DNA from: Sphingobacterium faecium | Lineage (GTDB): Bacteria; Bacteroidota; Bacteroidia; Sphingobacteriales; Sphingobacteriaceae | Reading direction: 5' to 3' | DNA: 64,000 nucleotides | NCBI RefSeq assembly: GCF_003054045.1 | Contig: NZ_QBKH01000001.1 | Location: 682,001-746,000, forward strand | Shown here: positions 1-64,000 of the stretch, piece by piece | Layout of the letters: each line of letters begins with the position of its first letter | Position numbering within the stretch: the stretch's first letter is position 1 | Translations under genes and position numbers: made by a program | Notes under the pieces: model-generated | Databases searched by the model: none | The model's input: only the letters and a program-made list of their open reading frames with translations | Told to the model about the DNA's origin: nothing

Positions 1-95
1 AATTCTCAAATTAATAACGTAGATCGATAATTTAAATGCTAAAAAAGATTGTGGCATTCCTATTTAAATGGCGCAATAATAATTTATTAAAATAA

Positions 96-2492
96 ATGAA
101 AATAAAAAGCTTAGTTACTTTGAAAGATTTTAGAATTGTCAAATCATGGTTAAATAGTACATATAAAACCATTAAGTTTGGTCGTATTTGTACAGAGTCT
201 CTACCAAAACGACAAACAGTACTTAATTTAAATAAAACTATAAATTGGCGTAGTCTCGGTCATAGTTTTATTTTTCTCTTTCTTTCGCATGCGACATTGG
301 CGCAAAAAAAACCAGTAGAATATGTTAATCCATTTATTGGAACAACTAACTATGGTACGACTAATCCGGGTGCACAGGTTCCGCAGGGGCTGATGAACGT
401 TTCGCCTTTTAATGTCATGGGGTCATCTTTGAACAAATTTAATAAGGATGCACAATGGTGGTCCACTCCCTATGAATATAACAATAAGTTTTTTACGGGA
501 TTTTCTCATGTTAACTTGAGCGGTGTAGGATGTCCAGATATGGGGAGTCTTTTGCTGATGCCAACAACAGGCCGTCTTGATGTCGATTATCGGAATTATG
601 GAAGTACTTACAAAAATGAAAGTGCCACACCGGGTTACTATACCAATTTTTTAGAAAAATATGGTGTGAAAACTGAAGCTACAGCGACACTACGAACAGG
701 AATTTCCAGATTTACCTTTCCGAAGGGTAAAAGCCATATTTTACTTAATTTAGGTGAAGGGTTAACGAATGAAACGGGAGCTACAATGCGATTTGTTAAC
801 GATCGAGAGATTGAAGGTTCAAAGTTATTGGGATCATTTTGTTATGTTAACAATCAAGCTGTATATCCGATTTATTTTGTCTTAAGGTTGAGTAAGAAAC
901 CTTCGGAAAAGGGATACTGGAAATTTCAGAAGCAGGGAGAAGTTTGGGAAAACGATTGGAATAAGGATGCTGGAAAGTATAAAGTTTTTACAGCATATCA
1001 TAACGAAATGTCCGGGGATGATATTGGTGCTTATTTAAGCTTTGAAACTTCTGAAAACGAGCAGGTTGAAGTCCAGATGGGAGTCTCCTTCGTAAGTGTT
1101 GAAAATGCAAGACAAAATTTAGATCAAGAACAACCCAAAGGCGGATTTGATCAAATCAGATTAGCCGCTTCTAAGAGATGGAATGAAGATTTGTCGAAAA
1201 TCGAAGTTGAAGGTGGTACTGAAGATCAGAAAGCAGTCTTCTATACAGCATTGTACCATGCTCTAATTCATCCAAATATTCTTCAGGATGTTAATGGACA
1301 ATATCCCGCTATGGAGACCCGTCAAACATTAAAAACGTCAGGAAATCGTTATACTGTATTTTCTCTGTGGGATACTTACCGCAATGTCCAGCCGTTAATG
1401 AGTCTATTGTTTCCTGACCGACAAACAGAGATGATCCGTTCTATGATCGATATTTATAAAGAAAGCGGATGGATGCCTAAATGGGAGCTGTATGGTCGCG
1501 AATCTTATACCATGGATGGAGATCCCGCAATTCCCGTTATCGTTGATGCATGGATGAAAGGTATTCGAGATTATGATCATGAAGCTGCATATGAGGCGTT
1601 TTATAAATCAGCAACAACTATAGATAGTACCAATAAAATTCGTCCTGATAATGCTGATTATGTAAAATACGGTTACGTACCACTACGTGCCAAATTTGAT
1701 AACTCAGTGTCTCATTCAATTGAGTATTTCCTTGCAGACTGGAACCTTTCACAGTTCGCGGCTTCACTAGGTAAGAAAGAGGATGCCAAAATGTTTGCTG
1801 AGCGGGCAAAAGGTTATAAGCACTACTATTCAAAAGAGTATGGAACTTTTAGACCTATACTTCCTGATGGTAAATTTCTAACCCCTTTTGATCCTTTGCA
1901 AGGTGCTAATTTCGAACCAAATCCTGGTTTTCATGAAGGAAATGCCTGGAATTATACTTTTGCCATTCCACATGATATTGCTGGATTAGTGAAATTAATG
2001 GGGGGTAAGCGTAATTTTGTGGAAAAACTTCAAGCTACTTTTGATAAAGGATATTTTGACGTAACTAATGAACCTGATATGCTTTATCCGCATATCTTTT
2101 CGGAAATCGAAGGGGAGGAATGGCGTACTCAAAAATTAGTAACGGAGATTTTAGAAACTCATTTTAAGAATGCTCCAGGAGGAATACCTGGTAATGACGA
2201 TACAGGCACAATGTCTACTTGGGCATCTATGAATATGATGGGAATATATCCGTTATGTCCAGGGAGGCCGGAGTACACGGTTGTAACTCCGGTATTCGAT
2301 AAGGTGACGATACATTTAGATGCAAAATATCATCACGGTAAAGATAAGTTGATTATCAGAAGGGACCGTAAAGGTGATGCAGGGTTTATTAACGGTATTT
2401 CAATTGATGGGAAAAAAGTAAAGGGCTTTAAAATATCTCACCATGATCTTGTTAATAGTAATGAAATTGTAATTACTACTGGAAATCGTTGA
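96..2492 (+). CDS. GH92 family alpha-mannosidase, secreted
   Basis: A 798-residue glycoside hydrolase of family GH92, whose members are Ca-dependent exo-alpha-mannosidases acting on mannans and N-glycans. Visible family motifs are SLWDTYRNVQPL (about residue 425), HEGNAWNYTFAIPHD (about 620) and GNDDTGTMSTWASMNMMG (about 700). The Glu and Asp of these last two blocks correspond to the catalytic acid/base region. A hydrophobic signal segment ends near ATLAQ at about residue 69, so the protein should be exported. The ATG used leaves about 50 mostly basic residues before the signal core, and no closer ATG exists. No SusC/SusD pair is adjacent; what lies upstream is outside the window. Family assignment is firm; exact linkage specificity is unknown. 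Confidence 0.93.
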   Translation: MKIKSLVTLKDFRIVKSWLNSTYKTIKFGRICTESLPKRQTVLNLNKTINWRSLGHSFIFLFLSHATLAQKKPVEYVNPFIGTTNYGTTNPGAQVPQGLMNVSPFNVMGSSLNKFNKDAQWWSTPYEYNNKFFTGFSHVNLSGVGCPDMGSLLLMPTTGRLDVDYRNYGSTYKNESATPGYYTNFLEKYGVKTEATATLRTGISRFTFPKGKSHILLNLGEGLTNETGATMRFVNDREIEGSKLLGSFCYVNNQAVYPIYFVLRLSKKPSEKGYWKFQKQGEVWENDWNKDAGKYKVFTAYHNEMSGDDIGAYLSFETSENEQVEVQMGVSFVSVENARQNLDQEQPKGGFDQIRLAASKRWNEDLSKIEVEGGTEDQKAVFYTALYHALIHPNILQDVNGQYPAMETRQTLKTSGNRYTVFSLWDTYRNVQPLMSLLFPDRQTEMIRSMIDIYKESGWMPKWELYGRESYTMDGDPAIPVIVDAWMKGIRDYDHEAAYEAFYKSATTIDSTNKIRPDNADYVKYGYVPLRAKFDNSVSHSIEYFLADWNLSQFAASLGKKEDAKMFAERAKGYKHYYSKEYGTFRPILPDGKFLTPFDPLQGANFEPNPGFHEGNAWNYTFAIPHDIAGLVKLMGGKRNFVEKLQATFDKGYFDVTNEPDMLYPHIFSEIEGEEWRTQKLVTEILETHFKNAPGGIPGNDDTGTMSTWASMNMMGIYPLCPGRPEYTVVTPVFDKVTIHLDAKYHHGKDKLIIRRDRKGDAGFINGISIDGKKVKGFKISHHDLVNSNEIVITTGNR

Positions 2493-2520
2493 TATATGTT
2501 TTTAACAGTGAATTATTTGA

Positions 2521-2549
2521 AAAAAATAGCCTTAGGGCTATTTTTTTTT
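2521..2549 (+). terminator. Rho-independent terminator after GH92 gene
   Basis: An 11-bp perfect stem (AAAAAATAGCC / GGCTATTTTTT) with a 4-nt loop runs into a T tract, 28 nt after the mannosidase stop codon. Confidence 0.85.
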
Positions 2550-2625
2550 GATCTGAGTATTCCAACTTAGTTCGATAATCTTTATTCTTTCTATATAAAT
2601 AGTTTGATTTAATATATCTCTAACT

Positions 2626-2702
2626 CGTTGTGCATTATGATTTAGGGCTATAAATAAGATAAATAAGTTGTTCATTAATCTGATAATCAGTAAACTGTTT
2701 TT
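2626..2702 (+). repeat. Direct repeat copy 1 flanking the DUF6266 gene
   Basis: The first 33 bases (from CGTTGTGCATTATG) are identical to 3788-3820. After a 9-bp tandem duplication (ATAAATAAG) present only here, a further 27 bases match 3821-3847 with one mismatch. Each copy contains the 11-bp palindrome CTGATAATCAG (here 2680-2690). Similarity fades in the following T-rich stretch. Confidence 0.85.
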
Positions 2703-2877
2703 TCATGCGAGCCGGAGCAGGCTTATGCTTATTTCTTCCATTTCATCAGTTTTGTTAAGGGCAATGAGTTTCAGCCAGAATATTTTTGTTACACAAACGG
2801 AGGTTCCTCTCTTTAATTTTTAGGTGCAGCAAACGAAGATCAGATGATTACCAAATTATATCTTTTAACATTATTTG

Positions 2878-2921
2878 TTCAGTGTTTGTTCAGTGCTTGC
2901 TCAGTGATCACTCAGTGTAGA
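2878..2921 (+). repeat. Four imperfect 11-bp tandem repeats
   Basis: Consecutive units TTCAGTGTTTG, TTCAGTGCTTG, CTCAGTGATCA and CTCAGTGTAGA share TCAGTG at an exact 11-bp spacing. The spacing is close to one helical turn, so the motifs face the same side of the DNA. They lie about 125 bp before the DUF6266 start. Confidence 0.75.
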
Positions 2922-3045
2922 CTGTATCAATATTGACTGATTACTGTATAAAAATTGATTAAAAAGTGCTATTAATTAAAATTTGGTATTAGGTTGTTTC
3001 CGTTTTAATGTTTATCTTAATTATCTATAAACTAATCAGGTAATT

Positions 3046-3705
3046 ATGGCAATCATCAAAAATGGCGTTAATGGGACTGTTTCCGGGAAAGCAGGTTCTG
3101 TTGTGTTTGTCTTAACGAAAACAGGAAATTATGTGCGTTCTCTCCCTCGCGTTAAAAAACGCGAACCTACACCTGAGCAACTGCTCAGTAGAACGCGCTT
3201 CAAAATTGTGAGGTCGCATATTAGTATGTTAAATCCCATTATCAATATTGGTTATAAGGCATACAGCTATCCTAAGCGGGCATATGATGTGGCGATGTCT
3301 TATAATTTGAACGAAGCACTTATTCGGAAAGAAGACGATTTTGTAGTTGACTGGCAGAAATTTATGATTGCCAAAGGAAGCCCGAATCCCATCACTTCCT
3401 ACACGATGGATTTCGATCAAGAAAATCAAGTGATTCGCGTTACTTGGGAATATGATGTCTATCTGGAGAAGAAGTTTAACACCAGGTCTTACGATTCCTT
3501 CTTAATCCTGTATAATGCAGAAGATAATGGGGTTGAATATCCACTTTTGATGAACGACTCGAAAGACAGCTTAATATCTGGCAAACAAAATGTTAAAATC
3601 CCGAAACATAAAAAGGAAGTGATGTATGAAGTGTTTATATTTTTTGTAGAGAGTTATGGTGGTGGTAATACAGACAGTATGCACTTAGGTAAGATTAAGG
3701 TTTGA
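3046..3705 (+). CDS. DUF6266 family protein
   Basis: A 219-residue protein whose N-terminus (MAIIKNGVNGTVSGKAGSVVF, then VRSLP) matches the conserved opening of DUF6266, a Bacteroidota family of unknown function. No signal peptide or membrane segment is visible, and the rest is rich in predicted beta strands. The gene stands alone and is bracketed by two copies of a direct repeat about 1.16 kb apart, which suggests the unit was duplicated or acquired as a cassette. ATG at 3046 is the only sensible start because it yields the conserved N-terminus. Family call is good; no function is claimed. Confidence 0.8.
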   Translation: MAIIKNGVNGTVSGKAGSVVFVLTKTGNYVRSLPRVKKREPTPEQLLSRTRFKIVRSHISMLNPIINIGYKAYSYPKRAYDVAMSYNLNEALIRKEDDFVVDWQKFMIAKGSPNPITSYTMDFDQENQVIRVTWEYDVYLEKKFNTRSYDSFLILYNAEDNGVEYPLLMNDSKDSLISGKQNVKIPKHKKEVMYEVFIFFVESYGGGNTDSMHLGKIKV

Positions 3706-3787
3706 GTGCTATCAGGTGTCATTATTCCAGGGTGAATGTAAACTGGAGGTACAAGCTTTGAAACAGATTTAATAAATTAAAGAAACC

Positions 3788-3855
3788 CGTTGTGCATTAT
3801 GATTTAGGGCTATAAATAAGTTGTTCATTACTCTGATAATCAGTAAATTATTTTT
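3788..3855 (+). repeat. Direct repeat copy 2 flanking the DUF6266 gene
   Basis: Second copy of the repeat at 2626-2702, in the same orientation, 82 bp after the DUF6266 stop codon. It lacks the internal 9-bp duplication. The palindrome CTGATAATCAG is at 3833-3843. Confidence 0.85.
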
Positions 3856-4074
3856 ACGACAAAACGATTTAGAATGAATAACCTACTCGCAAATTACGAA
3901 AGAATATTGGGAGTTTTAAGAGCAATATCAATAATTTAAAAATTAGCACTATTTAAAATGTACAACGGGTTATCTCTAATCATATTTCATTACGATAATC
4001 TAGACCTAAGTCTTGTTGTGCAGCTCATGCTATTTTTATGATTTTTTCAAGGGAATTGTCATTTTAAATTCAAT

Positions 4075-4093
4075 TGTAATAAAATTTGTTACA
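4075..4093. promoter_or_regulatory. Operator palindrome before the Rrf2 regulator gene
   Basis: TGTAATAAAATTTGTTACA is a 19-bp palindrome with one mismatched pair. An almost identical site lies at 4554-4572 before the next gene. Two sites next to a regulator and its neighbour fit an autoregulated Rrf2 operator. Confidence 0.7.
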
Positions 4094-4117
4094 ATATAAA
4101 AAATATTCCTAACTTTG
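4085..4117 (+). promoter_or_regulatory. Promoter of the Rrf2 gene
   Basis: TTTG at 4085-4088 and TAACTTTG at 4110-4117, spaced 21 bp, match the Bacteroidota -33/-7 pattern. The -33 element lies inside the operator palindrome, so repressor binding should block initiation. The ATG at 4126 is only about 9 bases after the -7 box, so the mRNA leader would be extremely short. Confidence 0.65.
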
Positions 4118-4125
4118 TTGGTGAT

Positions 4126-4536
4126 ATGAATAATACAAGATTTTCAACAGCTATACATATATTAACATTGCTGGCTGATAGTGGAGAAAATTGGGTGAAC
4201 TCGGATTGGATTGCAGGTAGTATTAACACGAATGCTGCGATGGTGCGGAAAGAACTAAGTGCATTGCAAGATGCAGGTTTTGTCATAGGACGTAAGGGCA
4301 AAGAGGGAGGTTCTCGGTTAAATAAGCCGAGTAGCCAAATTTCATTGGCAGATATCTATGTGGCAGTGAAGAATACTGAAGTGCTAGGTAAAAAGAATTT
4401 GAATACGAATCCGCAATGTCCAGTCGGTAAACAGATTAATAAGGAGTTGGATCAGCTCTATTCTGATACCGATCAATTGGTGATTAATTCGTTAAAAGGG
4501 CTGACATTGGAAAATTTCGCGAAGAAATTTCGTTAG
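4126..4536 (+). CDS. Rrf2 family transcriptional regulator
   Basis: A 136-residue Rrf2-type regulator. A winged helix spans about residues 5-65 (STAIHILTLLA, NAAMVRKELSALQDAGF, then the wing GRKGKEGGSRL), followed by the dimerisation helix. It lacks the three-cysteine Fe-S set of IscR/NsrR and has one cysteine (about Cys98, NPQCPVG), as in YwnA-like members. This makes thiol-based sensing possible but unproven. The same palindrome precedes this gene and the quinone reductase gene 47 bp downstream, so it probably represses both itself and that enzyme. Confidence 0.88.
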   Translation: MNNTRFSTAIHILTLLADSGENWVNSDWIAGSINTNAAMVRKELSALQDAGFVIGRKGKEGGSRLNKPSSQISLADIYVAVKNTEVLGKKNLNTNPQCPVGKQINKELDQLYSDTDQLVINSLKGLTLENFAKKFR

Positions 4537-4553
4537 TTTTTTTTGCTTTTAAA

Positions 4554-4572
4554 TGTAACAAAATTTATTACA
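4554..4572. promoter_or_regulatory. Second Rrf2-type operator, before the quinone reductase gene
   Basis: TGTAACAAAATTTATTACA is a 19-bp palindrome with one mismatched pair, differing from the 4075-4093 site at two positions. It ends 11 bp before the ATG at 4584. A clear -7 box was not found. Confidence 0.7.
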
Positions 4573-4583
4573 ATATAGAATTT

Positions 4584-5432
4584 ATGAAAATAGGAATAAC
4601 AGGTGCAACTGGACATCTAGGACGTCTGGTAGTGGAAAAATTAAAAGAAAGAACTGCAAGCAGCAATTTAGTTGCATTAGTGCGTGACACTCAAAAAGCT
4701 GGTGACTTAGGTATCGAAGCACGCTTATTTGATTATAATAAACCGGATACTTTGGTCGAGTCATTGAAAGGAATTAATCATTTATTATTGATATCAGGAA
4801 ATGAAATTGGACAGCGTCAGGCACAACATGAAAACGTTATCAAGGCTGCAAAAGAAGCGGGAGTAGAATGGATTGTATATACCAGCCTTTTACATGCTGA
4901 TACATCTTCATTGGTGTTGGCAAATGAACATCTATTAACGGAGGAAATTCTAAAATCATCGGGTGTGCCTTTTACTATTTTGCGTAATGGTTGGTATACT
5001 GAAAATTATACCGCTTCTGTTCCTACAGCACTACAAAATGGTGCATTATTTGGTAGTGCAGGAGAGGGGAAAATAGCATCTGCAGCGAGAGCTGATTATG
5101 CTGAAGCGGCAGCAGTTGTTTTAACCAGTGCAGATCAACAAAATAAGATATACGAGCTAGCAGGTGACTATGCTTACACCTTAGCTGAGTTGGCTGAAGA
5201 GATTTCAAATCAAACAGGTAAAGTTATTCCATATAAAAATTTAAGTGAGTCAGATTATGCGAAAGCTTTAATAGAAGCAGGTTTACCTGAAGGATTAGCA
5301 ACTGCTATCGCAAGTTTTGATACCGGGGCAGCAAATGGTGATTTATATGATGATGAAAAACAGTTATCTACTTTGATCGGTCGTCCAACAACTTCGCTGA
5401 CTACTGCTATCGAAGCAGCTTTAGCGGGATAA
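4584..5432 (+). CDS. SDR/NmrA-type NAD(P)H:quinone oxidoreductase (QOR2/YtfG-like)
   Basis: A 282-residue atypical short-chain dehydrogenase. The N-terminal GITGATGHLG is the Rossmann nucleotide-binding loop, followed by VALVRD after strand 2. VYTSLLHADTSSL and ILRNGWYTENY (about residue 138) are typical of the QOR2/YtfG and NmrA-like group, which reduces quinones with NADPH or senses NAD(P). It is cytosolic, with no signal peptide. The Rrf2 gene 47 bp upstream shares its operator, which fits induction by a quinone or electrophile. The substrate cannot be read from sequence. Confidence 0.87.
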   Translation: MKIGITGATGHLGRLVVEKLKERTASSNLVALVRDTQKAGDLGIEARLFDYNKPDTLVESLKGINHLLLISGNEIGQRQAQHENVIKAAKEAGVEWIVYTSLLHADTSSLVLANEHLLTEEILKSSGVPFTILRNGWYTENYTASVPTALQNGALFGSAGEGKIASAARADYAEAAAVVLTSADQQNKIYELAGDYAYTLAELAEEISNQTGKVIPYKNLSESDYAKALIEAGLPEGLATAIASFDTGAANGDLYDDEKQLSTLIGRPTTSLTTAIEAALAG

Positions 5433-5440
5433 AATTTAGC

Positions 5441-5493
5441 GTAGTTCTAAAAAAAGGAGTATCAGAAATGATACTCCTTTTTTTTAGAACTAC
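5441..5493. terminator. Long hairpin terminator after the quinone reductase gene
   Basis: An inverted repeat with outer arms GTAGTTCT/AGAACTAC and inner arms GGAGTATCA/TGATACTCC around a 4-nt loop. A and T runs on both sides could let it end transcription in either direction. Confidence 0.85.
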
Positions 5494-5561
5494 TTCCTAT
5501 ATCATATTCATATCATACCCTATTTGAGAATATTTTATAAATTGCATAAAAAGATTCTAGA

Positions 5562-6215
5562 ATGAGTACAAAACAAGATCCGATTAAGCATTGGTCCCGT
5601 GTTGAATATTTGCACAAAACTCATACCAATCCCAATATTCATATTAAGGGCAATACAAGTTATTACAGTAACGCTTGGACAGGAAATTTTGAAGAATGTG
5701 TTGTTCGTTATTTGTATGGAGATGTGTACAGTTTAAATCAATGGGAACCTGCCTGGGTTATAGACCAGTTATATATAGGTTCGTATGTGTGTATTGCGGC
5801 TGAAGCTGTAATATTGATGGGGGGAAATAACACGCATCGTTCGGATTGGTTTAGTTTATATCCTTTTGTTGAGTCTATCGTAGAATCGTATCAAAGTAAA
5901 GGAGATACAATAATTGGTGATGGTGTTTGGATAGGGATGCGTGCCATGATTCTTCCGGGTATTCAGGTTGGAGAGGGCGCTATTATTGCTTCAGGAGCTG
6001 TTGTTACAAAAGATGTTGCACCCTATAGTGTTGTTGCTGGAAATCCGGCAAAGCATATTAAGTTTAGGTTTCAATCGGATACGATTATTTCATTGCGTGA
6101 TTTAAAAATTTATGATTGGGATGAGGCGAAATTTAAACATTTACAGTCATTTATATGTGGAAACGATATAGAACGATTGATAGAGGAAGCATGCAAATAT
6201 GAAGCCTCCCTGTAA
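5562..6215 (+). CDS. Xenobiotic (CatB/Vat-like) O-acyltransferase
   Basis: A 217-residue left-handed beta-helix acyltransferase of the xenobiotic acyltransferase (XAT) type, the family of type-B chloramphenicol and streptogramin acetyltransferases. Hexapeptide repeats are clear in IIGDGVWIGMRAMILPG and VGEGAIIASGAVVTKD (about residues 117-152). GGNNTHRSDW (about residues 87-96) carries the family's catalytic histidine, and VVAGNPAK closes the helix. Length fits the family (about 210). Members use acetyl-CoA, but drug specificity cannot be inferred and a metabolic acceptor is equally possible. It is convergent with the M48 protease gene. Confidence 0.87.
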   Translation: MSTKQDPIKHWSRVEYLHKTHTNPNIHIKGNTSYYSNAWTGNFEECVVRYLYGDVYSLNQWEPAWVIDQLYIGSYVCIAAEAVILMGGNNTHRSDWFSLYPFVESIVESYQSKGDTIIGDGVWIGMRAMILPGIQVGEGAIIASGAVVTKDVAPYSVVAGNPAKHIKFRFQSDTIISLRDLKIYDWDEAKFKHLQSFICGNDIERLIEEACKYEASL

Positions 6216-6242
6216 TATGTAGTTTGAAAACAATTTAAGAAA

Positions 6243-8312
6243 TTAGAGCTTATTTGTTTTTTTGAGGTTATTTTCTTGTAGCGTTAACATAATTTGTAAA
6301 AATTCATTTTTCTTAAAAAAATGATTCTCTTCCAACAAGTGGTTATAGTTGGTGATAGCATTAAATAAAACTTCTAGGTTCTCATCTTGATATTGGTCAA
6401 AATTGAAATACATAAGATCATTAGATAGGTATCTATTTAAAGAGTTCAGGTTCTCTTCATTAAGATCTTCTGTAATTCCAGGTTGTTCTAAGAGTTTTTT
6501 CAATTCGCATTTAAGTTCGATCTCACGTCTTTTGAGATCACTGAATTTTGCTTCTATCTCTGCAAAAGGTGTAGTCTCGAAAATAAATCGTGTATTTTCA
6601 ATAAGCTCTTGATATAACTTTTGTTTACTGTCAAATGATTTTTGATAGGAAGCGAAATCATAATATAATTGCTCAAATAAGACTTCAGTTTCTTGTTCTT
6701 TGGCCAATTGAAAGAAATAATGATATACCAAACAATTGTTCTCTTTTATTTTATTTTCGATATCACTGATTTCATTATCTATTCTACGAAGAATTTGATC
6801 TGACTCTGAAGCTAAATATCTCACTCCATCATAATCAAATGTCTTTACTTCAAGCATATTCGTATGAATAGCTTCAATGGTTGCTTTGTCATTTGTAAGT
6901 GCAATTAATGTATAGATTTCATCACGCCATTGATCTGAAAATAATTCTTCAAATTTCGATACGCTATTATTTTCGAATTTGAGAGGCGGACCTTCTACAC
7001 TAGGATTGTTATGATCGTAGAAGTTATTAAATATGGAATCGAAAGTATATTTATTTACTATTTCGGAATAGGATGTTTTAAACATTTCTATTGGAAATAC
7101 AGTAGGATTTTCCGTGTATTGAATAGAAGAAAACAGTTTATTAGAAATATGAAGAGCAATAGCAGCATTATTGGATAGTAGATTTATTGCAGGGGTATTA
7201 ATTATATCAGATTTAATAATGTTAAGATTTAAAAGAGCCTGAACGCGGTCTTCTTCGGATGGGTGAGTAGCCCATTGGTTTTCAAGGTTTAATTTTGATT
7301 TGTTATACTTTTTTAAGGTTGCTATTTGAATTTGTGGTAGATCATTTTCGATTAAATAGTTGTTTTTTTTCGCTAGAAAGTTCATAGCGTAATGATGCTC
7401 AAGATAAATATTCTCGCTACGAACGTTAACATTTATTTTTTGTTCGTAAAAATTTAAAACGCCTTCCATTGCATGATTTGCAAGACTTAATCGTAATAAT
7501 GAATCAGCTAAGGCTTGTGATCCAGCGACGTTTGCGGCAATTTCATCAGCATGGAATTCCATTTCACGGGAAAGAGCCATGTAGTTGATATTGATGTATT
7601 CATATAGCTTTTTTAAAATACTTTGTATCTTTTGAATGATAAAAACTGAAATTCCAATAAAAATGGTGGCATATCCTGTTACATTCCCCCATTTTTCAAA
7701 CATCCTATCTAAAGATTCATTTTTGTACAGCATGTTATAAATAATTTGATTGACATGATATACATAACTTCCTACTTTCATGCTACGTTGAGAAAAGTGT
7801 CCAAATTCATGAGCTAATATGGCTTTTAATTCTTGATGTGTAACTGCATTTATCAGACCTACACCAATTTGTAAGTTTTTGCGGATAGGGAGGAACATAC
7901 TCCAAAAATTAGAATTATAAAAAACGGAAGCATTTACTTCATAAGACAGAAAAACTTTTTTAGGAAAGCTGGTTTTTACTTCATTTACTACTTCATGAAT
8001 GAGTGCAAATAATTGTGGTTCATCTTTTTGAGTTATTTCTGTCAGATGTCCTATGTCTATTTTTGTAGAAGCAAAAATGAATTTCACGAGGAAAAACAAA
8101 ATTGATAATCCTGATGCAAATAATCCCAGACATAAGACCGCAGTATAGAACATTGGTTTAGCCATGAAGATCCAAATGCCGGCAAATGTGAAACCTAAAG
8201 TAAGAGAGACTGCTAAAGCAAGAAGAAAAAGATAGGTTAATGCAAAAACAAATATGAAAAACACTGTTTTTTTTGCATATTTTTTAAAATTCGAGGATAC
8301 TTCTACTTTCAT
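6243..8312 (-). CDS. M48 family membrane metalloprotease
   Basis: A 689-residue zinc protease. Two transmembrane segments lie at about residues 15-50 and 54-80, and the M48 zinc motif HEFGH at 168-172 (AHEFGHFSQ). A downstream EFHADEIAA block provides the expected third ligand region. A further hydrophobic segment (TIFIGISVFIIQKIQ) lies between the two. The C-terminal 400 or so residues are a charged, helical, unrecognised region much longer than in HtpX (about 290 residues). The TPSEEDRVQAL-like text (THPSEEDRVQALL) is also seen in Ste24/HtpX relatives. It probably acts in membrane protein quality control, but the substrate is unknown. Confidence 0.88.
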   Translation of the reverse strand: MKVEVSSNFKKYAKKTVFFIFVFALTYLFLLALAVSLTLGFTFAGIWIFMAKPMFYTAVLCLGLFASGLSILFFLVKFIFASTKIDIGHLTEITQKDEPQLFALIHEVVNEVKTSFPKKVFLSYEVNASVFYNSNFWSMFLPIRKNLQIGVGLINAVTHQELKAILAHEFGHFSQRSMKVGSYVYHVNQIIYNMLYKNESLDRMFEKWGNVTGYATIFIGISVFIIQKIQSILKKLYEYININYMALSREMEFHADEIAANVAGSQALADSLLRLSLANHAMEGVLNFYEQKINVNVRSENIYLEHHYAMNFLAKKNNYLIENDLPQIQIATLKKYNKSKLNLENQWATHPSEEDRVQALLNLNIIKSDIINTPAINLLSNNAAIALHISNKLFSSIQYTENPTVFPIEMFKTSYSEIVNKYTFDSIFNNFYDHNNPSVEGPPLKFENNSVSKFEELFSDQWRDEIYTLIALTNDKATIEAIHTNMLEVKTFDYDGVRYLASESDQILRRIDNEISDIENKIKENNCLVYHYFFQLAKEQETEVLFEQLYYDFASYQKSFDSKQKLYQELIENTRFIFETTPFAEIEAKFSDLKRREIELKCELKKLLEQPGITEDLNEENLNSLNRYLSNDLMYFNFDQYQDENLEVLFNAITNYNHLLEENHFFKKNEFLQIMLTLQENNLKKTNKL

Positions 8313-8531
8313 AATTTATTAATAATACTTTAAATTATGATTTTTTTTGAACAAAAAAAATTTAGCATTTACTTAGAGATATACGTTCTTGACAAGGGGG
8401 GAACTTAAGTTTAATTAACCTGAGTAAAGAAATAGTACGAAACATATTATTGGACCTATTTTTTCAGTATATTTATTCTAATAAAATGAGCGATAATTTC
8501 TTGAATTTTATTCCTAATTGAAATCCTAAAT

Positions 8532-8918
8532 ATGAAAAAAGTAACTGGGCTTGGAGGTGTGTTTTTTAAATGCGAGGATCCTCAAAAGATGAACGACTGG
8601 TATGCCAAGAATCTAGGTTTGGAAGCTGGTGAATATGGCGCAACTTTTAAATGGCGCGAGCTTGATCATCCATCGGTTAAGGGGGCAACAGCATGGTGTA
8701 CATTTCCTCGTGATTCTGAATATTTTAATCCTTCTGTAAAGCCCTTTATGATCAATTACCGCGTCGAAAACCTTGTTGCGCTGGTTGAGGAATTAAAAAA
8801 AGATAATGTCACTATCGTAGATGAAATTTCGGAGTATGATTATGGAAAATTTATTCATGTATTAGATCCTGAAGGTAATATCATTGAACTCTGGGAACCA
8901 ATAGGGGATCTGGAATAG
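8532..8918 (+). CDS. VOC family (glyoxalase-fold) protein
   Basis: A 128-residue vicinal-oxygen-chelate fold protein with a single beta-alpha-beta-beta-beta pair. The start GGVFFKCEDPQKMNDWYAKNLGL and the end FIHVLDPEGNIIELWEP are typical of the family. The C-terminal Glu of IELWEP is the usual metal ligand position. It is cytosolic. Such small VOC proteins include glyoxalases, thiol transferases and bleomycin-type binding proteins, so no substrate is assigned. The DUF2200 gene follows after 22 bp and is probably co-transcribed. Confidence 0.87.
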   Translation: MKKVTGLGGVFFKCEDPQKMNDWYAKNLGLEAGEYGATFKWRELDHPSVKGATAWCTFPRDSEYFNPSVKPFMINYRVENLVALVEELKKDNVTIVDEISEYDYGKFIHVLDPEGNIIELWEPIGDLE

Positions 8919-8940
8919 CATCGTCAAATAAAATAATAGT

Positions 8941-9300
8941 ATGAAAAGTACCGCTGGACATGATGAACGAATAGCAAAAATGATATTTGCATCGGTTTAT
9001 CCTCATTATCTCGAAAAAGTTGAAAAGAAAGGTAGAACAAAAGAGGAGTTGCATCAGGTTATAAAATGGTTAACCGGTTTTGATGAACAACAGTTGCAGG
9101 ATCAAATTGATCAAAAAGTAAATTTTGAAACATTCTTTGAAAATGCACATCTTAATGTTAATGCCAGTCTTATTACTGGTGTAATCTGTGGTTATCGTGT
9201 AGAGGAAATTAAAAATCCTCTAACACAGAAAGCTAGATATCTCGATAAGATCATAGATGAATTAGCAAAAGGGAAAAAAATGGAAAAAATTTTGCGATGA
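8941..9300 (+). CDS. DUF2200 family protein
   Basis: A 119-residue protein of the DUF2200 family, recognised by the block [28 protein letters not shown] followed by [13 protein letters not shown] and a C-terminal [11 protein letters not shown]. It is small, soluble and uncharacterised. The gene is close behind the VOC gene, and a terminator follows, so the two likely form one transcript. Confidence 0.83.
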
Positions 9301-9385
9301 GTTTGTTAATTATTTGTATATTAGATTGTTGTAAATGATTGTTGTTTCTTTGTTTTATTGAAGCTAACTCAATATATAATAAGTA

Positions 9386-9420
9386 AAGCCGTTTGCATTC
9401 GTGTAGACGGCTTATTTTTT
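9386..9420 (+). terminator. Terminator after the DUF2200 gene
   Basis: AAGCCGT (9386-9392) pairs with ACGGCTT (9407-9413) across a 14-nt loop, followed by A and a T-rich tract. Confidence 0.7.
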
Positions 9421-9472
9421 TAATAACCTGACTTGATGTTAACAGTGATTAGTAAAAAATAATTTTAACTTT

Positions 9473-9492
9473 ACAGTTGGTCGACCGACTGT
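9473..9492. promoter_or_regulatory. TetR-like palindrome upstream of the beta-lactamase gene
   Basis: ACAGTTGGTCGACCGACTGT is a 20-bp palindrome with one mismatched pair. A -7-like TAACTTTA (9466-9473) abuts it, placing the expected transcription start inside the palindrome, a normal position for a repressor site. No good -33 TTTG is present. No regulator gene lies in the neighbourhood. Confidence 0.6.
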
Positions 9493-9598
9493 GATTGCGT
9501 ACTATTATCAATAGTCAGCAATCAAAATGAATGAGGATATATAGATTAACTGTTATCTATTCTTCCTAAAATATCAGAACATAAATGATTTAAATCCC

Positions 9599-10507
9599 AT
9601 GGGAAAACGCTTACAAATTGCACTCTTTTCATTACTATTTACTATAACTGCCCATGCACAAAATATAGAGGGTTTAAGAAAAAATATTCAGCAGATCATG
9701 CAGAACAAAGATGCTGTTGTTGGTGTAGCAATAAACGGCATTAATCATAGTGATACATTGGGTGTAAATGCCGATAGACGACTTCCTATGCAAAGTGTTT
9801 TTAAATTTCCATTAGCGATTGTCATGTTAACAGAAATCGATAAGGGTAATTTTAAACTTGATCAAAAGATAGAAATCACGAAGCGTGATCTTACACCAGA
9901 AATTTGGAGTCCAATTAGAGAAAAATATCCTACTGGAACAACGCTTACGATAAAGGAGATTCTGGAATATACAATCACTTTAAGTGACAATGTAGGATGT
10001 GATGTTCTTTTAAAACTTCTCGGCGGACCTCAAGTTGTAGAAAGCTATTTCGCAAAAAAAGGATTTAAGGACATATCGATTAAAATTAATGAAAAGACGA
10101 TGCAAAGTAATTGGGATAAACAGTTTTTGAATTGGTCAACCCCCAAAGAAATGAATCGAATTTTGCAGACCTATTATGTGAATAAGAATAATTTGCTTTC
10201 GATGCCGATGTATGATTTTTTGTGGACAACCATGAAGTCTACTAATACAGGTCTTAAACAATTGAAAGGACAACTTCCTGATCAAACAGTTGTAGCACAT
10301 AAGACTGGCTCATCTGGAAGTAATAAGAAAACTGGAATAACGGCTGCACTCAATGATGTTGGAGTTGTTTTACTTCCAAGCGGTGAGTACTTTGTGATCA
10401 GTGTCTTTGTAACCCATTCGAAAGAAAATCAGGAAACGAACGAACGTATTATTTCAGATATAGCGAAAGCGGCTTGGGATTTTTTTACAGGAGCTCATCA
10501 ATTATAG
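9599..10507 (+). CDS. Class A beta-lactamase, subclass A2 (PER/VEB/CGA-like)
   Basis: A 302-residue serine beta-lactamase with a signal peptide cleaved near HAQ (residue 21), so it is periplasmic. The catalytic set is complete: SVFK at 66-69, SDN at 129-131, NEKTM with the general-base Glu at about 165, and KTG at 235-237. The insertions and overall form match subclass A2, the group of chromosomal Bacteroidota enzymes and PER/VEB. The omega-loop position after NEKTM is Gln, where PER and VEB have His. A long leader (about 110 nt) follows the palindrome. It overlaps the convergent ldhA gene by 6 bp. Confidence 0.93.
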   Translation: MGKRLQIALFSLLFTITAHAQNIEGLRKNIQQIMQNKDAVVGVAINGINHSDTLGVNADRRLPMQSVFKFPLAIVMLTEIDKGNFKLDQKIEITKRDLTPEIWSPIREKYPTGTTLTIKEILEYTITLSDNVGCDVLLKLLGGPQVVESYFAKKGFKDISIKINEKTMQSNWDKQFLNWSTPKEMNRILQTYYVNKNNLLSMPMYDFLWTTMKSTNTGLKQLKGQLPDQTVVAHKTGSSGSNKKTGITAALNDVGVVLLPSGEYFVISVFVTHSKENQETNERIISDIAKAAWDFFTGAHQL

Positions 10508-11494
10508 TAATACTTCTGGATCAGTTGTTCCTTTTTTTATCAGATCATCAATACTTTTCAGTGTTCTTTGAGATATTTGTTCTAATGCTTCCTCTGTGAA
10601 AAAAGCCTGATGGGCAGTAACTAAAACATTAGGGAAGCTCAACAATAACTGAATGGTGTCATCGTCAATAATTGTTGCCGATAAATCTTTAAAGAAAAGT
10701 TTCTCTTCCTGCTCATAAACATCGATACCAAGTAGGCCTATCTTTTTAGTTTTTAATGCTTGTATTGCATCATTGGTATTAATCAGATTACCTCTGCTCG
10801 TATTGATTATTGTGACACCATATTTCATTTTATCAATAGATTCTTTGTTAATTAGATAATGGTTGTCAGCTGTAAGAGGGCAGTGTAGCGATATGATATC
10901 AGATTCCATAAAGAGTGTTTCTAATGCGACATATTTTACACCTAGATTAATTAACGTTTCATCAGGGTATAAATCATACGCAATAACCTCTGCCCCAAAT
11001 CCCAGTGCTATTTTAACAAATGCTTTTCCTATTTTACCGGTCCCGACCACACCAATTTTCTTTTGGTAGAGATTGAATCCTAATAAACCGTTTAATGAAA
11101 AATTTTGTTCACGCACACGATTATAAGCCTTATGAGTTTTTCTGTTTAAGGTCAATAGCATAGCCATTGCATGTTCTGCTACAGCTTCTGGTGAATAAGC
11201 GGGGACACGGCAAACTTGAATATCAAAATCTTTAGCGGCTTCTAAATCAACATTATTGAATCCCGCGCATCTCAAAGCGATGTACTTAACTCCTTTTTTC
11301 GCAAGAATTTCAATGACATTTCTATTTAGTTTGTCATTTACAAAAACGCATACTGCATCTTCATTTTCAATTGCATTTACGATATGAGGTCCTAAATGTG
11401 TTTCAAAAAAATGAAGTTCAAAACCATATTTTTCATTTTCTTTTTCGAAGAATTCTCGATCGTATGGCTTGGTTGAAAAGAAGGCTATTTTCAT
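10502..11494 (-). CDS. ldhA: D-lactate dehydrogenase (2-hydroxyacid dehydrogenase)
   Basis: A 330-residue NAD-dependent D-2-hydroxyacid dehydrogenase, closest in pattern to fermentative LdhA, which interconverts pyruvate and D-lactate. VGTGKIGKA (about residue 150) is the NAD loop. NTSRGNLIN supplies the catalytic Arg, DVYEQEE the Glu and TAHQAFFTEEAL the His, and the last block is characteristic of LdhA. It is cytosolic and monocistronic. Its 3' end overlaps the beta-lactamase stop by 6 bp, so the genes converge without a terminator between them. Confidence 0.92.
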   Translation of the reverse strand: MKIAFFSTKPYDREFFEKENEKYGFELHFFETHLGPHIVNAIENEDAVCVFVNDKLNRNVIEILAKKGVKYIALRCAGFNNVDLEAAKDFDIQVCRVPAYSPEAVAEHAMAMLLTLNRKTHKAYNRVREQNFSLNGLLGFNLYQKKIGVVGTGKIGKAFVKIALGFGAEVIAYDLYPDETLINLGVKYVALETLFMESDIISLHCPLTADNHYLINKESIDKMKYGVTIINTSRGNLINTNDAIQALKTKKIGLLGIDVYEQEEKLFFKDLSATIIDDDTIQLLLSFPNVLVTAHQAFFTEEALEQISQRTLKSIDDLIKKGTTDPEVLL

Positions 11495-11893
11495 AACATA
11501 TATTTTATATAAACTTAAGTAAATTTGCCAGTATCTACAATGATTTCATTAAGTTAAATGTCACTCTACTATCAATTCCCTTTTCAATCGATACGTTTTA
11601 AAATTCGTAAGTAAATGTTTACGTTTCTTTGTTATTGAAACTGTAATTTGAATATTTTTTTCTATGGATACACATATATACAATTATTGATATTTTTTTT
11701 ATTTTAAAAGGCGATTAAATTGATTCATTTAGATGTTTTATGGTTTTAAATTCTTTTAATAATGGTTTAAATAAAATTTACTAGCCCTTATAACTCTGTT
11801 TAGTGTATGATTTTATTTGTTTTTAATCAATTGTAACATAATTATGAATAATTGGTATTAATAGCTATCTTAGTTTCGGCACTAACCTAAGAT
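11495..11893. other. AT-rich divergent regulatory region
   Basis: It separates the divergent ldhA and ECF sigma genes. No gene seen. Two nested short arms, CGTAA/TTACG and GTAAA/TTTAC, lie around 11606-11623. No promoter matching the housekeeping consensus was convincing on either strand. Confidence 0.5.
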
Positions 11894-12418
11894 ATGTCTA
11901 ACCAAACCTTGATCTCTACCGCAGAATTTGAGCGTATTTATGAAAAATGGAACCGAAAAGTCTATCAATATGCTTTAAGCAAGACTTCTTCCACTTTTAT
12001 TGCCGAAGAAACTGTCCAACGTGTATTTATCAAGCTTTGGAATAATATTTTTCAAAAGAAAGTGCATGTGGAAATAGAAGCTCAACTATTTTGCATTGCT
12101 CGTACCACACTTTTGGATATTGTGAAAGAAGAAAGGAGGAGGCAGGATCTATTGCATCTAAAAGTTGAAACTGATCAAGTCCCCACACCGTCAGAGTTAT
12201 ATCGCTTAAAGGAACTGAATGAACGGTATGAGGACATCGTGTCAAGAATGCCAGAATCTAGAAGAAAGGTGTTCATGATGAGCAGGTTCGAAAATTTGAC
12301 TTATAAAGAGATCGCAGAAAGATTGTCGATTACACCCAAAACTGTTGAAAATCATATCGCTTTGGCATTAAAAGTTTTGAAAAAAATGTTTGTGTTTATC
12401 ATTCATCTATTTTTTTAA
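11894..12418 (+). CDS. RNA polymerase ECF sigma-70 factor (FecI-like)
   Basis: A 174-residue extracytoplasmic-function sigma factor with region 2 at about residues 10-85 (FERIYEKWNRKVYQYAL, then AEETVQRVFIKLWNN) and region 4 at about 110-165 (MPESRRKVFMMSRFENLTYKEIAERLSITPKTVENHI). It lies directly upstream of a FecR-type anti-sigma gene and a SusC/SusD pair, the standard Bacteroidota arrangement, so it probably activates that locus. The C-terminus ends in a hydrophobic tail (FVFIIHLFF), common in this group. Confidence 0.92.
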   Translation: MSNQTLISTAEFERIYEKWNRKVYQYALSKTSSTFIAEETVQRVFIKLWNNIFQKKVHVEIEAQLFCIARTTLLDIVKEERRRQDLLHLKVETDQVPTPSELYRLKELNERYEDIVSRMPESRRKVFMMSRFENLTYKEIAERLSITPKTVENHIALALKVLKKMFVFIIHLFF

Positions 12419-12463
12419 AAATAGGCTTGGGGGTAAGTGACGTTTCTGCAGTATTATTATTAT

Positions 12464-13498
12464 ATGAAGATTACGAGAGAACTTATCAATCGATACCTAA
12501 AGAATCAATGTTCGGCTGAAGAAGCTGCTTATCTGGAAGATTACATAGCACATTTGGGAGAATCTCTTGATCAGCTATTGTCTAAAGAAGAATGGGATCT
12601 TACTGACGAAAATTTAGATTATCCCAATCAGCAGGAAATCAAAGATAAAATATTAGCTTTTGCTAAAAAGCAAAATGTTTTAAAATATAACAGGAAATTA
12701 CTTCGCATTGCTTCCGCCGCCGCAGCTATAATCATTTTTATTTTCGGTTTTTATGTGAATTTAAATCCATTATTAAATAAGCCTGCACCACATCTTGGAC
12801 AAATAGCTTCTGTTGAAGATGAGAAAGAGGAGGTAAGTAATCTATACTACATAAATTCAGGCAATGACAATATGTTATTAACGGCTAGTGACGGATCTGT
12901 TATTACACTTTATCCGCAGTCAGAAATCAAATATGCTGAAGATTTTAGTACCCAGCAGGAGAGAGTGCTGTATTTGAAGGGGAAAGCTAAATTTGAGGTT
13001 GCCAAAGATAAATCGAAGCCATTTCGTGTACATTCGACCGGTGTAGTCACTACAGCTTTAGGAACGGTTTTTAGTGTTGATGAATTGCGATCTACTCAAA
13101 CGCAGATCAAATTGATGGAAGGTAAAATAGAGGTGAAAGCTGTGGATCACCAGAGAGGGAAAGAATTAGTGCGGACCTTTTTGCCACACGAAGAGATTAC
13201 CTTGGATCATCGTGAATTAAAGGTTGTCGAAGAGATAAAGACTCATACAATAGGAACAGATCGAGGTGGCCATTTTCTTCAAAATAACCAGATCATCCAG
13301 TTTAAAAATATAGCCCTAGAGGATGTTTTGACAATTCTGATGCAAAACTATGACATCAAGTTGCAATACGATAAATCATTGATCATTAATAAATTTTACA
13401 GCGGAACTTTTACGAATAAAACGAATGTCTTTGAAGAAATTATCAGAGAAATTAACTACTTACATCATGCCGGTATAAACTACACCAATCCACAATAA
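12464..13498 (+). CDS. FecR family anti-sigma factor
   Basis: A 344-residue inner-membrane regulator: a cytoplasmic N-terminal helical part that would bind the sigma factor, one transmembrane helix at about 81-98, a periplasmic FecR domain (LYLKGKAKFEVAKDKSKPFRVHS, ALGTVFSV) and a C-terminal DUF4974 region (IQFKNIALEDVLTILMQNYDIKL). ATG at 12464 (MKITRELINRYL) is preferred over the upstream in-frame GTG at 12437, since it matches the usual FecR start and follows a G-rich stretch at 12427-12433. Confidence 0.92.
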   Translation: MKITRELINRYLKNQCSAEEAAYLEDYIAHLGESLDQLLSKEEWDLTDENLDYPNQQEIKDKILAFAKKQNVLKYNRKLLRIASAAAAIIIFIFGFYVNLNPLLNKPAPHLGQIASVEDEKEEVSNLYYINSGNDNMLLTASDGSVITLYPQSEIKYAEDFSTQQERVLYLKGKAKFEVAKDKSKPFRVHSTGVVTTALGTVFSVDELRSTQTQIKLMEGKIEVKAVDHQRGKELVRTFLPHEEITLDHRELKVVEEIKTHTIGTDRGGHFLQNNQIIQFKNIALEDVLTILMQNYDIKLQYDKSLIINKFYSGTFTNKTNVFEEIIREINYLHHAGINYTNPQ

Positions 13499-13521
13499 TA
13501 AACAATTAAACCAAACAAATT

Positions 13522-16500
13522 ATGAGCAACTTTTTATCTAAAAAGCATCAGTTTCAAACTGTGCTGCTACTTCGATTTAAAAGTCCACGTACTAACTGGC
13601 CCCTTCGACTCGGAATGTTGGGATTACTGAGTATGGGATTTCATGTGGGGTACAGCCAGTCAACAGCTTCTGTAAGTGGAGTTGTCAGGGATGGAAGTAA
13701 TAATCCCATCAGTGGCGCTACTGTAAGTATTGAAAATCTGTCTACGAAGTATAAACAGATGAATACGACGAATGCAGAAGGAACTTTTTCGTTTGACCGT
13801 ATTCCAGAGGGGCAGGGATACGAAATTAAAATCAGTTTTGTAGGCTTCAAGACCAAAGTACTTAGTAACTATAATATTGATTCAAAAGATAAAGTTGCTA
13901 TTACTGTTGCTCTAGAGCAAGAACAGGAAAGTTTAGAAGAGGTTGTAGTAGTTGGTTATGGAAAGCAAAAAAAAGCAAATATTACAGGTTCAGTGACTTC
14001 GGTCAATGCCGAACAATTAAAGAATATTTCGCCTTCTAACCTTTCTAATGCCTTAGCTGGACGTGCCGCAGGTATAAATGTTACGAATACTTCGGGTATG
14101 GCGGGAGCTTCCTCAAGCCTACGCATTCGTGGTAGTTTTGCAGAACCTTTGTATGTAATTGACGGAATTGTACGGGATAAAGCGGCATTCGATGCTTTGG
14201 AAGCCAATGAAGTGGATCAGATGAGTTTTTTGAAAGATGCCGCAACAGCTGCGGTCTACGGGACAAGAGCGGGTAACGGTGTTGTGGTTGTCACAACTAA
14301 AAAGGGATCAGCTCAGGAGCCTGTATTTAATGTGCAAAGTAATTATAGTTTTGGCGCTCCTACTCAAACGCTTTTAGCAGATATTACGACTGCGGCTGAT
14401 GAACTGACTTATCAAAATCGGGTATCTCAATTTCTGTGGGAAAATGGCTCTAAAACAGAACCATGGGTAGCACCCAATGGACAGGCTGAGTTTGATTATT
14501 TTAAGGATAAGGACTATAGTGTTAATGATAATATCTGGAGAAACCCTTTTAGTCACCGACAATCGATCTCGGTGTCGGGTGGTGGAGACCGAATTACTTA
14601 TTATAATTTAGTCAGTTATCGTAAAGAAAATGGATCTTACAAATCATTGGATCATGAAAAATTCAATTTAAGGAGTAATGTCAGTGCCAAGATTACGGAT
14701 GATTTTACGATTGATGTTAATATCTCGGCCAATCAAATCAATTCCAAGCGTTTTTATTGGCCATTTAGTACTTCCGCTAATGATGATGATTTTGATGTGT
14801 CAGATTTTTATCGCGTAACATTCAATTGGCCTAAAATGTATCCGTTTTATTTAAATGCAGATGGATCTCCAAGTAATTCCCCAACAGCATATCCTGTTCA
14901 GACACCCATGGGGAGCTGGCAAGCCTGGAATGTGATTGACCAAGTAGTTGGGAATCGATATATCGATCGTAAAGTTCGTCAGGTGAACCCAATCATGACG
15001 TTGAATTATAAGTTGGATAAACTCATAGAGGGCTTGTCAACAAAAGTTGTAGGTAGCTATCTCGCAGAGGATTATATGCGTAAAAGATTTATGACCTTCC
15101 AAAAGAACTACACATTTACTTCTCTGAATCCGGATGGAAATAGGTTTATACCTGCACCACCTTCAGAAGACAAAGTGAATATTTTTACTTTTAGTCAAGC
15201 ACAGCCTTTTATGGATTATTCTCCTCAACGGGAGTGGGAATATCAGGTCAACTGGTTTTTGAATTATAACCGTAAATTTAATAAACATGCCATTGATGCG
15301 TTGTTGGTCTATGAACAATTTAAAGCTGGTGGAACCTATGTAACATCCCGTGCTGAAAATCCAATTGTTAGTATTGATCAAATGTTTATTTACCCGACTG
15401 ATCGTAATTTTAGAGCTACTGATGCGTATGAAACTATTAATTCTAGAAGGGGATTTATCGGACGTGCAAATTATAACTATGCAGATAAATATATCGCTGA
15501 ATTTTCATTTAGATATGATGGTTCGCCCTTATTCCCCGGCGATAAACGGTGGGGATTTTTTCCATCCATGTCAGCTGCTTGGCGTGTGTCGGAAGAACAG
15601 TTTTTCTTAGATATCAAAAATACAGTGAGTGATCTAAAGTTAAGAGCTTCATATGGAACAACAGGGAATGATCTTGATGTTAATGCGCAAAGGATCGGAC
15701 AATTTTTGTATCAGGAAAAATATAGGCCTTCAGGTGGCTACATGTTTGGTGATCGTTACTATAATGGTATTGCCTATGGTGATACACCTACACAGAACCT
15801 GACTTGGACGACATCCAAAAGTGTTAATATCGGTTTGGATTTTGGTTTTGTAAATAATAAACTAAGTGGCTCAATAGATGTGTTTAATCGTAAGGAAACA
15901 GATATTTTAGGACGGCGTACTTTGAAAATTCCTGATAATTATGGACGGTCATTGGCTCCGGAAAACTATGCTGCTCGAAGTTATAAAGGTGGAGAGGTAT
16001 CTATTAATTGGAATGATCGTGTGGGTGAAGTAGGTTATGGAATCACAGCTAATATGGGGTATGCAAAAGATCGTTGGGATGTCTATGATGAAGAGCCTGC
16101 ATTTGCTGTAGGGGGAACGCGCAATTTCGAATCTCGAATAGGAAGACCTGAAAATCGAATCATCGGCTTTGAAGCTGTGGATCTTGTTAGAACACAGGAG
16201 CAATTAGATGCATTGAAGAGCAGTGGGTTTAAAACATATGGTCGTGATCCATACTTAGGTATGATTTTGTACAAAGATATTCGTGGAGCTAATTATTCTG
16301 AAAGCCCAGATGGTAAGATCGATGATAATGATCTGACGTTGCTTTCCGAAAATAATACTCCACGCATCAATTACGGTTTTGGGCTAAATGCAAACTGGAA
16401 AGGTTTTTCTGTTTCAGCTTTATTGCAGGGTGTACTGGCATATGATCGTGTTATCAGTAATTTGGAAGGTGGGGGAATTCGTCAGCATGGCGGTACTTTT

Positions 16501-16845
16501 CGACCGTATTATCCTATTTGGGCAGGCGATGTTTGGACAGCAGATAATCCACAGGCAGATTATCCGAGAGTAGTAGGTTCCAACTGGCAGGAATCGGGAA
16601 CAGGTGCTTCGAGTTTTTGGATTCGTAATGGTGCATATTTGCGCCTAAGAGATTTAAATATATCCTATAGTTTACCGCAGTCAATTACAAAGTCGATGAA
16701 AATAAACAGTGTGAATGTATTCTTTAATGGAACAAACTTATTTGTGCTTTCTCCTATGACCGAGTTTCATGATCCGGAACAGAAAATGTATGATTCCTAT
16801 CCTGTTATGAAAACATTCACCTTGGGTTTGGATGTTAAATTTTAA
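13522..16845 (+). CDS. SusC/RagA family TonB-linked outer membrane receptor
   Basis: A 1107-residue outer-membrane TonB-dependent transporter that moves oligosaccharides or peptides delivered by its SusD partner. A signal peptide ends near YSQ (residue 46), followed by a carboxypeptidase-D-like beta domain (VSGVVRDGSNNPISGATVSI, about 50-135). Next come a TonB-box-like EEVVVVGYG, a plug domain with the SusC signature (YVIDGIVRD, DAATAAVYGTRAGNGVVVVTTK), and a beta barrel ending in VKF. There is no STN domain between signal peptide and CarboxypepD domain, although an ECF/FecR pair is adjacent. The substrate is unknown. Confidence 0.95.
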   Translation: MSNFLSKKHQFQTVLLLRFKSPRTNWPLRLGMLGLLSMGFHVGYSQSTASVSGVVRDGSNNPISGATVSIENLSTKYKQMNTTNAEGTFSFDRIPEGQGYEIKISFVGFKTKVLSNYNIDSKDKVAITVALEQEQESLEEVVVVGYGKQKKANITGSVTSVNAEQLKNISPSNLSNALAGRAAGINVTNTSGMAGASSSLRIRGSFAEPLYVIDGIVRDKAAFDALEANEVDQMSFLKDAATAAVYGTRAGNGVVVVTTKKGSAQEPVFNVQSNYSFGAPTQTLLADITTAADELTYQNRVSQFLWENGSKTEPWVAPNGQAEFDYFKDKDYSVNDNIWRNPFSHRQSISVSGGGDRITYYNLVSYRKENGSYKSLDHEKFNLRSNVSAKITDDFTIDVNISANQINSKRFYWPFSTSANDDDFDVSDFYRVTFNWPKMYPFYLNADGSPSNSPTAYPVQTPMGSWQAWNVIDQVVGNRYIDRKVRQVNPIMTLNYKLDKLIEGLSTKVVGSYLAEDYMRKRFMTFQKNYTFTSLNPDGNRFIPAPPSEDKVNIFTFSQAQPFMDYSPQREWEYQVNWFLNYNRKFNKHAIDALLVYEQFKAGGTYVTSRAENPIVSIDQMFIYPTDRNFRATDAYETINSRRGFIGRANYNYADKYIAEFSFRYDGSPLFPGDKRWGFFPSMSAAWRVSEEQFFLDIKNTVSDLKLRASYGTTGNDLDVNAQRIGQFLYQEKYRPSGGYMFGDRYYNGIAYGDTPTQNLTWTTSKSVNIGLDFGFVNNKLSGSIDVFNRKETDILGRRTLKIPDNYGRSLAPENYAARSYKGGEVSINWNDRVGEVGYGITANMGYAKDRWDVYDEEPAFAVGGTRNFESRIGRPENRIIGFEAVDLVRTQEQLDALKSSGFKTYGRDPYLGMILYKDIRGANYSESPDGKIDDNDLTLLSENNTPRINYGFGLNANWKGFSVSALLQGVLAYDRVISNLEGGGIRQHGGTFRPYYPIWAGDVWTADNPQADYPRVVGSNWQESGTGASSFWIRNGAYLRLRDLNISYSLPQSITKSMKINSVNVFFNGTNLFVLSPMTEFHDPEQKMYDSYPVMKTFTLGLDVKF

Positions 16846-16856
16846 TTGAAAAAACT

Positions 16857-18626
16857 ATGAAAACGATATTTTATACCCTAATAGCACTTTTATTTACAGT
16901 AGCGTCTTGTAAAAATGTGTTAGATATTGAAGATCTTAATTCACTTGACGAAAGCAAAGTATGGAATGATCCGAATCTTGTGAATGCCTATATAACGAAT
17001 CTTTATCCCATGTTTGGAAATTGGAATGCTTCAGCGGATGCCAATTCAGAGCAATTAATGGGCATATCTTTTCCTTTGGATGCTATCACTGTTAACAATG
17101 CCGCTTATAAATCTTGGGATTATACCACTATCCGTAGAATTAATACTGCAATTCAAAAAGTAACCGAAAGTGCAGGATTAAATGCAGATGTAAAAAATGC
17201 TGTTCTTGGGCAAGCTTTATTTATGAGAGCATATATGTATTTTAATATGGTTCGATATCATGGTGGTGTGCCCTATATTACTGTACCGCAGGATTTGGAG
17301 AAAGATGATCTAGAAACACCTCGTAATACAACGAAGGAATGCTTTGATTTAATGATAAAAGATCTAGATCAGGCGATTGCCATATTGCCGCCTATGATTG
17401 CCAAAAGTTCAGGAGATTATGGTAGAATCGATGGGAATTTTGCACTATCTTTTAAAGCTAAGGTTTTATTGTACAAGGCTTCCCCTCAGTTTAATCCAAC
17501 TAACCCTTATAATAATGTGTATTGGGCAGAAGCGCATGCTGCAAATAAAGCTGCCTATGATAAGTTAAAGGCTGATGGATATAATTTGACTCCAGACTAT
17601 GCTAACATTGCTTTGCAGGAGAAGGGATCTGAAGTTGTTTTTGCTGTAATCAATTCGTATCCGAATAAAGTGGCGAGTTGGGATAATGGAGTGCGCCCAG
17701 GTTCTGAAAGTAGAGGCGCAGCAGGTGCAGTTCCAACATGGGATTTTGTCAAGTTATTTCCCATGAAAGATGGTAAGGCTTTCTCAGATCTGACAGGTAA
17801 GTATTTTAAAACGAATGAGCAGTTTTTACAATCTTATTGGGAAAATAGAGATCCTCGGTTCGACAAATCTATTGTATGGAATGGCAAGATCTACGAAGTT
17901 TCTGGGAAATCAGGGAAACGTCAATATACCTCTGTGGGTATAGCCGCAGATCTGGATAACTTTGGTATTAATCCTAAGGCTAAAACACCATCAGAAAATC
18001 TGAATCGATATAGTGGATTTTTTATACTTAAAAATTCAAAGTTATCGCTGAAGCAAACAGAAGTAGAAACTCAATATGATGTGGATTTTGTACTGATGAG
18101 ATTTGCGGAGGTTATGATCAACTATGCTGAAACTGCAAACGAAACCGGGGATTTTAATACCGCATTAACCATTCTAAAACAGATCAGGATGCGTGCAGGT
18201 ATTGAAGCAGGAAGTGACGGAAATTACGGTATTACCGCTATTGACCGTACTCAGATGAGAGATGCAATTTTGGCAGAACGGAATATTGAGTTTTGTTTTG
18301 AAGGACACCGTTTCTGGGATCTGAGAAGAACTCGAAAATTGAATATACTTAATAATACGACCAAATATGGTGTAGAGGCTATTGCTATTCTTAGTAATGG
18401 GGCTGAAATGGATTTGGATGAGGCCGCAAATCTTGCCAAAACTTATCAGCTTAAGGAAAATCAGTTTAAATACAGTGTTTTACAAGTTCCAAATACGGGA
18501 AATAAAGTAAATCTTGTACCCGATACTTATTACTTCTTTCCATTAGCTCAATCTGTGATTGATAAAAATCCTAAAATATCACAGAATAAGGATTGGGGTG
18601 GAACTTTTAATCCGACACTGGAATAG
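16857..18626 (+). CDS. SusD/RagB family nutrient-binding lipoprotein
   Basis: A 589-residue outer-membrane lipoprotein with lipobox VASC (Cys18). TPR-like helices and the SusD features GQALFMRAYMYFNMVRYHGGVPYI (about residue 120) and LAERNIEFCFEGHRFWDLRR (about 475) are present. It forms the lid over the SusC barrel. It starts 11 bp after susC and a terminator follows, so the uptake operon ends here. No glycosidase or peptidase follows to hint at the ligand. Confidence 0.94.
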   Translation: MKTIFYTLIALLFTVASCKNVLDIEDLNSLDESKVWNDPNLVNAYITNLYPMFGNWNASADANSEQLMGISFPLDAITVNNAAYKSWDYTTIRRINTAIQKVTESAGLNADVKNAVLGQALFMRAYMYFNMVRYHGGVPYITVPQDLEKDDLETPRNTTKECFDLMIKDLDQAIAILPPMIAKSSGDYGRIDGNFALSFKAKVLLYKASPQFNPTNPYNNVYWAEAHAANKAAYDKLKADGYNLTPDYANIALQEKGSEVVFAVINSYPNKVASWDNGVRPGSESRGAAGAVPTWDFVKLFPMKDGKAFSDLTGKYFKTNEQFLQSYWENRDPRFDKSIVWNGKIYEVSGKSGKRQYTSVGIAADLDNFGINPKAKTPSENLNRYSGFFILKNSKLSLKQTEVETQYDVDFVLMRFAEVMINYAETANETGDFNTALTILKQIRMRAGIEAGSDGNYGITAIDRTQMRDAILAERNIEFCFEGHRFWDLRRTRKLNILNNTTKYGVEAIAILSNGAEMDLDEAANLAKTYQLKENQFKYSVLQVPNTGNKVNLVPDTYYFFPLAQSVIDKNPKISQNKDWGGTFNPTLE

Positions 18627-18652
18627 TGATGTATGATAAATAGCGTATAAGT

Positions 18653-18687
18653 AAAGCACGGTATGTTTATTGACATAATCGTGCTTT
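18653..18687 (+). terminator. Terminator after the susCD-like operon
   Basis: AAAGCACG (18653-18660) pairs with CGTGCTTT (18680-18687), extended by TATG/CATA inside the loop. The downstream sequence is T-rich rather than a pure T run. Confidence 0.7.
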
Positions 18688-18944
18688 ATTATTGTTTTAT
18701 GTGTTATAGGAAAGTTGGTTTCAGCTTATTTTTATTAATGGATAACATCATTTCTTAAGCATTTTTTTATTTAATAGAATTGATTTCTCAAGAAATCCAA
18801 TATTTTTTTTAGAATCAATGATGTACATATTTTAAAACTTGATAAAAATTTGTTTAACAGTTGTCAAAAAATGATATAATGGATCGTTGAACTACAAAGC
18901 TAAATTCGCATTTTAAACTTATATTATGTAAGCTTAATTCTGAC

Positions 18945-18966
18945 TTTTGACAGTGAATTGTCAAAA
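18945..18966. promoter_or_regulatory. TTTTGACA inverted repeat before the AraC gene
   Basis: TTTTGACA (18945-18952) and TGTCAAAA (18959-18966) form a perfect 8-bp inverted repeat with a 6-nt centre. Another TTGTCAAAAAA lies at 18861-18871. It is a candidate binding site for the downstream AraC protein. Confidence 0.45.
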
Positions 18967-19037
18967 AACAAAAATATTGGATTTTATACCTATTTTAAAT
19001 TTTAACTTAGATTATCTCATATCAGAGTTTAAGATTT

Positions 19038-19937
19038 ATGGAACGTCGAATTACATTTTTCACTTTAAAAGAATTTGTTGCTAGACAGATGAATAAGCAA
19101 CAGTATGATGGATTTACTATTTGTCATTTACAGAAAAATAAAATGGCCGATATTAAATTATATGAACCTATGCGCACGGATAGCTTTGGTATGAGTATCA
19201 TATTGAGTGGGAGGCTCCGGATGCGAATTGGTTTTTCAGAGCAAGAGATTCATGGAAACATGATTTTTCTACATTCGCCCACGACAATTATTGAATTTTT
19301 AGACATGGATGATGATCTTGATATGATCACTTTTATGTTTTCCTTAGATTTCGCAAAGAAAATTGGTATTTTTTTTCATGGTAAAACCTCTTTGGATTTC
19401 CTTCTTGATAATTATTTGCGCGTCTTTACCCTACAAGAGCGTGTTATAAAACGATTTGTGATGTATCTTGAGCATCTGCAGGAATTAAATTTGAGCACTA
19501 AACCCAGTAAAAATCAAGCAGAAATCATTAAAAATACTTTTGCCCTATTAAATTATGAAGTTGAATCTGAGTTAATGGGCGACATTGTTAATCGTGTTGT
19601 ACTGAGTGGAAGGAAAGAAAAGTTATGTTTGGATTTTATTACACAGGTGGTCGAACAATTTCAGAGTCATCGATCAGTACAATATTATGCAGATAGCTTA
19701 TTTGTTAGTCGGAAGTATCTCAGCCGAGTAGTCAAAGAAGTTACAGGAATGAGTCCGATGCAAATTATTGAACAAACATTGATGGCAGAAGTTACCGCTA
19801 AATTACGTTCCAATTTTTATTCAATTTCTGAAATTATGCAGCAATTAAACTTTAGTGATTTGCCAACGTTCAGTAAGTTTTTCAAAAAAAATATGGGACA
19901 ATCTCCCATTCTGTACCGTAAAGAATTGTTGAACTAG
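19038..19937 (+). CDS. AraC family transcriptional regulator
   Basis: A 299-residue regulator with an N-terminal cupin-like sensor region (about 20-170; SIILSGRLRMRIGFSEQEIHGNM) and a C-terminal pair of helix-turn-helices (YYADSLFVSRKYLSRVVKEVTGMSP, then SISEIMQQLNFSDLPTFSKFFKKNMGQSP). This layout suits a ligand-responsive activator. It lies after the SusCD operon and before the inositol cluster and could regulate either. Repeated TTGTCAAAA sites upstream suggest autoregulation. Confidence 0.9.
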   Translation: MERRITFFTLKEFVARQMNKQQYDGFTICHLQKNKMADIKLYEPMRTDSFGMSIILSGRLRMRIGFSEQEIHGNMIFLHSPTTIIEFLDMDDDLDMITFMFSLDFAKKIGIFFHGKTSLDFLLDNYLRVFTLQERVIKRFVMYLEHLQELNLSTKPSKNQAEIIKNTFALLNYEVESELMGDIVNRVVLSGRKEKLCLDFITQVVEQFQSHRSVQYYADSLFVSRKYLSRVVKEVTGMSPMQIIEQTLMAEVTAKLRSNFYSISEIMQQLNFSDLPTFSKFFKKNMGQSPILYRKELLN

Positions 19938-20468
19938 GAACCTAGTTACAAAATTTAGTGTCTTTCTGACAAGTAAAAACTCCCTTTAGACTTTTTAACC
20001 TATTTAGTCAGTTGTATATTTGTGGTATTCATGCGAGATGATAAGGGGTTGGTTATTAAATAAATAAGTTTTAACTTATAATCTTTCTTCGTATCTTTAA
20101 GATTGCGAGAGCACCATATATGATAGTTAGATGACCATGCTTTTATCATTAGCATGGTGGGTTAACAATCATATTTTACCAAATTGTGATCAGAATCCAA
20201 AAGTGAAGAATAGTTTAAATCGCATTGAATTTGCAGTCTGGATAGTCTTGATTGCGAAGTAAATGCGCGGTGATGATTGTTTAAAGGGACAGTAATGCTT
20301 GATTATGTTTATTAAAATTGCCTATCAAATCATCAGTATTGAATAAAGAATAGCATTAGTAGTTTATTATATCAGTTTAACGATGTGTCTTGAACAATGG
20401 TGTTTAAGACATTTTGCCCAGATTGAGGTCTGGACAATTGATTTTAATTATCACTTAAAAACAATAAG
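19938..20468. other. Long structured leader upstream of the inositol-lipid cluster
   Basis: No gene seen. A -7-like TATATTTG occurs at 20015-20022 with only a weak -33. Three hairpins follow: ACCATGCT/AGCATGGT (20134-20158), TGTCTTgAACA/TGTTtAAGACA (20385-20411) and CCAGA/TCTGG (20418-20433). If transcription starts near 20030, the operon has a leader of more than 400 nt. A 43-codon reading frame at 20131-20262 lacks coding character. Confidence 0.5.
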
Positions 20469-21794
20469 ATGAAACAGCAAGTGAATGAAGCAAAAGGCAA
20501 GCTTGGTATACTGATTCCAGGTTTGGGTGCAGTAGCCACCACATTGATCGCAGGTGTCGCAGGTATTAACAAAGGTTATTCGAAACCCATCGGTTCAGTT
20601 TCTCAATTGAGTCGCATTCGTTTAGGTAAGCGTACAGAGGATAGAAATCCATTGATTAAGGATTTTGTGCCATTAGCAAAATTGGAGGACATTGTATTTG
20701 GAGGATGGGACGTATATGCAGACAATGTTTATGAGGCCGCTTCAAAAGCTCGTGTATTAGAATCATACCAGTTGGAGCAGGTACGTGAAGAATTGGAGCA
20801 GATTACGCCTATGAAAGCCGTATTTGATCGCAGCTTTGTTAAAAACTTGGATGGCCAGCATATTAAAGAAGGTCTTTCAAGAAGAGCGCTAGCTGATGCG
20901 GTACAAGCGGATATCGAAAATTTTAAAAGGGATAATAACTGTGATCGTATTGTTGTACTTTGGTGTGGGTCAACAGAAAAATATATTGAAGGAGCTGATA
21001 TTTTTAATAGTTTGATGAATTTTGAAGATGCATTAGATCAGGATGACTCTCGTATTCCACCGAGTATGATCTATGCATATGCTGCTCTAAAACAAGGTGC
21101 GCCTTATGTCAATGGAGCACCAAACTTAAGTTGTGATGTTCCTGCAATAGTGGAGCTCGCACATCTTATGCAAGTTGCGATTGCTGGTAAGGATTTCAAA
21201 ACTGGTCAAACTTTAATGAAAACAATTGTTGCTCCAGGCTTGCAAGCTCGTGCATTAGGTGTCGAAGGTTGGTTCTCTACCAATATTTTAGGTAATAGAG
21301 ATGGACTTGTCTTAGATGATCCTGAGAATTTTAAGACAAAAGAAGTTTCAAAATTGAGCGTGCTGGAAGAGATATTAGACGCTAAGAAAAACCCTGAATT
21401 ATATGGCGACTTGTATCATAAAGTTCGCATCAATTATTATCCGCCACATGGTGATAATAAGGAGAGCTGGGACAATATTGATATTTTTGGTTGGATGGGA
21501 TATAAGATGCAGATTAAAATCAATTTCTTATGTAGAGATTCTATTTTAGCCGCTCCTGTAGCATTGGATTTAGCTTTATTTATTGATTTAGCACAACGTG
21601 CGGGTATGTTTGGCATTCAAGAATGGCTGTCTTTCTATTTAAAATCTCCTCAAACAGCACCTGGTTTACGTCCTGAGCACGATATATTTAAGCAATTGAT
21701 CAAGTTGCAAAATACATTACGTCATATGATGGGTGAAGATTTAATCACGCATTTAGGACTTGATTATTATCAGGAACTAGTGGATAGCATGTAA
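20469..21794 (+). CDS. myo-Inositol-phosphate synthase
   Basis: A 441-residue NAD-dependent enzyme converting glucose 6-phosphate to 1L-myo-inositol 1-phosphate (also called inositol 3-phosphate). Visible marks are LIPGLGAVATTLIAG (NAD loop, about residues 14-28), VLWCGSTEKY, GAPNLSCDVPAIVELA, GKDFKTGQT, STNILGNRDG (about 270) and KVRINYYPPHGDNKE with CRDSILAAPVALDLA, all typical of bacterial/eukaryote-like MIPS. It is the first gene of a six-gene same-strand cluster for a polar inositol lipid. A terminator-like hairpin lies between it and the next gene. Confidence 0.94.
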   Translation: MKQQVNEAKGKLGILIPGLGAVATTLIAGVAGINKGYSKPIGSVSQLSRIRLGKRTEDRNPLIKDFVPLAKLEDIVFGGWDVYADNVYEAASKARVLESYQLEQVREELEQITPMKAVFDRSFVKNLDGQHIKEGLSRRALADAVQADIENFKRDNNCDRIVVLWCGSTEKYIEGADIFNSLMNFEDALDQDDSRIPPSMIYAYAALKQGAPYVNGAPNLSCDVPAIVELAHLMQVAIAGKDFKTGQTLMKTIVAPGLQARALGVEGWFSTNILGNRDGLVLDDPENFKTKEVSKLSVLEEILDAKKNPELYGDLYHKVRINYYPPHGDNKESWDNIDIFGWMGYKMQIKINFLCRDSILAAPVALDLALFIDLAQRAGMFGIQEWLSFYLKSPQTAPGLRPEHDIFKQLIKLQNTLRHMMGEDLITHLGLDYYQELVDSM

Positions 21795-21814
21795 GCTATT
21801 ATAAAATTTACATC

Positions 21815-21851
21815 ACCCTTGAAGTATGTTAATAGTACTTTAAGGGTTTTT
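21815..21851 (+). terminator. Terminator hairpin between the MIPS and nucleotidyltransferase genes
   Basis: ACCCTTGAAGTA (21815-21826) pairs with TACTTTAAGGGT (21836-21847) with one G-U pair, then TTTTT. It ends 5 bp before the next ATG, so downstream genes require read-through or a separate promoter. Confidence 0.75.
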
Positions 21852-21855
21852 ATCT

Positions 21856-22575
21856 ATGAAGATGGAGTATGCGATTATAGCTGCTGGAGAGGGGCAGCGA
21901 TTAAAAGATGAAGGATTTCCTAAAGCTAAGCCTTTATTGACTTTGCTCGGTGTTCCTATGATTGAACGCTTGATCAATATTTTTGCTGATCAAGGAGCAA
22001 AGTCGGTATTTATTATTATTAATGAAAAGAATATAGAGTTGCATGAGTTTTTAGTAACACATGAATTTTCTATCCCTATTCATTTGTTGGTTAAGAACAC
22101 TATCAGTTCATTGCACAGTTTTGTTGCTTTGCAAGAAGCCTTCCCCAAGTGGGAGTCTTGTTGTCTAACGACTACAGATACGGTTTTCGATCCTAAAACT
22201 TTTGGACTTTATATTAAAGAGTTTCAACAAGGTAATATGGATGGTTTGTTTGCCGTTACCCCATTCGTGGATGATGAAAGCCCTTTATATGTTACAGTAG
22301 ATCATGATAAGCGTATCGTTTGTTTTTCAGATAACAAATATTCGCAGTCGGTATTTGTATCTGGAGGTATTTATTGTTTACGTAAGGATGCAATGCAAGC
22401 TGCAGAACAGTCTTTGGCTGCTGGAAATCATCGTATGCGAAATTATCAGCGATTCCTTATTGATCGTGGATTGATGATTAAGGCATATCCTTTCGAAAAG
22501 ATCGTAGATGTTGATCATCTTCATGATCAGGAAACTGCTGAATACTTTTTACTTGAACAAAAGATACGATCATGA
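21856..22575 (+). CDS. Nucleotidyltransferase, probably inositol-phosphate cytidylyltransferase
   Basis: A 239-residue NTP-transferase (GT-A-like Rossmann) protein. AAGEGQRLKDEGFPKAKPLL at residues 8-27 is the nucleotide-binding signature (GxGxRL...PK), TTTDTVFD (about 105) supplies a metal-binding Asp, and VDVDHLHD sits near the C-terminus. Relatives activate sugar or polyol phosphates with CTP, UTP or GTP. Between MIPS and a CDP-alcohol phosphatidyltransferase, the simplest inference is CTP:inositol-phosphate cytidylyltransferase making CDP-inositol, as in archaeal di-myo-inositol-phosphate synthesis. Nucleotide and substrate are inferred, not seen. The stop overlaps the next start (ATGA). 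Confidence 0.78.
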   Translation: MKMEYAIIAAGEGQRLKDEGFPKAKPLLTLLGVPMIERLINIFADQGAKSVFIIINEKNIELHEFLVTHEFSIPIHLLVKNTISSLHSFVALQEAFPKWESCCLTTTDTVFDPKTFGLYIKEFQQGNMDGLFAVTPFVDDESPLYVTVDHDKRIVCFSDNKYSQSVFVSGGIYCLRKDAMQAAEQSLAAGNHRMRNYQRFLIDRGLMIKAYPFEKIVDVDHLHDQETAEYFLLEQKIRS

Positions 22576-23480
22576 GAGTTTACGGAATTTTGAGAAAAAA
22601 TGACTTTTCTCCCAATCACATCAATAATGATATTGCTATTTTTCAGCAAGTAATCCGTTTATTGGAAAAAGAGGGAGTGAGTATTACCGTCGTGACCGAA
22701 GATGAGTTTTTGGTGATGAAAGATTATGATAAAGAACCCATCATTACGATGGGTCGATCAAAAGCTTTGGTGCATCGTCTTCAAGAGCTAGAGCGCACTG
22801 GTGTTTTAATTATCAATTCTTCATTTGGTATTCAAAACTGCTATCGGACTCTTATGACTACCAAATTGGTTGAGAATCAAGTACCGTATCCAGACAGCAT
22901 CATTGTCGATACACATGCAGATATCGAAGCTATATTTGATATTTTGGGAGTACCCGGTATCTGGATAAAAAGAGGAGATTTTCATGCCGTTCATAAAGAA
23001 GATGTTAGTTTCGTGAGTACAAAAGCTGAGGCGAATAATATTTTAGCGGAGTATGCGCTACGTGGTATTGAAGAAGCTGTCATATCACAGCATCTTTTTG
23101 GGGATTTAGTTAAGTTTTATGCAGTAGCTGGAACCGATTTTTTCTACTGGTTTCATCCTTATGATCTAAATCATCATAAATATGCGGCATATGAACAAAT
23201 TAATGGTGCTACTGCACATTATGCATTTGATGAGGCAGCGTTACAGCAGACTGCGCAACTTGCTGCCGAAGTATTAGGAGTTTCTATTTATGGCGGGGAT
23301 GCTATCATACATGCTGATGGAAATTTTCATATTATAGATTTAAATGATTGGCCGAGCTTTGCACCTTGTAGAGAAGTAGCTGCAGAAGCAATAGCCACCC
23401 ATATTTTTAATAAATTTTCTGACTTTATAGATCTAACGATCTTTCAGGAAGAAGATAAAGATGATATTAATTATGTCTAA
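22572..23480 (+). CDS. ATP-grasp family protein of unknown role in the inositol-lipid operon
   Basis: A 302-residue ATP-grasp-type protein resembling RimK/D-ala-ligase-like kinases and ligases. A pre-ATP-grasp region at about residues 1-85 is followed by INSSFGIQNCYRTLMTTKLVENQ, GIWIKRGDFHA (phosphate-loop/Lys region, about 135), ISQHLFGDLVKFYAVAG and, near residue 255, GGDAIIHADGNFHIIDLNDWPSF, where Asp and Asn fit the Mg-ATP ligands. It has no signal or membrane segment. It overlaps both neighbours, so it belongs to the inositol-lipid pathway. It might phosphorylate inositol (the ITPK family also uses this fold) or attach an amino acid. The actual reaction is unknown. Confidence 0.75.
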   Translation: MRVYGILRKNDFSPNHINNDIAIFQQVIRLLEKEGVSITVVTEDEFLVMKDYDKEPIITMGRSKALVHRLQELERTGVLIINSSFGIQNCYRTLMTTKLVENQVPYPDSIIVDTHADIEAIFDILGVPGIWIKRGDFHAVHKEDVSFVSTKAEANNILAEYALRGIEEAVISQHLFGDLVKFYAVAGTDFFYWFHPYDLNHHKYAAYEQINGATAHYAFDEAALQQTAQLAAEVLGVSIYGGDAIIHADGNFHIIDLNDWPSFAPCREVAAEAIATHIFNKFSDFIDLTIFQEEDKDDINYV

Positions 23481-24408
23481 ATCAGAGCATACATTATTTG
23501 AACAATCACTTAAGTCAAATGATACGGAAGAGAGGATCGACATTTGGTTTTATAGACCTATAGGTTACCGTATTGCCAAAGTTTGTGCGAGTTTAGGAGT
23601 GACCCCCAATGCGGTTACAATCACCAGTATATTTTTTGGGGTGGGTGCGGGCATATTATTTTATTTTTCTGAATTGTGGATTAATGTTATCGGTATGCTC
23701 CTATTAATATTTGCAAATTCTTTAGATAGTGCAGATGGTCAATTAGCTCGAATGACAGATAATAAAAGTCGATTTGGAAGAATTTTAGATGGATTTGCTG
23801 GTGATTTTTGGTTTGCAGCGATTCACATTGCCCTGTGTTTGCGTTCTATGAATGAAGGCTGGACAGCTTGGATATGGGTACCTGGAGTATTGGCAGGAGT
23901 ATCTCATGTATTCCAATCGGCCATGGCTGATTATTATCGAAATGTACATCTGTATTTCATAAAGGGGAAAGCAGGTAGCGAACTGGATAACTCAACCGAA
24001 CTTCAAGCAGAGCTGGACAAAATGAGTTGGAAGAAAGACTTTTTTCAAAAATTCGTACTCAATGGCTATAAGAATTATACCAAAATGCAAGAAAACTTTT
24101 CTCCAAAGCTTCAACACTTACTGCATCTGGTCAAGTTTAAATTTCAAGATCAGATGCCGGCAACCTTTATACATGCTTTTCGTCTTCGTAATAGACCCTT
24201 GATGAAATATACCAATATTGTCCAGTTTAACACCCGCGTACTGTTTTTGTTCTTGTGGATTTTTATTGATCAGGTATGGTTATATTTCTTTTTTGATATG
24301 TTCATTCTCAACCCCATTCTGATTTATATGTGTAACAGGCAAGAACGAGTAAGTGCTCATTTTATCGATCAGTTAGCATCATCCAAATACGATGAAGAAC
24401 ATATATAA
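23461..24408 (+). CDS. CDP-alcohol phosphatidyltransferase family membrane protein
   Basis: A 315-residue integral membrane enzyme. The family motif is plain at about residues 88-115: DSADGQLAR, eight residues, GRILDGFAGD. The canonical pattern is DxxDGxxAR-x8-GxxxDxxxD. Here the last Asp is one residue late and Gly occupies its usual place. Several hydrophobic helices surround it and more follow at the C-terminus. By context it should transfer phosphoinositol, or a diacylglycerol or ceramide phosphate, to build an inositol phospholipid. ATG at 23461 overlaps the ATP-grasp gene by 20 bp; the downstream ATG at 23473 (MSKSEH) is an alternative start. Confidence 0.85.
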   Translation: MILIMSKSEHTLFEQSLKSNDTEERIDIWFYRPIGYRIAKVCASLGVTPNAVTITSIFFGVGAGILFYFSELWINVIGMLLLIFANSLDSADGQLARMTDNKSRFGRILDGFAGDFWFAAIHIALCLRSMNEGWTAWIWVPGVLAGVSHVFQSAMADYYRNVHLYFIKGKAGSELDNSTELQAELDKMSWKKDFFQKFVLNGYKNYTKMQENFSPKLQHLLHLVKFKFQDQMPATFIHAFRLRNRPLMKYTNIVQFNTRVLFLFLWIFIDQVWLYFFFDMFILNPILIYMCNRQERVSAHFIDQLASSKYDEEHI

Positions 24409-25387
24409 GCTGCTTTTCTTGATCATCGGAGTGATCACGCTTGGGTATATGATCTATAATATTGGTACAACTAAAATTTGGATCAATATGCTACAGACAG
24501 GTTGGTGGTTTGTTCCCATTTTACTTAGTTGGTTGATCATTTATATCATAAATGCGGTGGCTTTTAAGGCTATTATTGAAGAACCTACTGTTCCTGGAAC
24601 TAAATTGCCATTTCTTAAGATCTTACAGTTGACAGTAAGTGGTTATAGTATTAATTATGTCACTCCCTTTGTGGCATTAGGAGGGGAACCCTATCGGATT
24701 ATGGAATTAAAACCATTCTTAGGTGAAGCAAAAGCTAGCTCCTCAGTATTGTTGTACGGCATGGTGCATATCCTATCCCATATTGTTTTTTGGTTGGTTT
24801 CTATCGTTTTGATTTTAGCAGTACTTCCATTAAGTCCGACTATGTTGATACTATGCTTATTTATTTTATTATTTGGACTGGGTATCTTTTGGTCATTCTC
24901 GAAAATTTATAAACGTGGATTTACGGTAACTATATTACGGTTTTTACAGAGAATACCGCTTGTTGGAAAATATGCGTGTACATTTTACAAAGAAAAAAGA
25001 ACAGTCTTAGAGCATATTGATGAACAAATCAAAGATTTATATGCGCAGCGCAGATCTCAATTTTTTAAAGCTTTGTTTTTGGAATTCTTTGCTCGGGTTA
25101 TTGGTTGTGCAGAACTTTATTTTATTGCTATAGCACTCGGTTTAGACATGAATATCATTCAAGCATTTATCGTTAGTTCAGGCTCATCTTTATTTGCAAA
25201 TCTCATCTTCTTTTTACCGATGCAATTAGGTACTCGTGAAGGAGGGTTAGCGATGGCGGTGACCAGCATTGGATTTTCAGCTTCAGTTGGTATATTTATG
25301 GGGCTAGCAACGCGTATACGTGAGATTATATGGATCGCAATAGGATTGATTTGGATGAGTATTGTGCGTAAAGAAATCATGAATTAA
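24392..25387 (+). CDS. Flippase-like LPG_synthase_TM membrane protein
   Basis: A 331-residue polytopic protein of the lysylphosphatidylglycerol-synthase transmembrane (UPF0104/TIGR00374) family, with about 8 hydrophobic helices and the conserved C-terminal block FFLPMQLGTREGGL (about residues 270-283). The MprF-like catalytic domain is absent. The family is associated with lipid flipping or lipid-linked transfer, so in this operon it may move the inositol lipid across the membrane. It overlaps the phosphatidyltransferase gene by 17 bp and is followed after 1 bp by the HAD gene, which points to translational coupling. Confidence 0.83.
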   Translation: MKNIYKLLFLIIGVITLGYMIYNIGTTKIWINMLQTGWWFVPILLSWLIIYIINAVAFKAIIEEPTVPGTKLPFLKILQLTVSGYSINYVTPFVALGGEPYRIMELKPFLGEAKASSSVLLYGMVHILSHIVFWLVSIVLILAVLPLSPTMLILCLFILLFGLGIFWSFSKIYKRGFTVTILRFLQRIPLVGKYACTFYKEKRTVLEHIDEQIKDLYAQRRSQFFKALFLEFFARVIGCAELYFIAIALGLDMNIIQAFIVSSGSSLFANLIFFLPMQLGTREGGLAMAVTSIGFSASVGIFMGLATRIREIIWIAIGLIWMSIVRKEIMN

Positions 25388-25388
25388 T

Positions 25389-26093
25389 ATGAAGAAAATA
25401 ACAGGTATAAAAGGATTGTTGTTTGATTATGGCGGAACATTAGATACCAATGGAAGACATTGGGCTGCTGTTTTTTTTGAACAATATCAGCAACATGGGA
25501 TAGCGATCGAAAAGTCAGATTTCTATAACGCTTATGTGTATGCTGAACGTAAAATGGCAACACAGCCCATTATCAAATCTTCTTTTAATTTTAAAGATGT
25601 ACTTTTTGCAAAGATTAATGCTCAGTTTGAGTATCTAAAAATGGAAACTTTAGTTGATAGTGTAGGTCTACAAATTGTGAATGCTTGTGATACGATTGTA
25701 TTAGATTGTTTGAAAAGAATACAACCTTTATTAGCATCTTTATCTATACAGTATAAGATGGTTATGGTATCCAATTTTTATGGCAATTTAGCGCATGTAT
25801 TAAACGATTATGACATGACGCACTACTTTCAAACGGTTATTGAATCTTCACTTGTAGGGGTTCGTAAACCTAATCCTGAAATCTATACATTAGGAGTTGC
25901 AGCTTTAGGATTACCTGCAGATGCGTGTGTTGTTATTGGAGATTCCTACACGAAAGATATGGAGCCGGGCAAGGTAAATGGTTGTAAAACAATATGGCTG
26001 AATGGTGATGGTTGGGAAGAAAAACCACTTATTTCAACAGAAGCTGCCGATTTTATGATTACTGATATACTACAACTGAAGAAGTTGTTATAG
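25389..26093 (+). CDS. HAD family hydrolase (putative phosphatase of the inositol-lipid operon)
   Basis: A 234-residue HAD hydrolase. FDYGGTLDT (residues 13-21) holds the nucleophile Asp, but the +2 position is Gly instead of the general-acid Asp of DxD phosphatases. MVMVSNFYG is motif II, GVRKPNPEIY carries the motif III Lys, and IGDSYTKDMEPG is motif IV. A helical cap lies between motifs I and II. It may dephosphorylate an inositol phosphate or lipid phosphate intermediate, but the missing Asp leaves its phosphatase activity uncertain. Last gene of the operon. Confidence 0.82.
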   Translation: MKKITGIKGLLFDYGGTLDTNGRHWAAVFFEQYQQHGIAIEKSDFYNAYVYAERKMATQPIIKSSFNFKDVLFAKINAQFEYLKMETLVDSVGLQIVNACDTIVLDCLKRIQPLLASLSIQYKMVMVSNFYGNLAHVLNDYDMTHYFQTVIESSLVGVRKPNPEIYTLGVAALGLPADACVVIGDSYTKDMEPGKVNGCKTIWLNGDGWEEKPLISTEAADFMITDILQLKKLL

Positions 26094-26120
26094 TAATTTC
26101 TTCAATTGTAAGTTTCCATA

Positions 26121-26177
26121 AACCTCCATCATTATTGGCTTTCTTGATTTATGCCGATTTTGTTTGGAGGTTCTTTT
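26121..26177 (+). terminator. Possible terminator after the inositol-lipid operon
   Basis: AACCTCCA (26121-26128) pairs with TGGAGGTT (26165-26172), then CTTTTT. The 36-nt interior has its own ATTGGC/GCCGAT stem. The long loop makes it less certain than other terminators here. Confidence 0.55.
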
Positions 26178-26660
26178 TGTGCTGAATATTTTCCTACTAT
26201 CTCTCTGTTATTTTAATTTCATCAATAAATCATGATGAACTTTTATTGATCATCTTGTGAATCAAGGATCGACTTATATGATTGTTTATCTATTTATAAG
26301 TCGTTATGTTGTTTTTTGATTCTCTATTATTTTAAGGTCATTCCAGTTCTGTATCAAACGAGTTATTGGTTACACCTTTTAAATAATGGGTAAAAGTGTT
26401 GCATGGATACTATTCGTTATATTTATGAATTAACCATTGGAATGGGAGTAAAAGCAACTGTATCGTAGTTGTATGAGAACACTAATATTAATAAAGGCAA
26501 CGCAAAAACAGATTGTAAACTATGGGTAGGTTAGTCTCTTCATACTTTTAGCGCAGATTCAACCACTCAGATCATTCAAAATTTAATTGAAGAAGTAAGT
26601 GCATTAGCTTAAGAAAGAAATGTGGTTAAAAGGAGATAGTAAAGAAATTAGAATAAAAAA

Positions 26661-26683
26661 ATGCGCAGTTTTTGGCTGCGCAT
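26661..26683 (-). terminator. rpoD terminator
   Basis: ATGCGCAG (26661-26668) pairs with CTGCGCAT (26676-26683). On the minus strand it is followed by a T-rich run, placing it about 20 nt after the rpoD stop. Confidence 0.85.
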
Positions 26684-26704
26684 CTAAAAATACTGTTAAT
26701 ACTA

Positions 26705-27565
26705 TTAACCTAAATAAGATTTTAAAATCTTGCTACGAGAAGTATGACGTAAGCGTTGTAAAGCTTTGTCTTTAATCTGGCGGACACGTTCACGAGTCAG
26801 GTTGAATTTTTCACCGATTTCCTCTAAAGATAATTGGTGGTTTGATCCAAGACCGAAAAATAAAACGATTATTTCTCTTTCGCGCTCTGTCAATGTAGAA
26901 AGTGAACGTCTAATTTCCTCCGATAAAGACTCATCGATAAGGGAACTGTCAGTATCTGGGTCATGATTCTCTAATACGTCTAATAGGGTGTTTTCTTCCC
27001 CTTGCACGAATGGTGCATCCATAGAGACATGTCTTCCCGAATTACTTAAAGTATCCGAAACTTTATCGACTGTTGTTTCAAGGATGTCCGCTAACTCTTC
27101 TGGTGAAGGTTCGCGTTCATACTCTTGTTCTAATTTAGAGAATGCTTTACTAATTTTACTTAATGAACCCACTTGGTTCAAAGGTAAACGCACAATACGA
27201 GATTGCTCCGCAATAGCTTGAAGAATTGATTGACGAATCCACCATACCGCATAAGAGATAAATTTAAAACCCTTAGTTTCGTCAAAACGTTTAGCTGCTT
27301 TTATTAAGCCCAAGTTGCCTTCGTTGATTAAATCACCTAAGGTTAATCCTTGATTCTGATATTGTTTTGCTACAGATACGACGAAACGTAAGTTAGTTTT
27401 AGTCAATTTCTCCAAGGCAACTTGGTCACCTTCACGAATACGTTGTGCTAATTCAACTTCTTCTTCTGCTGTTATTAAGTCTACTTTACCAATTTCGTGT
27501 AAATACTTGTCTAACGACTGTGACTCACGATTGGTAATCGATTGTGTAATTTTGAGCTGTCTCAT
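26705..27565 (-). CDS. rpoD: Primary RNA polymerase sigma factor RpoD/SigA
   Basis: A 286-residue group-1 sigma factor with the short form typical of Bacteroidota: no region 1.1, starting at region 1.2 ([25 protein letters not shown]). Region 2 has [36 protein letters not shown], region 3 [19 protein letters not shown] and region 4 [15 protein letters not shown] with [27 protein letters not shown]. It recognises the TTTG/TAnnTTTG promoters seen in this window. A -7-like TATTTTTG lies on the minus strand at 27609-27602, with no clear -33. A terminator follows. Confidence 0.97.
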
Positions 27566-27941
27566 TAATTATATTAATACCTTTCTTCTCTGAAATGTTT
27601 GCAAAAATACAAAATAAAAACGAATTATTTTAATATTTATTGCTGATACATGATTATATCATGCTGATTATGAGGAATTTTATTTCTTAATTGATGTAGC
27701 AAAAATTATTCCAAAAAGAGTTGAAATGGTCATAATAATGTTTGAACTTTTAAATCAGGTTGTAATTGATTGGTAATGAATGAGCTTTGCCTGTGTAAAG
27801 GACTTGCTACTCATAATGGGAGAGGAAAAGCTGTATTTTTCAAAATAAATGATACATTTGATCATACTGGAAATTAAATTTTTCATAACCAAAACATTTT
27901 TATGATTCACATGTTTTTCAATAAAACATATAATTTTGATT
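27566..27941. other. Divergent region between rpoD and a small HTH gene
   Basis: No gene seen on either strand. It holds the probable rpoD promoter at the left and AT-rich DNA without recognised structure. No DUF2975 membrane protein gene, the common partner of the downstream HTH type, is present. Confidence 0.5.
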
Positions 27942-28184
27942 ATGCCAATTATTATACATTTAGACAAAATAATGCGAGATCGCAAAATGTCACTGAATGA
28001 GCTAAGTGCTAAGGTAGGCATCACACTGTCAAACCTATCTATCATTAAAAATCAAAAAGCCAAAGCATTGCGTTTGGATACTCTGGCTTCGATCTGTGAA
28101 GCGTTAGCGTGTCAGCCAGCTGATTTAATGGAATTTATACCGGAAAAATCCGATGAACAGAAAAAAGAGGAGGTGGCATTCTAG
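27942..28184 (+). CDS. Small Cro/C1-type HTH regulator (YozG-like)
   Basis: An 80-residue single-domain helix-turn-helix protein (HLDKIMRDRKMSLNELSAKVGITLSNLSIIKNQKAKALRLDTLASICEAL). ATG at 27942 gives the usual MPIIIHLD start; the in-frame TTG at 27936 is not needed. The pattern matches YozG-like regulators, which usually sit beside a DUF2975 membrane protein. Here it is alone. Its 3' end overlaps the convergent fmt gene by 4 bp. Target unknown. Confidence 0.87.
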   Translation: MPIIIHLDKIMRDRKMSLNELSAKVGITLSNLSIIKNQKAKALRLDTLASICEALACQPADLMEFIPEKSDEQKKEEVAF

Positions 28185-29098
28185 AACCGATACCCTCTTA
28201 AGAAATCTATAATTTCCATTTTTTTCTTACCTTCTATCTGCAATTGGATCACATGTATGTAACCATTATTGCCTGCAAATTTTAGGTAAGACTTACCGTC
28301 GGTCTTATAATCTCCAGGTGTAATATCTGGGGTTGAATATTCTTTTGCCCCCATATAAATCTTTAATACTTTATTGTCTAAGTATGTATAGGCGGTAGGA
28401 TATGGACTCAATCCGCGAATGAGGTTATAGATAGTATCAACATCTTGATTCCAGTCAATTTGACAGTTTTCTTTGAATATTTTAGGCGCATGCTTCAATT
28501 CGTTCTCTGGAATTAACGTGTTTTGTGCTTTGGGTGTTAAGGTATTAGTTTTTAGTCCTGCCAAAGTTTTTAAAAGTAATTGTGCACCAGTATGCATCAG
28601 TTTATCGTGTAAAATTCCAGCATGGTCATCAGGGGCAATAGTAACCTGCTCCGATAATAGAATATTTCCGGTATCGATTTCATGTTGTAAAAGAAAGGTT
28701 GACACACCGCTCACTTTTTCGCCATTGATAATTGCGTGGTTGATGGGGGCAGCTCCTCTATATTGCGGTAATAATGATGCATGTACATTAATGGTGCCAT
28801 AAGGGGGCATATTCCATACTGCTTCAGGTAGCATGCGAAAAGCAACGACCACTTGCAAATCTGCTTGATAGATTCTTAATTCTTCCAAAAAATCAGGATC
28901 TCTAAGTTTAACAGGTTGTAATACCGGTATACCATGAGCTTCTGCATAAACCTTGACTGCAGATTGATGAAGTTTTTGTCCGCGACCCGCCGGTTTGTCT
29001 GGTGCTGTGACTACTGCTACAATATTTTCTCCGGACTGTACCAGAGCATCCAATGAAGCGACTGCAAAGTCTGGAGTTCCCATGAATATGATGCGCAT
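28181..29098 (-). CDS. fmt: Methionyl-tRNA formyltransferase
   Basis: A 305-residue cytosolic enzyme that formylates initiator Met-tRNA using 10-formyl-THF. RIIFMGTPDFAVASLDAL opens the formyltransferase Rossmann domain. NVHASLLPQYRGAAPINHAIINGE (about residue 108) carries the catalytic Asn/His block, with Asp in QHEIDTGNIL. A C-terminal OB-like domain (about 205-305) follows. Length is standard. It is divergent from the FtsX-type permease gene. Confidence 0.96.
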   Translation of the reverse strand: MRIIFMGTPDFAVASLDALVQSGENIVAVVTAPDKPAGRGQKLHQSAVKVYAEAHGIPVLQPVKLRDPDFLEELRIYQADLQVVVAFRMLPEAVWNMPPYGTINVHASLLPQYRGAAPINHAIINGEKVSGVSTFLLQHEIDTGNILLSEQVTIAPDDHAGILHDKLMHTGAQLLLKTLAGLKTNTLTPKAQNTLIPENELKHAPKIFKENCQIDWNQDVDTIYNLIRGLSPYPTAYTYLDNKVLKIYMGAKEYSTPDITPGDYKTDGKSYLKFAGNNGYIHVIQLQIEGKKKMEIIDFLRGYRF

Positions 29099-29175
29099 AT
29101 CGATAATGTTTTCTTATTTTAGTACTGAAATGATGGAAACAGCAGGAATAAAGTAGGCTGGTTCGCATTTTTTTT

Positions 29176-29184
29176 TAACTTTGC
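29176..29184 (+). promoter_or_regulatory. -7 element of the FtsX-type permease promoter
   Basis: TAACTTTGC fits the Bacteroidota -7 consensus TAnnTTTG exactly and lies 26 bp before the start codon. A matching -33 is not obvious. Confidence 0.55.
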
Positions 29185-29209
29185 GAAGTTACATAAATAA
29201 TTTAAAAGC

Positions 29210-30430
29210 TTGAATTTTCCATACTTTTTAGCCAAGAGGATCACTTTTTTAGGAAAAAGAACTTTTTCTAAATTAATCGTGCGCATTACCATAGGAGCAA
29301 TAGCCTTGGCAATCGCGGCGATCATTCTTTCTGTGGGTGTATTACGAGGATTCAAATCAGAGATCACCGGTAAGCAACGTGGTTTTTTTGGAGATATTAT
29401 CGTTCTTCGTTATGATCTCAACAATTCTTATGAAAATTCACCGATTGCTTTAGATTCGGAGCAATTAGATTCCGTTAGAAATCATGACAATGTGGTTGGT
29501 ATTAGTTCTTTTGCTACTAAGCCTGGAATTATCAATGTCAACGATGAGGTGGAGGGGGTATTACTAAAAGGAGTGGATACGGGATACGATCAACGTTATT
29601 TAAAGAATATACTAGTTGAAGGGGATACCTTAAATTTTAATAAGGATGAAGGTACAGGAGAACAGATTTTAATTTCTAAATATCTAGCCAACAGATTAAT
29701 GCTTAAGGTCGGTGACGATTTTATCATGTACTTTGTGCAGCAGCCTATTCGAAAACGTAAATTTGAAATAAAAGGTATTTATAACTCGGGTTCTGAAGAG
29801 TTGGATAAAGTGTATGTCATCGGTTCTCTTAATTTGATTAGGAGACTTAATAATTTGGATAGTACGGCTGTTGGCGGGTATGAAGTGCGTATTCACGACT
29901 TCTCTAAATTGCAACAAACAACTAATGAAATTGATGATCTTATACCTGTAGATATGCATGCTGTAAGTATTCGTGATCAGGTACCTGATATCTTTCAATG
30001 GTTAGATTTACTTGATATGAATACGACAATAATCTTTATACTGGTCACTTTAGTAGCGATCATCAATATGGTTTCAGCCTTACTAATCACCATTTTGGAA
30101 CGTACTTCGATGATTGGGATTCTAAAGGCATTGGGCTTTCATAATACTGGTGTGCGACGGGTGTTTATGTACAATGCGCTATATTTGATTGGTTTAGGGC
30201 TATTGTTAGGTAATTTTATCGGATTAGGCCTTTATTTCTTCCAAGATTATACTCATTTCTTCAAATTGGATGAACAGACTTATTATATCTCTTATGTGGC
30301 GGTCAAACTATACTGGACCGATATTGTGCTGATCAATATGTCATTGGTAGTGATCGGTATGTTAGCGCTGTTTATTCCTTCCTTATTGATTACTAAAATT
30401 AGTCCTATTCGCGCGATTTCTTTTAAATAA
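29210..30430 (+). CDS. FtsX/LolCE-like ABC transporter permease
   Basis: A 406-residue MacB/FtsX-type permease: one N-terminal transmembrane helix (LIVRITIGAIALAIAAIIL, about residues 22-40), a large periplasmic domain (about 45-265), then three C-terminal helices with ILERTSMIGILKALGFHNTGVRRVFMYNALYLIGLGLLLG. This layout is used by LolC/E lipoprotein exporters. No ATPase gene is adjacent. The start is TTG at 29210, giving MNFPYFLAKRITFLGKR, the expected N-terminus; no ATG lies nearby in frame. Confidence 0.87.
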   Translation: MNFPYFLAKRITFLGKRTFSKLIVRITIGAIALAIAAIILSVGVLRGFKSEITGKQRGFFGDIIVLRYDLNNSYENSPIALDSEQLDSVRNHDNVVGISSFATKPGIINVNDEVEGVLLKGVDTGYDQRYLKNILVEGDTLNFNKDEGTGEQILISKYLANRLMLKVGDDFIMYFVQQPIRKRKFEIKGIYNSGSEELDKVYVIGSLNLIRRLNNLDSTAVGGYEVRIHDFSKLQQTTNEIDDLIPVDMHAVSIRDQVPDIFQWLDLLDMNTTIIFILVTLVAIINMVSALLITILERTSMIGILKALGFHNTGVRRVFMYNALYLIGLGLLLGNFIGLGLYFFQDYTHFFKLDEQTYYISYVAVKLYWTDIVLINMSLVVIGMLALFIPSLLITKISPIRAISFK

Positions 30431-30542
30431 TTGATTGCTTTAATTGTAGTTCCGAAATAAATATTTTACTTTTAGAGGTTTTGTAGAGGGATTTCTATGT
30501 GAAATACTTTGCACATGTGTACTTGAATTAGCTTATATATTT

Positions 30543-32666
30543 ATGAATAGAAACGTATTAGATCACTTATCGCATGCTTTTGAAGCACCTTTAAAAAGTC
30601 CAGTACTCATTTTCGCGCTTGTCTTATTTATTATTTTATTGTCTCCTATTTTATTACGTTCTATTAAGGTTCCTGGTATTATAGGTTTAATTATCTCTGG
30701 AGTGGTCATTGGTCCACACGGATTGAACTGGTTGGAGAAAAATTCGGCAGTGGACCTATTTTCCACAATCGGCTTGCTCTATATTATGTTTATTGCTGGA
30801 TTGGAGCTGGATATGAATGAATTTAAAAAAACAAAGCATAAAAGTTTATGGTTTGGTTTTTTTACTTTTATCATTCCAATAGCCATCGGTTTTCCGGTCT
30901 GTTATTATTTTTTGGATTACGGTATTTTAGCTAGTATATTGATTTCGAGTATGTTTGCAACACATACATTGGTGTCATATCCGATTGTTAATAGTTATGG
31001 TATTTCGAAAAATGAGGCTGTAGCTATTACTATTGGAGGTACCATATTGACTGATACTGCAGTATTGATTATTCTTGCTGTGATCACAGGTGCTTCCCAA
31101 GGTAATATCGGTCAAGAATTTTGGGTTACCTTAGGTGTATCCTTTGCTATCTTCCTTTTTATCATGTTTGGTGTTATTCCTCGTATTGCCAAATGGTTTT
31201 TCGAACGTATTGAAAGTGAAAAAACTTCTCACTATATTTTTATCTTATCGATTGTATTTTTCGCGGCTTTTTTGTCTGAGATAGCGGGGCTTGAACCTAT
31301 TATAGGTGCATTCGTTGCAGGCTTGGCATTGAATAAGTTGATTCCCCATTCTTCGGCACTGATGAATCGGATTGAGTTTATTGGAAATGCGATTTTCATT
31401 CCTTTTTTCTTGATTAGTGTGGGGATGATTGTTGATGTAAGCGTTTTATTGCGCGGTCCAGAAGCTTTAATTATAGCAGCTACATTGACATTAGTTGCTA
31501 TATTAGGTAAATGGGGTGCTGCATGGATAACACAATTAGTCTTTAAATATTCAGCAGGACAACGTAACGTTATCTTTGGTTTGAGTAGCTCACATGCTGC
31601 TGCAACTTTGGCTGTTATAATGGTCGGTTATAAAAATGAGATCATTGATGAAAATGTTTTGAACGGTACGATTTTATTGATTTTAGTAACGTGTATAGTA
31701 GCAAGTATTGTGACGGAGGGAGCATCTAAAAAAATTGTAATGGATGGGGATCAAGATGAGAGCCATATCAATATCGTAAAAGAACATGACGAGCATATTT
31801 TGATTCCACTGGCAAATATGGAGAATATGCAGCCTCTCTTGGATTTTGCTACTTTAATGCGTAGTAAAAAATCACATTATCCGATTAGTATTGTTTCTGT
31901 AGTGAAGGATAATGAGCAGGCGGAGAAAAATATGGCAATTGCTCGTAAAAACTTGGATAATATTGTTAAATATGCTTCAGGAAGTGAGACTGAAGTCAAT
32001 ATTGCAACAACTATTGATTTCAATATCCCAAGTGGTATCAGTCGAACTGCAAAAGATGTGATGGCTGATTGTATCTTGTTGGGATGGCCGAGCGCAAGCA
32101 ATTTTGTGGATAAAATCGTTGGCGAGAAGTCTGAAAGTATTTTAAATCGTACTTCTGCTAATGTCATGATGTGTCGATTTAAAAAACCATTTATTACGCA
32201 TAATAAGATTATTGTATTTGTACCACCCTTGGCTCAATCTGAATTTGGTTTTGAGTATTGGGTTGAGAAAGTGCTTAAATTAGGACAGGAGCTTACTATT
32301 TCGGTCACTTTTGTATGTGATCAACGTACAGAAGTCGCTACTAAAGCATTTCTAGATGAAATCAAAAATTCAGTTCCAGTCAATTATAAGATGTATGATG
32401 ATTGGGATCATATACAGGGACTAGCATCATTTAGAGAGGATAACGCACTTCTATTTTATGTGTCTTCACGTTATGGGGAAGTGTCATATCGAGATTCCTT
32501 GGATGGTTTGGCAAAGAAATTGGAAAGTATCCATGAAAATGTGGTATTAGTATTTCCAAGTCGAGTAGACAATCAACATATCGATGAATATGAAGATGTA
32601 CAAGCGGCGCCGATTTTTAGAAAAATCAGTAAGGAAATTGGCAACATGTTCAATAAAGATAAATAA
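30543..32666 (+). CDS. CPA2-type cation/proton antiporter with cytoplasmic UspA-like tail
   Basis: A 707-residue membrane antiporter of the KefB/NapA-like CPA2 family. About 12-13 helices occupy residues 15-400, with VPGIIGLIISGVVIGPHGLNWL, an FIAGLELDMNEFKKTK block and GLEPIIGAFVAGLALNKLIP. The remaining 300 residues are soluble and include two universal-stress-like halves (HILIPLANMENMQPLLDFA; HNKIIVFVPPLAQSEFGFEYWV) instead of a TrkA-N domain. It probably exchanges Na+ or K+ for H+, with the tail as a sensor. icd starts 8 bp downstream, so the two may be co-transcribed. Confidence 0.9.
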   Translation: MNRNVLDHLSHAFEAPLKSPVLIFALVLFIILLSPILLRSIKVPGIIGLIISGVVIGPHGLNWLEKNSAVDLFSTIGLLYIMFIAGLELDMNEFKKTKHKSLWFGFFTFIIPIAIGFPVCYYFLDYGILASILISSMFATHTLVSYPIVNSYGISKNEAVAITIGGTILTDTAVLIILAVITGASQGNIGQEFWVTLGVSFAIFLFIMFGVIPRIAKWFFERIESEKTSHYIFILSIVFFAAFLSEIAGLEPIIGAFVAGLALNKLIPHSSALMNRIEFIGNAIFIPFFLISVGMIVDVSVLLRGPEALIIAATLTLVAILGKWGAAWITQLVFKYSAGQRNVIFGLSSSHAAATLAVIMVGYKNEIIDENVLNGTILLILVTCIVASIVTEGASKKIVMDGDQDESHINIVKEHDEHILIPLANMENMQPLLDFATLMRSKKSHYPISIVSVVKDNEQAEKNMAIARKNLDNIVKYASGSETEVNIATTIDFNIPSGISRTAKDVMADCILLGWPSASNFVDKIVGEKSESILNRTSANVMMCRFKKPFITHNKIIVFVPPLAQSEFGFEYWVEKVLKLGQELTISVTFVCDQRTEVATKAFLDEIKNSVPVNYKMYDDWDHIQGLASFREDNALLFYVSSRYGEVSYRDSLDGLAKKLESIHENVVLVFPSRVDNQHIDEYEDVQAAPIFRKISKEIGNMFNKDK

Positions 32667-32674
32667 ACTGAACT

Positions 32675-33937
32675 ATGGCGAGTAAAATAACAAAGTCTTT
32701 GAATGGATCGTTGCAAGTGCCCGATCAACCGATTATTCCTTTTATTATTGGTGATGGAATAGGTCCCGATATTTGGCATGCTTCTGTGCGCGTATTCGAT
32801 CGAGCTGTCGAGGTGGCTTATGGTGGTAAAAGAAAGATCGAATGGAAAGAGATATTGGCTGGTCAAAAGGCTTTTGATACGACTGGAGAATGGTTGCCAC
32901 AAGAAACGATTGATGTATTGAAAGAATATTTGATCGGTATTAAGGGGCCTTTGACAACACCTATTGGCGGAGGAATTCGTTCTTTAAATGTGGCTTTGCG
33001 TAAAGAGCTTGATTTATTTGTGTGTCAGCGACCGACTAAATGGTATGAAGGTGTGCCTTCACCAGTGAAACATCCAGAATATGTCAATATGGTCATATTT
33101 CGTGAAAATACAGAAGATATCTATGCTGGAATCGAATTTGCTGCTGGTACATCAGATGCAGCTAAAATTCAAGATTTCTTACGTGATGAACTTCATGTTG
33201 ATTATAATTTTTCAACGGGTACGGGTGTGGGAATTAAATTGGTTTCTGAATTAGGATCTAAACGATTGATCCGTGCGGCTATTGAGCACGCTCTCGAACA
33301 TAAACTTCCTTCGGTTACTCTGGTGCATAAAGGTAATATTATGAAATTTACAGAGGGAGCATTTAAGAATTGGGGTTATGAGCTTGCTGAGACAGAATTT
33401 GAACATCAGACCTACACTTGGGGGCAGTGGGAGCGTACCAAAGAGGAAAAAGGAGATTCCGCTGCTAATGCCGAGCAGCAGGAAGCTTTGGCAGGAGGTA
33501 AATTATTGATTAAAGATGTAATTGCCGATAATTTCTTGCAGCAGATTTTATTGAATCCAAGTGATTACTCGGTGATTGCCACATTAAATCTGAATGGAGA
33601 TTATATATCTGATGCTTTAGCGGCTATTGTAGGCGGTATCGGTATAGCTCCTGGAGCGAATATCAATTATAACACAGGTCATGCTGTTTTTGAGGCAACA
33701 CATGGAACTGCTCCTCGTTTTGCAAATACGGATACGATGAACCCCTCCTCTGTTATTTTAAGTGGTGTGATGATGTTGGAATATATGGGTTGGCAGGAAG
33801 CTGCTGATATCATTGTAAAAGCATTGAGTAAAACCATAAAGGAGAAAACTGTAACCGTAGATTTTTTCAGTCTAATGGAAAATGCAACGCTTGTTAAAAC
33901 GAGTTCGTTTGCTGATCATATTATTGAAAAGTTGTAA
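32675..33937 (+). CDS. icd: NADP-dependent isocitrate dehydrogenase
   Basis: A 420-residue TCA-cycle enzyme converting isocitrate to 2-oxoglutarate. Motifs are [17 protein letters not shown] (about 20-36), [22 protein letters not shown] (substrate Ser/Arg, about 108-130), [60 protein letters not shown] and [24 protein letters not shown]. Length and pattern match the E. coli-type homodimer. It lies 8 bp after the antiporter gene; a terminator follows. Confidence 0.96.
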
Positions 33938-33965
33938 AAATTGTTTCAAATACAAGAGATAAATT

Positions 33966-33999
33966 TGACCTTTGACTATTGTTCAAAGGTCATTTTTTT
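33966..33999 (+). terminator. icd terminator
   Basis: A perfect 10-bp stem TGACCTTTGA (33966-33975) / TCAAAGGTCA (33983-33992) with a 7-nt loop and T8. It ends 4 bp before the next ATG. Confidence 0.9.
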
Positions 34000-34002
34000 T
34001 AT

Positions 34003-34260
34003 ATGCAATTTTCAGATTTACCCCCTTTTATAAAAGTTTCCCCTGTATTTACACCAGAAGAGATACAACAATTGTTGACAGTAAACCAGCTACCTGATGA
34101 TGATGAGATCGACGCGATACGCGATGAACCGGAAATTTTTGATCTGCTCAATGCTTTTATTGGTGATGATTCGAGTCGTCAAATACATCTCCAACTTTAT
34201 GCCCAAGATTTATTAAAAAAAAATAAAGTAGATCAAGCTTGGAAAGTAATCTTATTATAG
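34003..34260 (+). CDS. Small hypothetical protein (85 aa)
   Basis: An 85-residue acidic, probably helical protein, starting MQFSDLPPFIKVSPVFTPEEIQ and ending LKKNKVDQAWKVILL. No family recognised. It has no signal or membrane segment. Base composition and the absence of in-frame stops fit a real gene. ATG at 34003 sits 4 bp after the T tract of the icd terminator; the upstream TTG at 33979 would place the start inside the hairpin. Expression would depend on read-through from icd. Confidence 0.6.
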   Translation: MQFSDLPPFIKVSPVFTPEEIQQLLTVNQLPDDDEIDAIRDEPEIFDLLNAFIGDDSSRQIHLQLYAQDLLKKNKVDQAWKVILL

Positions 34261-34362
34261 GTTGGACATAATATCATTTTTAACAAATTTGAAGCAGTTT
34301 TATGTTATCTTTTTATCATTTAGGCATTAGTTTTTTCTAAATTTCATTAATATTGATTTTTT

Positions 34363-34395
34363 ATTGAAATTTAAATAAGAAATCTTGTACCTTTG
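34363..34395 (+). promoter_or_regulatory. serCA promoter
   Basis: ATTG at 34363-34366 and TACCTTTG at 34388-34395, spaced 21 bp. The expected start of transcription near 34402 falls just before a perfect 16-bp palindrome. Confidence 0.6.
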
Positions 34396-34404
34396 ATCTT
34401 CGGA

Positions 34405-34420
34405 AAGCAAACGTTTGCTT
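34405..34420. promoter_or_regulatory. LacI/PurR-like operator before serC
   Basis: AAGCAAACGTTTGCTT is a perfect 16-bp palindrome. Its core GCAAACGTTTGC is that of LacI/PurR-family operators with a central CpG. It lies directly downstream of the -7 box, 43 bp before the serC ATG, a good position for repression. Confidence 0.6.
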
Positions 34421-34463
34421 AATCGAAGCGTAGAAAAGCTATACAAAAACAAACTATATATCG

Positions 34464-35537
34464 ATGAAACATAATTTTGGAGCAGGTCCTTGCATTCTGC
34501 CAAAGGAAGTTTTTCAAGAAGCTTCACAAGCTGTAATTGATTTTAATAATACAGGTTTATCCATCTTAGAGATTTCGCATCGTTCCAAAGAATTTGAAGC
34601 GGTATTGGATGAAGCTACTAAATTAGTTCGCGAATTGTTAAATGTACCGCAGGGATATTCCATTTTGTTCTTACAAGGAGGCGCGAGTTTGCAATTTGCT
34701 ATGGTAGCGATGAACTTGTTGCCGGAAGGTGGTAAAGCGGCTTATTTGGATACTGGAGTTTGGGCTTCTAAAGCGATTAAAGAAGCTAAGAAGATCGGAG
34801 CTGTAGAGGTTGTTGCTTCATCGAGTGATAAAAACTACACCTATATACCAAAACAGTTTACTGTTCCTGCTGATGCGTCTTACTTTCATTATACATCGAA
34901 TAATACAATTTATGGTACGGAAGTATTTGATGTACCAGCTTCAAATGCACCCATAGTGGTTGATATGTCTTCGGATATTTTGAGCCGTGAGATTAATGTT
35001 TCTGATTTTGATTTGATTTATGCTGGCGCACAGAAAAATATGGGACCTGCAGGTGCTACTTTAGTAGTTGTAAAAGATGAGATCTTAGGTAAAACGGGTC
35101 GAGTTATTCCATCAATATTAGATTATTCAGCTCATATAGCTGCAGATTCTATGTACAATACTCCACCTGTATTTTCTATTTTCGTCTCGTTGCTTAACTT
35201 ACGTTGGTTGAAAGCTAAGGGTGGTGTCGCAGTTATTGAGCAAGAAAATATCATCAAAGCACGTACTTTGTACGATGAAATTGATCGCAATCCATTCTTC
35301 AAAGGAACTGCTGCATTGGAAGATCGTTCTCGTATGAATGTTACCTTTATCATGGATTCTGCAGAATTAGAAGCAGAGTTTTTGGCTTTGGCAAAAGAGC
35401 GTGAGTTGATCGGTATCAAAGGGCATCGTTCAGTTGGTGGTTTTAGAGCTTCTATTTACAACGCTTTGACGATCAGTAGTATCAATGCATTGGTGGATGC
35501 GATGAAGGAGTTTGAAGAATTGAAAAATAAAATCTAA
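34464..35537 (+). CDS. serC: Phosphoserine aminotransferase
   Basis: A 357-residue PLP enzyme converting 3-phosphohydroxypyruvate to phosphoserine, the second step of serine synthesis. HNFGAGPCILPKEVF opens the protein, GLSILEISHRSKEFE and FLQGGASLQFAMVAMNLL bind substrate and PLP, and YAGAQKNMGPAGATLVVV (about residue 190) carries the Schiff-base Lys. The C-terminal GHRSVGGFRASIYNA block is typical. serA begins 8 bp downstream, so the two form an operon with a shared LacI-like operator. Confidence 0.96.
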   Translation: MKHNFGAGPCILPKEVFQEASQAVIDFNNTGLSILEISHRSKEFEAVLDEATKLVRELLNVPQGYSILFLQGGASLQFAMVAMNLLPEGGKAAYLDTGVWASKAIKEAKKIGAVEVVASSSDKNYTYIPKQFTVPADASYFHYTSNNTIYGTEVFDVPASNAPIVVDMSSDILSREINVSDFDLIYAGAQKNMGPAGATLVVVKDEILGKTGRVIPSILDYSAHIAADSMYNTPPVFSIFVSLLNLRWLKAKGGVAVIEQENIIKARTLYDEIDRNPFFKGTAALEDRSRMNVTFIMDSAELEAEFLALAKERELIGIKGHRSVGGFRASIYNALTISSINALVDAMKEFEELKNKI

Positions 35538-35545
35538 TTTATATC

Positions 35546-36493
35546 ATGAGAATATTAGCAAATGATGGTATCGATCCAGCAGGTAAACTACTTTTGGAGA
35601 ATGCCGGATTTGAAGTAGATACGAATCATATACCGCAGGAAGAGTTAGCGGAAAAATTACAAGTATACGATGCTATTACAGTACGTAGTGCAACGAAAGT
35701 AAGACAAGCGTTAATTGATGTTTGTCCAAATTTAAAAGTGATTGGACGTGGTGGTGTCGGTATGGATAATATCGATGTTGAATACGCACGCTCGAAAGGA
35801 ATAGCCGTATTAAACACTCCTGCAGCTTCTTCATTATCTGTAGCGGAATTGGTATTTGCTCATCTATTAAATGGCGTACGTTTTCTTTACGATTCGAACC
35901 GTCAGATGCCAATATCAGGCGAAAGTAAATTTGGTGCTTTGAAAAAAGCATATGCTGGTGGAACTGAACTTAGAGGTAAAACTTTAGGTGTTGTTGGTTT
36001 CGGTCGTATTGGTCGTGAGACTGCAAAAATTGGATTAGGTATGGGTATGGACGTCGTTTACTACGATCTTGCCGATGGTCCTAAAACTTTAACTTTGTCT
36101 TTAACACAGGGATTTGAAGTCGAGCTACCTGTAGATCAGGTATCGATGGAAGATTTATTAAAAACATCTGATTTTATTACGCTGCATGTTCCTTTCCTAG
36201 ATAAACCCGCAATTGGTCAAGCTGAATTTGCGTTATTAAAAGATCAGGTCGGTTTAGTGAATGCTGCTCGAGGTGGTGTGATTGATGAGCTTGCTTTGAT
36301 TGAAGCGTTAGATTCAGGTAAAGTGGCGTTTGCTGGTTTAGATGTATTTGACAATGAGCCTACTCCGCGAGTAGAGATTTTAAAACATCCAAAAATTTCG
36401 TTGACGCCCCATATTGGAGCGGCTACAAATGAAGCACAAGAACGTATAGGTGTTGAATTAGCACAGTTGATTATCGAAAATCTTAAGAAGTAA
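35546..36493 (+). CDS. serA: D-3-phosphoglycerate dehydrogenase, short form
   Basis: A 315-residue NAD-dependent dehydrogenase making 3-phosphohydroxypyruvate, the first step of serine synthesis. GRGGVGMDNIDVEYARSKGI and VVGFGRIGRETAKIG (NAD loop, about residue 147) are present, with catalytic Arg in NAARGGVID, Glu in DVFDNEPTP and His in TPHIGAAT. It lacks the C-terminal ACT domain through which serine inhibits longer forms, so control may instead be transcriptional. A strong terminator follows. Confidence 0.95.
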   Translation: MRILANDGIDPAGKLLLENAGFEVDTNHIPQEELAEKLQVYDAITVRSATKVRQALIDVCPNLKVIGRGGVGMDNIDVEYARSKGIAVLNTPAASSLSVAELVFAHLLNGVRFLYDSNRQMPISGESKFGALKKAYAGGTELRGKTLGVVGFGRIGRETAKIGLGMGMDVVYYDLADGPKTLTLSLTQGFEVELPVDQVSMEDLLKTSDFITLHVPFLDKPAIGQAEFALLKDQVGLVNAARGGVIDELALIEALDSGKVAFAGLDVFDNEPTPRVEILKHPKISLTPHIGAATNEAQERIGVELAQLIIENLKK

Positions 36494-36511
36494 TCTTCCG
36501 CATAATAAATG

Positions 36512-36553
36512 ATGCGGCACAAAAACTTTATGTATTTGTGCCGCATTTTTTTG
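36512..36553 (+). terminator. Terminator after serA
   Basis: ATGCGGCACAAA pairs with TTTGTGCCGCAT (ending 36546), followed by T6. Confidence 0.9.
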
Positions 36554-36612
36554 CAAAAAAACTAAGTAATTGCCTATATTCACGGCAAAATTTAAATATA
36601 ATGTAATTCAGT

Positions 36613-37926
36613 ATGAAAATTTTAAAATTTGGTGGTACATCTGTCGGAAGTGCAGAACGCATCAAAGGGTTGTTAGATATCGTAAATCCTTCTGAGCGTC
36701 AAGTTGTGGTGTTGTCAGCTGTGTCTGGGACAACAAATGCTTTAGTAGAAATTGGTCAAGCATACCTTGCAGGTGATAAGGACTTGGCGAAGGATTTAAT
36801 AAAGAAGCATAAAGACAAGTACGAAGACCTTATTAAGGAATTGTTCAAAACTGAAGCGGGATATAAAAATGGTAAAAGCCTGATTGATTCTCATTTTAAT
36901 TTCATTGAAAGCTTTGCCAATGAAATTTTTACTCCTATCGAAGATAAAATCATCTTGGCGCAGGGAGAGTTGATGTCTACCGCTTTATTTCATTTTCATT
37001 TGACAGAAATCAATGTTCCGTCTATTTTATTGCCGGCATTAGATTTTATGAAGATTGATGAAGACAATGAGCCTGTTGTAGACTTTATTACAGAAAGGTT
37101 GACACCCTTGCTTGCTAAATCACCAGAAAATACGTTATTCATTACTCAGGGATTTATTTGTCGCAATTCTTTTGGTGAAGTGGATAATTTACGACGTGGC
37201 GGTTCAGATTATACTGCCTCTTTAATAGGTGCGGCTATCGGTGCTGAGGAGGTCCAAATTTGGACAGATATTGATGGTATGCATAATAATGATCCGCGTA
37301 TTGTTAAAAATACTACTCCAATAGCACATTTGAGTTTTGATGAGGCAGCAGAGCTAGCTTATTTTGGAGCTAAAATTTTGCACCCACAATCTGTTTTCCC
37401 AGCTCAGAAGTATAATGTTCCAGTGCGTTTGTTGAATACGATGGACCCACAGGCAACCGGCACGCTTATCAGCAAAGAAGGTGGTCAAAAAGGAAGTATC
37501 CGTGCTATTGCTGCTAAAGATGGTATCACTGCCATTCATATTCATTCTTCTCGTATGCTATTAGCATACGGATTCTTACGTCGTGTTTTTGAGATATTTG
37601 AGCGCTATAAAACGCCAATTGATATGATTACAACTTCTGAAGTGGCTGTTTCAGTTACTATTGATGATACAAAAAATCTTCTGGATATCATCAAAGAAGT
37701 CGAAGATTTTGGAACAGTTTCAGTTGATGAGCATCAAACGATCGTATGTGTAGTTGGTGATTTTGACTTGAACACGCATGGATATGCTGCGCGTGTTTTA
37801 GATGCTGTAAAGCACTTACCTGTTCGTATGATTTCATACGGTGGTTCTGACTATAATGTTTCTGTTTTATTGGATACAAATCATAAAGTCGAGGCATTAC
37901 GTTCGTTACACAACCGTTTATTTTAA
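36613..37926 (+). CDS. lysC: Aspartate kinase, monofunctional
   Basis: A 437-residue kinase phosphorylating L-aspartate, the entry to lysine, threonine and methionine synthesis. KILKFGGTSVGSAERI (residues 2-17) is the kinase signature, LRRGGSDYTASLIGAAI and WTDIDGMHNNDPRIV form the active site, and two ACT domains lie in the C-terminal third (about 300-437). No homoserine dehydrogenase fusion. lysA follows after 14 bp, so the pair probably serves lysine/diaminopimelate supply and responds to lysine through the ACT domains. Confidence 0.95.
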   Translation: MKILKFGGTSVGSAERIKGLLDIVNPSERQVVVLSAVSGTTNALVEIGQAYLAGDKDLAKDLIKKHKDKYEDLIKELFKTEAGYKNGKSLIDSHFNFIESFANEIFTPIEDKIILAQGELMSTALFHFHLTEINVPSILLPALDFMKIDEDNEPVVDFITERLTPLLAKSPENTLFITQGFICRNSFGEVDNLRRGGSDYTASLIGAAIGAEEVQIWTDIDGMHNNDPRIVKNTTPIAHLSFDEAAELAYFGAKILHPQSVFPAQKYNVPVRLLNTMDPQATGTLISKEGGQKGSIRAIAAKDGITAIHIHSSRMLLAYGFLRRVFEIFERYKTPIDMITTSEVAVSVTIDDTKNLLDIIKEVEDFGTVSVDEHQTIVCVVGDFDLNTHGYAARVLDAVKHLPVRMISYGGSDYNVSVLLDTNHKVEALRSLHNRLF

Positions 37927-37940
37927 TTGAAATAGCCTAA

Positions 37941-39104
37941 ATGAAAAACGAAAATATAGAAAATCAGTTCATAGGAAAAGAAACTCCTTTTTATTATTAT
38001 GATCTGAACGTATTGGAAGATACGTTGGATGCAGCATATGAAGCATCCAGTAAACGTGGATTTCATGTACATTTTGCTTTGAAATCAAATTTTAATAGTA
38101 GATTGCTTGAAATGATCCAAAGCAAGGGCTTTGGTGCCGATTGCGTAAGTGGTAATGAGGTGCAACAAGCCATTGATGCAGGTTTCAACGCAAAGATGAT
38201 CACTTTTGCTGGAGTAGGAAAGTCTGACAAAGAGATAAATTTAGCATTAGAGCACGATATTTTTGCTTTCAACGTAGAGTCTATTCAAGAGTTAGAAGTT
38301 ATCAATGAGTTAGCTGAAGTACAGGGGCGTAAAGCGAAGGTAGCTTTGCGAATCAATCCGAATGTCGATGCCCATACTCATCATTACATCACTACAGGGT
38401 TGGATGAAAATAAATTTGGTGTCACAAATGCGGAATTAGAAAGAGCAGCTGCTGTAATACGGAAATGTGAAAATATCGAGCTTATTGGACTTCATTTTCA
38501 TATTGGTTCTCAAATAACGGATATGAATGTATTTAAGAGCTTGTGTGTAAAGGTAAATGAGTGGAAGAACTGGTTTGAGGAGCGTGGTGTAACGATCAAA
38601 GTATTGAACGTAGGGGGGGGGCTAGGAGTAGATTATCATCATCCAGATACCAATGCCATACCTGATTTTGAGGCTTATTTTGATATTTTTGATAAGTTTT
38701 TGGAAAGAACAGCTCAACAAGAAGTTCACTTTGAGCTAGGTCGAGCTTTAGTAGCACAATGTGGTTCTTTAATTAGTAAAGTACTTTATGTGAAGAATGG
38801 TGTAAAGAAGAATTTCTTGATTTTGGATGCTGGCATGACCGAATTAATGCGTCCGGCATTATACCAAGCTTTTCATAAAATCGAAAAATTGGATGATGCT
38901 GCATCCACGGAATTTATCAACTATGATGTTGTAGGACCGATCTGTGAAAGCTCAGATTGCTTTGGAAAAGAGGTGACTTTGCCCGTGTCAAAAAGAGGAG
39001 ATTTGATTGCGATACGTACTGCTGGTGCGTATGGTGAAGTTATGTCTTCGCGTTACAACCTTAGAGAAGAGATCCGTTATGTCTATAGTGACGAATTAGC
39101 ATAA
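37941..39104 (+). CDS. lysA: Diaminopimelate decarboxylase
   Basis: A 387-residue PLP enzyme for the last step of lysine synthesis. The alpha/beta barrel has HFALKSNFNSRLL (about residue 47) carrying the PLP Lys, GLHFHIGSQITD, and the glycine-rich LNVGGGLGVDYHHP. The C-terminal domain has GPICESSDCFGKE with the active-site Cys and RTAGAYGEVMSSRYN. The three glycine codons of the VGGGLG loop are all GGG, creating a nine-G run at 38613-38621. It lies 14 bp after lysC, and a terminator follows. Confidence 0.95.
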   Translation: MKNENIENQFIGKETPFYYYDLNVLEDTLDAAYEASSKRGFHVHFALKSNFNSRLLEMIQSKGFGADCVSGNEVQQAIDAGFNAKMITFAGVGKSDKEINLALEHDIFAFNVESIQELEVINELAEVQGRKAKVALRINPNVDAHTHHYITTGLDENKFGVTNAELERAAAVIRKCENIELIGLHFHIGSQITDMNVFKSLCVKVNEWKNWFEERGVTIKVLNVGGGLGVDYHHPDTNAIPDFEAYFDIFDKFLERTAQQEVHFELGRALVAQCGSLISKVLYVKNGVKKNFLILDAGMTELMRPALYQAFHKIEKLDDAASTEFINYDVVGPICESSDCFGKEVTLPVSKRGDLIAIRTAGAYGEVMSSRYNLREEIRYVYSDELA

Positions 39105-39113
39105 ACTATCCTT

Positions 39114-39159
39114 ATAAAATAAAAAGGCTTAAACAAAAGTTTAAGCCTTTTTATTTTAT
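39114..39159. terminator. Terminator after lysA
   Basis: A perfect long inverted repeat (AAAAAGGCTTAAAC / GTTTAAGCCTTTTT, extended by ATAAAAT/ATTTTAT) with a 4-nt AAAA loop. Confidence 0.9.
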
Positions 39160-39237
39160 AAGAAATTATACGCTTATCAATTCAGTAAAGGGGTGAAATA
39201 TATTTCTGTTTTGCTGTATATCCTTGTACATTTGTAA

Positions 39238-40458
39238 ATGCAACAGATTCAAGATATACTAAAGAAATTGTTTGGACACCAACAGATTGACTCAGATTTT
39301 GATTTAATGGATAATACAACCGCTTTATTAGCGAAGTATGCTTATTTACCAATCCAAGAATTGCTTGATTTTAAACCTGAGGTCACTGCCGAATATCAAG
39401 GGATTTTAGCTGAATTAGATGTTGTAAATGCGGAAGCTACTGCAATACTTTTATTGAAGGGATTGACAGCAATACAATCTGGTTCAATAGATGCTGCAAA
39501 TTATTTACAACAAGCTCAAGGGGTACAAGTAACTGCGCTAGGTTATAGTTATCTAGCATTACACTTTTTTTTACAAGATGAACCTGAAAAAGTTGTTGAA
39601 GTTTGCACGAATGCTATCGTAGATTTTCCAAAAGAACCTTATTTTTATGCATGCCGTTGTATACTGAATCGTAATTTAGATGATGATGAAGGTGCTTTTT
39701 ATGATTATCAGGTGGCAAAGCGCCTCGACTTTAATTATCATAGCTTATTAGAATGGCATGAGCATCTTCCTTATTTGGAGGCACTCAAAGCGGAACAATT
39801 AGACATCCAAGAGCTCGAAAGATGTTGCAGACAAACTCCAAATAATATTGAAAATTTAGCGAAGCTTGCTTTGGAATATGTTCATATTTATGATTATCAA
39901 CAAGCTATTGATTTGTATTCACAAGGGTTAACCTTGTCATCTGATCCTGCGGAATGGTATGTTTACCGTGCAGCTATTTACAGCAAGTTGACCTTATACA
40001 TATTGGCCTTAAAAGATTGTAATCAAGCATTAATAATTGATAAGTCTTGTGTGTCAGCCTATATTTTACGTGCAAAATTGCATGAATGCCTAGGGAAGGA
40101 TAAGGAGGCGTTAGGAGATTATGAGAAAGCCGAGTCTATAAATCCAGATCAATCAGCGATCTACGAGGAGCGAGCTTCGCTATTTGAAAGATTGGGAAAA
40201 GACGAAGATGCAATCGTTGATTATTCTAAATTGATCGCTCTGATGAAAGATGATTTCTATCCATATGTACTTCGTGCAGACGTATTTGAACGCCTGGGTA
40301 AGCAGGAGGAGGCTTTATTAGATTATAATCGGGCTATTGATCTCAATCCATACTATTCGGATCTTTACCAATACCGTGCAGCGATTAAAGAATCATTAGG
40401 TGACAGAATCGGAGCTGAGGCAGATTTACAAAAGTTTGAAGAACTGGATGAAGAATAG
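39238..40458 (+). CDS. TPR repeat protein
   Basis: A 406-residue soluble protein built of tetratricopeptide-like helical hairpins. Clear repeats run through the C-terminal half (about residues 215-395), with recurrent patterns such as AEWYVYRAAIYSKLTLYILALKDCNQAL and YPYVLRADVFERLGKQEEALLDYNRAIDLNP. The N-terminal 200 residues look like degenerate repeats. No signal peptide. Probably a protein-interaction scaffold; partners unknown. Terminators on both sides make it a single-gene transcript. Confidence 0.88.
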   Translation: MQQIQDILKKLFGHQQIDSDFDLMDNTTALLAKYAYLPIQELLDFKPEVTAEYQGILAELDVVNAEATAILLLKGLTAIQSGSIDAANYLQQAQGVQVTALGYSYLALHFFLQDEPEKVVEVCTNAIVDFPKEPYFYACRCILNRNLDDDEGAFYDYQVAKRLDFNYHSLLEWHEHLPYLEALKAEQLDIQELERCCRQTPNNIENLAKLALEYVHIYDYQQAIDLYSQGLTLSSDPAEWYVYRAAIYSKLTLYILALKDCNQALIIDKSCVSAYILRAKLHECLGKDKEALGDYEKAESINPDQSAIYEERASLFERLGKDEDAIVDYSKLIALMKDDFYPYVLRADVFERLGKQEEALLDYNRAIDLNPYYSDLYQYRAAIKESLGDRIGAEADLQKFEELDEE

Positions 40459-40474
40459 ATTCATCTTATTTTAT

Positions 40475-40515
40475 GAAAAATCCCCTAAAGCTAGATACGT
40501 TTTAGGGGATTTTTA
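40475..40515. terminator. Bidirectional terminator between the TPR and porin genes
   Basis: AAAAATCCCCTAAA (40475-40488) pairs exactly with TTTAGGGGATTTTT (40501-40514). A and T runs on both sides serve the converging genes. Confidence 0.88.
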
Positions 40516-40538
40516 TTTAATGCGAAGCATATTGATGG

Positions 40539-41732
40539 TTATATTCCTAACTCAACCTGAAATAGAAATCCCCATGAATTTTTTTCATTAGCATTGTCAA
40601 ATTGCCCCTCTTTAAAGGTGTAATTACCACTTAGATTAAATTTTAGGCGATGTGCTTTTATATATTTATTTATGCCAGCTTCTATAATCTCTGTCTGCTT
40701 TTCATAAGCTTGAATATCTCTGTGTGGCTGAACAAAAGTATAGCGACTGACAACTTCATATCCATGATTCATTAGATAGGACATCTGTTGGTTGATCCCG
40801 AATCCTTTATATGCATAGGCTGTGTTGCCTTGTAAATCAATATTCATTGGATTGTCGACATCGCGACGCATATACTCAACTTGATAAGCAAATCCTTGAT
40901 ATTTGAAGATCGCATCCACAAAGCTTGTTTTTAAAGTGAAAGGGTTTTCAACATATTTACCGGTTTGACCACCTATTCTTGTCGTTCTATCGTTGAAACT
41001 ATATCCTCCTCCAATTGATAACTTAGGTGTTTCCTCCCTTTCTAAATCTCCTTCTGAATAGTCTCCTCCGTTTTCAAAATTGCCAAAAGGTAAAAATTCA
41101 ACCCTTCCTGTGTAAGACAATCCACTATCTGTACCACTTGCTGCTCTACCTTCACCCGTAGAGATTGCTACTTTAGCATTAATAGGTACTTCGCCAATTT
41201 TTTTGCTGAGATTGGCACTCATACCGAAATCGCGATCTAATGTAAATCTGGTGTTTACTAAGGAACGATCTGCAAACTGGAGTTGCCCAGAAGAATTGAC
41301 ACGTTGCCTGTTTCCTGGTAATTTATTTTGCCCAAAACTGATGTAGAAATCATCTGTAAAGTTGTAGAATACAACCGCGTCACGGACAATATTGGGAATA
41401 CCAGTTTCATCAAAATCTTGATCACTTCTAGTAAAGGCCAATTGCAACGAGTAGCTAATCTTAGGTGTGTAGATATAACCGTCGACACGCATCCTAAGTC
41501 TACGAACACGTGCATCCCACTCTCCATTTTTTTCTCCGTCTAGTTTTTCGGTGAAGCCTGCGCGGTTTTGCATTCTAAACCTGAAGTTTGTGTAGAAAAG
41601 GGAATCTTTGCTATGGAATTGAATTCCTTTGAAATTTAAGATAGTAGCTCTATCATCTCGTTCTTGCCCTTCTGCTGCACAGGTTAAGATCGCAAGTAAG
41701 GCTGTAAGGGTAACAATTTTTGTTGCTCTCAT
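40539..41732 (-). CDS. OprO/OprP-like phosphate-selective porin
   Basis: A 397-residue outer-membrane beta-barrel with a signal peptide (LTALLAILTCAAEGQ) and aromatic-rich amphipathic strands, ending in FQVELGI. RVRRLRMRVDGYIYTPKISYSLQLAF and FYISFGQNKLPGNRQ are characteristic of the OprO/OprP family. The family includes phosphate and pyrophosphate channels, but the Bacteroidota members are mostly untested, so anion specificity is an inference. No pst or pho gene is adjacent. Monocistronic. Confidence 0.85.
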   Translation of the reverse strand: MRATKIVTLTALLAILTCAAEGQERDDRATILNFKGIQFHSKDSLFYTNFRFRMQNRAGFTEKLDGEKNGEWDARVRRLRMRVDGYIYTPKISYSLQLAFTRSDQDFDETGIPNIVRDAVVFYNFTDDFYISFGQNKLPGNRQRVNSSGQLQFADRSLVNTRFTLDRDFGMSANLSKKIGEVPINAKVAISTGEGRAASGTDSGLSYTGRVEFLPFGNFENGGDYSEGDLEREETPKLSIGGGYSFNDRTTRIGGQTGKYVENPFTLKTSFVDAIFKYQGFAYQVEYMRRDVDNPMNIDLQGNTAYAYKGFGINQQMSYLMNHGYEVVSRYTFVQPHRDIQAYEKQTEIIEAGINKYIKAHRLKFNLSGNYTFKEGQFDNANEKNSWGFLFQVELGI

Positions 41733-42103
41733 TCGTCTTTTAAAAAAAATTATAGTAAGGGTTGTTTTTTATTGTAATTAATGATGATTTCACTGAGGTA
41801 TATAGAAATATCAATAAAGTTCCATATGCTGAAATGCAAAGATCTCTATTGGAGTCATGTTGGAGATAATTTTTTCAATACATCATTTTAGAATTTAGAA
41901 TATGGTAGCTAAATACTTGTTATTGGTTAAAAATATGAGTTATTTGTGCGATCGTTTTTTTTTAGTAGATCCTTTTCTACTACTTTTTTCAAATTGAAAT
42001 ATGCGAAGTCAATTCACATTTTGTATCTGCTTCTTTTTGATTGTTAAGAACAAAGATAATAATCTAAACAATAAAAAGCCACCAGTTGGTAGCTTTTCAG
42101 TTT
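41733..42103. other. Intergenic region between porin and rpoN
   Basis: No gene seen. It holds the porin's upstream region, a TAGTAG/CTACTA hairpin followed by T-rich sequence (41964-41990) with no gene on that strand to terminate, and the rpoN terminator at the right end. Confidence 0.5.
42073..42097 (-). terminator. rpoN terminator
   Basis: AAAAGC-CACC and GGT-GCTTTT arms around AGTT/GTTG. On the minus strand the stem is followed by a T-rich run just after the rpoN stop. Confidence 0.75.
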
Positions 42104-43570
42104 TTATAATTCTTTACGTAGACGGGCGACAGGTATATTGAGTGCTTCACGATATTTCGCTACAGTACGTCTAGCAATATTATAACCTTTATCTTTCAGA
42201 ATTTCTGTTAATTTCTCGTCAGCTAGAGGTTTACGTTTATCTTCATTTGCAATACATTCTTCTAGGATTTTTTTTACTTCCTTATTGGAAACTTCTTCAC
42301 CGGATTCGGTTTGGATCGCCTCAGAGAAAAATGATTTGAGAAGGAAAGTTCCAAATTCGGTCTGTACATACTTGGAATTTGCTACACGGGAAACTGTTGA
42401 AATATCCATGCCGATACGATCAGCAATGTCTTTCAAGATCATGGGTTTAAGTTTGACGTCATCTCCTGTTAAGAAGTAATCGTATTGGTATTCCATGATG
42501 GCATTCATGGTTTTCAATAAGGTTTGTTGCCTTTGTTTGATAGCATCAATAAACCATTTAGCAGAATCCAGTTTTTGTTTAACAAACTGTACAGCTTCCT
42601 TCATCTTTTTATCCTTTTGATTGGACTTTTCGTAGTGTTCGAACATACTTTGGTAGGAACGGCTTACACGAAGTTCTGGAGCATTACGGCCATTTAGGGT
42701 AAGATGAAGTACACCATCATTATTACTGATATGAAAATCAGGTATAACATGCAGTTGTTTGCCGGCAACAGCGCCCGAATCTCCTGGTTTAGGATTTAGT
42801 TTGAGTATTTCATTAACGATATTCTTAAGATCTTCAGAGGTTAATCCTAATGATTTCTCCAGTTTATCGTAATGTTTCTTTGTAAATTCTTCAAGATAAT
42901 TTTTAACAACTTTGGTCGCTTGAATAACCGTAGGGTTATTCTGATCTTTCTTTTGTAGCTGGATGAGTAGACATTCTTGCAGATCACGTGCACCGATACC
43001 AGCAGGTTCAAAATCTTGAATCACTTTAAGCATCTCCAATACTTCACTTTCTGATGCTATAACATTCTGTGAGAATGCTAGATCATCGATAAGGCTTAAT
43101 ATAGGTCTACGCAGGTAACCATCATCGTCTAGACTTCCAATAATTTGTTGTCCAATTAGAAAATCACGGTCATCTAAAGCTAATAAATCCAATTGTTGCT
43201 GCAATTTTTCGAAAAATGAATCTTGCACAGCAATAGGAATTTCTTTTTTATCATCATCTTCATCGGAGTAATTATAATTATTGGAATAATCGGTATAATC
43301 ATCTTCCTGAATGTATTCATCTACATTAAACTCATCGCTGTCATAGCTTTCTTCACTATCGAAAGTATCATCAGGATCACGATCCGGGTATTCCTCATTT
43401 GGTTCAGCCATATTTGCTAAGCTGCCGTCTTCAAGAGCTGGATTTTCTTCTAATTCTTCTTTAATGCGTGCATCCAGGGATACCGTAGGAACCTGTAAAA
43501 GTTTAATAAACTGAATCTGTTGTGGAGATAGTTTTTGTAATAACTTTTGTTGTAAGGTTTGCTTTAACAT
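42104..43570 (-). CDS. rpoN: RNA polymerase sigma-54 factor
   Basis: A 488-residue sigma-54. The activator-interaction region I is Gln/Leu-rich (MLKQTLQQKLLQKLSPQQIQFIKLLQVP), an acidic region II spans about residues 45-110, and the core-binding and HTH regions follow. The RpoN box near the C-terminus reads ARRTVAKYREAL. ATG at 43570 is preferred over the longer reading from 43645 because it gives the conserved MLKQ start. No enhancer-binding activator or -24/-12 promoter was found in the window. Confidence 0.95.
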   Translation of the reverse strand: MLKQTLQQKLLQKLSPQQIQFIKLLQVPTVSLDARIKEELEENPALEDGSLANMAEPNEEYPDRDPDDTFDSEESYDSDEFNVDEYIQEDDYTDYSNNYNYSDEDDDKKEIPIAVQDSFFEKLQQQLDLLALDDRDFLIGQQIIGSLDDDGYLRRPILSLIDDLAFSQNVIASESEVLEMLKVIQDFEPAGIGARDLQECLLIQLQKKDQNNPTVIQATKVVKNYLEEFTKKHYDKLEKSLGLTSEDLKNIVNEILKLNPKPGDSGAVAGKQLHVIPDFHISNNDGVLHLTLNGRNAPELRVSRSYQSMFEHYEKSNQKDKKMKEAVQFVKQKLDSAKWFIDAIKQRQQTLLKTMNAIMEYQYDYFLTGDDVKLKPMILKDIADRIGMDISTVSRVANSKYVQTEFGTFLLKSFFSEAIQTESGEEVSNKEVKKILEECIANEDKRKPLADEKLTEILKDKGYNIARRTVAKYREALNIPVARLRKEL

Positions 43571-43800
43571 GTTTTGTATGACTAATTCGAAGATAAATTT
43601 AAATAAATTATATCTATTAATGAAACAAAAATACATAGATAACATATTTAGGTATAGTTATTGTAGCAATATGGATTCTTATAATCCTAGTTATCAGATT
43701 TGGAATAACGAAATGTTAAATTTCGTTAATTCTTCTTTAGAGCATGTAAAAGCTTATTTTTTTTGCTTGTTTTCACAAAACATTTTTAGACCTTTACCGT

Positions 43801-46218
43801 ATGTTCAAACGTATTAAGAATAAATTTTTACGCTATATAGCGATCGCTATATATTTTTTAATCGTCCTGGTTTGTGCTATACAGCTTAACTTTTTAGGGC
43901 TTTTTGGCTACTCGCCTACAAAAAAGGATATTACGATGCCAAGTGTCAATATCTCAACAGAATTGTATACGGCAGATAGTGTATTGATAGGTCGCTATTT
44001 TGATGAAGACCGTAATCCCGTTGCTTTTGATAGTATATCTAAGCATGTCATAAATGCTTTGGTTGCTACGGAGGATGTCCGTTTTTATAAACATAGTGGG
44101 GTTGATTTTTGGGGTTTAGGATCGGGTATTATTTCGACCTTGACTGGTGATAAAAGGGGAGCAAGTACCATTACACAACAACTTGCAAAAAATCTGTATC
44201 GTACTCGATATAATAAATCTGGTGGTTTGCTAGCAAAAATACCAGGTGTAGGTTTGATCGTGACCAAATTCAAAGAATGGATGACAGCTTATAAATTGGA
44301 GTCCCGTTATGAAAAGAATGAGATCATTACAATGTATTTGAACACAGTCTCGTTTAGTAATAATTCTTATGGTATCCAAACTGCTGCTCGTCGTTATTTT
44401 AGTAAAAATGCAAGTGATCTGAGTATTAATGAATCCGCAGTATTGGTGGGAATGTTGAAAGGAACTACGATCTATAATCCAATGCGTAATTTAGAAAAGT
44501 CGCGTGAACGTAGAAATGTTGTATTGGCTCAAATGGCAAAAGCTGATTATATTGATCAATCACAGGTAGATAAATTGTCAAAAGAACCATTGGTATTGCA
44601 TGCCGATAATAAGGATGTACATGCAGGAGAAGATTCGTATTTGCGTGCAGCTGTAGAACGTTGGTTAGAGAAGTGGGCAGAAGAGAATGATCGAGATATT
44701 TATAAAGATGGTTTAAAAATTTATACCACCATCAATTCAAAAATGCAAAAGCATGCCGAGGAGGCTGTGGCTAAACAGATGCAAGTATTGCAAAGAAGAT
44801 TGAAAAACGCATGGGGCAGTGAAGAACCCTGGAGAGACCTGTCGGGCAAGGTAATTCCTGGATTTATTGATAATTTGGTTAAAAAAACTGATTATTATAA
44901 ATTTTTAGCTAAAAAATACGATAACCGTACAGATAGTATAGATTACTATTTGAATCGAAAAAAAGAAATGGAAGTTTTTTCATGGAAAGGTGAACGCTTG
45001 CGTGAGAAGGTTCAAATGTCTACAGTGGATTCGATAAAATATTATGTCACTATGTTGAATACGGGTGTGATGAGTATGGATCCATATTCGGGTGAAATCA
45101 AAGTTTGGGTTGGAGGTATTGATCATCAATATTTTAAGTATGACCATGTGAATCAGTCAAAAAGACAAGCAGGATCTACATTTAAGCCATTTGTATATCT
45201 AGCTGCTTTAGAATCAGGTATGACGCCCTGTGATCAAATGCAAGATAAACCAGTCACGATTAAAATTGATAAAGGCGATTCTATTGAAGTTTGGGAACCT
45301 AAAAATGCAGATTGGAATTTTAGTTACCGAGATATGTCATTGCGTTGGGCAATGGCGCGTTCGGTAAATTCGATCACCGTGCAGTTAACGGAGAAAGTTG
45401 GGGCGGATAACATAGTAGAAGCAGCTCATCGTGCCGGAATAGAAAGTAAGTTGAGTCCTGTCGCTTCGATTGGCTTAGGACCGAATGATGTTTCAGTTTT
45501 CGAGATGGCCAATGGGTATTCAACTATGATGAATCATGGTGAGCGTGTAACTCCGATTTTAGTTTCGCGTATTGAAGATTATGAAGGTAATGTTATTGCC
45601 ACTTTTAAGCCAGAACGTAAGCAAGTTATCGATAAACAGGATGCTTGGTTGATGACTTATATGTTGCGTGGAGGCATGGAAGAGCCAGGAGGTACTTCAC
45701 AAGCATTGTGGGAATATGACTTGTTTAATAAAGAAAATGAGATAGGCGGTAAAACCGGAACTTCATCCGAATATGTGGACGGATGGTATATGGGTGTCAC
45801 GAAGGATTTGGTAACAGCAGTATGGGTAGGCTGTGATGATCGTAATATTCACTTTAAAAACTCGCAAACTGGAGAGGGTTCTAAAACAGCTTTACCTATC
45901 TTTGGTTTGTTCATGGAAGCTATATATAAAGATAAAGCCTTGGGTTATACTCAGGGTAAATTTCCAGCACCAACAGTCGAAATCACTAAGAAATACAATT
46001 GTGAGACACCCCGTCCTCCTCGCGAAGAAGTGTTATCAGATTCTACAGCAATAGAAGATGAATTGCCTTTGGAGGAATTAGAAAATAGTGGTAATGAGGG
46101 AGCGACTCAAGAAGAGGGATTGTCAACACCTGGGCAGGGAGACCAAATTGATGTCTTGTCTAGCGAAAGAGATGCTGTCGCAACAAAACCACGTGATTCG
46201 ATCGGCGATGATGAGTAA
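43801..46218 (+). CDS. Penicillin-binding protein 1A (bifunctional)
   Basis: An 805-residue class A PBP that polymerises and cross-links peptidoglycan. An N-terminal membrane anchor (about 10-35) is followed by the GT51 transglycosylase domain with ATEDVRFYKHSGVDFWGL (catalytic Glu, about residue 97) and GASTITQQLAKNLYRT. The transpeptidase domain has SxxK in AGSTFKPF, SxN in RSVNSITVQ and KTGTS. The acidic C-terminal tail is disordered. It is divergent from rpoN, 230 bp away. Confidence 0.94.
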   Translation: MFKRIKNKFLRYIAIAIYFLIVLVCAIQLNFLGLFGYSPTKKDITMPSVNISTELYTADSVLIGRYFDEDRNPVAFDSISKHVINALVATEDVRFYKHSGVDFWGLGSGIISTLTGDKRGASTITQQLAKNLYRTRYNKSGGLLAKIPGVGLIVTKFKEWMTAYKLESRYEKNEIITMYLNTVSFSNNSYGIQTAARRYFSKNASDLSINESAVLVGMLKGTTIYNPMRNLEKSRERRNVVLAQMAKADYIDQSQVDKLSKEPLVLHADNKDVHAGEDSYLRAAVERWLEKWAEENDRDIYKDGLKIYTTINSKMQKHAEEAVAKQMQVLQRRLKNAWGSEEPWRDLSGKVIPGFIDNLVKKTDYYKFLAKKYDNRTDSIDYYLNRKKEMEVFSWKGERLREKVQMSTVDSIKYYVTMLNTGVMSMDPYSGEIKVWVGGIDHQYFKYDHVNQSKRQAGSTFKPFVYLAALESGMTPCDQMQDKPVTIKIDKGDSIEVWEPKNADWNFSYRDMSLRWAMARSVNSITVQLTEKVGADNIVEAAHRAGIESKLSPVASIGLGPNDVSVFEMANGYSTMMNHGERVTPILVSRIEDYEGNVIATFKPERKQVIDKQDAWLMTYMLRGGMEEPGGTSQALWEYDLFNKENEIGGKTGTSSEYVDGWYMGVTKDLVTAVWVGCDDRNIHFKNSQTGEGSKTALPIFGLFMEAIYKDKALGYTQGKFPAPTVEITKKYNCETPRPPREEVLSDSTAIEDELPLEELENSGNEGATQEEGLSTPGQGDQIDVLSSERDAVATKPRDSIGDDE

Positions 46219-46240
46219 AATAAAGAAATAATAGTTTTTA

Positions 46241-46278
46241 AAACCGGTTGTTTATGAAGTATAAGCAACCGGTTTTTT
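46241..46278. terminator. Terminator after the PBP1A gene
   Basis: AAAACCGGTTG pairs with CAACCGGTTTT around a loop, then T-rich. It overlaps the 3' end of the convergent small gene, so it may serve both. Confidence 0.85.
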
Positions 46279-46575
46279 TTGTGCTGTATGAATCTGGAAC
46301 GGACACAGATTTTTCCAATTCGCATTTTGTTTTCGGATCAGTTTTTCTTTTTGCATAAAGGTAAAATGACGCAGTTCAAGTAATCTTTTCTCTGCCTTTT
46401 CTTTAGATTCAAATTTTTCCATATAAACGATACGTGTTAAGTGCGGTCCGTTAGGAAAGAAGATATTACTACTGCTTCTTATTTCGTTTGCTGTTAGAGT
46501 AAAATCTGATGTGATGTCGACATTTAGGAAGTGTCTATTGCTGTCAGTAATGATGTATAAAGTGTATGATTTCAT
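46252..46575 (-). CDS. Degenerate GIY-YIG-like small protein
   Basis: A 107-residue protein whose layout recalls GIY-YIG endonuclease domains of the UvrC-N/YhbQ kind: YTLYIITDSNRHFLNVDITSDF at the motif position, TRIVYMEKFESKEKAEKRLLELRHF in the helical part, and FMQKEKLIRKQNANW at the end. The second motif Tyr-Ile-Gly is replaced by NVD and the catalytic Arg is not evident, so nuclease activity is doubtful. ATG at 46575 (MKSYTLYI) is preferred over the upstream start at 46629. It is divergent from the S24 repressor gene, about 100 bp apart. Confidence 0.6.
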   Translation of the reverse strand: MKSYTLYIITDSNRHFLNVDITSDFTLTANEIRSSSNIFFPNGPHLTRIVYMEKFESKEKAEKRLLELRHFTFMQKEKLIRKQNANWKNLCPFQIHTAQKKPVAYTS

Positions 46576-46641
46576 GTTTGAGCTAATAAATTTGGTTATT
46601 TGTATAATTTTTACTAATTTTATTGGCACAATATTACTAAT

Positions 46642-46660
46642 ATTTTTAGATATTAAAAAT
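46642..46660. promoter_or_regulatory. Inverted repeat before the S24 repressor gene
   Basis: ATTTTTA (46642-46648) and TAAAAAT (46654-46660) form a perfect 7-bp inverted repeat with a 5-nt centre, 15 bp before the repressor ATG. Very AT-rich, so it may be chance. Confidence 0.35.
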
Positions 46661-46675
46661 TAAATTTTAAAAAAT

Positions 46676-47449
46676 ATGCCAAACATAGCTTCCAATCTTA
46701 AGTTTTTAAGAAAAACGAAAAGACTTACACAACAGCAGTTTGCCGATTTATTGGATATAAAGCGTGCTTCAGTAGGGGCGTATGAAGAAGATCGGGCTGA
46801 ACCAAAATATGAGTTACTAAAAAAAATAGCAGAGTTTTATGATCTATCGATGGATGAGCTTGCTAATGATGAGATTAATGATAAGTGGAAGCGAGCACCG
46901 AAGAGTAACGCTTCTAATTTGCGTGTATTGAGTGTAACAGTAGATGGGCATGATCGTGAAAATATAGAACTTGTTCCCGTTAAGGCGAGTGCTGGTTATA
47001 TGAATGGTTATGCTGATCCCGAGTATGTAGCAACTTTGCCTAAGTTTTCGTTACCCATGTTCAATCAGGGGACTTATCGTGCTTTCGAGATTAAAGGAGA
47101 TTCGATGCGTCCTCTCGCGAGTGGCTCTATTATTGTGGCAGAATATGTTGAAAACTGGAATGATATTAAACCAGGACAAACTTATGTGATTGTTTCAAAG
47201 GATGAGGGGGTTGTTTATAAGCGAATTGCTTATAAATTTAAGGAAGATAAAGGATTGAAGCTGGTTTCGGATAACAAAAGTTACGATCCTTATTGGGTTG
47301 AGGCAGGTGATATTATGGAAGTTTGGCGAGCAAAAGCATTTATCAGTACTGCCTTACCAGAGCCAAATAATGAGCCGACGATGGAAACGCTAACAAGCAT
47401 GATGGCTGAAATGCAAAAAACAATAAATTCGGTCGTTGATAAAGGTTAA
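46676..47449 (+). CDS. XRE-type repressor with S24 (LexA-like) peptidase domain
   Basis: A 257-residue regulator: a Cro/C1 helix-turn-helix at residues 5-62 (LTQQQFADLLDIKRASVGAYEEDRAEPKYELL) and a C-terminal S24 peptidase fold. The expected self-cleavage site is Ala-Gly at 106-107 (KASAGY), the nucleophile Ser143 is in GDSM, and the general-base Lys182 in VYKRI. All elements of CI/LexA-type autocleavage are present. It lies in a housekeeping region with no prophage genes, so a stress or DNA-damage regulator is more likely than a phage relic. The adjoining small divergent gene may be its target. Confidence 0.88.
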   Translation: MPNIASNLKFLRKTKRLTQQQFADLLDIKRASVGAYEEDRAEPKYELLKKIAEFYDLSMDELANDEINDKWKRAPKSNASNLRVLSVTVDGHDRENIELVPVKASAGYMNGYADPEYVATLPKFSLPMFNQGTYRAFEIKGDSMRPLASGSIIVAEYVENWNDIKPGQTYVIVSKDEGVVYKRIAYKFKEDKGLKLVSDNKSYDPYWVEAGDIMEVWRAKAFISTALPEPNNEPTMETLTSMMAEMQKTINSVVDKG

Positions 47450-47483
47450 ATGTAGATTATTGGTAAACTTTTTTGATTCGAAT

Positions 47484-47514
47484 TTTGATTGTTTGAAAAA
47501 AATAGTTACCTTTG
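47484..47514 (+). promoter_or_regulatory. Promoter of the rimP-nusA-infB operon
   Basis: TTTG (47484-47487), a 19-bp spacer and TACCTTTG (47507-47514) give a near-ideal Bacteroidota promoter. The start would be near 47520, just before a terminator-like hairpin. Confidence 0.72.
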
Positions 47515-47530
47515 TCCTATCTGAGAGGAA

Positions 47531-47555
47531 GGGGGCAACGTATGCCCCCTTTTTT
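47531..47555 (+). terminator. Terminator or attenuator hairpin before rimP
   Basis: GGGGGCA (47531-47537) and TGCCCCC (47543-47549) with a 5-nt loop are followed by T6. The hairpin lies downstream of the promoter and upstream of rimP. Confidence 0.8.
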
Positions 47556-47596
47556 AATTCATTGATTTCAGTATTTTTATTCGATTTCGACAGAAT

Positions 47597-48064
47597 ATGC
47601 AAAATATAGAGAAAAGAGTTATCGAACTCGTTCAAGAAAAAATAGCAGATCGCGATGATTTGTTTATTGTAAGTGTTAAATTTCATCCAAACAGTGTCTT
47701 GGAAGTTTTGCTGGACGGTGATCAAGGGATTAGTATCGATGACTGTGTACAGGTTAGCAAATTTGTTGGATTCCAGCTGGAGGAAGAGGGAGCAGTAGAA
47801 AAAGCTTACCGTCTTGAAGTTTCATCTCCGGGTATAGATACTAATTTTGTTCATCAAAGACAGTATGAAAAAAATATTGGACGCAATGTGCAAGTGAAGT
47901 TGAATGATGGAACTAAAACTGAAGGTATTTTACTTGAAGTTGAAGAGACGAAGATAACAATTGAAGAAACAATAAAAGAAAAAGGAAAAAAAGCGCAGCA
48001 GGCTGCTCGTATTATTCCTTTGGAACAAATAAAAGCAACTAAGGTGTTAATTTCATTTAAATAA
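47597..48064 (+). CDS. rimP: Ribosome maturation factor RimP
   Basis: A 155-residue cytosolic protein that assists 30S maturation. VKFHPNSVLEVLLDGDQGISIDDC and RLEVSSPGIDTNF are RimP marks, and a C-terminal Sm-like barrel (about 90-155) follows. Length fits the family (about 150). nusA begins 2 bp after the stop, so it is the first gene of the conserved rimP-nusA-infB operon. Confidence 0.94.
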   Translation: MQNIEKRVIELVQEKIADRDDLFIVSVKFHPNSVLEVLLDGDQGISIDDCVQVSKFVGFQLEEEGAVEKAYRLEVSSPGIDTNFVHQRQYEKNIGRNVQVKLNDGTKTEGILLEVEETKITIEETIKEKGKKAQQAARIIPLEQIKATKVLISFK

Positions 48065-48066
48065 AA

Positions 48067-49305
48067 ATGAGCAGCAATATCAATTTGATTGACTCTTTCC
48101 AAGAGTTTAAAGAGTTTAAAAACATTGACCGACCTACGGTTATTTCTGTATTAGAGGAAGTTTTCCGTAGTATGATCCGTAGACGTTTCGGCACAGATGA
48201 GAATTGTGATGTTATTGTCAACCCAGATAATGGGGATTTAGAGATCTGGAGAACTCGCGTTGTTGTTGAAGATGAATTTTCGGAAGATGATGATTTAGAA
48301 ATTGAATTAACAGAAGCGAAGAAATTTGATGTTGATTTGGAAGTAGGTGATGACTATATTGAGCAAATTACATTAGAGAGCTTTGGTCGTCGTGCTATTT
48401 TGGCAGCACGTCAAACTTTGGTTTCAAAAGTATTGGAATTAGAGAAAGACGAAGTTTTCAAAAAATATAAAGACCGCGAAGGTGAATTGGTTATTGGTGA
48501 AGTTTATCAAATCTGGAAAAAGGAATTACTTGTTTTGGATGATGATGGTAATGAATTGATTTTACCAAAAACCGAACAGATTCCTGCGGATTATTTCAAA
48601 AAAGGTGATAGCATTCGCGCAGTAGTTTATAAAGTAGATATGATGAATAACAATCCTAAGATTCTTATTTCTCGTACTGCTCCAGAATTTTTACAGCGTT
48701 TATTTGAGTTGGAAGTTCCTGAAATTTTCGATGGCTTGATCACGATTAAGAAAATCGTTCGGGAACCAGGAGAGCGTGCCAAAGTCGCTGTTGAATCTTA
48801 TGATGATCGTATTGATCCAGTTGGTGCTTGTGTTGGTATGAAAGGATCTCGTATCCATGGAATCGTACGTGAGTTGCGTAATGAGAATATTGATGTAATC
48901 AACTTCACGACCAATCACTCGCTTTATATCACTCGTGCATTAAGCCCTGCTCGTATTAGCTCCATCAAAATTGATGAGGAGAATAAAACTGCAGCTGTTT
49001 ATTTAAAATCTGATCAGGTATCTTTAGCAATTGGTCGTGGTGGACACAATATCAAATTGGCTGGTAAATTGACCGGTTATGAGATCGATGTATATCGTGA
49101 AAATGATGAATTTGATGAAGATGTGGATATCGAAGAATTCAGCGATGAGATTGAAAGCTGGGTGATTGACCAGTTGAAACGTGTAGGTTTAGATTCAGCA
49201 CGTTCAGTATTGGCACTGACAGAAGAAGAATTATCCAGACGTACTGATTTGGAAGAAGATACGGTAAAAGAGATTTTACGTATTTTACAGGCTGAATTCG
49301 AATAA
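48067..49305 (+). CDS. nusA: Transcription termination/antitermination factor NusA
   Basis: A 412-residue RNA polymerase-binding factor: N-terminal domain (about 1-125), S1 domain (GELVIGEVYQIWKKELLVLDDDGNELILPKTEQIP, about 135-195), and KH1/KH2 with DPVGACVGMKGSRIHGIVRELRNENIDVI and LAIGRGGHNIKLAGKLTGYEIDV. A short C-terminal helical region ends the protein. Its role includes pausing and antitermination, so the hairpin in the operon leader could be a target for feedback. Confidence 0.96.
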   Translation: MSSNINLIDSFQEFKEFKNIDRPTVISVLEEVFRSMIRRRFGTDENCDVIVNPDNGDLEIWRTRVVVEDEFSEDDDLEIELTEAKKFDVDLEVGDDYIEQITLESFGRRAILAARQTLVSKVLELEKDEVFKKYKDREGELVIGEVYQIWKKELLVLDDDGNELILPKTEQIPADYFKKGDSIRAVVYKVDMMNNNPKILISRTAPEFLQRLFELEVPEIFDGLITIKKIVREPGERAKVAVESYDDRIDPVGACVGMKGSRIHGIVRELRNENIDVINFTTNHSLYITRALSPARISSIKIDEENKTAAVYLKSDQVSLAIGRGGHNIKLAGKLTGYEIDVYRENDEFDEDVDIEEFSDEIESWVIDQLKRVGLDSARSVLALTEEELSRRTDLEEDTVKEILRILQAEFE

Positions 49306-49348
49306 AATGAAGCCACATAATTTATTTTCATCTCTATTTCGAATTTAA

Positions 49349-49381
49349 TTGTTATAGAGATGTAAAAAAAACATATTTTTG
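49349..49381 (+). promoter_or_regulatory. Possible internal promoter for infB
   Basis: TTG (49349-49351), a 22-bp spacer and TATTTTTG (49374-49381) lie in the 106-bp gap between nusA and infB. The spacing is slightly long. Confidence 0.4.
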
Positions 49382-49411
49382 TATTAAATATTTAATTAGT
49401 TAAAATAATAG

Positions 49412-52400
49412 ATGACTGAAGGAAAAGGTACAAACCTGCTTAAAGCAGCAAAGGAACTCAATATTGGCATATCTACTGCCGTAGATTGTTTAGTGAAAAA
49501 AGGATATGACGTCGACGCCAAGCCTAATACTAAACTATCCGGAGAGATGTACAATGTGCTGTTGAAAGAGTTTCAAGGTGACAAAATCGTGAAAGATGAA
49601 GCTAAACAAATTGTTATTGGCAAAATTCGTCGTGATGAGTCGCCAGTCGCTTCTCCTAAAGAATCATCTAAAAATGACGATTATGAAGAAACTGCAGTTT
49701 CAAAAGAAATTTTGATTAAGAACGTTGCAGTTAATACAAGAGAAGGATCTGATGCTGTTAAGAATGAGACACCTACTGATAAAGTAACTGAATCTGAAGC
49801 AAAAGAAAGTTCGTCAAATACGCATACTGGAGGGATGAAAGTCGTGGGTAAGATAGATTTAGATGCTTTGAAAAGAGGATCTAAACCTAAAAAAGAAGAA
49901 ACTCCAGAAGTGAAAGCTGAAACTCCAAAGGAAGTGGAGAAGAAGCCAGAGGTGGTTAAAGAAGCAACTCCTGCTGCTCCAAAACCTAATGTAATAGCAG
50001 AGCCTAAAGTAGAGGTTCCGAAAGTGGAAGCGTCAAAAGCTCCGGCAGTGGAAGCAACAAATGCAGAAGAGAAAGCGAAGGAAGCACCGAAGGTTGTCAT
50101 TGCTGCACCTCAAAAAGTTGAAGTTAAAACTGAAGCTCCAAAAGTTCAAGAGAAGAAAGTGGTAGAAGAAAAGCCAAAAAATGAAAAACCTGCTGTAAAA
50201 GCACCGGTTGAAACTCCTGTAAAGGAAGAGAAAAAAGTTAATCCTGCTGATGAAGTTATTAGTGCTAAAGCAGAACGATTAACAGGTCCAAAAGTAATTG
50301 GTAAGATTGAATTGCCTACGGCAAGACCTTCTCATAGAGATAAACCTGTAGCATCTTCTTCAAGTGCTACTGGTAATGATCAGAAACGTAAGCGTAAGCG
50401 TACAAATAATACGGGAACTGCACCTCAAGGTGGTGGTACTCATCCTAATCGTACAGGTGGACCTAACCAAGGTGGTGGTACTCATCCTAATCGTACTGGA
50501 GGGAATCATCCTGCGGGAAATAATCAAAATCGCCCAGGTGGTGGTCCAGGTGTAAATCAAAACCGTCCAGGTGGTGGTCCAGGTGGACAACATAACCGAC
50601 CAGGAGGTCCAGGTGCTAACAAAAGTCGTCCTCCTTTTAATAATAATAGAGGTAAAGGACCTAATGAGCCGAAAGAGGAACCTACAGAAAAGGAAATCCA
50701 AGATCAAATCAAGGCGACATTAGCACGCTTAAGTGGTGCTGGTAAATCAGGTAAATTCGCACAACGTGCTAAATTGAGACGTCAAAAACGTGACGATGTA
50801 GCTAGTAATGCAGAAGAGGAAGCATTAGAAAGAGAAATGCAAGCAAAAGTGTTGCGTGTTACGGAATTTGTAACTGCAAACGAACTTGCAAACTTAATGG
50901 ATGTGGCTGTTACACAAATTATCGCAACTTGTATGAGTTTGGGTATGTTCGTGTCGATTAATCAGCGTCTAGATGCAGAAACTTTAACAATTGTTGCAGA
51001 TGAGTTTGGTTATCAAATCGAGTTTATTAAACCTGAAGATGAAGAGATCGCAGATCTTGAACAATTAGACAACGAAGATTCATTAGTTTCTCGTGCTCCA
51101 ATTGTTACTGTAATGGGTCACGTCGATCATGGTAAAACATCTTTGTTAGATTATGTGCGTAAAGCAAACGTAACAGGTGGTGAGGCCGGTGGTATCACCC
51201 AACATATTGGTGCTTATGCGGTACAACTAGATGGTGGACGTAAGATCACATTCTTAGATACCCCAGGTCACGAAGCTTTTACCGCGATGCGTGCCCGTGG
51301 TGCTAAAGTAACAGATATTGTTATTATTGTTATTGCAGCGGATGATGCTGTGATGCCACAAACAAAAGAGGCGATCAACCACGCACAAGCTGCTGGTGTG
51401 CCGATTGTATTTGCATTTACAAAAATAGACAAGCCTGGTGCTAATACAGATCGTATTAAAGAGCAGTTGTCTCAAATGAATATATTAGTAGAAGATTGGG
51501 GAGGTAAATACCAAGCGCAAGAGATCTCAGCAAAAACTGGATTAAATGTTGATCTTTTATTAGAAAAAGTATTATTAGAAGCAGAAATGTTAGACCTTAA
51601 AGCCGATCCTAATAAGCGTGCTGTAGGTTCTGTTATTGAAGCTGCTTTAGATAAAGGTAGAGGTATTGTTACAACTGTATTGATCTTAGGAGGTACGTTA
51701 CGTGTAGGAGATCCAATTTTAGCAGGTTCTCATAGTGGTAAAGTAAAAGCTTTGACCAATGAACGTGGAGAACGTGTTAAAGAAGCTGGTCCTTCTGTGC
51801 CGGTTCAGATATTGGGTATGGCAGGAGCACCTACTGCAGGTGATAAGTTTTACACAATGGAAAGCGAATCTGAAGCACGTAATGTGGCGAATAAACGTCT
51901 TCAATTGCAACGTGAGCAAGGTATGCGTGCTACGAAACATATTACTTTGGATGAGATTGGTCGTCGTTTGGCAATCGGTAACTTTAAAGAATTGAACGTA
52001 ATCGTAAAAGGTGACGTGGATGGTTCGATCGAGGCCTTATCAGATTCATTATTGAAATTATCAACACAAGAGATTCAGGTAAATGTAATCCACAAATCTG
52101 TGGGTGCAATCTCTGAGTCAGATGTATTGTTAGCTTCTGCTTCTGATGCGATTATCATTGGATTCCAAGTTCGTCCATCTATAGGTGCACGTAAATTGGC
52201 TGAGCAAGAGCAAATCGATATTCGTCTTTATTCGATCATCTATGATGCTATTGCTGAACTTAAATCAGCAATGGAAGGTATGTTGGCTCCGAAATTTGAA
52301 GAGAAAATCGTTGCTAACGTTGAAATCCGCGAAACATTTAAAATCTCTAAAGTTGGTACTATTGCAGGTTGTATGGTATTGGATGGTAAGATTAACCGCA

Positions 52401-52597
52401 ATAATGATATTCGTATCGTACGTGATGGAGTTGTTGTTTTCACAGGCAAATTAGCTTCATTGAAACGTTTCAAAGACGATGTGAAAGAAGTGTCATTTGG
52501 TTATGAGTGTGGTTTGAATATTCAAGGATACAACGATATCCAAGAAGGAGATATTGTAGAAGCTTACGAACAAGTTGAAGTAAAACGTAAATTGTAA
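49412..52597 (+). CDS. infB: Translation initiation factor IF-2
   Basis: A 1061-residue GTPase that brings initiator tRNA to the ribosome. A long, low-complexity N-terminus has a charged Lys/Glu/Pro/Val part (about 70-300) and a Gly/Asn/Pro/Arg part (about 335-415, with repeated [10 protein letters not shown] and [10 protein letters not shown]). The G domain has GHVDHGKTS (about residue 568), DTPGHEAF and FTKID, followed by domains II-IV ending EVKRKL. The N-terminal length is above average, as usual in Bacteroidota. Third gene of the rimP operon. Confidence 0.97.
50426..50594 (+). repeat. Two tandem repeat blocks inside infB
   Basis: A 29-base segment (CAAGGTGGTGG..., ending CGTAC) occurs at 50426 and 50468, a 42-bp period. 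AATCAAAA.CG.CCAGGTGGTGG occurs at 50522 and 50555, a 33-bp period. Both periods keep the reading frame and encode the Gly/Asn/Arg/Pro-rich linker. Confidence 0.85.
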
Positions 52598-52682
52598 TAT
52601 CCCATTTACGTTATATAAATAGGCTATATTATGAATTCAATTTAGTCTTTAAGTATAAAATATCCTTGTAAAGGATAATAAG

Positions 52683-52723
52683 AAAAAATAGGTTGCACTT
52701 TTTTAAGTGCAACCTATTTTTTT
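52683..52723. terminator. Bidirectional terminator between infB and sdhB
   Basis: AAAAAATAGGTTGCACTT pairs with AAGTGCAACCTATTTTTT, with a 4-nt loop; A and T runs on both sides serve the convergent genes. Confidence 0.92.
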
Positions 52724-52783
52724 GTTGACTTCATATTTGATTGATTTCAAAGGTGGCATATTTTTAATTGGCATCTTATTGAT

Positions 52784-53530
52784 CTACTTTTTTAAAATAT
52801 GCGCACGATTATATTCATAGTTCATTCGCGCAATGTTTAGAACCGAAATACTTTGAGGGCACTCTACTTCACAAGCTTCAGTGTTTGTACAATGCCCAAA
52901 AAGTTCTTTATCCATTTGATGTACCATATCAATCACACGTGATAGACGTTCTTCTTTACCCTGCGGAAGTAATACCATATGATTGATTTTGGCAGAAGTA
53001 AAAAGTGCTGCACTTCCATTTTTACAAGTGGCAACGCAAGCACCACAACCAATACAAGCTGCCGAATCAAATGCAGCTTCTGTTATTTCATGTGTAATCG
53101 GTATGGTGAGTGCCTCTGGTGCCTGTCCTGTATTGATAGATACAAACCCACCAGAGGAAATAATGCGATCAAATGCAGAGCGATCTACTTTTAAATCTTT
53201 TTTAACAGGAAAAGCTTCTGATCTAAATGGTTCAATAATAATAATTTCTCCATCTTTAAAAGATCTCAAATGTAATTGACAGGTCGTTGTATTTTTAAGA
53301 GGACCGTGTGCAATTCCATTAATCATTATACCACATTGACCACAAATTCCTTCACGGCAATCGTGATCGAATTCTACTGGTGTGTCATTGGACAATATGA
53401 GTTTCTCATTGAGGGTATCCAACATTTCGAGAAAAGACATATGTGGATTGAGATTTTCTAATGTATAATCTACGAGTTTGCCTTCAGTGTTTTTACCTTC
53501 TTGCCTCCATATTTTCAGTTGTAACTTCAT
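52784..53530 (-). CDS. sdhB: Succinate dehydrogenase/fumarate reductase iron-sulfur subunit
   Basis: A 248-residue subunit carrying electrons from SdhA to the membrane quinone. Cysteines for the 2Fe-2S cluster are in CREGICGQCGIMI with a later CQLHL, for the 4Fe-4S in CIGCGACVATC, and for the 3Fe-4S in HCTNTEACEVECPQS. ATG at 53530 (MKLQLKIWRQ) is preferred over the longer frame from 53566. It is last in the sdhCAB order, 16 bp after sdhA. Confidence 0.95.
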   Translation of the reverse strand: MKLQLKIWRQEGKNTEGKLVDYTLENLNPHMSFLEMLDTLNEKLILSNDTPVEFDHDCREGICGQCGIMINGIAHGPLKNTTTCQLHLRSFKDGEIIIIEPFRSEAFPVKKDLKVDRSAFDRIISSGGFVSINTGQAPEALTIPITHEITEAAFDSAACIGCGACVATCKNGSAALFTSAKINHMVLLPQGKEERLSRVIDMVHQMDKELFGHCTNTEACEVECPQSISVLNIARMNYEYNRAHILKK

Positions 53531-53546
53531 AGCTTGAATTTTAGTA

Positions 53547-55460
53547 TTATTTATAACTACGTACAATTGGTTGAATCACTTCAAAGGATAGGGGCTCTTT
53601 ATGCAATAGGGGTATTTCATTATTATTCCATTCCCAAGCAGAAATAAATTGATATTCCTCATCATTTCGTTTGGCTTCACCCTCTGTTGTTTGATATTCT
53701 TCACGGAAATGTGCTCCACAAGACTCATTTCTTGTAATTGCATCATAACACATCAGTTCACCAATTTCCAAATAGTCTGCAACTCTCCCTGCTTTTTCTA
53801 TTTCGGTGTTCATGGTTGCCTCAGTTCCTGGAATATGAACATATTTATGAAATTCTTCTCTTAATTTTCTTATTTCAGAGATTGCAAATTTTAAACCATT
53901 TGCATTTCGAACGAGTCCGCAATAGTCATACAATATTTTACCAAGTGTTTTATGATAATAATCTACCGTTTTATCTCCTTTGCTATTGCTGAATCGATGC
54001 AATTGTGCTCTTACCTCTTGTTCAGCTTTTTCGAACTCAATATGATCTGTCGATATTTTTCCTGTATGGATATCCCCTGATAAATAATTTGCAATCGTAT
54101 AAGGTGCTATAAAATATCCATCTACAGAAGCCTGCAAGAGTGAATTTGCACCTAAGCGGTTAGCCCCATGATCTGCAAAATTAGCTTCACCTAAGGCAAA
54201 TAATCCAGGAATTGTGGTCATCAGTTCGTAATCTACCCAAAGACCGCCCATTGAGAAGTGTGCGGAAGGAGAAATCATCATCGGTACTTCATATGCATTG
54301 TAACCGGTAATTTTTTCATACATATCGAATAAGTTACCATACTTTTCTTTAATCTTCTCGATCCCTTGTTCTTTAATTGCTTTAGCAAAATCAAGATAAA
54401 CTGCATTTTTTAATGGTCCAATTCCAAAGCCAGCATCAATCCTTTCCTTTGCTGCACGAGACGAGATGTCTCTTGGGGCAAGGTTTCCAAAAGCTGGATA
54501 TCTACGCTCTAGGTAATAGTCTCTTTCCTGTTCGGGAATCTCATTGGCAGATCGTTGTTCATTTTCTTTACTCGGTACCCAGATTCTTCCATCGTTTCGC
54601 AATGATTCAGACATCAGCGTTAATTTGGATTGGTAATCTCCAGATTGCGGTAATGAAGTAGGATGAATTTGAATCCAGCTTGGACTAGCCATTAAAGCCC
54701 CTTTTTTATGGGCTCTCCAGATGGCAGAACCATTACATCCCATTGCTAAGGTAGAAAGATAGTATATTTTACCATAGCCACCCGTTGCCAATATCACTGC
54801 ATGTGCTGCATGCCGTTCGATTTGACCGGTGTCGAGATTTCTTATAATTACACCTCGTGCTTTCCCCTCAATAACTACTAAATCTAACATTTCATGTCTA
54901 CTATATAAAGCGACACTTTTTTTTCCTACCTGACGCATAAGCGCTTGATAAGAACCTAATAACAATTGTTGTCCTGTCTGTCCTCGTGAATAAAAGGTAC
55001 GGCTTACCTGCACCCCACCAAAAGAGCGATTATTTAAATAGCCACCATATTCACGACCAAAGGGTACTCCCTGAGCCACTGCTTGGTCAATTAGATTAAG
55101 TGAACATTCGGCCATACGGTAAACATTTGCTTCGCGAGCACGAAAATCACCACCTTTTAGTGTATCAACAAACATACGATACACACTGTCACCATCATTC
55201 TTATAATTTTTTGCCGCATTAACACCTCCTTGTGCAGCGACAGAATGTGCACGTCTAGGGCTGTCTTGGAAGCAAAAGGATTTGATATTATAGCCCATTT
55301 CTCCTAATGATGCAGCGAGGGAACTTCCAGCTAGCCCAGTTCCAATGACAATGACATCTAATTTTTTGCGATTTGCAGGATTGACCAATTTGGCGTTTTT
55401 TTTATAGTTCTCCCATTTTTTTTCCAAAGAACCTTCTGGGATTTTTGCTTCTAAATTCAT
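53547..55460 (-). CDS. sdhA: Succinate dehydrogenase/fumarate reductase flavoprotein subunit
   Basis: A 637-residue flavoprotein. [22 protein letters not shown] (about residue 35) is the FAD-binding loop, and [15 protein letters not shown] carries the His that covalently binds [32 protein letters not shown] and the capping-domain Arg form the active site. It oxidises succinate or reduces fumarate at the membrane face. The form is the B-type of Bacteroidota, Wolinella and Bacillus, which pairs with a single large cytochrome b subunit, as here. Confidence 0.96.
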
Positions 55461-55483
55461 GTTCTTAAAATATGAAGGTTAAC

Positions 55484-56137
55484 CTATTGTGTAAAGTAAA
55501 TGTAGATGGGCATCATTGCAAATCCTACACTTATGATGACGGAATAAGCGATACCACAATTTCTTATCCATTTTACATATTTGGGATGGAAAAGCCCTAA
55601 GGTACGAATAGCGCTATGTACACCATGTATTAAATGATAGCACAATGCGACCATAGATAATACATAAATCACCACATACCACCATTCTCTAAAAGTGGTG
55701 ACCACCAATATGTAGAGATCTTTATTGCCATTACTGTCTATTGGGGGGGTGCCAAATTTATAGATATACCAAAAATTTTGAAAATGAATGACTAAGAATA
55801 TTAAGATAATTGTACCTAAAACACCCATATTGCGACTATACCATTTGCTGGCCCGCTGTCTTTGATCGCAATGGTATTTTTTTCCTGATCTTCTATTTTT
55901 AATGGTGATCACGACTGCATCTAATGCATGTAATATGATGCTGGTATATAAGACATACGATACTATTTTAATAACGATATTGCCTGATAAAAAATGAGAA
56001 TATGCATTAAATTGGGTATGTGCTTGTTCGGCAGGAAGAAATAATTGTAAGTTTCCTAAAAAGTGAATGATTAAGAAAAAACAAAGAAATAGACCTGTAA
56101 AACACATCAGCAATTTTCGAGATAGCGTTGTCAACAT
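55484..56137 (-). CDS. sdhC: Succinate dehydrogenase cytochrome b subunit (B-type)
   Basis: A 217-residue membrane subunit with five predicted helices and the His residues used to bind two b hemes in this type (IIHFLGN, SIILHALDAV, IFLVIHFQNFW, LCYHLIHGVHSAI). It starts MLTTLSRKLLMCFTGLFLCFFL; ATG at 56137 is used rather than the TTG two codons upstream. It anchors SdhAB and exchanges electrons with menaquinone. It precedes sdhA by 23 bp. Confidence 0.92.
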   Translation of the reverse strand: MLTTLSRKLLMCFTGLFLCFFLIIHFLGNLQLFLPAEQAHTQFNAYSHFLSGNIVIKIVSYVLYTSIILHALDAVVITIKNRRSGKKYHCDQRQRASKWYSRNMGVLGTIILIFLVIHFQNFWYIYKFGTPPIDSNGNKDLYILVVTTFREWWYVVIYVLSMVALCYHLIHGVHSAIRTLGLFHPKYVKWIRNCGIAYSVIISVGFAMMPIYIYFTQ

Positions 56138-56147
56138 AAGCAAAGAA

Positions 56148-57578
56148 TTAATAGTAACCGATTATTTTCATCCACAGACCACCAATTGCCATGTAGATCA
56201 CAAGTAATAAAACACCAATTTCAAAACCTTTTACCCACCATGATTTAAGGTCTACATATCCACTTCCGAAATAAACGGGGGCGGGGCCATGTCCATAGTG
56301 AGTCAGAACACCATATATTGAACCAACAAACCCAAGCATCATTGCGAGTAGCATACCTGGTATGCCTAAAGAAACCCCTACACCTAACATAGCAGCATAC
56401 ATTGCGGCAACATGAGCTGTCGCACTTGCGAAAATATAGTGACTGTAGAAGTAGACTAAAATAATTACAGGAAATGCAATAATCCAATTAAGACCCCCGA
56501 TTTGGGTTTTAATTAAATCGCTAAACCATCCTATAAATCCTAGCTCATTTAGGGAGCTAGCCATCATGACCAACACTGCAAACCAAACGATCGTATCCCA
56601 AGCGCCTTTTTCAGATTTGACATCTTCCCAAGTGAGTACGGAAGTGAGCAGCAAAAGTGTGAGTCCTATAAAAGCGGTTGTCGTGGCATCTATGGACAAC
56701 GAACCACCGAAAATCCATAAACTCAATAGAATGAAAAAGGCAAGTAACATCAACCATTCGTTTGTTTTAATTGCTCCCATTTCTTTTAGTTTTTCCCTTG
56801 CCATTTTGGGGGCATCAGCTGTTTTTTTTAATTCAGGTGGATATAATTTGTACAAGACTAGTGGCACTAGAATAAATGCAACAAGTCCAGGAACAAATCC
56901 TGCAGCTGCCCAAGACATCCATGTTATATTAATTCCTAAATCTGCTGCAAATTTCTGACACATCGGATTACTTGCTGTTCCGGTAAGAAACATTGATGAG
57001 GCAATGAGATTCATATAATAACTATTTAAAGTTAAATAGGCGCCAATTTTTCGATGTGTATTCGGGTCTTCTGGGAGTGAACCAAAGCTGATTGCCATAG
57101 ATTTCATAATGGGGTAGATGATACCTCCACCTCGAGCCGTATTGCTTGGTATAGCGGGAGCAAGGCAAACATCTGCAAGACCTAGTCCATAAGCTAAGCC
57201 CAATGAACTCTTTCCGAAAATTTTGATAAATATAAACGCAATTCTATTTCCTAAACCTGTTTTGATAAAGCCTCTAGCTATAAAAAATGAAATACCAATA
57301 AGCCAGATTACTTTGTCACCAAAACCACTTAATGATTTGGTAATAGATAGGGCGGGATTACCTGGTGCTAATACTTGTGTTAAAGCTGTAAATCCTATAG
57401 CTAGCATACACATGGTTCCCATAGGTGCTGCTTTTAGGATAATACCTAATATGGTTGCTGCAAAAATTGCAAATAGGTGCCAAGCTTCGGGCGATACACC
57501 ATGTGGTACCGGTATAAACCAAATAATCAATGCGAAAGCAAAGGTGATACCCATTTTTTTCATGTCCACTTCTTTCAT
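56148..57578 (-). CDS. DASS family dicarboxylate/anion transporter
   Basis: A 476-residue polytopic inner-membrane protein of the divalent anion:sodium symporter family, close in pattern to SodiT1/CitT-like 2-oxoglutarate/malate or citrate carriers. About 12 helices; NTARGGGIIYPIMKS (about residue 150) and TGTASNPMC (about 205) hold the two substrate/sodium signatures. ATG at 57578 (MKEVDMKKMGITFAF) is chosen; the longer frame from 57707 runs into the porin gene. sdhC follows after 10 bp, so the transported dicarboxylate would feed or leave the succinate/fumarate enzyme. Confidence 0.88.
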   Translation of the reverse strand: MKEVDMKKMGITFAFALIIWFIPVPHGVSPEAWHLFAIFAATILGIILKAAPMGTMCMLAIGFTALTQVLAPGNPALSITKSLSGFGDKVIWLIGISFFIARGFIKTGLGNRIAFIFIKIFGKSSLGLAYGLGLADVCLAPAIPSNTARGGGIIYPIMKSMAISFGSLPEDPNTHRKIGAYLTLNSYYMNLIASSMFLTGTASNPMCQKFAADLGINITWMSWAAAGFVPGLVAFILVPLVLYKLYPPELKKTADAPKMAREKLKEMGAIKTNEWLMLLAFFILLSLWIFGGSLSIDATTTAFIGLTLLLLTSVLTWEDVKSEKGAWDTIVWFAVLVMMASSLNELGFIGWFSDLIKTQIGGLNWIIAFPVIILVYFYSHYIFASATAHVAAMYAAMLGVGVSLGIPGMLLAMMLGFVGSIYGVLTHYGHGPAPVYFGSGYVDLKSWWVKGFEIGVLLLVIYMAIGGLWMKIIGYY

Positions 57579-57597
57579 AATATGTATGTTAGTTAGG

Positions 57598-58749
57598 TTA
57601 CAATCGACTTTGAACTTGTAAAATGAACAAATTGCCATTGTATTTGTTTGAACTTTCGAATTGATGTTTATAATAGTCGATCTGCATACCCATTTGTATT
57701 CTAGCACCGTAATTTTTTAAGAATTCTAAACTGATCATGGGTACTATAGATTGTCTTGGATTGGAATTTTGCCTAAAATCAGTATCTAAATATTCGTACC
57801 TGCATGAAAATTCAATAGCTTTTAGGTTTTTATAATCAATTTCATAACGCATATTGGGTAAGAAATAAGCCCCTCGCATTTGATATTGATATATGTTTTC
57901 TAGTCGATTTGCTTGTTCAAGACTGAAATATAAATTGTGATTAATCGCTTGTTTTGCCTCTATTTGAAAATCCATGTTCCACTTTTGAGCAAGTTGAAAT
58001 TTGGATGATATATCAAATGCTAAAGCGTGTACATTTCTTTTAAATACGGTACCCGCCCCCCCGTTTAATCCTATGCTAAAATCATGTTTTTTGGAAAGAT
58101 CAAACACAATACGCGTTAAAAATTGTTTACCATTATCCTTGTCCGAAACCTGATTTTTTCCATTTCCATTAACTACAGAAACAGCATACCGCATAGGTAT
58201 GGTACCAATAGGTAGTGTTCCGCCAACAGAGGCTCCTATCTGAAAGCTTGTCCAACCATTTTTACCAAACTCTGTATATTGATTTGACCATTCTAATGAT
58301 TTTATAATATCCACTGGGTATGTTTCTTCTAGTCCGAACCAAGGCCTGAACTGCCCTACAGTAATAGCAACCTTAGGATTAAAGCTATATCTCAGATAAG
58401 CGTTTTCTAAAACTCGTGTTTTGGGGTCATTTTTAAAATCTGCGAAGTTGGCTAAAGCTACAACTTCTACTCTTTTACTGATTTGTCCTTTCACTTGTGC
58501 TCGCATATATTTAAGAGAAAAGGAGTTGTTGGTACCCTTCTGATCTGTATGATGAAGGCCTTCTACATCAACATTTTTTTTAAGACTTGTGGTAAATCGT
58601 CCTTGAAAAAGTCCTTTGAATTGAAATTTAGGATAACTATCCAAAATTTTTCCTTGTGTACTATCTGGTACCTGGGCTCGAACAGCGTGACTTTTTAAAA
58701 GTATAAAACTGATCATGACACTTATTACAAAAGGTAAAAGTTTTTTCAT
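57598..58749 (-). CDS. Outer membrane porin (OprO/OprP-like) of the dicarboxylate operon
   Basis: A 383-residue beta-barrel outer-membrane protein with a signal peptide (KKLLPFVISVMISFILLKSHAVRAQ). GLFQGRFTTSLKKNVDVEG, LKYMRAQVKGQISKRVEVVALANFADF, and YLRYSFNPKVAITVGQFRPWFGLEETYP recall the phosphate-selective porin superfamily. ATG at 58749 is used instead of the longer frame from 58812. It is 19 bp upstream of the DASS gene on the same strand, so it probably admits the same anion through the outer membrane. Confidence 0.82.
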   Translation of the reverse strand: MKKLLPFVISVMISFILLKSHAVRAQVPDSTQGKILDSYPKFQFKGLFQGRFTTSLKKNVDVEGLHHTDQKGTNNSFSLKYMRAQVKGQISKRVEVVALANFADFKNDPKTRVLENAYLRYSFNPKVAITVGQFRPWFGLEETYPVDIIKSLEWSNQYTEFGKNGWTSFQIGASVGGTLPIGTIPMRYAVSVVNGNGKNQVSDKDNGKQFLTRIVFDLSKKHDFSIGLNGGAGTVFKRNVHALAFDISSKFQLAQKWNMDFQIEAKQAINHNLYFSLEQANRLENIYQYQMRGAYFLPNMRYEIDYKNLKAIEFSCRYEYLDTDFRQNSNPRQSIVPMISLEFLKNYGARIQMGMQIDYYKHQFESSNKYNGNLFILQVQSRL

Positions 58750-59216
58750 ATAAAAAAAATAATGTGAAAAGAACAAGGTATTGATTGATATAAATTTTAA
58801 TTTATACTCCAAATGTAATTGTATAGTTGGTTATTAATAAGCAATTCTTTTTTTTTGCTCATATAATAAAAGTAAGGAGTTAAATCTAAATAAAAAAGGA
58901 AAAAATATAATAATTCAATATTTTTTTAAGTTAAATGATTGGTTCAAGTTGCTTATTGAAAAAGTACTTCAATGAAAAAGTAATATACTGTTGTTTAGGT
59001 GAAGAGAGACGAAAAGCTTTTAACATCAATTTTGTGATGGGATAATCTGTTTAATCTCAAATGAGCAATATTATTAAGTAACATCATGCTTGCACAGAGA
59101 TTTTATCGTACAAGGATTTCGGATGAAATCTAAAAAAAGCCTTCGTCAGTTTATGACGAAGGCTTGATGTCTTTTTTATCTCAAGTATATTTTAAATCCT
59201 TTTTTGACAGGTCATA
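58750..59216. other. Intergenic region between the porin and TlpA genes
   Basis: No gene seen. The left part is the upstream region of the porin-DASS-sdhCAB operon and is strongly AT-rich, with no promoter I could place with confidence. The right part holds the terminator of the efflux operon. Confidence 0.5.
59137..59165 (-). terminator. Terminator of the RND efflux operon
   Basis: A perfect 12-bp stem AAGCCTTCGTCA / TGACGAAGGCTT with a 5-nt loop, followed on the minus strand by a T run, 52 bp after the TlpA stop. Confidence 0.9.
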
Positions 59217-59783
59217 TTAATTGATTTGAATGAGTTTATCCAAAGACTTTTTAATTGCTGGATCAGCATAGTCGCGCCCACCTTCCAGTCGATCTACCAG
59301 TTCTCCCTTTTTATTAAGGATTACTGTCGTTGGAATAGCGTTTCCTAAGAACTCAGATGGTATTTCACCATGGGGTGCATAGACTTGTAAATCATATTTA
59401 TTTTCAGCCATGAATGCTTTCGATTTATCCATCATACCATCAACATCTACCATTAAAAAGATAATTTCATTGTTTTCTTTAAAAGATTGTTTTAAAGAAT
59501 TTATAGATGGCATTTCATGAATACATGGGGGACACCATGTAGCCCAAAAGTTAATAAATACCACTTTACCTTTTAATGAACTTAACGTAATATCTTTTCC
59601 ATTTTCATCTATAAAGGAAACCTCATTAGCTTGGGATGTTGGACTTGTTGCAGCACTGTCAACAGTTGTTTCGACTGCTTGTGAATTTGGATTGTCTTTA
59701 GTTTGCGAATTGCAGGATACAGCAGTAATACTGGTTACAACCAGGAACATGCCGATCATTTTTTTATTTAAATGGGTTATCAT
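59217..59783 (-). CDS. TlpA-family thiol:disulfide oxidoreductase lipoprotein
   Basis: A 188-residue lipoprotein with signal peptide and lipobox VSC (Cys24), an acidic/Ser/Thr linker, and a TlpA/ResA-type thioredoxin domain. The active site is FWATWCPPCIHEMPS with CPPC at about 84-87, and the cis-Pro region reads AIPTTVILNKKG. It should act in the periplasm as a reductase of extracytoplasmic thiols. It lies 8 bp after the RND adaptor gene, an unusual partner for an efflux operon. Confidence 0.88.
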   Translation of the reverse strand: MITHLNKKMIGMFLVVTSITAVSCNSQTKDNPNSQAVETTVDSAATSPTSQANEVSFIDENGKDITLSSLKGKVVFINFWATWCPPCIHEMPSINSLKQSFKENNEIIFLMVDVDGMMDKSKAFMAENKYDLQVYAPHGEIPSEFLGNAIPTTVILNKKGELVDRLEGGRDYADPAIKKSLDKLIQIN

Positions 59784-59791
59784 ATTTATTT

Positions 59792-60895
59792 CTATTTGTT
59801 TATTATACCTTCTTTAATTTCTTCCGATGGTTTCAGTATGATTTGACTATCTGCCGAAACTTGACCAAATACTTCTGTTAAAGTATCCAAATATATGCCT
59901 TCTTTGATAGGAATACGTTTAATTTCCTGATTGTCTAATATAAGGATAAATGTGCCACTCTGTGTAGTCAGAATACTTTTTTTAGGTACCCAAGTTGACG
60001 GTTGCTTACGTTTTAACATGAGTTTGACTTGAGCATAATCTCCTCCTTGTAACTCTCCTGATATATTATTTACATCAAATTCTAGTGTTAATGATCGATC
60101 ATGTTGAGCCAACAGTCCAGATGTACGTGAAAGTGTTGTCTCAAATATTTTTCCAGGTTGAGAACTTACGGTAAAATTGGCTCGTACACCTTGTTGTACG
60201 GATGCAGCATGTTTTTCTGGAAGAGATAGGGTTAAGCGTAATTTATTTTCTTGTGCAATTATAAATAGAGATTGATTGGACGACGAGCCCGCCAATGCGC
60301 CTATAGATACATTTCTTTCCGTGATCACGCCATCGAAAGGAGCAGTGATACGTAGATATTGCTGTAATTGTGACGTATGCGAAGTACTTGCTTTAGAAGC
60401 TTCGAAAGAAGCTCTTGCACTTTCAACATTACTTTTAGCCCTGTCTAATTCAATTGCTGCTACGGCACCCGATGTTGTTGAAGCATCTTTTAAGCGATCA
60501 TATGCTTGCTGAGCAAAAAGATAATCACTGTAGATTTTCTGTTCTGTAGCTTTGTCAGATAAATAACGCTGATTCATTTCGGGAGCTTCTAATACCGCTA
60601 ATAGCTGTCCTTTGCGTACATGATCTCCGCGATCTACATATAGCTGTTTTACAAATCCTGATACTTTTGCAAATACTGCTACTTGCTCATAGGGTTTTAG
60701 TTCCGCAGGAATAGAAATTTCGTATTCTGGATGGATAAATTGTACTGATGCTGTTGGATGATTTATTCTTTTTTCCGTTTTTTTTGCTTCCTTATTCACC
60801 TGATTTTCTTGCTGTAAGCATGCCGTAAGTGGAATTGATAAGGCAAGTGCAAGGGTCAATCTTGTAATTTTATATGTTGAAATTGTAGGGGACAT
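59792..60895 (-). CDS. RND efflux periplasmic adaptor (membrane fusion) lipoprotein
   Basis: A 367-residue adaptor lipoprotein with lipobox LTAC (Cys26). Lipoyl-like halves are VAVFAKVSGFVKQLYVDRGDHVRKGQLLAVLEAPE (about residues 70-105) and YLRITAPFDGVITERNVSIGAL (about 175-200). Between them is a coiled-coil hairpin (about 108-165), and beta-barrel and membrane-proximal domains follow. It links the RND pump to an outer-membrane channel; no TolC gene is present in the window. It lies 20 bp after the pump gene. Confidence 0.91.
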   Translation of the reverse strand: MSPTISTYKITRLTLALALSIPLTACLQQENQVNKEAKKTEKRINHPTASVQFIHPEYEISIPAELKPYEQVAVFAKVSGFVKQLYVDRGDHVRKGQLLAVLEAPEMNQRYLSDKATEQKIYSDYLFAQQAYDRLKDASTTSGAVAAIELDRAKSNVESARASFEASKASTSHTSQLQQYLRITAPFDGVITERNVSIGALAGSSSNQSLFIIAQENKLRLTLSLPEKHAASVQQGVRANFTVSSQPGKIFETTLSRTSGLLAQHDRSLTLEFDVNNISGELQGGDYAQVKLMLKRKQPSTWVPKKSILTTQSGTFILILDNQEIKRIPIKEGIYLDTLTEVFGQVSADSQIILKPSEEIKEGIINK

Positions 60896-60915
60896 GATCG
60901 TATAGTTTAAATGAA

Positions 60916-63900
60916 TTATCTCGTTTGATTAGAAAAAAATTGGCTTTCCTCATCATCAGGATCTAGAGATGGACTGATATTAGCTGTTTTGGACATGAGG
61001 GATGAGAAAAAGTGTGGTAATAGAAGCAGAATCGCGAGGGTAGATGCAACAAGCCCACCAATAACAGCTCTACCTAATGGTGCAACTTGTTCTGCTCCGT
61101 CGCCAATCCCTATTGCCATCGGTAACATACCAGCTAGCATGGCAGCAGCAGTCATTAATATAGGTCTTAAACGGGATGCTGCTGCTAGTCTTGCTGCATT
61201 TACTGGTTTCAAAGCCATATTTTTTCTATAATATTCGGCTTGATTAACGAGCAATACAGCATTGGATACTGATACACCAATGGACATAATTATTCCCATA
61301 TAGGATTGTAAATTAAGTGTACTGTTGGATAAAAAAAGTAAAATCAGACTTCCGGTAATCACTGCAGGAATAACAGATAAAATAATCAATGGTACTTTAA
61401 AAGATTGGTAATAACCAGATAGCATCAAGAAAATAGCGATGATTGCTACTGCTAATCCGGTCAATAGGCTCCCTAATGTGTCATCCAGCAGCTGCATTGT
61501 TCCTTCTGTCCATACATTGATACCCCGAGGAGGTTGTCCTACATCATTGATTGCTTTTTTTACGGCAGTAGAAGCTGTACCCAAATCCTTATTGTACACA
61601 TTGGCTATAATGGTGACATAACGATTAGGACCTTTTCGGTTTACTTGTGCTGGGGAAGTCACTCTGCGCACTGTTGCAACATCTTCCAGTAGTGGACGAA
61701 GATTTCCTTTTTTTAACGGAAGCGACTTGAGCATTTCTTCTGATGACATGATATGCTCGGGAATTTGTACCTGAACTTGAAAAACAAGTCCTGATTTAGG
61801 ATCTATCCATAGATTTTTATCTGTAAATCGAGTAGAGGATGTAGCAGCAATCAAACTTCGTGTGACGTCTTGCATGGTTAAACCAAACTGACCCGCAAGA
61901 TCACGATTGACTTCAATTTCCATTGTAGGATATTCCAGTGATTCCGCGATGCGTACATCTCTTAAATATGATATTTCTTTTAAATTGGATTCAATTTTTG
62001 ATGCATATGCACTTGCAGCCATTAGTTGCCCAGCTCCGACTTTCACTTCAATCGGAGTCATGGCCCCTTGTCCCATTATTTTTTCAGTCAGCTCCATCGG
62101 TTCAAAATTTAGTTGTACTTGTGGGTACCTTTCGTTTATGTTTTTTCTTATTTCCTCTTTGAGATCCTCCATGGAATTTTTATAAATATCCTGATTAACG
62201 GATACTTGCAATACCGCTTCATGAGAAGCACTGGTAAACAGAAAAATAGGGTTGATTGGGGATGTTGCTGGATGCATCCCAACAAAAGCTGATGTGATCG
62301 TAATTCCATTGTCAGGAATCTTCACTTTGATATCCTCTGTAATTGCTTTGACAATTTGTTCTGTTTTTTCAATTCTACTCCCTTGGGGTGCTTGGATACG
62401 GATCTGAAAGTCGCCACTATTGGAAATAGGCATCACATCAGTACCAACAAAGTTCAATAATAATCCAGTTGTAGCTCCAGTGCATAAGGTGTACATTATA
62501 AAAAGGGGCAATGATTGGGTAGACCATTTCCTTATCCTATACGAATAGTTTAGGCTGAATTTTTCAAAAAATACTCTTTTTCTTGGTGTTTTCCTTATCT
62601 CTTGATACTTATCTTTCATAAGCCAAATGGCCAATATCGGAACGAAGGTTTGAGAAGCTATAAAAGAGGCAATCATAGCAAACGCTACAGCCATAGAGAG
62701 AGGAATAAACATGTCTCTAGGAATACCGGTCATGATAAAAGCAGGTGTTAACACAGCAAGGATACAAAGTAGAATTAACAATTTAGGAACAGAAATTTCA
62801 AGTAATGCATCGAGAATAGCTCTTTGTTTACCTTTTTTCATTTCCATATGCTGGTGTATATTCTCAATAGTGACCGTGGCTTCATCAACAAGGATACCGA
62901 TCGATAATGCTAGGCCACTCAATGTCATGATATTGATTGTTTGACCAAAGTAGTATAGCACCATAACAGCTGAAAGAATAGCAATTGGGATAGTAAGTAC
63001 CACGATAATTGCCCCCCGACTATCACCTAGGAATAAGAAGATCATCAATCCGGTAAATATGGCTCCCAATATACCTTCATGTATTAGATTTGTTAATGAT
63101 CGTTCTATATATTTTGACTGATCAAATTCATAACGGATATTTACATCTTCAGGAAGTTGGTTTTTTAACAGATCCATTGATGATTTTAAATTATTTACAG
63201 CATCAAGTGTCGAAGCATCAGCTTTTTTAATAATGGGCAAGTACACAGAGCGCTTTCCGTTGACCAAAGCATAACCTACTGTCTGATCCGCAGCGTCAGA
63301 TACTGAGGCTACATCACGAACATAAATGGTTCGATTGTCTGTTGTTCTAATAGGAGTGTTTAAAAATTCCTCCGGATTTTTGACAATTGAGTTAATCGGA
63401 GCCATTAAATTTTCATCTGCGATACGGATGTTTCCCGCAGGAGATGGAATGCTACTTTTTGTAATGGCTATGGTAATGTCTTCTGGATTCAGACCATTTG
63501 CTTGCATGGCTTGGGGATCAATATCGATCACTATAGAACGCGTGCTACCTCCAAATGGTGCAGGAGCAGTGATTCCAGGAATGTCGACAAACATAGGCCT
63601 AATCTTCGTCAGGACAAGAGTCTGTATTTCATTGATTGAGAGCTTGTCACTTTCAAATACCAATTGCCCGACAGGAAGTGAACTTCCATCAAAGCGTACG
63701 ACCATAGGAGGTACTGCTCCTGCAGGTAGAAAACCCATGGCTCTTGAAACTGATGTTGAAACCTCACCAGCCACTTGTGCCATGTTGGTGCCTGGATAAA
63801 AGGTCAGTTTCATCAGGCTTAGCCCTTGTACACTTTTAAAGTCTATGTTTTTGACACCGCTTACAAATAGGAGTACCTTCTGAAATTCATTTGCCATAAA

Positions 63901-64000
63901 TCCATCCATGTAGGCTGGAGATAAACCTCCATAAGGCATAGCGATATACATAGCAGGTAGTTCAACTTCCGGGAAGATATCTACATTTATTTTTTTTATT
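60916..64000 (-). CDS. RND efflux pump permease (5' end outside window)
   Basis: At least 1027 residues of an inner-membrane RND transporter. The frame stays open to the window edge; residues before the first internal ATG (63951) read NVDIFPEVELPA, the usual N-terminal segment, so only about 35 residues are missing. Marks include YGGLSPAYM, FQKVLLFVSGVKNID, the RND helix IALLSIGILVDEATVTIENI-like block (LALSIGILVDEATVTIENIHQHM, with a proton-relay Asp), and the second repeat's GVSVSNAVLLVNQAE. It is HAE/multidrug-like rather than CusA-like. The substrate is unknown. Confidence 0.93.
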   Translation of the reverse strand, partial: IKKINVDIFPEVELPAMYIAMPYGGLSPAYMDGFMANEFQKVLLFVSGVKNIDFKSVQGLSLMKLTFYPGTNMAQVAGEVSTSVSRAMGFLPAGAVPPMVVRFDGSSLPVGQLVFESDKLSINEIQTLVLTKIRPMFVDIPGITAPAPFGGSTRSIVIDIDPQAMQANGLNPEDITIAITKSSIPSPAGNIRIADENLMAPINSIVKNPEEFLNTPIRTTDNRTIYVRDVASVSDAADQTVGYALVNGKRSVYLPIIKKADASTLDAVNNLKSSMDLLKNQLPEDVNIRYEFDQSKYIERSLTNLIHEGILGAIFTGLMIFLFLGDSRGAIIVVLTIPIAILSAVMVLYYFGQTINIMTLSGLALSIGILVDEATVTIENIHQHMEMKKGKQRAILDALLEISVPKLLILLCILAVLTPAFIMTGIPRDMFIPLSMAVAFAMIASFIASQTFVPILAIWLMKDKYQEIRKTPRKRVFFEKFSLNYSYRIRKWSTQSLPLFIMYTLCTGATTGLLLNFVGTDVMPISNSGDFQIRIQAPQGSRIEKTEQIVKAITEDIKVKIPDNGITITSAFVGMHPATSPINPIFLFTSASHEAVLQVSVNQDIYKNSMEDLKEEIRKNINERYPQVQLNFEPMELTEKIMGQGAMTPIEVKVGAGQLMAASAYASKIESNLKEISYLRDVRIAESLEYPTMEIEVNRDLAGQFGLTMQDVTRSLIAATSSTRFTDKNLWIDPKSGLVFQVQVQIPEHIMSSEEMLKSLPLKKGNLRPLLEDVATVRRVTSPAQVNRKGPNRYVTIIANVYNKDLGTASTAVKKAINDVGQPPRGINVWTEGTMQLLDDTLGSLLTGLAVAIIAIFLMLSGYYQSFKVPLIILSVIPAVITGSLILLFLSNSTLNLQSYMGIIMSIGVSVSNAVLLVNQAEYYRKNMALKPVNAARLAAASRLRPILMTAAAMLAGMLPMAIGIGDGAEQVAPLGRAVIGGLVASTLAILLLLPHFFSSLMSKTANISPSLDPDDEESQFFSNQTR

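Follow-up and report, generated by a model that had tools for sequence, protein, structure and literature searches.

A cassette of six open reading frames, all on the forward strand in the list of reading frames, occupies positions 20469-26093 of the window, by which we mean the whole 64,000-nucleotide stretch of Sphingobacterium faecium DNA analysed here (Table 1). The intergenic distances, in order from MIPS to the HAD gene, are 61, -4, -20, -17 and +1 nt, and Pfam confirms five of the products (MIPS, NTP_transf_3/NTP_transferase, CDP-OH_P_transf, LPG_synthase_TM and HAD). The positions of the six genes, the single strand and the close packing of the last five, all read from this DNA in an initial annotation, are borne out by the reading frames and their spacing, and five of the gene identities by Pfam. 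MIPS is the sole PF01658 match in the genome, and since the 61-nt gap that follows it contains a strong terminator-like hairpin, it may in part be decoupled from the five genes that follow. A Bacteroidetes-type promoter pattern had no match within or near the cassette (5 matches across the window, with 3.7 expected), and sigma-70-like sites occurred at chance level (27 found, 28.5 expected).

Table 1. Features of the cassette, with positions in the window.
Feature	Positions	Strand	Evidence
Myo-inositol-1-phosphate synthase (MIPS)	20469..21794	+	PF07994 5e-99, PF01658 1.3e-33
Terminator-like hairpin, between MIPS and the five-gene unit	21815..21847	+	13 pairs, then T-run; -17 kcal/mol, z -4.48
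Nucleotidyltransferase, probable inositol-phosphate cytidylyltransferase	21856..22575	+	PF12804 8.9e-10, PF00483 2.4e-8
ATP-grasp protein, possible ITPK-like inositol-phosphate kinase	22572..23480	+	Family profile, conserved residues
CDP-alcohol phosphotransferase (CDP-AP) homologue, Gly114 at the fourth signature aspartate (D4)	23461..24408	+	PF01066 3.6e-12
LPG_synthase_TM / HpnL-like membrane protein, possible lipid flippase	24392..25387	+	PF03706 1.5e-22
HAD-family protein, possible phosphatase	25389..26093	+	PF00702 1.2e-14

The order nucleotidyltransferase, ATP-grasp, CDP-AP, flippase-like protein and HAD is kept at 26 of the 28 relatives' loci compared (L021-L032 and L049-L064, with the window's own locus excluded), a recurrence which indicates that the arrangement is not due to chance. 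The two exceptions are L032, which lacks the flippase-like gene, and L054, where the HAD gene is displaced. Inserted genes occur in 8 of the order-keeping loci, 4 of which also carry two ATP-grasp genes, and MIPS lies within the stretches of 22 of the 28 relatives. At the loci of distant relatives, MlaE/F/D-type transport genes and an oxidoreductase-aminotransferase pair have apparently been added. A scan of contigs with a single protein as the query returned just one locus; an alignment query would do better.

In a sample of 201 genomes from the family, 76 of which have MIPS, all 17 genomes with the ATP-grasp gene are MIPS-positive (Fisher p 1.9e-8, uncorrected for kinship), while 59 have MIPS and no ATP-grasp gene. 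Within the genus itself, the 8 MIPS-positive genomes are the identical 8 that have the ATP-grasp gene, and at least 20 further genomes in the sample have neither. Homologues of PIP synthase and of the AUR1-like synthase show the opposite pattern: not one of the 19 ATP-grasp-positive genomes searched, from a total of 33 identified, has them; all 11 MIPS-positive, ATP-grasp-negative genomes taken from the 59 do; and none of 4 MIPS-negative genomes does. The genome containing the window likewise yielded neither a Bacteroides-type PIP synthase (E 1e-15) nor an AUR1-like synthase (E 1e-10). Serine palmitoyltransferase (SPT), a CerS-like gene and PIP synthase lie near MIPS at all 7 of the MIPS-positive, ATP-grasp-negative family loci that were read; among five further MIPS stretches from genomes of the class, PIP synthase is present in four (L155-L158), and L154 has an AUR1-like gene without it. 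At L021, L054, L059 and L062 the cassette adjoins at least two of these sphingolipid-locus genes, and at L063 one. In some relatives' sphingolipid loci, then, the cassette sits where the Bacteroides-type genes otherwise do, and this placement, together with the absence of the Bacteroides-type genes, makes the cassette a probable alternative pathway for making inositol phosphoceramide. Replacement of the PIP synthase and AUR1-like genes by this cassette, which points to that product, is new to this work. The PIPS/PIPPh/AUR1-like route of Bacteroides thetaiotaomicron (BT_1522-1526) shares with the cassette its MIPS start, probably its end product and, in some relatives within the family, the same sphingolipid-gene surroundings, but it has a canonical CDP-AP with D4, a PgpA-like phosphatase and a PAP2-type transferase.

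The genome containing the window carries SPT, which matches 3a2b at 776 bits, as well as ceramide genes, and CerS-like, CerR-like and GtrA-like genes adjoin the SPT gene. These genes are on a different contig from the cassette, which counts against the route proposed below. Ceramide phosphorylinositol has been reported from one Sphingobacterium strain (PMC5824009), a finding that cannot simply be credited to the cassette, given the genus members without MIPS and the ATP-grasp gene. Overall, the inositol-lipid function suggested in the initial annotation is well supported by gene context, and ceramide is a likelier acceptor than a glycerolipid.

The best matches of the nucleotidyltransferase family profile are sugar-1-phosphate nucleotidyltransferases, and that these outscore IPCT counts against the route proposed below; IPCT 4jd0 is matched at 2.2e-8, LicC 1jyk at 3.3e-8 and the bifunctional IPCT/DIPPS 4mnd at 9.8e-5. 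Over the 238 positions of the profile, the aligned span is 5-223 for 4jd0 and 1-232 for 4mnd, whereas that of IPCT 2xme ends at 189, like those of the sugar enzymes. R15, K25 and D108 are invariant in 20 aligned rows and, judged by motif position, would correspond to the active-site Arg, Lys and Asp of inositol-1-phosphate cytidylyltransferase. The idea of a CDP-inositol route fits such an enzyme, but it is not new: Heaver 2022 (PMC9246714) had inferred this route, unconfirmed there, for a putative alternative cluster in Bacteroides vulgatus and Prevotella. As described, that cluster likewise includes MIPS, an NTP transferase, a CDP-AP and a HAD gene, with an LPG synthase-like gene nearby, and its locus tags (BVU_RS13095, BVU_RS13105 and BVU_RS13115) appear to leave room for one gene at the ATP-grasp place and one at the flippase place; the ATP-grasp gene itself has no occurrence in the main text of that paper. 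The outline of a CDP-inositol route had thus been proposed before, and what we add to it is the indication of ceramide as the acceptor and a kinase candidate.

In the Kennedy-type scheme published for NTP transferase/CDP-AP/HAD clusters beside MIPS (PMC9246714), the MIPS product would be converted to CDP-inositol, the CDP-AP would join this to diacylglycerol and the HAD protein would turn PI-DAG into PI-ceramide, leaving the ATP-grasp protein as an accessory. The gene types are identical to those found here, and the same authors cite CDP-inositol in hyperthermophiles. However, the scheme leaves the ATP-grasp gene unaccounted for, though 8 of the 9 genomes that carry the window's type of CDP-AP, among 395 genomes of the class, have it, and the shuttling of phosphoinositol between lipids by a HAD protein would in our judgement be unusual. 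We consider this scheme unlikely.

The ATP-grasp protein has no Pfam match at E 0.001, and its NCBIfam matches, of the RimK/LysX type, are all below cut-off (best 3.9e-9). When the family profile was compared with the PDB, ITPKs ranked first and third to seventh (7pup at 6.9e-6, 1z2n at 9.4e-4, human ITPK1 at 3e-3), with an unrelated flagellar protein at 0.045, between the ITPKs and LysX, marking the noise level for these weak matches. K181, D243, D256 and N258 are kept in all 38 homologues; they fall at a Lys ahead of an aromatic pair, a metal-binding Asp and an Asp-x-Asn, which by our own reading are the positions that define ITPKs. The Lys is shared with two of the ITPKs aligned there (7pup and 1z2n), and the Asp-x-Asn with these and human ITPK1. 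Several observations count against a kinase: LysX (0.002) comes ahead of ITPK (0.2) for the window protein alone, and of 29 single members 4 match RimK, 4 match ATPgrasp_ST and 2 match Ins134_P3_kin, all weakly. The reverse comparison, with the ITPK family model PF05770, also counted against it, giving one match in 28 positive genomes (E 0.24) and none above cut-off. The resemblance to the ITPK family lies in profile rank and in the Lys, Asp and Asp-x-Asn positions, whereas the window protein is bacterial and below the Pfam cut-off. An AlphaFold2 model of the protein alone (pLDDT 34.8) was too poor for use. Plant ITPK1 is reported to phosphorylate Ins3P (PMC7618535), although AtITPK4, the best PDB match of the profile, did not use it, which counts against the kinase step proposed below. 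Passages of PMC8791184 and PMC12724326 added nothing decisive, and among the papers listed none pointed, by its title or the opening lines of its abstract, to an ATP-grasp gene in an inositol-lipid setting.

The RimK/LysX-type matches could instead reflect an amide or ester ligase that puts an amino acid on the inositol head group, giving an aminoacyl-inositol lipid, and the aminotransferase and oxidoreductase genes of distant relatives could aminate the ring. But K181 and D256 are ITPK-like, where 3vpb and 7drm have Arg and Glu, the core cassette contains no amine-making gene, and the lipid reported from Sphingobacterium is ceramide phosphorylinositol; such a ligase is less likely still than the Kennedy-type scheme. 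From its family profile and signature residues, the protein looks closer to inositol-phosphate kinases than to amide ligases. In our view, an ITPK-like kinase that works together with the HAD protein is a likelier reading than the lasting head-group modification that the initial annotation ascribed to this gene, given the kinase-like residues and the reported lipid.

In CDP-alcohol phosphotransferases, D4 is the accepted catalytic base. The CDP-AP of the window scores above the PF01066 cut-off (47.4 bits against 22) and keeps seven of the eight signature residues, with Gly114 in the D4 position in alignments and tree, so it is a homologue rather than a canonical member by these residues. It does not fit the D4-ending pattern DX2DGX2AR...GX3DX3D by which Heaver's CDP-AP was found. 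D4 is absent from 38 of the 40 members of its clade, and His149 is present in all 38 D4-less enzymes as against 7 of 28 with D4, an active-site puzzle that point mutants could address. Histidine bases have been proposed for CEPT1; the pair proposed for xlCHPT1, Glu129/His133 in TM3, is not at the His149 position, which counts against the route proposed below. So does the fact that D4 has also been lost from paralogues that do not belong to the cassette and from the enzyme of a genome (G581) without a detected ATP-grasp gene. A rule that the ATP-grasp gene is present if and only if D4 is lost held for 53 sequences and was dropped when later-found paralogues broke it. AlphaFold2 modelling of the CDP-AP with one relative (pLDDT 36.2) was too poor for use. 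A D4-less enzyme might also use a phosphate nucleophile, such as ceramide 1-phosphate, for which a base is not needed, with the HAD protein resolving a pyrophosphate-linked intermediate. The loss of D4 across the clade and the reported near-abolition of MtPIPS activity by D4N would agree with this, but His149 offers an ordinary base and none of the six genes is ceramide kinase-like, making this reading improbable.

The flippase-like protein scores 82.1 bits against the HpnL subfamily, under its cut-off. Motif I of the window's HAD protein is DxGGT, not DxDGT, and in an alignment of 29 the Asp nucleophile and Gly at D+2 are each kept in 28, L054 having Asn and Glu. The usual D+2 acid/base is therefore absent from all 29, which counts against a phosphatase; we judge a role as an AUR1-like transferase to be the less likely of the two. 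The IPCT/DIPPS system of hyperthermophiles shares with the cassette a cytidylyltransferase and a CDP-AP that uses CDP-activated inositol, but its product differs and D4 is lost in the window's CDP-AP; to our knowledge it has no ATP-grasp protein. Although the CDP-AP profile (2.6e-4), like that of the nucleotidyltransferase, matches 4mnd and a HAD protein would serve as the phosphatase, a soluble DIP-like di-inositol-phosphate, made from CDP-inositol and inositol phosphate and then dephosphorylated, is highly improbable, since lipid genes are what the cassette replaces and flippase-like genes occur in most loci and MlaE/F/D-type genes in distant ones.

We propose, with roughly even confidence, that the cassette (the flippase-like gene being optional) substitutes for the PIP synthase/PIP phosphatase/AUR1-like set and leads from the MIPS product to inositol phosphoceramide. 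The genes, their order and co-occurrence, the replacement of the other route and the residue states are shown directly by the sequences, while each enzymatic activity, the sequence of steps, the acceptor and the part played by the flippase-like protein are inferred. MIPS would make inositol 3-phosphate, the ATP-grasp protein would phosphorylate a second position, and the nucleotidyltransferase would use CTP to activate this added phosphate. The CDP-AP, with His149 as the base replacing the absent D4, would pass the phospho-inositol-phosphate directly onto ceramide, after which the HAD protein would take off the original phosphate and the LPG_synthase_TM protein would assist in moving the lipid. 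The kinase/phosphatase pair would in this way move the linkage off the position phosphorylated by MIPS, and the finished lipid would bear no sign of its action. CpgD of Caulobacter (PMC12275187), a nucleotidyltransferase whose CDP-activated head group is needed for a ceramide lipid, counts in favour of this route as a precedent, although its head group is glycerate, not inositol.

Comparatively few bacteria have inositol lipids, which influence fitness in a gut Bacteroides (Heaver 2022, PMC9246714). The possible kinase, the D4-less CDP-AP with His149 and the enlarged clusters of distant relatives are new here, and the gene content of the latter suggests that they make amino-inositol lipids. 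More tentatively, and with less confidence than in the route itself, we suggest that bacteria may have a dedicated inositol-phosphate kinase of the ATP-grasp type, a distant relative of the eukaryotic ITPKs, that acts in membrane-lipid assembly through a transient, linkage-moving phosphate, a D4-less CDP-AP with a His base and HAD trimming, and that in distant Bacteroidota an enlarged cassette provides amino-inositol lipids and MlaE/F/D-type export. A 2021 review (PMC8024741) presents ITPKs as enzymes of eukaryotes that have been identified in archaea (Lokiarchaeota) as well, in passages that mention no bacterial one; a bacterial inositol-phosphate kinase, if confirmed, would have implications for how inositol-phosphate signalling arose in eukaryotes.

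The cassette in the window is real and conserved, and constitutes a new variant of a route that had already been proposed. Heaver et al. 2022 (PMC9246714) describe an alternative cluster adjoining the gene for myo-inositol-1-phosphate synthase (MIPS), comprising an NTP transferase, a CDP-alcohol phosphotransferase (CDP-AP) and a HAD protein, note an LPG synthase-like neighbour, mention moderate homology to this cluster in Sphingobacteria, and infer CDP-inositol for it; the central inference of the initial annotation, a CDP-inositol route, was thus already known. A review treats this route as an in silico prediction that is incompletely characterised (PMC10191378). The terms "ATP-grasp" and "flippase" have zero occurrences in the main text of Heaver et al. 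2022 (PMC9246714), and judging from sequence the cassette would add to the proposed route a kinase candidate not mentioned there and an unusual transferase.

All six open reading frames lie on the + strand exactly where the initial annotation placed them, and the last five form the tight unit it described, with successive distances from MIPS onward of 61, -4, -20, -17 and +1 nt. Pfam supported the assigned protein types for all but the ATP-grasp protein, which had no match at E 0.001 and whose NCBIfam matches, of RimK/LysX type, all fell below cut-off. The gap between MIPS and the NTP-transferase gene contains a strong terminator-like hairpin, and folding this gap, without a shuffle control, in 11 other loci where both genes adjoin gave long hairpins in several (L020 and L049 being one contig).

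Coordinates of features in the window and in loci of relatives
Feature	Stretch	Position	Strand	Basis
SusD-like gene upstream of MIPS	window	16857-18626		translation read
AraC-type regulator gene upstream of MIPS	window	19038-19937		translation read
MIPS gene	window	20469-21794	+	
Terminator-like hairpin	window	21815-21847		folding
Standalone DUF4833 gene downstream of cassette	L059	2333-2902		Pfam
PfkB-type kinase gene after cassette	L021	3117-4049		Pfam

Counting the genome under study, the search at E 0.001 recovered the ATP-grasp protein from 13 of 296 phylum genomes (one, G103, being a weak partial match that was left out), and the family sample of 201 genomes contains 17 that carry it. 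The order NTP-transferase, ATP-grasp, CDP-AP, flippase-like and HAD was kept in 26 of 28 loci of relatives (L021-L032 and L049-L064, with L020 left out because its contig equals that of L049 in length and gene set), 8 of which carry inserted genes; the exceptions are L032, without the flippase-like gene, and L054, with a displaced HAD gene. A class search recovered the ATP-grasp protein in 8 of 395 genomes, five of them new: the full order is kept in L146, the flippase-like gene is missing from L144 and L145, L153 is rearranged, and genome G636 splits the cassette genes between two loci (L149 and L150). Because of these exceptions, the steady core consists of the NTP-transferase, ATP-grasp, CDP-AP and HAD genes, and the flippase-like gene is absent from some loci.

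The ATP-grasp protein could be a ligase or a kinase. As a single query, the window protein matched the ligase LysX first (0.002) and an inositol-phosphate kinase (ITPK) at 0.2. A 29-member profile run against solved structures matched plant ITPK4 (6.9e-6), 7drm, an ATP-grasp protein without stated function (1.5e-4), Entamoeba ITPK (9.4e-4) and human ITPK1 (about 3e-3); LysX (3vpb) and a RimK-type ligase followed at 0.067 and 0.22, with a flagellar protein, clearly noise, at 0.045. Position 181 is Lys in both ITPKs aligned there and position 256 is Asp in all three aligned, the corresponding residues of 3vpb and 7drm being Arg and Glu; Lys181, Asp243, Asp256 and Asn258 occur in all 38 family members. 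Counting against a kinase, a search with the ITPK family PF05770 did not confirm that identity, and Pfam scans of single members gave no family a clear lead. We favour, without regarding it as established, an ITPK-like kinase candidate. Published work reports that plant ITPK1 can phosphorylate Ins3P (PMC7618535) and that AtITPK4 does not (PMC7614388).

The window CDP-AP matches the family signature at seven of its eight residues, with Gly114 in place of the fourth aspartate (D4). Among 66 aligned sequences D4 is kept in 28 and missing in 38 (36 Gly, 2 Ser); all 38 fall with L095 and L096, which have D4, into the 40-member clade of the window protein, and the tree requires two changes, or one in 38% of bootstrap trees. 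Of the D4-less proteins, 33 are encoded in ATP-grasp loci, four in genomes that carry the ATP-grasp gene at a different locus and one in a genome (G581) where that gene was not found. D4 loss is accordingly a trait of the clade that is not strictly coupled to the kinase candidate. D4-less paralogues outside the cassette occur in L147, L148, L151 and L152; by reading, L152 places its copy beside SDR-like and acyltransferase-like genes and L147 among fatty-acid-synthesis-like genes. His149 is present in 38 of 38 D4-less proteins versus 7 of 28 with D4, at a position that may, as a lead only, correspond to that of CEPT1 His197. D4N of MtPIPS nearly abolished activity (PMC4634129). Among eukaryotic Kennedy-type enzymes, a histidine base has been proposed in CEPT1, at His155 or His197 (PMC10156783), and in xlCHPT1, as Glu129/His133 (PMC10182977), a pair in a different place from His149.

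The best matches of the nucleotidyltransferase profile were sugar-1-phosphate enzymes; inositol-1-phosphate cytidylyltransferase (4jd0) scored 2.2e-8 and phosphocholine cytidylyltransferase 3.3e-8. Judged by family and gene context, the enzyme's product is likely, though not certain, to be CDP-inositol or its phosphate. In another system, CpgD shows that a ceramide lipid can require a CDP-activated head group (PMC12275187). The HAD protein keeps its nucleophile in 28 of 29 members, with D+2 being Gly in 28 and Glu in one, so that it is a putative phosphatase.

These assignments suggest a scheme. The cassette MIPS is assumed to make 1D-Ins3P, as eukaryotic MIPS is stated to do (PMC7618535); with CTP activation of this phosphate itself, the lipid would necessarily be joined there. 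The ATP-grasp protein would put on a second phosphate, which would then be activated with CTP and transferred to ceramide as acceptor, and the HAD protein would take off the first. Such a scheme would explain the joint keeping of kinase-like and phosphatase-like genes and would leave no trace in the product.

MIPS occurs in 17 of 17 ATP-grasp-positive family-sample genomes versus 76 of 201 overall; within the genus the eight MIPS-positive genomes are the same eight that have the ATP-grasp gene, and at least 20 listed genomes have neither. Seven MIPS-positive, ATP-grasp-negative loci from the family (L110-L116) all carry serine palmitoyltransferase (SPT), CerS-like and PIP synthase genes near MIPS, and within the stretch CerR-like, TonB-linked regulatory and fatty-acid-hydroxylase-like (FAH) genes (6/7 each), GtrA-like and AUR1-like genes (5/7 each) and a PgpA-like gene (4/7). 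The CerS, CerR, GtrA, TonB-linked and FAH labels follow presumed sequence types; Pfam confirmed the PAP2 and CDP-OH_P_transf domains, and the homologue of SPT in the genome under study matched the solved SPT 3a2b, presumably from S. multivorum, at 776 bits. PIP synthase and AUR1-like homologues turned up in all 11 MIPS-positive, ATP-grasp-negative genomes tested (of 59 in the family sample), in none of the 19 ATP-grasp-positive genomes tested (out of a total of 33) and in none of the four MIPS-negative ones.

The whole cassette of L059 and L062 is bordered by CerS/CerR/MIPS/TonB-linked genes on one side and an FAH gene on the other; SPT, CerS, CerR and TonB-linked genes immediately precede it in L021, CerR, TonB-linked and FAH genes adjoin it in L054, and a TonB-linked gene is the only such neighbour in L063. 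In the genome under study, SPT clusters with CerS-like, CerR-like and GtrA-like genes on a different contig from the cassette. Ceramide phosphorylinositol, reported for one Sphingobacterium strain (PMC5824009), is supporting rather than direct evidence for the ceramide link.

DUF4833 is fused to PIP synthase in L112 (a 436-aa ORF, by Pfam) and L113 (by reading) and stands alone downstream of the cassette in L059, L021 and L054 (the latter two by reading), and thus seems common to both inositol-lipid routes. A PfkB-type kinase gene, perhaps an inositol kinase for salvage, follows the cassette in L021 and, by reading, in L054, L059 and L062.

Among the 12 loci L021-L032, an MlaE-, MlaF- and MlaD-like trio lies between the NTP-transferase and ATP-grasp genes in eight, and aminotransferase-III-like and Gfo/Idh/MocA-like genes flank CDP-AP in seven, the gene types resting on Pfam for the L023 set only, on sequence reading for L026 (Mla-type genes) and L027, and on position and length for the remainder. 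By oxidising and transaminating the ring, the latter pair may turn the head group into an amino-inositol, and the Mla-type genes hint at export to the outer membrane. Four of these enlarged clusters (L025, L027, L030 and L031) contain a tandem pair of ATP-grasp genes.

Follow-up and report, generated by a model that had tools for sequence, protein, structure and literature searches.

What does an ATP-grasp enzyme do within an operon for inositol lipids? The question is raised by the window, the whole stretch of 64,000 nucleotides of Sphingobacterium faecium DNA that was analysed, which carries genes in the order MIPS-NTP-GRASP-PTRANS-FLIP-HAD (Table 1), with the ATP-grasp gene overlapping the genes on both sides. 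A putative alternative inositol-lipid cluster has been predicted from B. vulgatus (Heaver et al. 2022, PMC9246714), in which BVU_RS13095 encodes the NTP protein, RS13105 the phosphotransferase and RS13115 the HAD protein. Roles were given only to these three proteins, with CDP-inositol as the proposed intermediate (PMC9246714). B. vulgatus and P. veroralis, both carriers of such a cluster, make plain phosphoinositol dihydroceramide (PMC9246714).

The published cluster resembles that of the window in that genes for MIPS, NTP, phosphotransferase and HAD lie together in the same order, with LPG-synthase-TM nearby. The same set (NTP, PTRANS and HAD near MIPS) was present in B. finegoldii and P. 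nigrescens as well as in the window. The two differ in the gene between NTP and phosphotransferase, which is conserved in the named gut species and absent from the published scheme. Judged from gene order, BVU_RS13100 is presumably this ATP-grasp gene. The main text of PMC9246714 makes no mention of an ATP-grasp protein, a ligase or an aminotransferase, a later review repeats the scheme of Heaver et al. without the ATP-grasp gene, and the literature found gave no biochemical confirmation of this second inositol-lipid pathway of Bacteroidota.

The operon and its ATP-grasp gene

The ATP-grasp ORF is intact and has an ATG start. As the sequence-only reading had described, it overlaps its upstream neighbour by an ATGA (the four bases 22572-22575 at its 5' end, shared with the NTP-transferase stop) and its 3' end lies inside the PTRANS ORF, the overlap being 20 bp when PTRANS starts at 23461. 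If PTRANS starts instead at its second ATG, the overlap is 8 bp; this may be the true start because relatives do not have the extra MILI- residues.

Table 1. Features of the inositol-lipid operon and codons of invariant residues in the ATP-grasp gene (positions in the window)
Feature	Position	Strand	Basis or remark
MIPS	20469..21794	+	Pfam PF07994 (E = 5e-99) and PF01658 (E = 1e-33)
13-bp hairpin with T-rich tail, between MIPS and NTP	21815..21847	+	Consensus scan only
Nucleotidyltransferase (NTP), likely a CTP:inositol-phosphate cytidylyltransferase	21856..22575	+	Pfam NTP_transf_3
ATP-grasp protein (GRASP), 302 aa	22572..23480	+	ORF call; fold model; family alignment
Lys133 codon	22968..22970	+	WIKRGDxHAxHxEDV motif; presumed ATP-binding lysine; 60/60
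Lys181 codon	23112..23114	+	GDxVKFY motif; invariant, 60/60
Asp243 codon	23298..23300	+	YGGD; presumed metal ligand; invariant, 60/60
Asp256-x-Asn258 codons	23337..23345	+	IDLNDWPSF; metal-binding DxN; invariant, 60/60
CDP-alcohol phosphotransferase (PTRANS)	23461..24408 (start may be 23473)	+	Pfam PF01066 (E = 4e-12)
LPG_synthase_TM/flippase-like membrane protein (FLIP)	24392..25387	+	Pfam PF03706 (E = 2e-22)
HAD-family hydrolase, candidate phosphatase closing the pathway	25389..26093	+	Pfam Hydrolase (E = 1e-14)

The best match of the NTP family profile among solved structures was 4jd0 (E = 2e-11), the inositol-1-phosphate cytidylyltransferase of T. maritima (PMC12275187), and this likeness supports CDP-inositol chemistry in the operon. 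PTRANS has the motif DxxDGxxAR...GxxxDxxxG, in which the fourth Asp, the usual catalytic base, is replaced by Gly in 53 of 55 sequences; most of the distant comparison phosphotransferases keep it. The HAD protein retains the nucleophile Asp13 and motifs II to IV, and its motif I reads DxGGT in every sequence compared (54/54). As the second motif-I Asp, the usual acid-base, is missing, phosphatase activity on an alkyl phosphate would not be assured.

The strong hairpin between MIPS and NTP, directly before the NTP gene, is a possible partial terminator or attenuator that would split MIPS from the downstream genes. The scan found hairpins with a T-tail at 8 sites when 3.9 were expected. No Rfam family was detected in 19000-27000, and the promoter scan gave nothing above chance.

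Linkage across Bacteroidota

Relatives were taken from whole-genome searches, a search for relatives among genome contigs having given only one close Sphingobacterium locus. The ATP-grasp gene was found in 15 genomes of a phylum sample of 395, and further searches in three families brought the loci fetched and annotated to 55 in 54 genomes besides the window (56 loci in 55 genomes with it). In all 55 fetched loci an NTP gene either adjoined the ATP-grasp gene or belonged to its cluster, and the core genes of each locus lay on a single strand; in some clusters, Mla transporter genes lie between NTP and ATP-grasp. Because the order NTP-ATP-grasp recurs in 55/55 fetched loci and in the window, always on one strand, chance is excluded and the ORF is real.

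The ATP-grasp gene was accompanied by PTRANS in 54 of the 55 loci, by HAD in 53 and by FLIP in 52. Where PTRANS or HAD is missing, either the end of a contig truncates the locus (L189) or the genes lie elsewhere: genome G394 has PTRANS, HAD and MIPS at a second locus (L101). The reverse test gave the same picture: PTRANS scored above 400 bits in 15 of the 395 genomes, 14 of which have the ATP-grasp gene; the remaining one, G385, has a cluster truncated by the end of its contig. Three looser MIPS-NTP-PTRANS clusters without an ATP-grasp gene (L105, L106 and L114) had no HAD gene in the 20 kb fetched either, and possibly belong to a Rhodothermus-type ether inositol-lipid route; these three loci are the whole of the comparison group without ATP-grasp, and their NTP and PTRANS proteins are much more distant.

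The order NTP, ATP-grasp, PTRANS, HAD was found in Bacteroides finegoldii, Parabacteroides distasonis and Prevotella nigrescens, in all of which the ATP-grasp gene is annotated as a hypothetical protein, and also in Phocaeicola massiliensis. The linkage of the ATP-grasp gene to NTP, PTRANS and HAD bears out its earlier assignment to the inositol-lipid pathway, which occurs in both gut and environmental Bacteroidota. The published three-enzyme version of that pathway, including that of common gut species, appears to be short of one strictly conserved fourth enzyme. The pathway now has a defined gene set, and its reconstitution without the ATP-grasp protein is predicted to fail.

A DUF5686/carboxypeptidase-regulatory-like protein recurs beside the cluster in distant genomes (L022:11568-14162, L136:3295-5847 and L138:11912-14449).

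Fold and relatives of the ATP-grasp protein

The ATP-grasp protein of the window matched no Pfam family at E ≤ 0.01, and all its NCBIfam matches were sub-threshold (rimK_fam, TIGR00768, 36.3 bits against a cut-off of 143.4). These weak single-sequence matches are to ligases, namely rimK_fam (4e-9), MptN and LysX. The ITPK model PF05770 gave no match at E ≤ 10 in the protein's own genome; one of 21 ATP-grasp family members matched it, at E = 0.005 only, which is short of the cut-off. The Pfam scans gave no match to the D-Ala ligase models, so that the likeness to D-Ala ligase is one of fold only.

The AlphaFold2 (AF2) model of the window protein (pLDDT 87.8, pTM 0.86) matched ATP-grasp enzymes in Foldseek throughout the matches listed, with ArgX (3vpb) at the top. 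The model of a paralogue from locus L034 (pLDDT 92) likewise has the ATP-grasp fold; PsnB, D-Ala ligase, ArgX, DcsG, RimK and plant ITPK1 were near-equal matches to it (E = 1.6e-14 to 1.7e-12), and four ITPK1 entries were among its top 50 fold matches. The top viral fold match was an ITPK homologue. The fold, the invariant Lys and the C-terminal D...(D/E)xN metal site are all those of the ATP-grasp superfamily, and by predicted structure the window protein is an ATP-grasp enzyme, as had been proposed from the sequence. The structural comparison with ITPK, RimK and D-Ala ligase, suggested as a check of that proposal, did not by itself separate the three. It gave only ligases for the window model and a mixture of ITPK and ligases for the paralogue model, with scores for PsnB, D-Ala ligase and ArgX that equalled or exceeded those of ITPK, and fold was dropped as a discriminator between kinase and ligase.

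Sequence profiles gave a different ranking. A profile of the family searched against PDB found Arabidopsis ITPK4 first (E = 1.8e-6), then PsnB (3e-5), Entamoeba ITPK (5e-4), human ITPK1 (3e-3) and RimK (about 1); a broader family profile again placed ITPK4 first. The link to ITPK suggested by the sequence-only reading is thus the best sequence-profile match, and it lies mainly in the C-terminal 100 residues, the metal-binding part. Among 60 family sequences, Lys133, Arg134, Lys181, Asp243, Asp256, Asn258 and Trp260 are invariant, and His138 (59/60) and His141 (58/60) are nearly so. These two lie in the loop that follows the presumed ATP-binding Lys, where ITPK has a nucleotide-contacting His but where the alignment with ITPK is unreliable. 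The metal motif is DxN in all 60 members, as in the aligned ITPKs, and ExN in the aligned ligases (NELN in ArgX, LELN in PsnB).

The family shares with ITPK the ATP-grasp fold and the C-terminal FGxD...VDxN...PSF region. It differs in falling below the PF05770 cut-off, in its length of about 280-300 aa and in N-terminal motifs of its own (RxxxxSPNHxxND and WxKRGDxHAxHxEDV). In its catalytic site, then, the protein resembles an inositol phosphate kinase, yet it belongs to a separate family.

It could instead be a carboxylate ligase like RimK or D-Ala ligase, which would activate a carboxylate as acyl phosphate and couple it, through an amine or hydroxyl, to the inositol head group or a lipid precursor. 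The product would be either an inositol lipid with an aminoacyl group or an intermediate that the pathway needs. RimK, LysX and ArgX are like the window family in size, in overall fold and in the weak family-model matches, and the predicted fold is nearest to ArgX, PsnB, D-Ala ligase and RimK. The family nevertheless falls far below the NCBIfam cut-offs for these ligases, has DxN rather than ExN in all 60 members, and lies outside any amino-acid or peptide context. With ITPK ranked first by the sequence profiles, and with unmodified phosphoinositol dihydroceramide as the product of known producers that carry the cluster (PMC9246714), a ligase is an unlikely reading.

Clusters with a PfkB kinase

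The place of the ATP-grasp protein in the pathway is indicated by one family (with the genera g32 and g238, among others) in which the cluster is without MIPS and a PfkB kinase gene directly follows HAD in all complete loci. A PfkB kinase gene lies beside the cluster at L022:6113-7048, L182-L201, L130, L132, L135 and L139. Among 21 genomes of the family, MIPS was of eukaryote type in 2 and of actinobacterial type in 4, and 15 had neither.

The cluster PfkB matched TM0415 at E = 6e-40. TM0415 is a myo-inositol kinase of the PfkB family, as is the T. kodakarensis enzyme (PMC5931981). The cluster PfkB has the four inositol-binding residues of TM0415 (D11, N78, Q141 and R145), which it keeps together with the catalytic D234 in 16 of 16 sequences. 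It is probably ATP-dependent, because the PPi-binding R229 and R232 are not conserved. The cluster PfkB, a protein distinct from the ATP-grasp enzyme, is likely a myo-inositol kinase that stands in for MIPS, which would make it an alternative entry point to the pathway.

The source of inositol in these clusters switches from synthesis to salvage, yet ATP-grasp, NTP, PTRANS and HAD remain. Since the ATP-grasp gene persists when PfkB replaces MIPS, its product probably acts after formation of the inositol monophosphate.

These clusters also bear on a scheme in which HAD, as an inositol monophosphatase, would turn Ins3P into free inositol, the ATP-grasp protein would act as an inositol 1-kinase to give Ins1P, and NTP would activate Ins1P. 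Such a scheme explains HAD and ATP-grasp, which are conserved together, as a pair that inverts stereochemistry, and ATP-grasp inositol phosphate kinases do exist (ITPK). It was favoured at first and downgraded once the PfkB clusters were found; clusters fed by PfkB retain both ATP-grasp and HAD, and in them a second inositol kinase would be superfluous unless it made a different product. An inositol 1-kinase is now the least probable of the roles considered.

A loss of MIPS in G502, G461, G479 and G464 was also considered and rejected, as these genomes have an actinobacterial-type MIPS elsewhere. Among window-family genomes without a eukaryote-type MIPS, L147:1003-2202 encodes an actinobacterial-type (mycothiol INO1-like) MIPS.

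A candidate inositol-phosphate kinase

The role tentatively favoured here, at somewhat less than even confidence, is that of an enzyme which the CDP-inositol route to PI or inositol-phosphoceramide in Bacteroidota cannot do without, most likely an inositol-phosphate kinase that adds a transient phosphate. MIPS, or the PfkB inositol kinase in relatives, would supply Ins3P, to which the ATP-grasp protein would add a second phosphate to give an inositol bisphosphate. NTP would convert this to CDP-inositol phosphate, PTRANS would move the phospho-inositol-phosphate to the lipid acceptor, and the extra phosphate would then be taken off, perhaps by HAD, so that the end product is PI or PI-ceramide of the ordinary kind.

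This detour may have a stereochemical reason, for which the known stereochemistry of MIPS is the basis. Direct CDP-activation of Ins3P would give a D-3 lipid linkage; if position 1 were phosphorylated and activated and the 3-phosphate then removed, the linkage would be D-1. Arg193 (55/56) and Arg195 (56/56) of NTP, both absent from eight NTPs of clusters without ATP-grasp, would fit a substrate that carries an extra phosphate. The sub-threshold NCBIfam matches to ligases, the ligase folds that score at least as well as ITPK, the confinement of the ITPK profile likeness mainly to the C-terminal 100 residues, the small and distant comparison group without ATP-grasp and the DxGGT motif of HAD speak against the kinase model. 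If the model is true, the family would be a bacterial ATP-grasp inositol-phosphate kinase outside the described ITPK family.

The added phosphate might instead be kept, with a stable polyphosphorylated inositol lipid or a soluble inositol polyphosphate as a minor or regulated end product. Polyphosphorylated lipids can escape non-acidic extraction, so that such species may have been missed; the ITPK-like motif is consistent with them, and the tandem ATP-grasp copies of four clusters could add several phosphates. The ATP-grasp gene goes strictly one to one with the core genes, which suggests a main-line step, not an optional decoration, and producers that carry the cluster are not reported to make any such lipid (PMC9246714); a polyphosphorylated end product is thus very unlikely. 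The sequence-only reading had raised a polyphosphorylated or aminoacylated head group, which would be new for the phylum. As a permanent group this is probably wrong, because carriers of the cluster make ordinary PI-dihydroceramide (PMC9246714), and a phosphorylated inositol lipid is not new to the phylum, since PIP-DAG is a known intermediate in B. thetaiotaomicron (PMC9246714).

Clusters with an aminotransferase

Nine clusters (L027, L028, L029, L032-L036 and L116), belonging to another class of the phylum than the window, also encode a class-III aminotransferase and an inositol-2-dehydrogenase-like (IolG-like) Gfo/Idh protein, always as a pair (9/9). This pair could supply the amine for a ligase; the ATP-grasp gene, however, is in all clusters and the aminotransferase and dehydrogenase genes are in these nine only. 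As a guess, these clusters make an amino-inositol head group; a literature search for amino-inositol lipids turned up nothing relevant. The wider proposal, also unlikely when taken as a whole, is of a bacterial inositol-phosphate kinase family whose bisphosphate product would be CTP-activated, transferred and trimmed to fix the point of attachment, together with an amino-inositol lipid made in one branch by the same core enzymes with tandem ATP-grasp proteins, aminotransferase and dehydrogenase.

Several of the nine clusters also have a Mla-type ABC transporter (MlaE/MlaF/MlaD). The tandem ATP-grasp copies are those of L027, L028, L034 and L035; copies of one type group together in a clade supported at 96/99.
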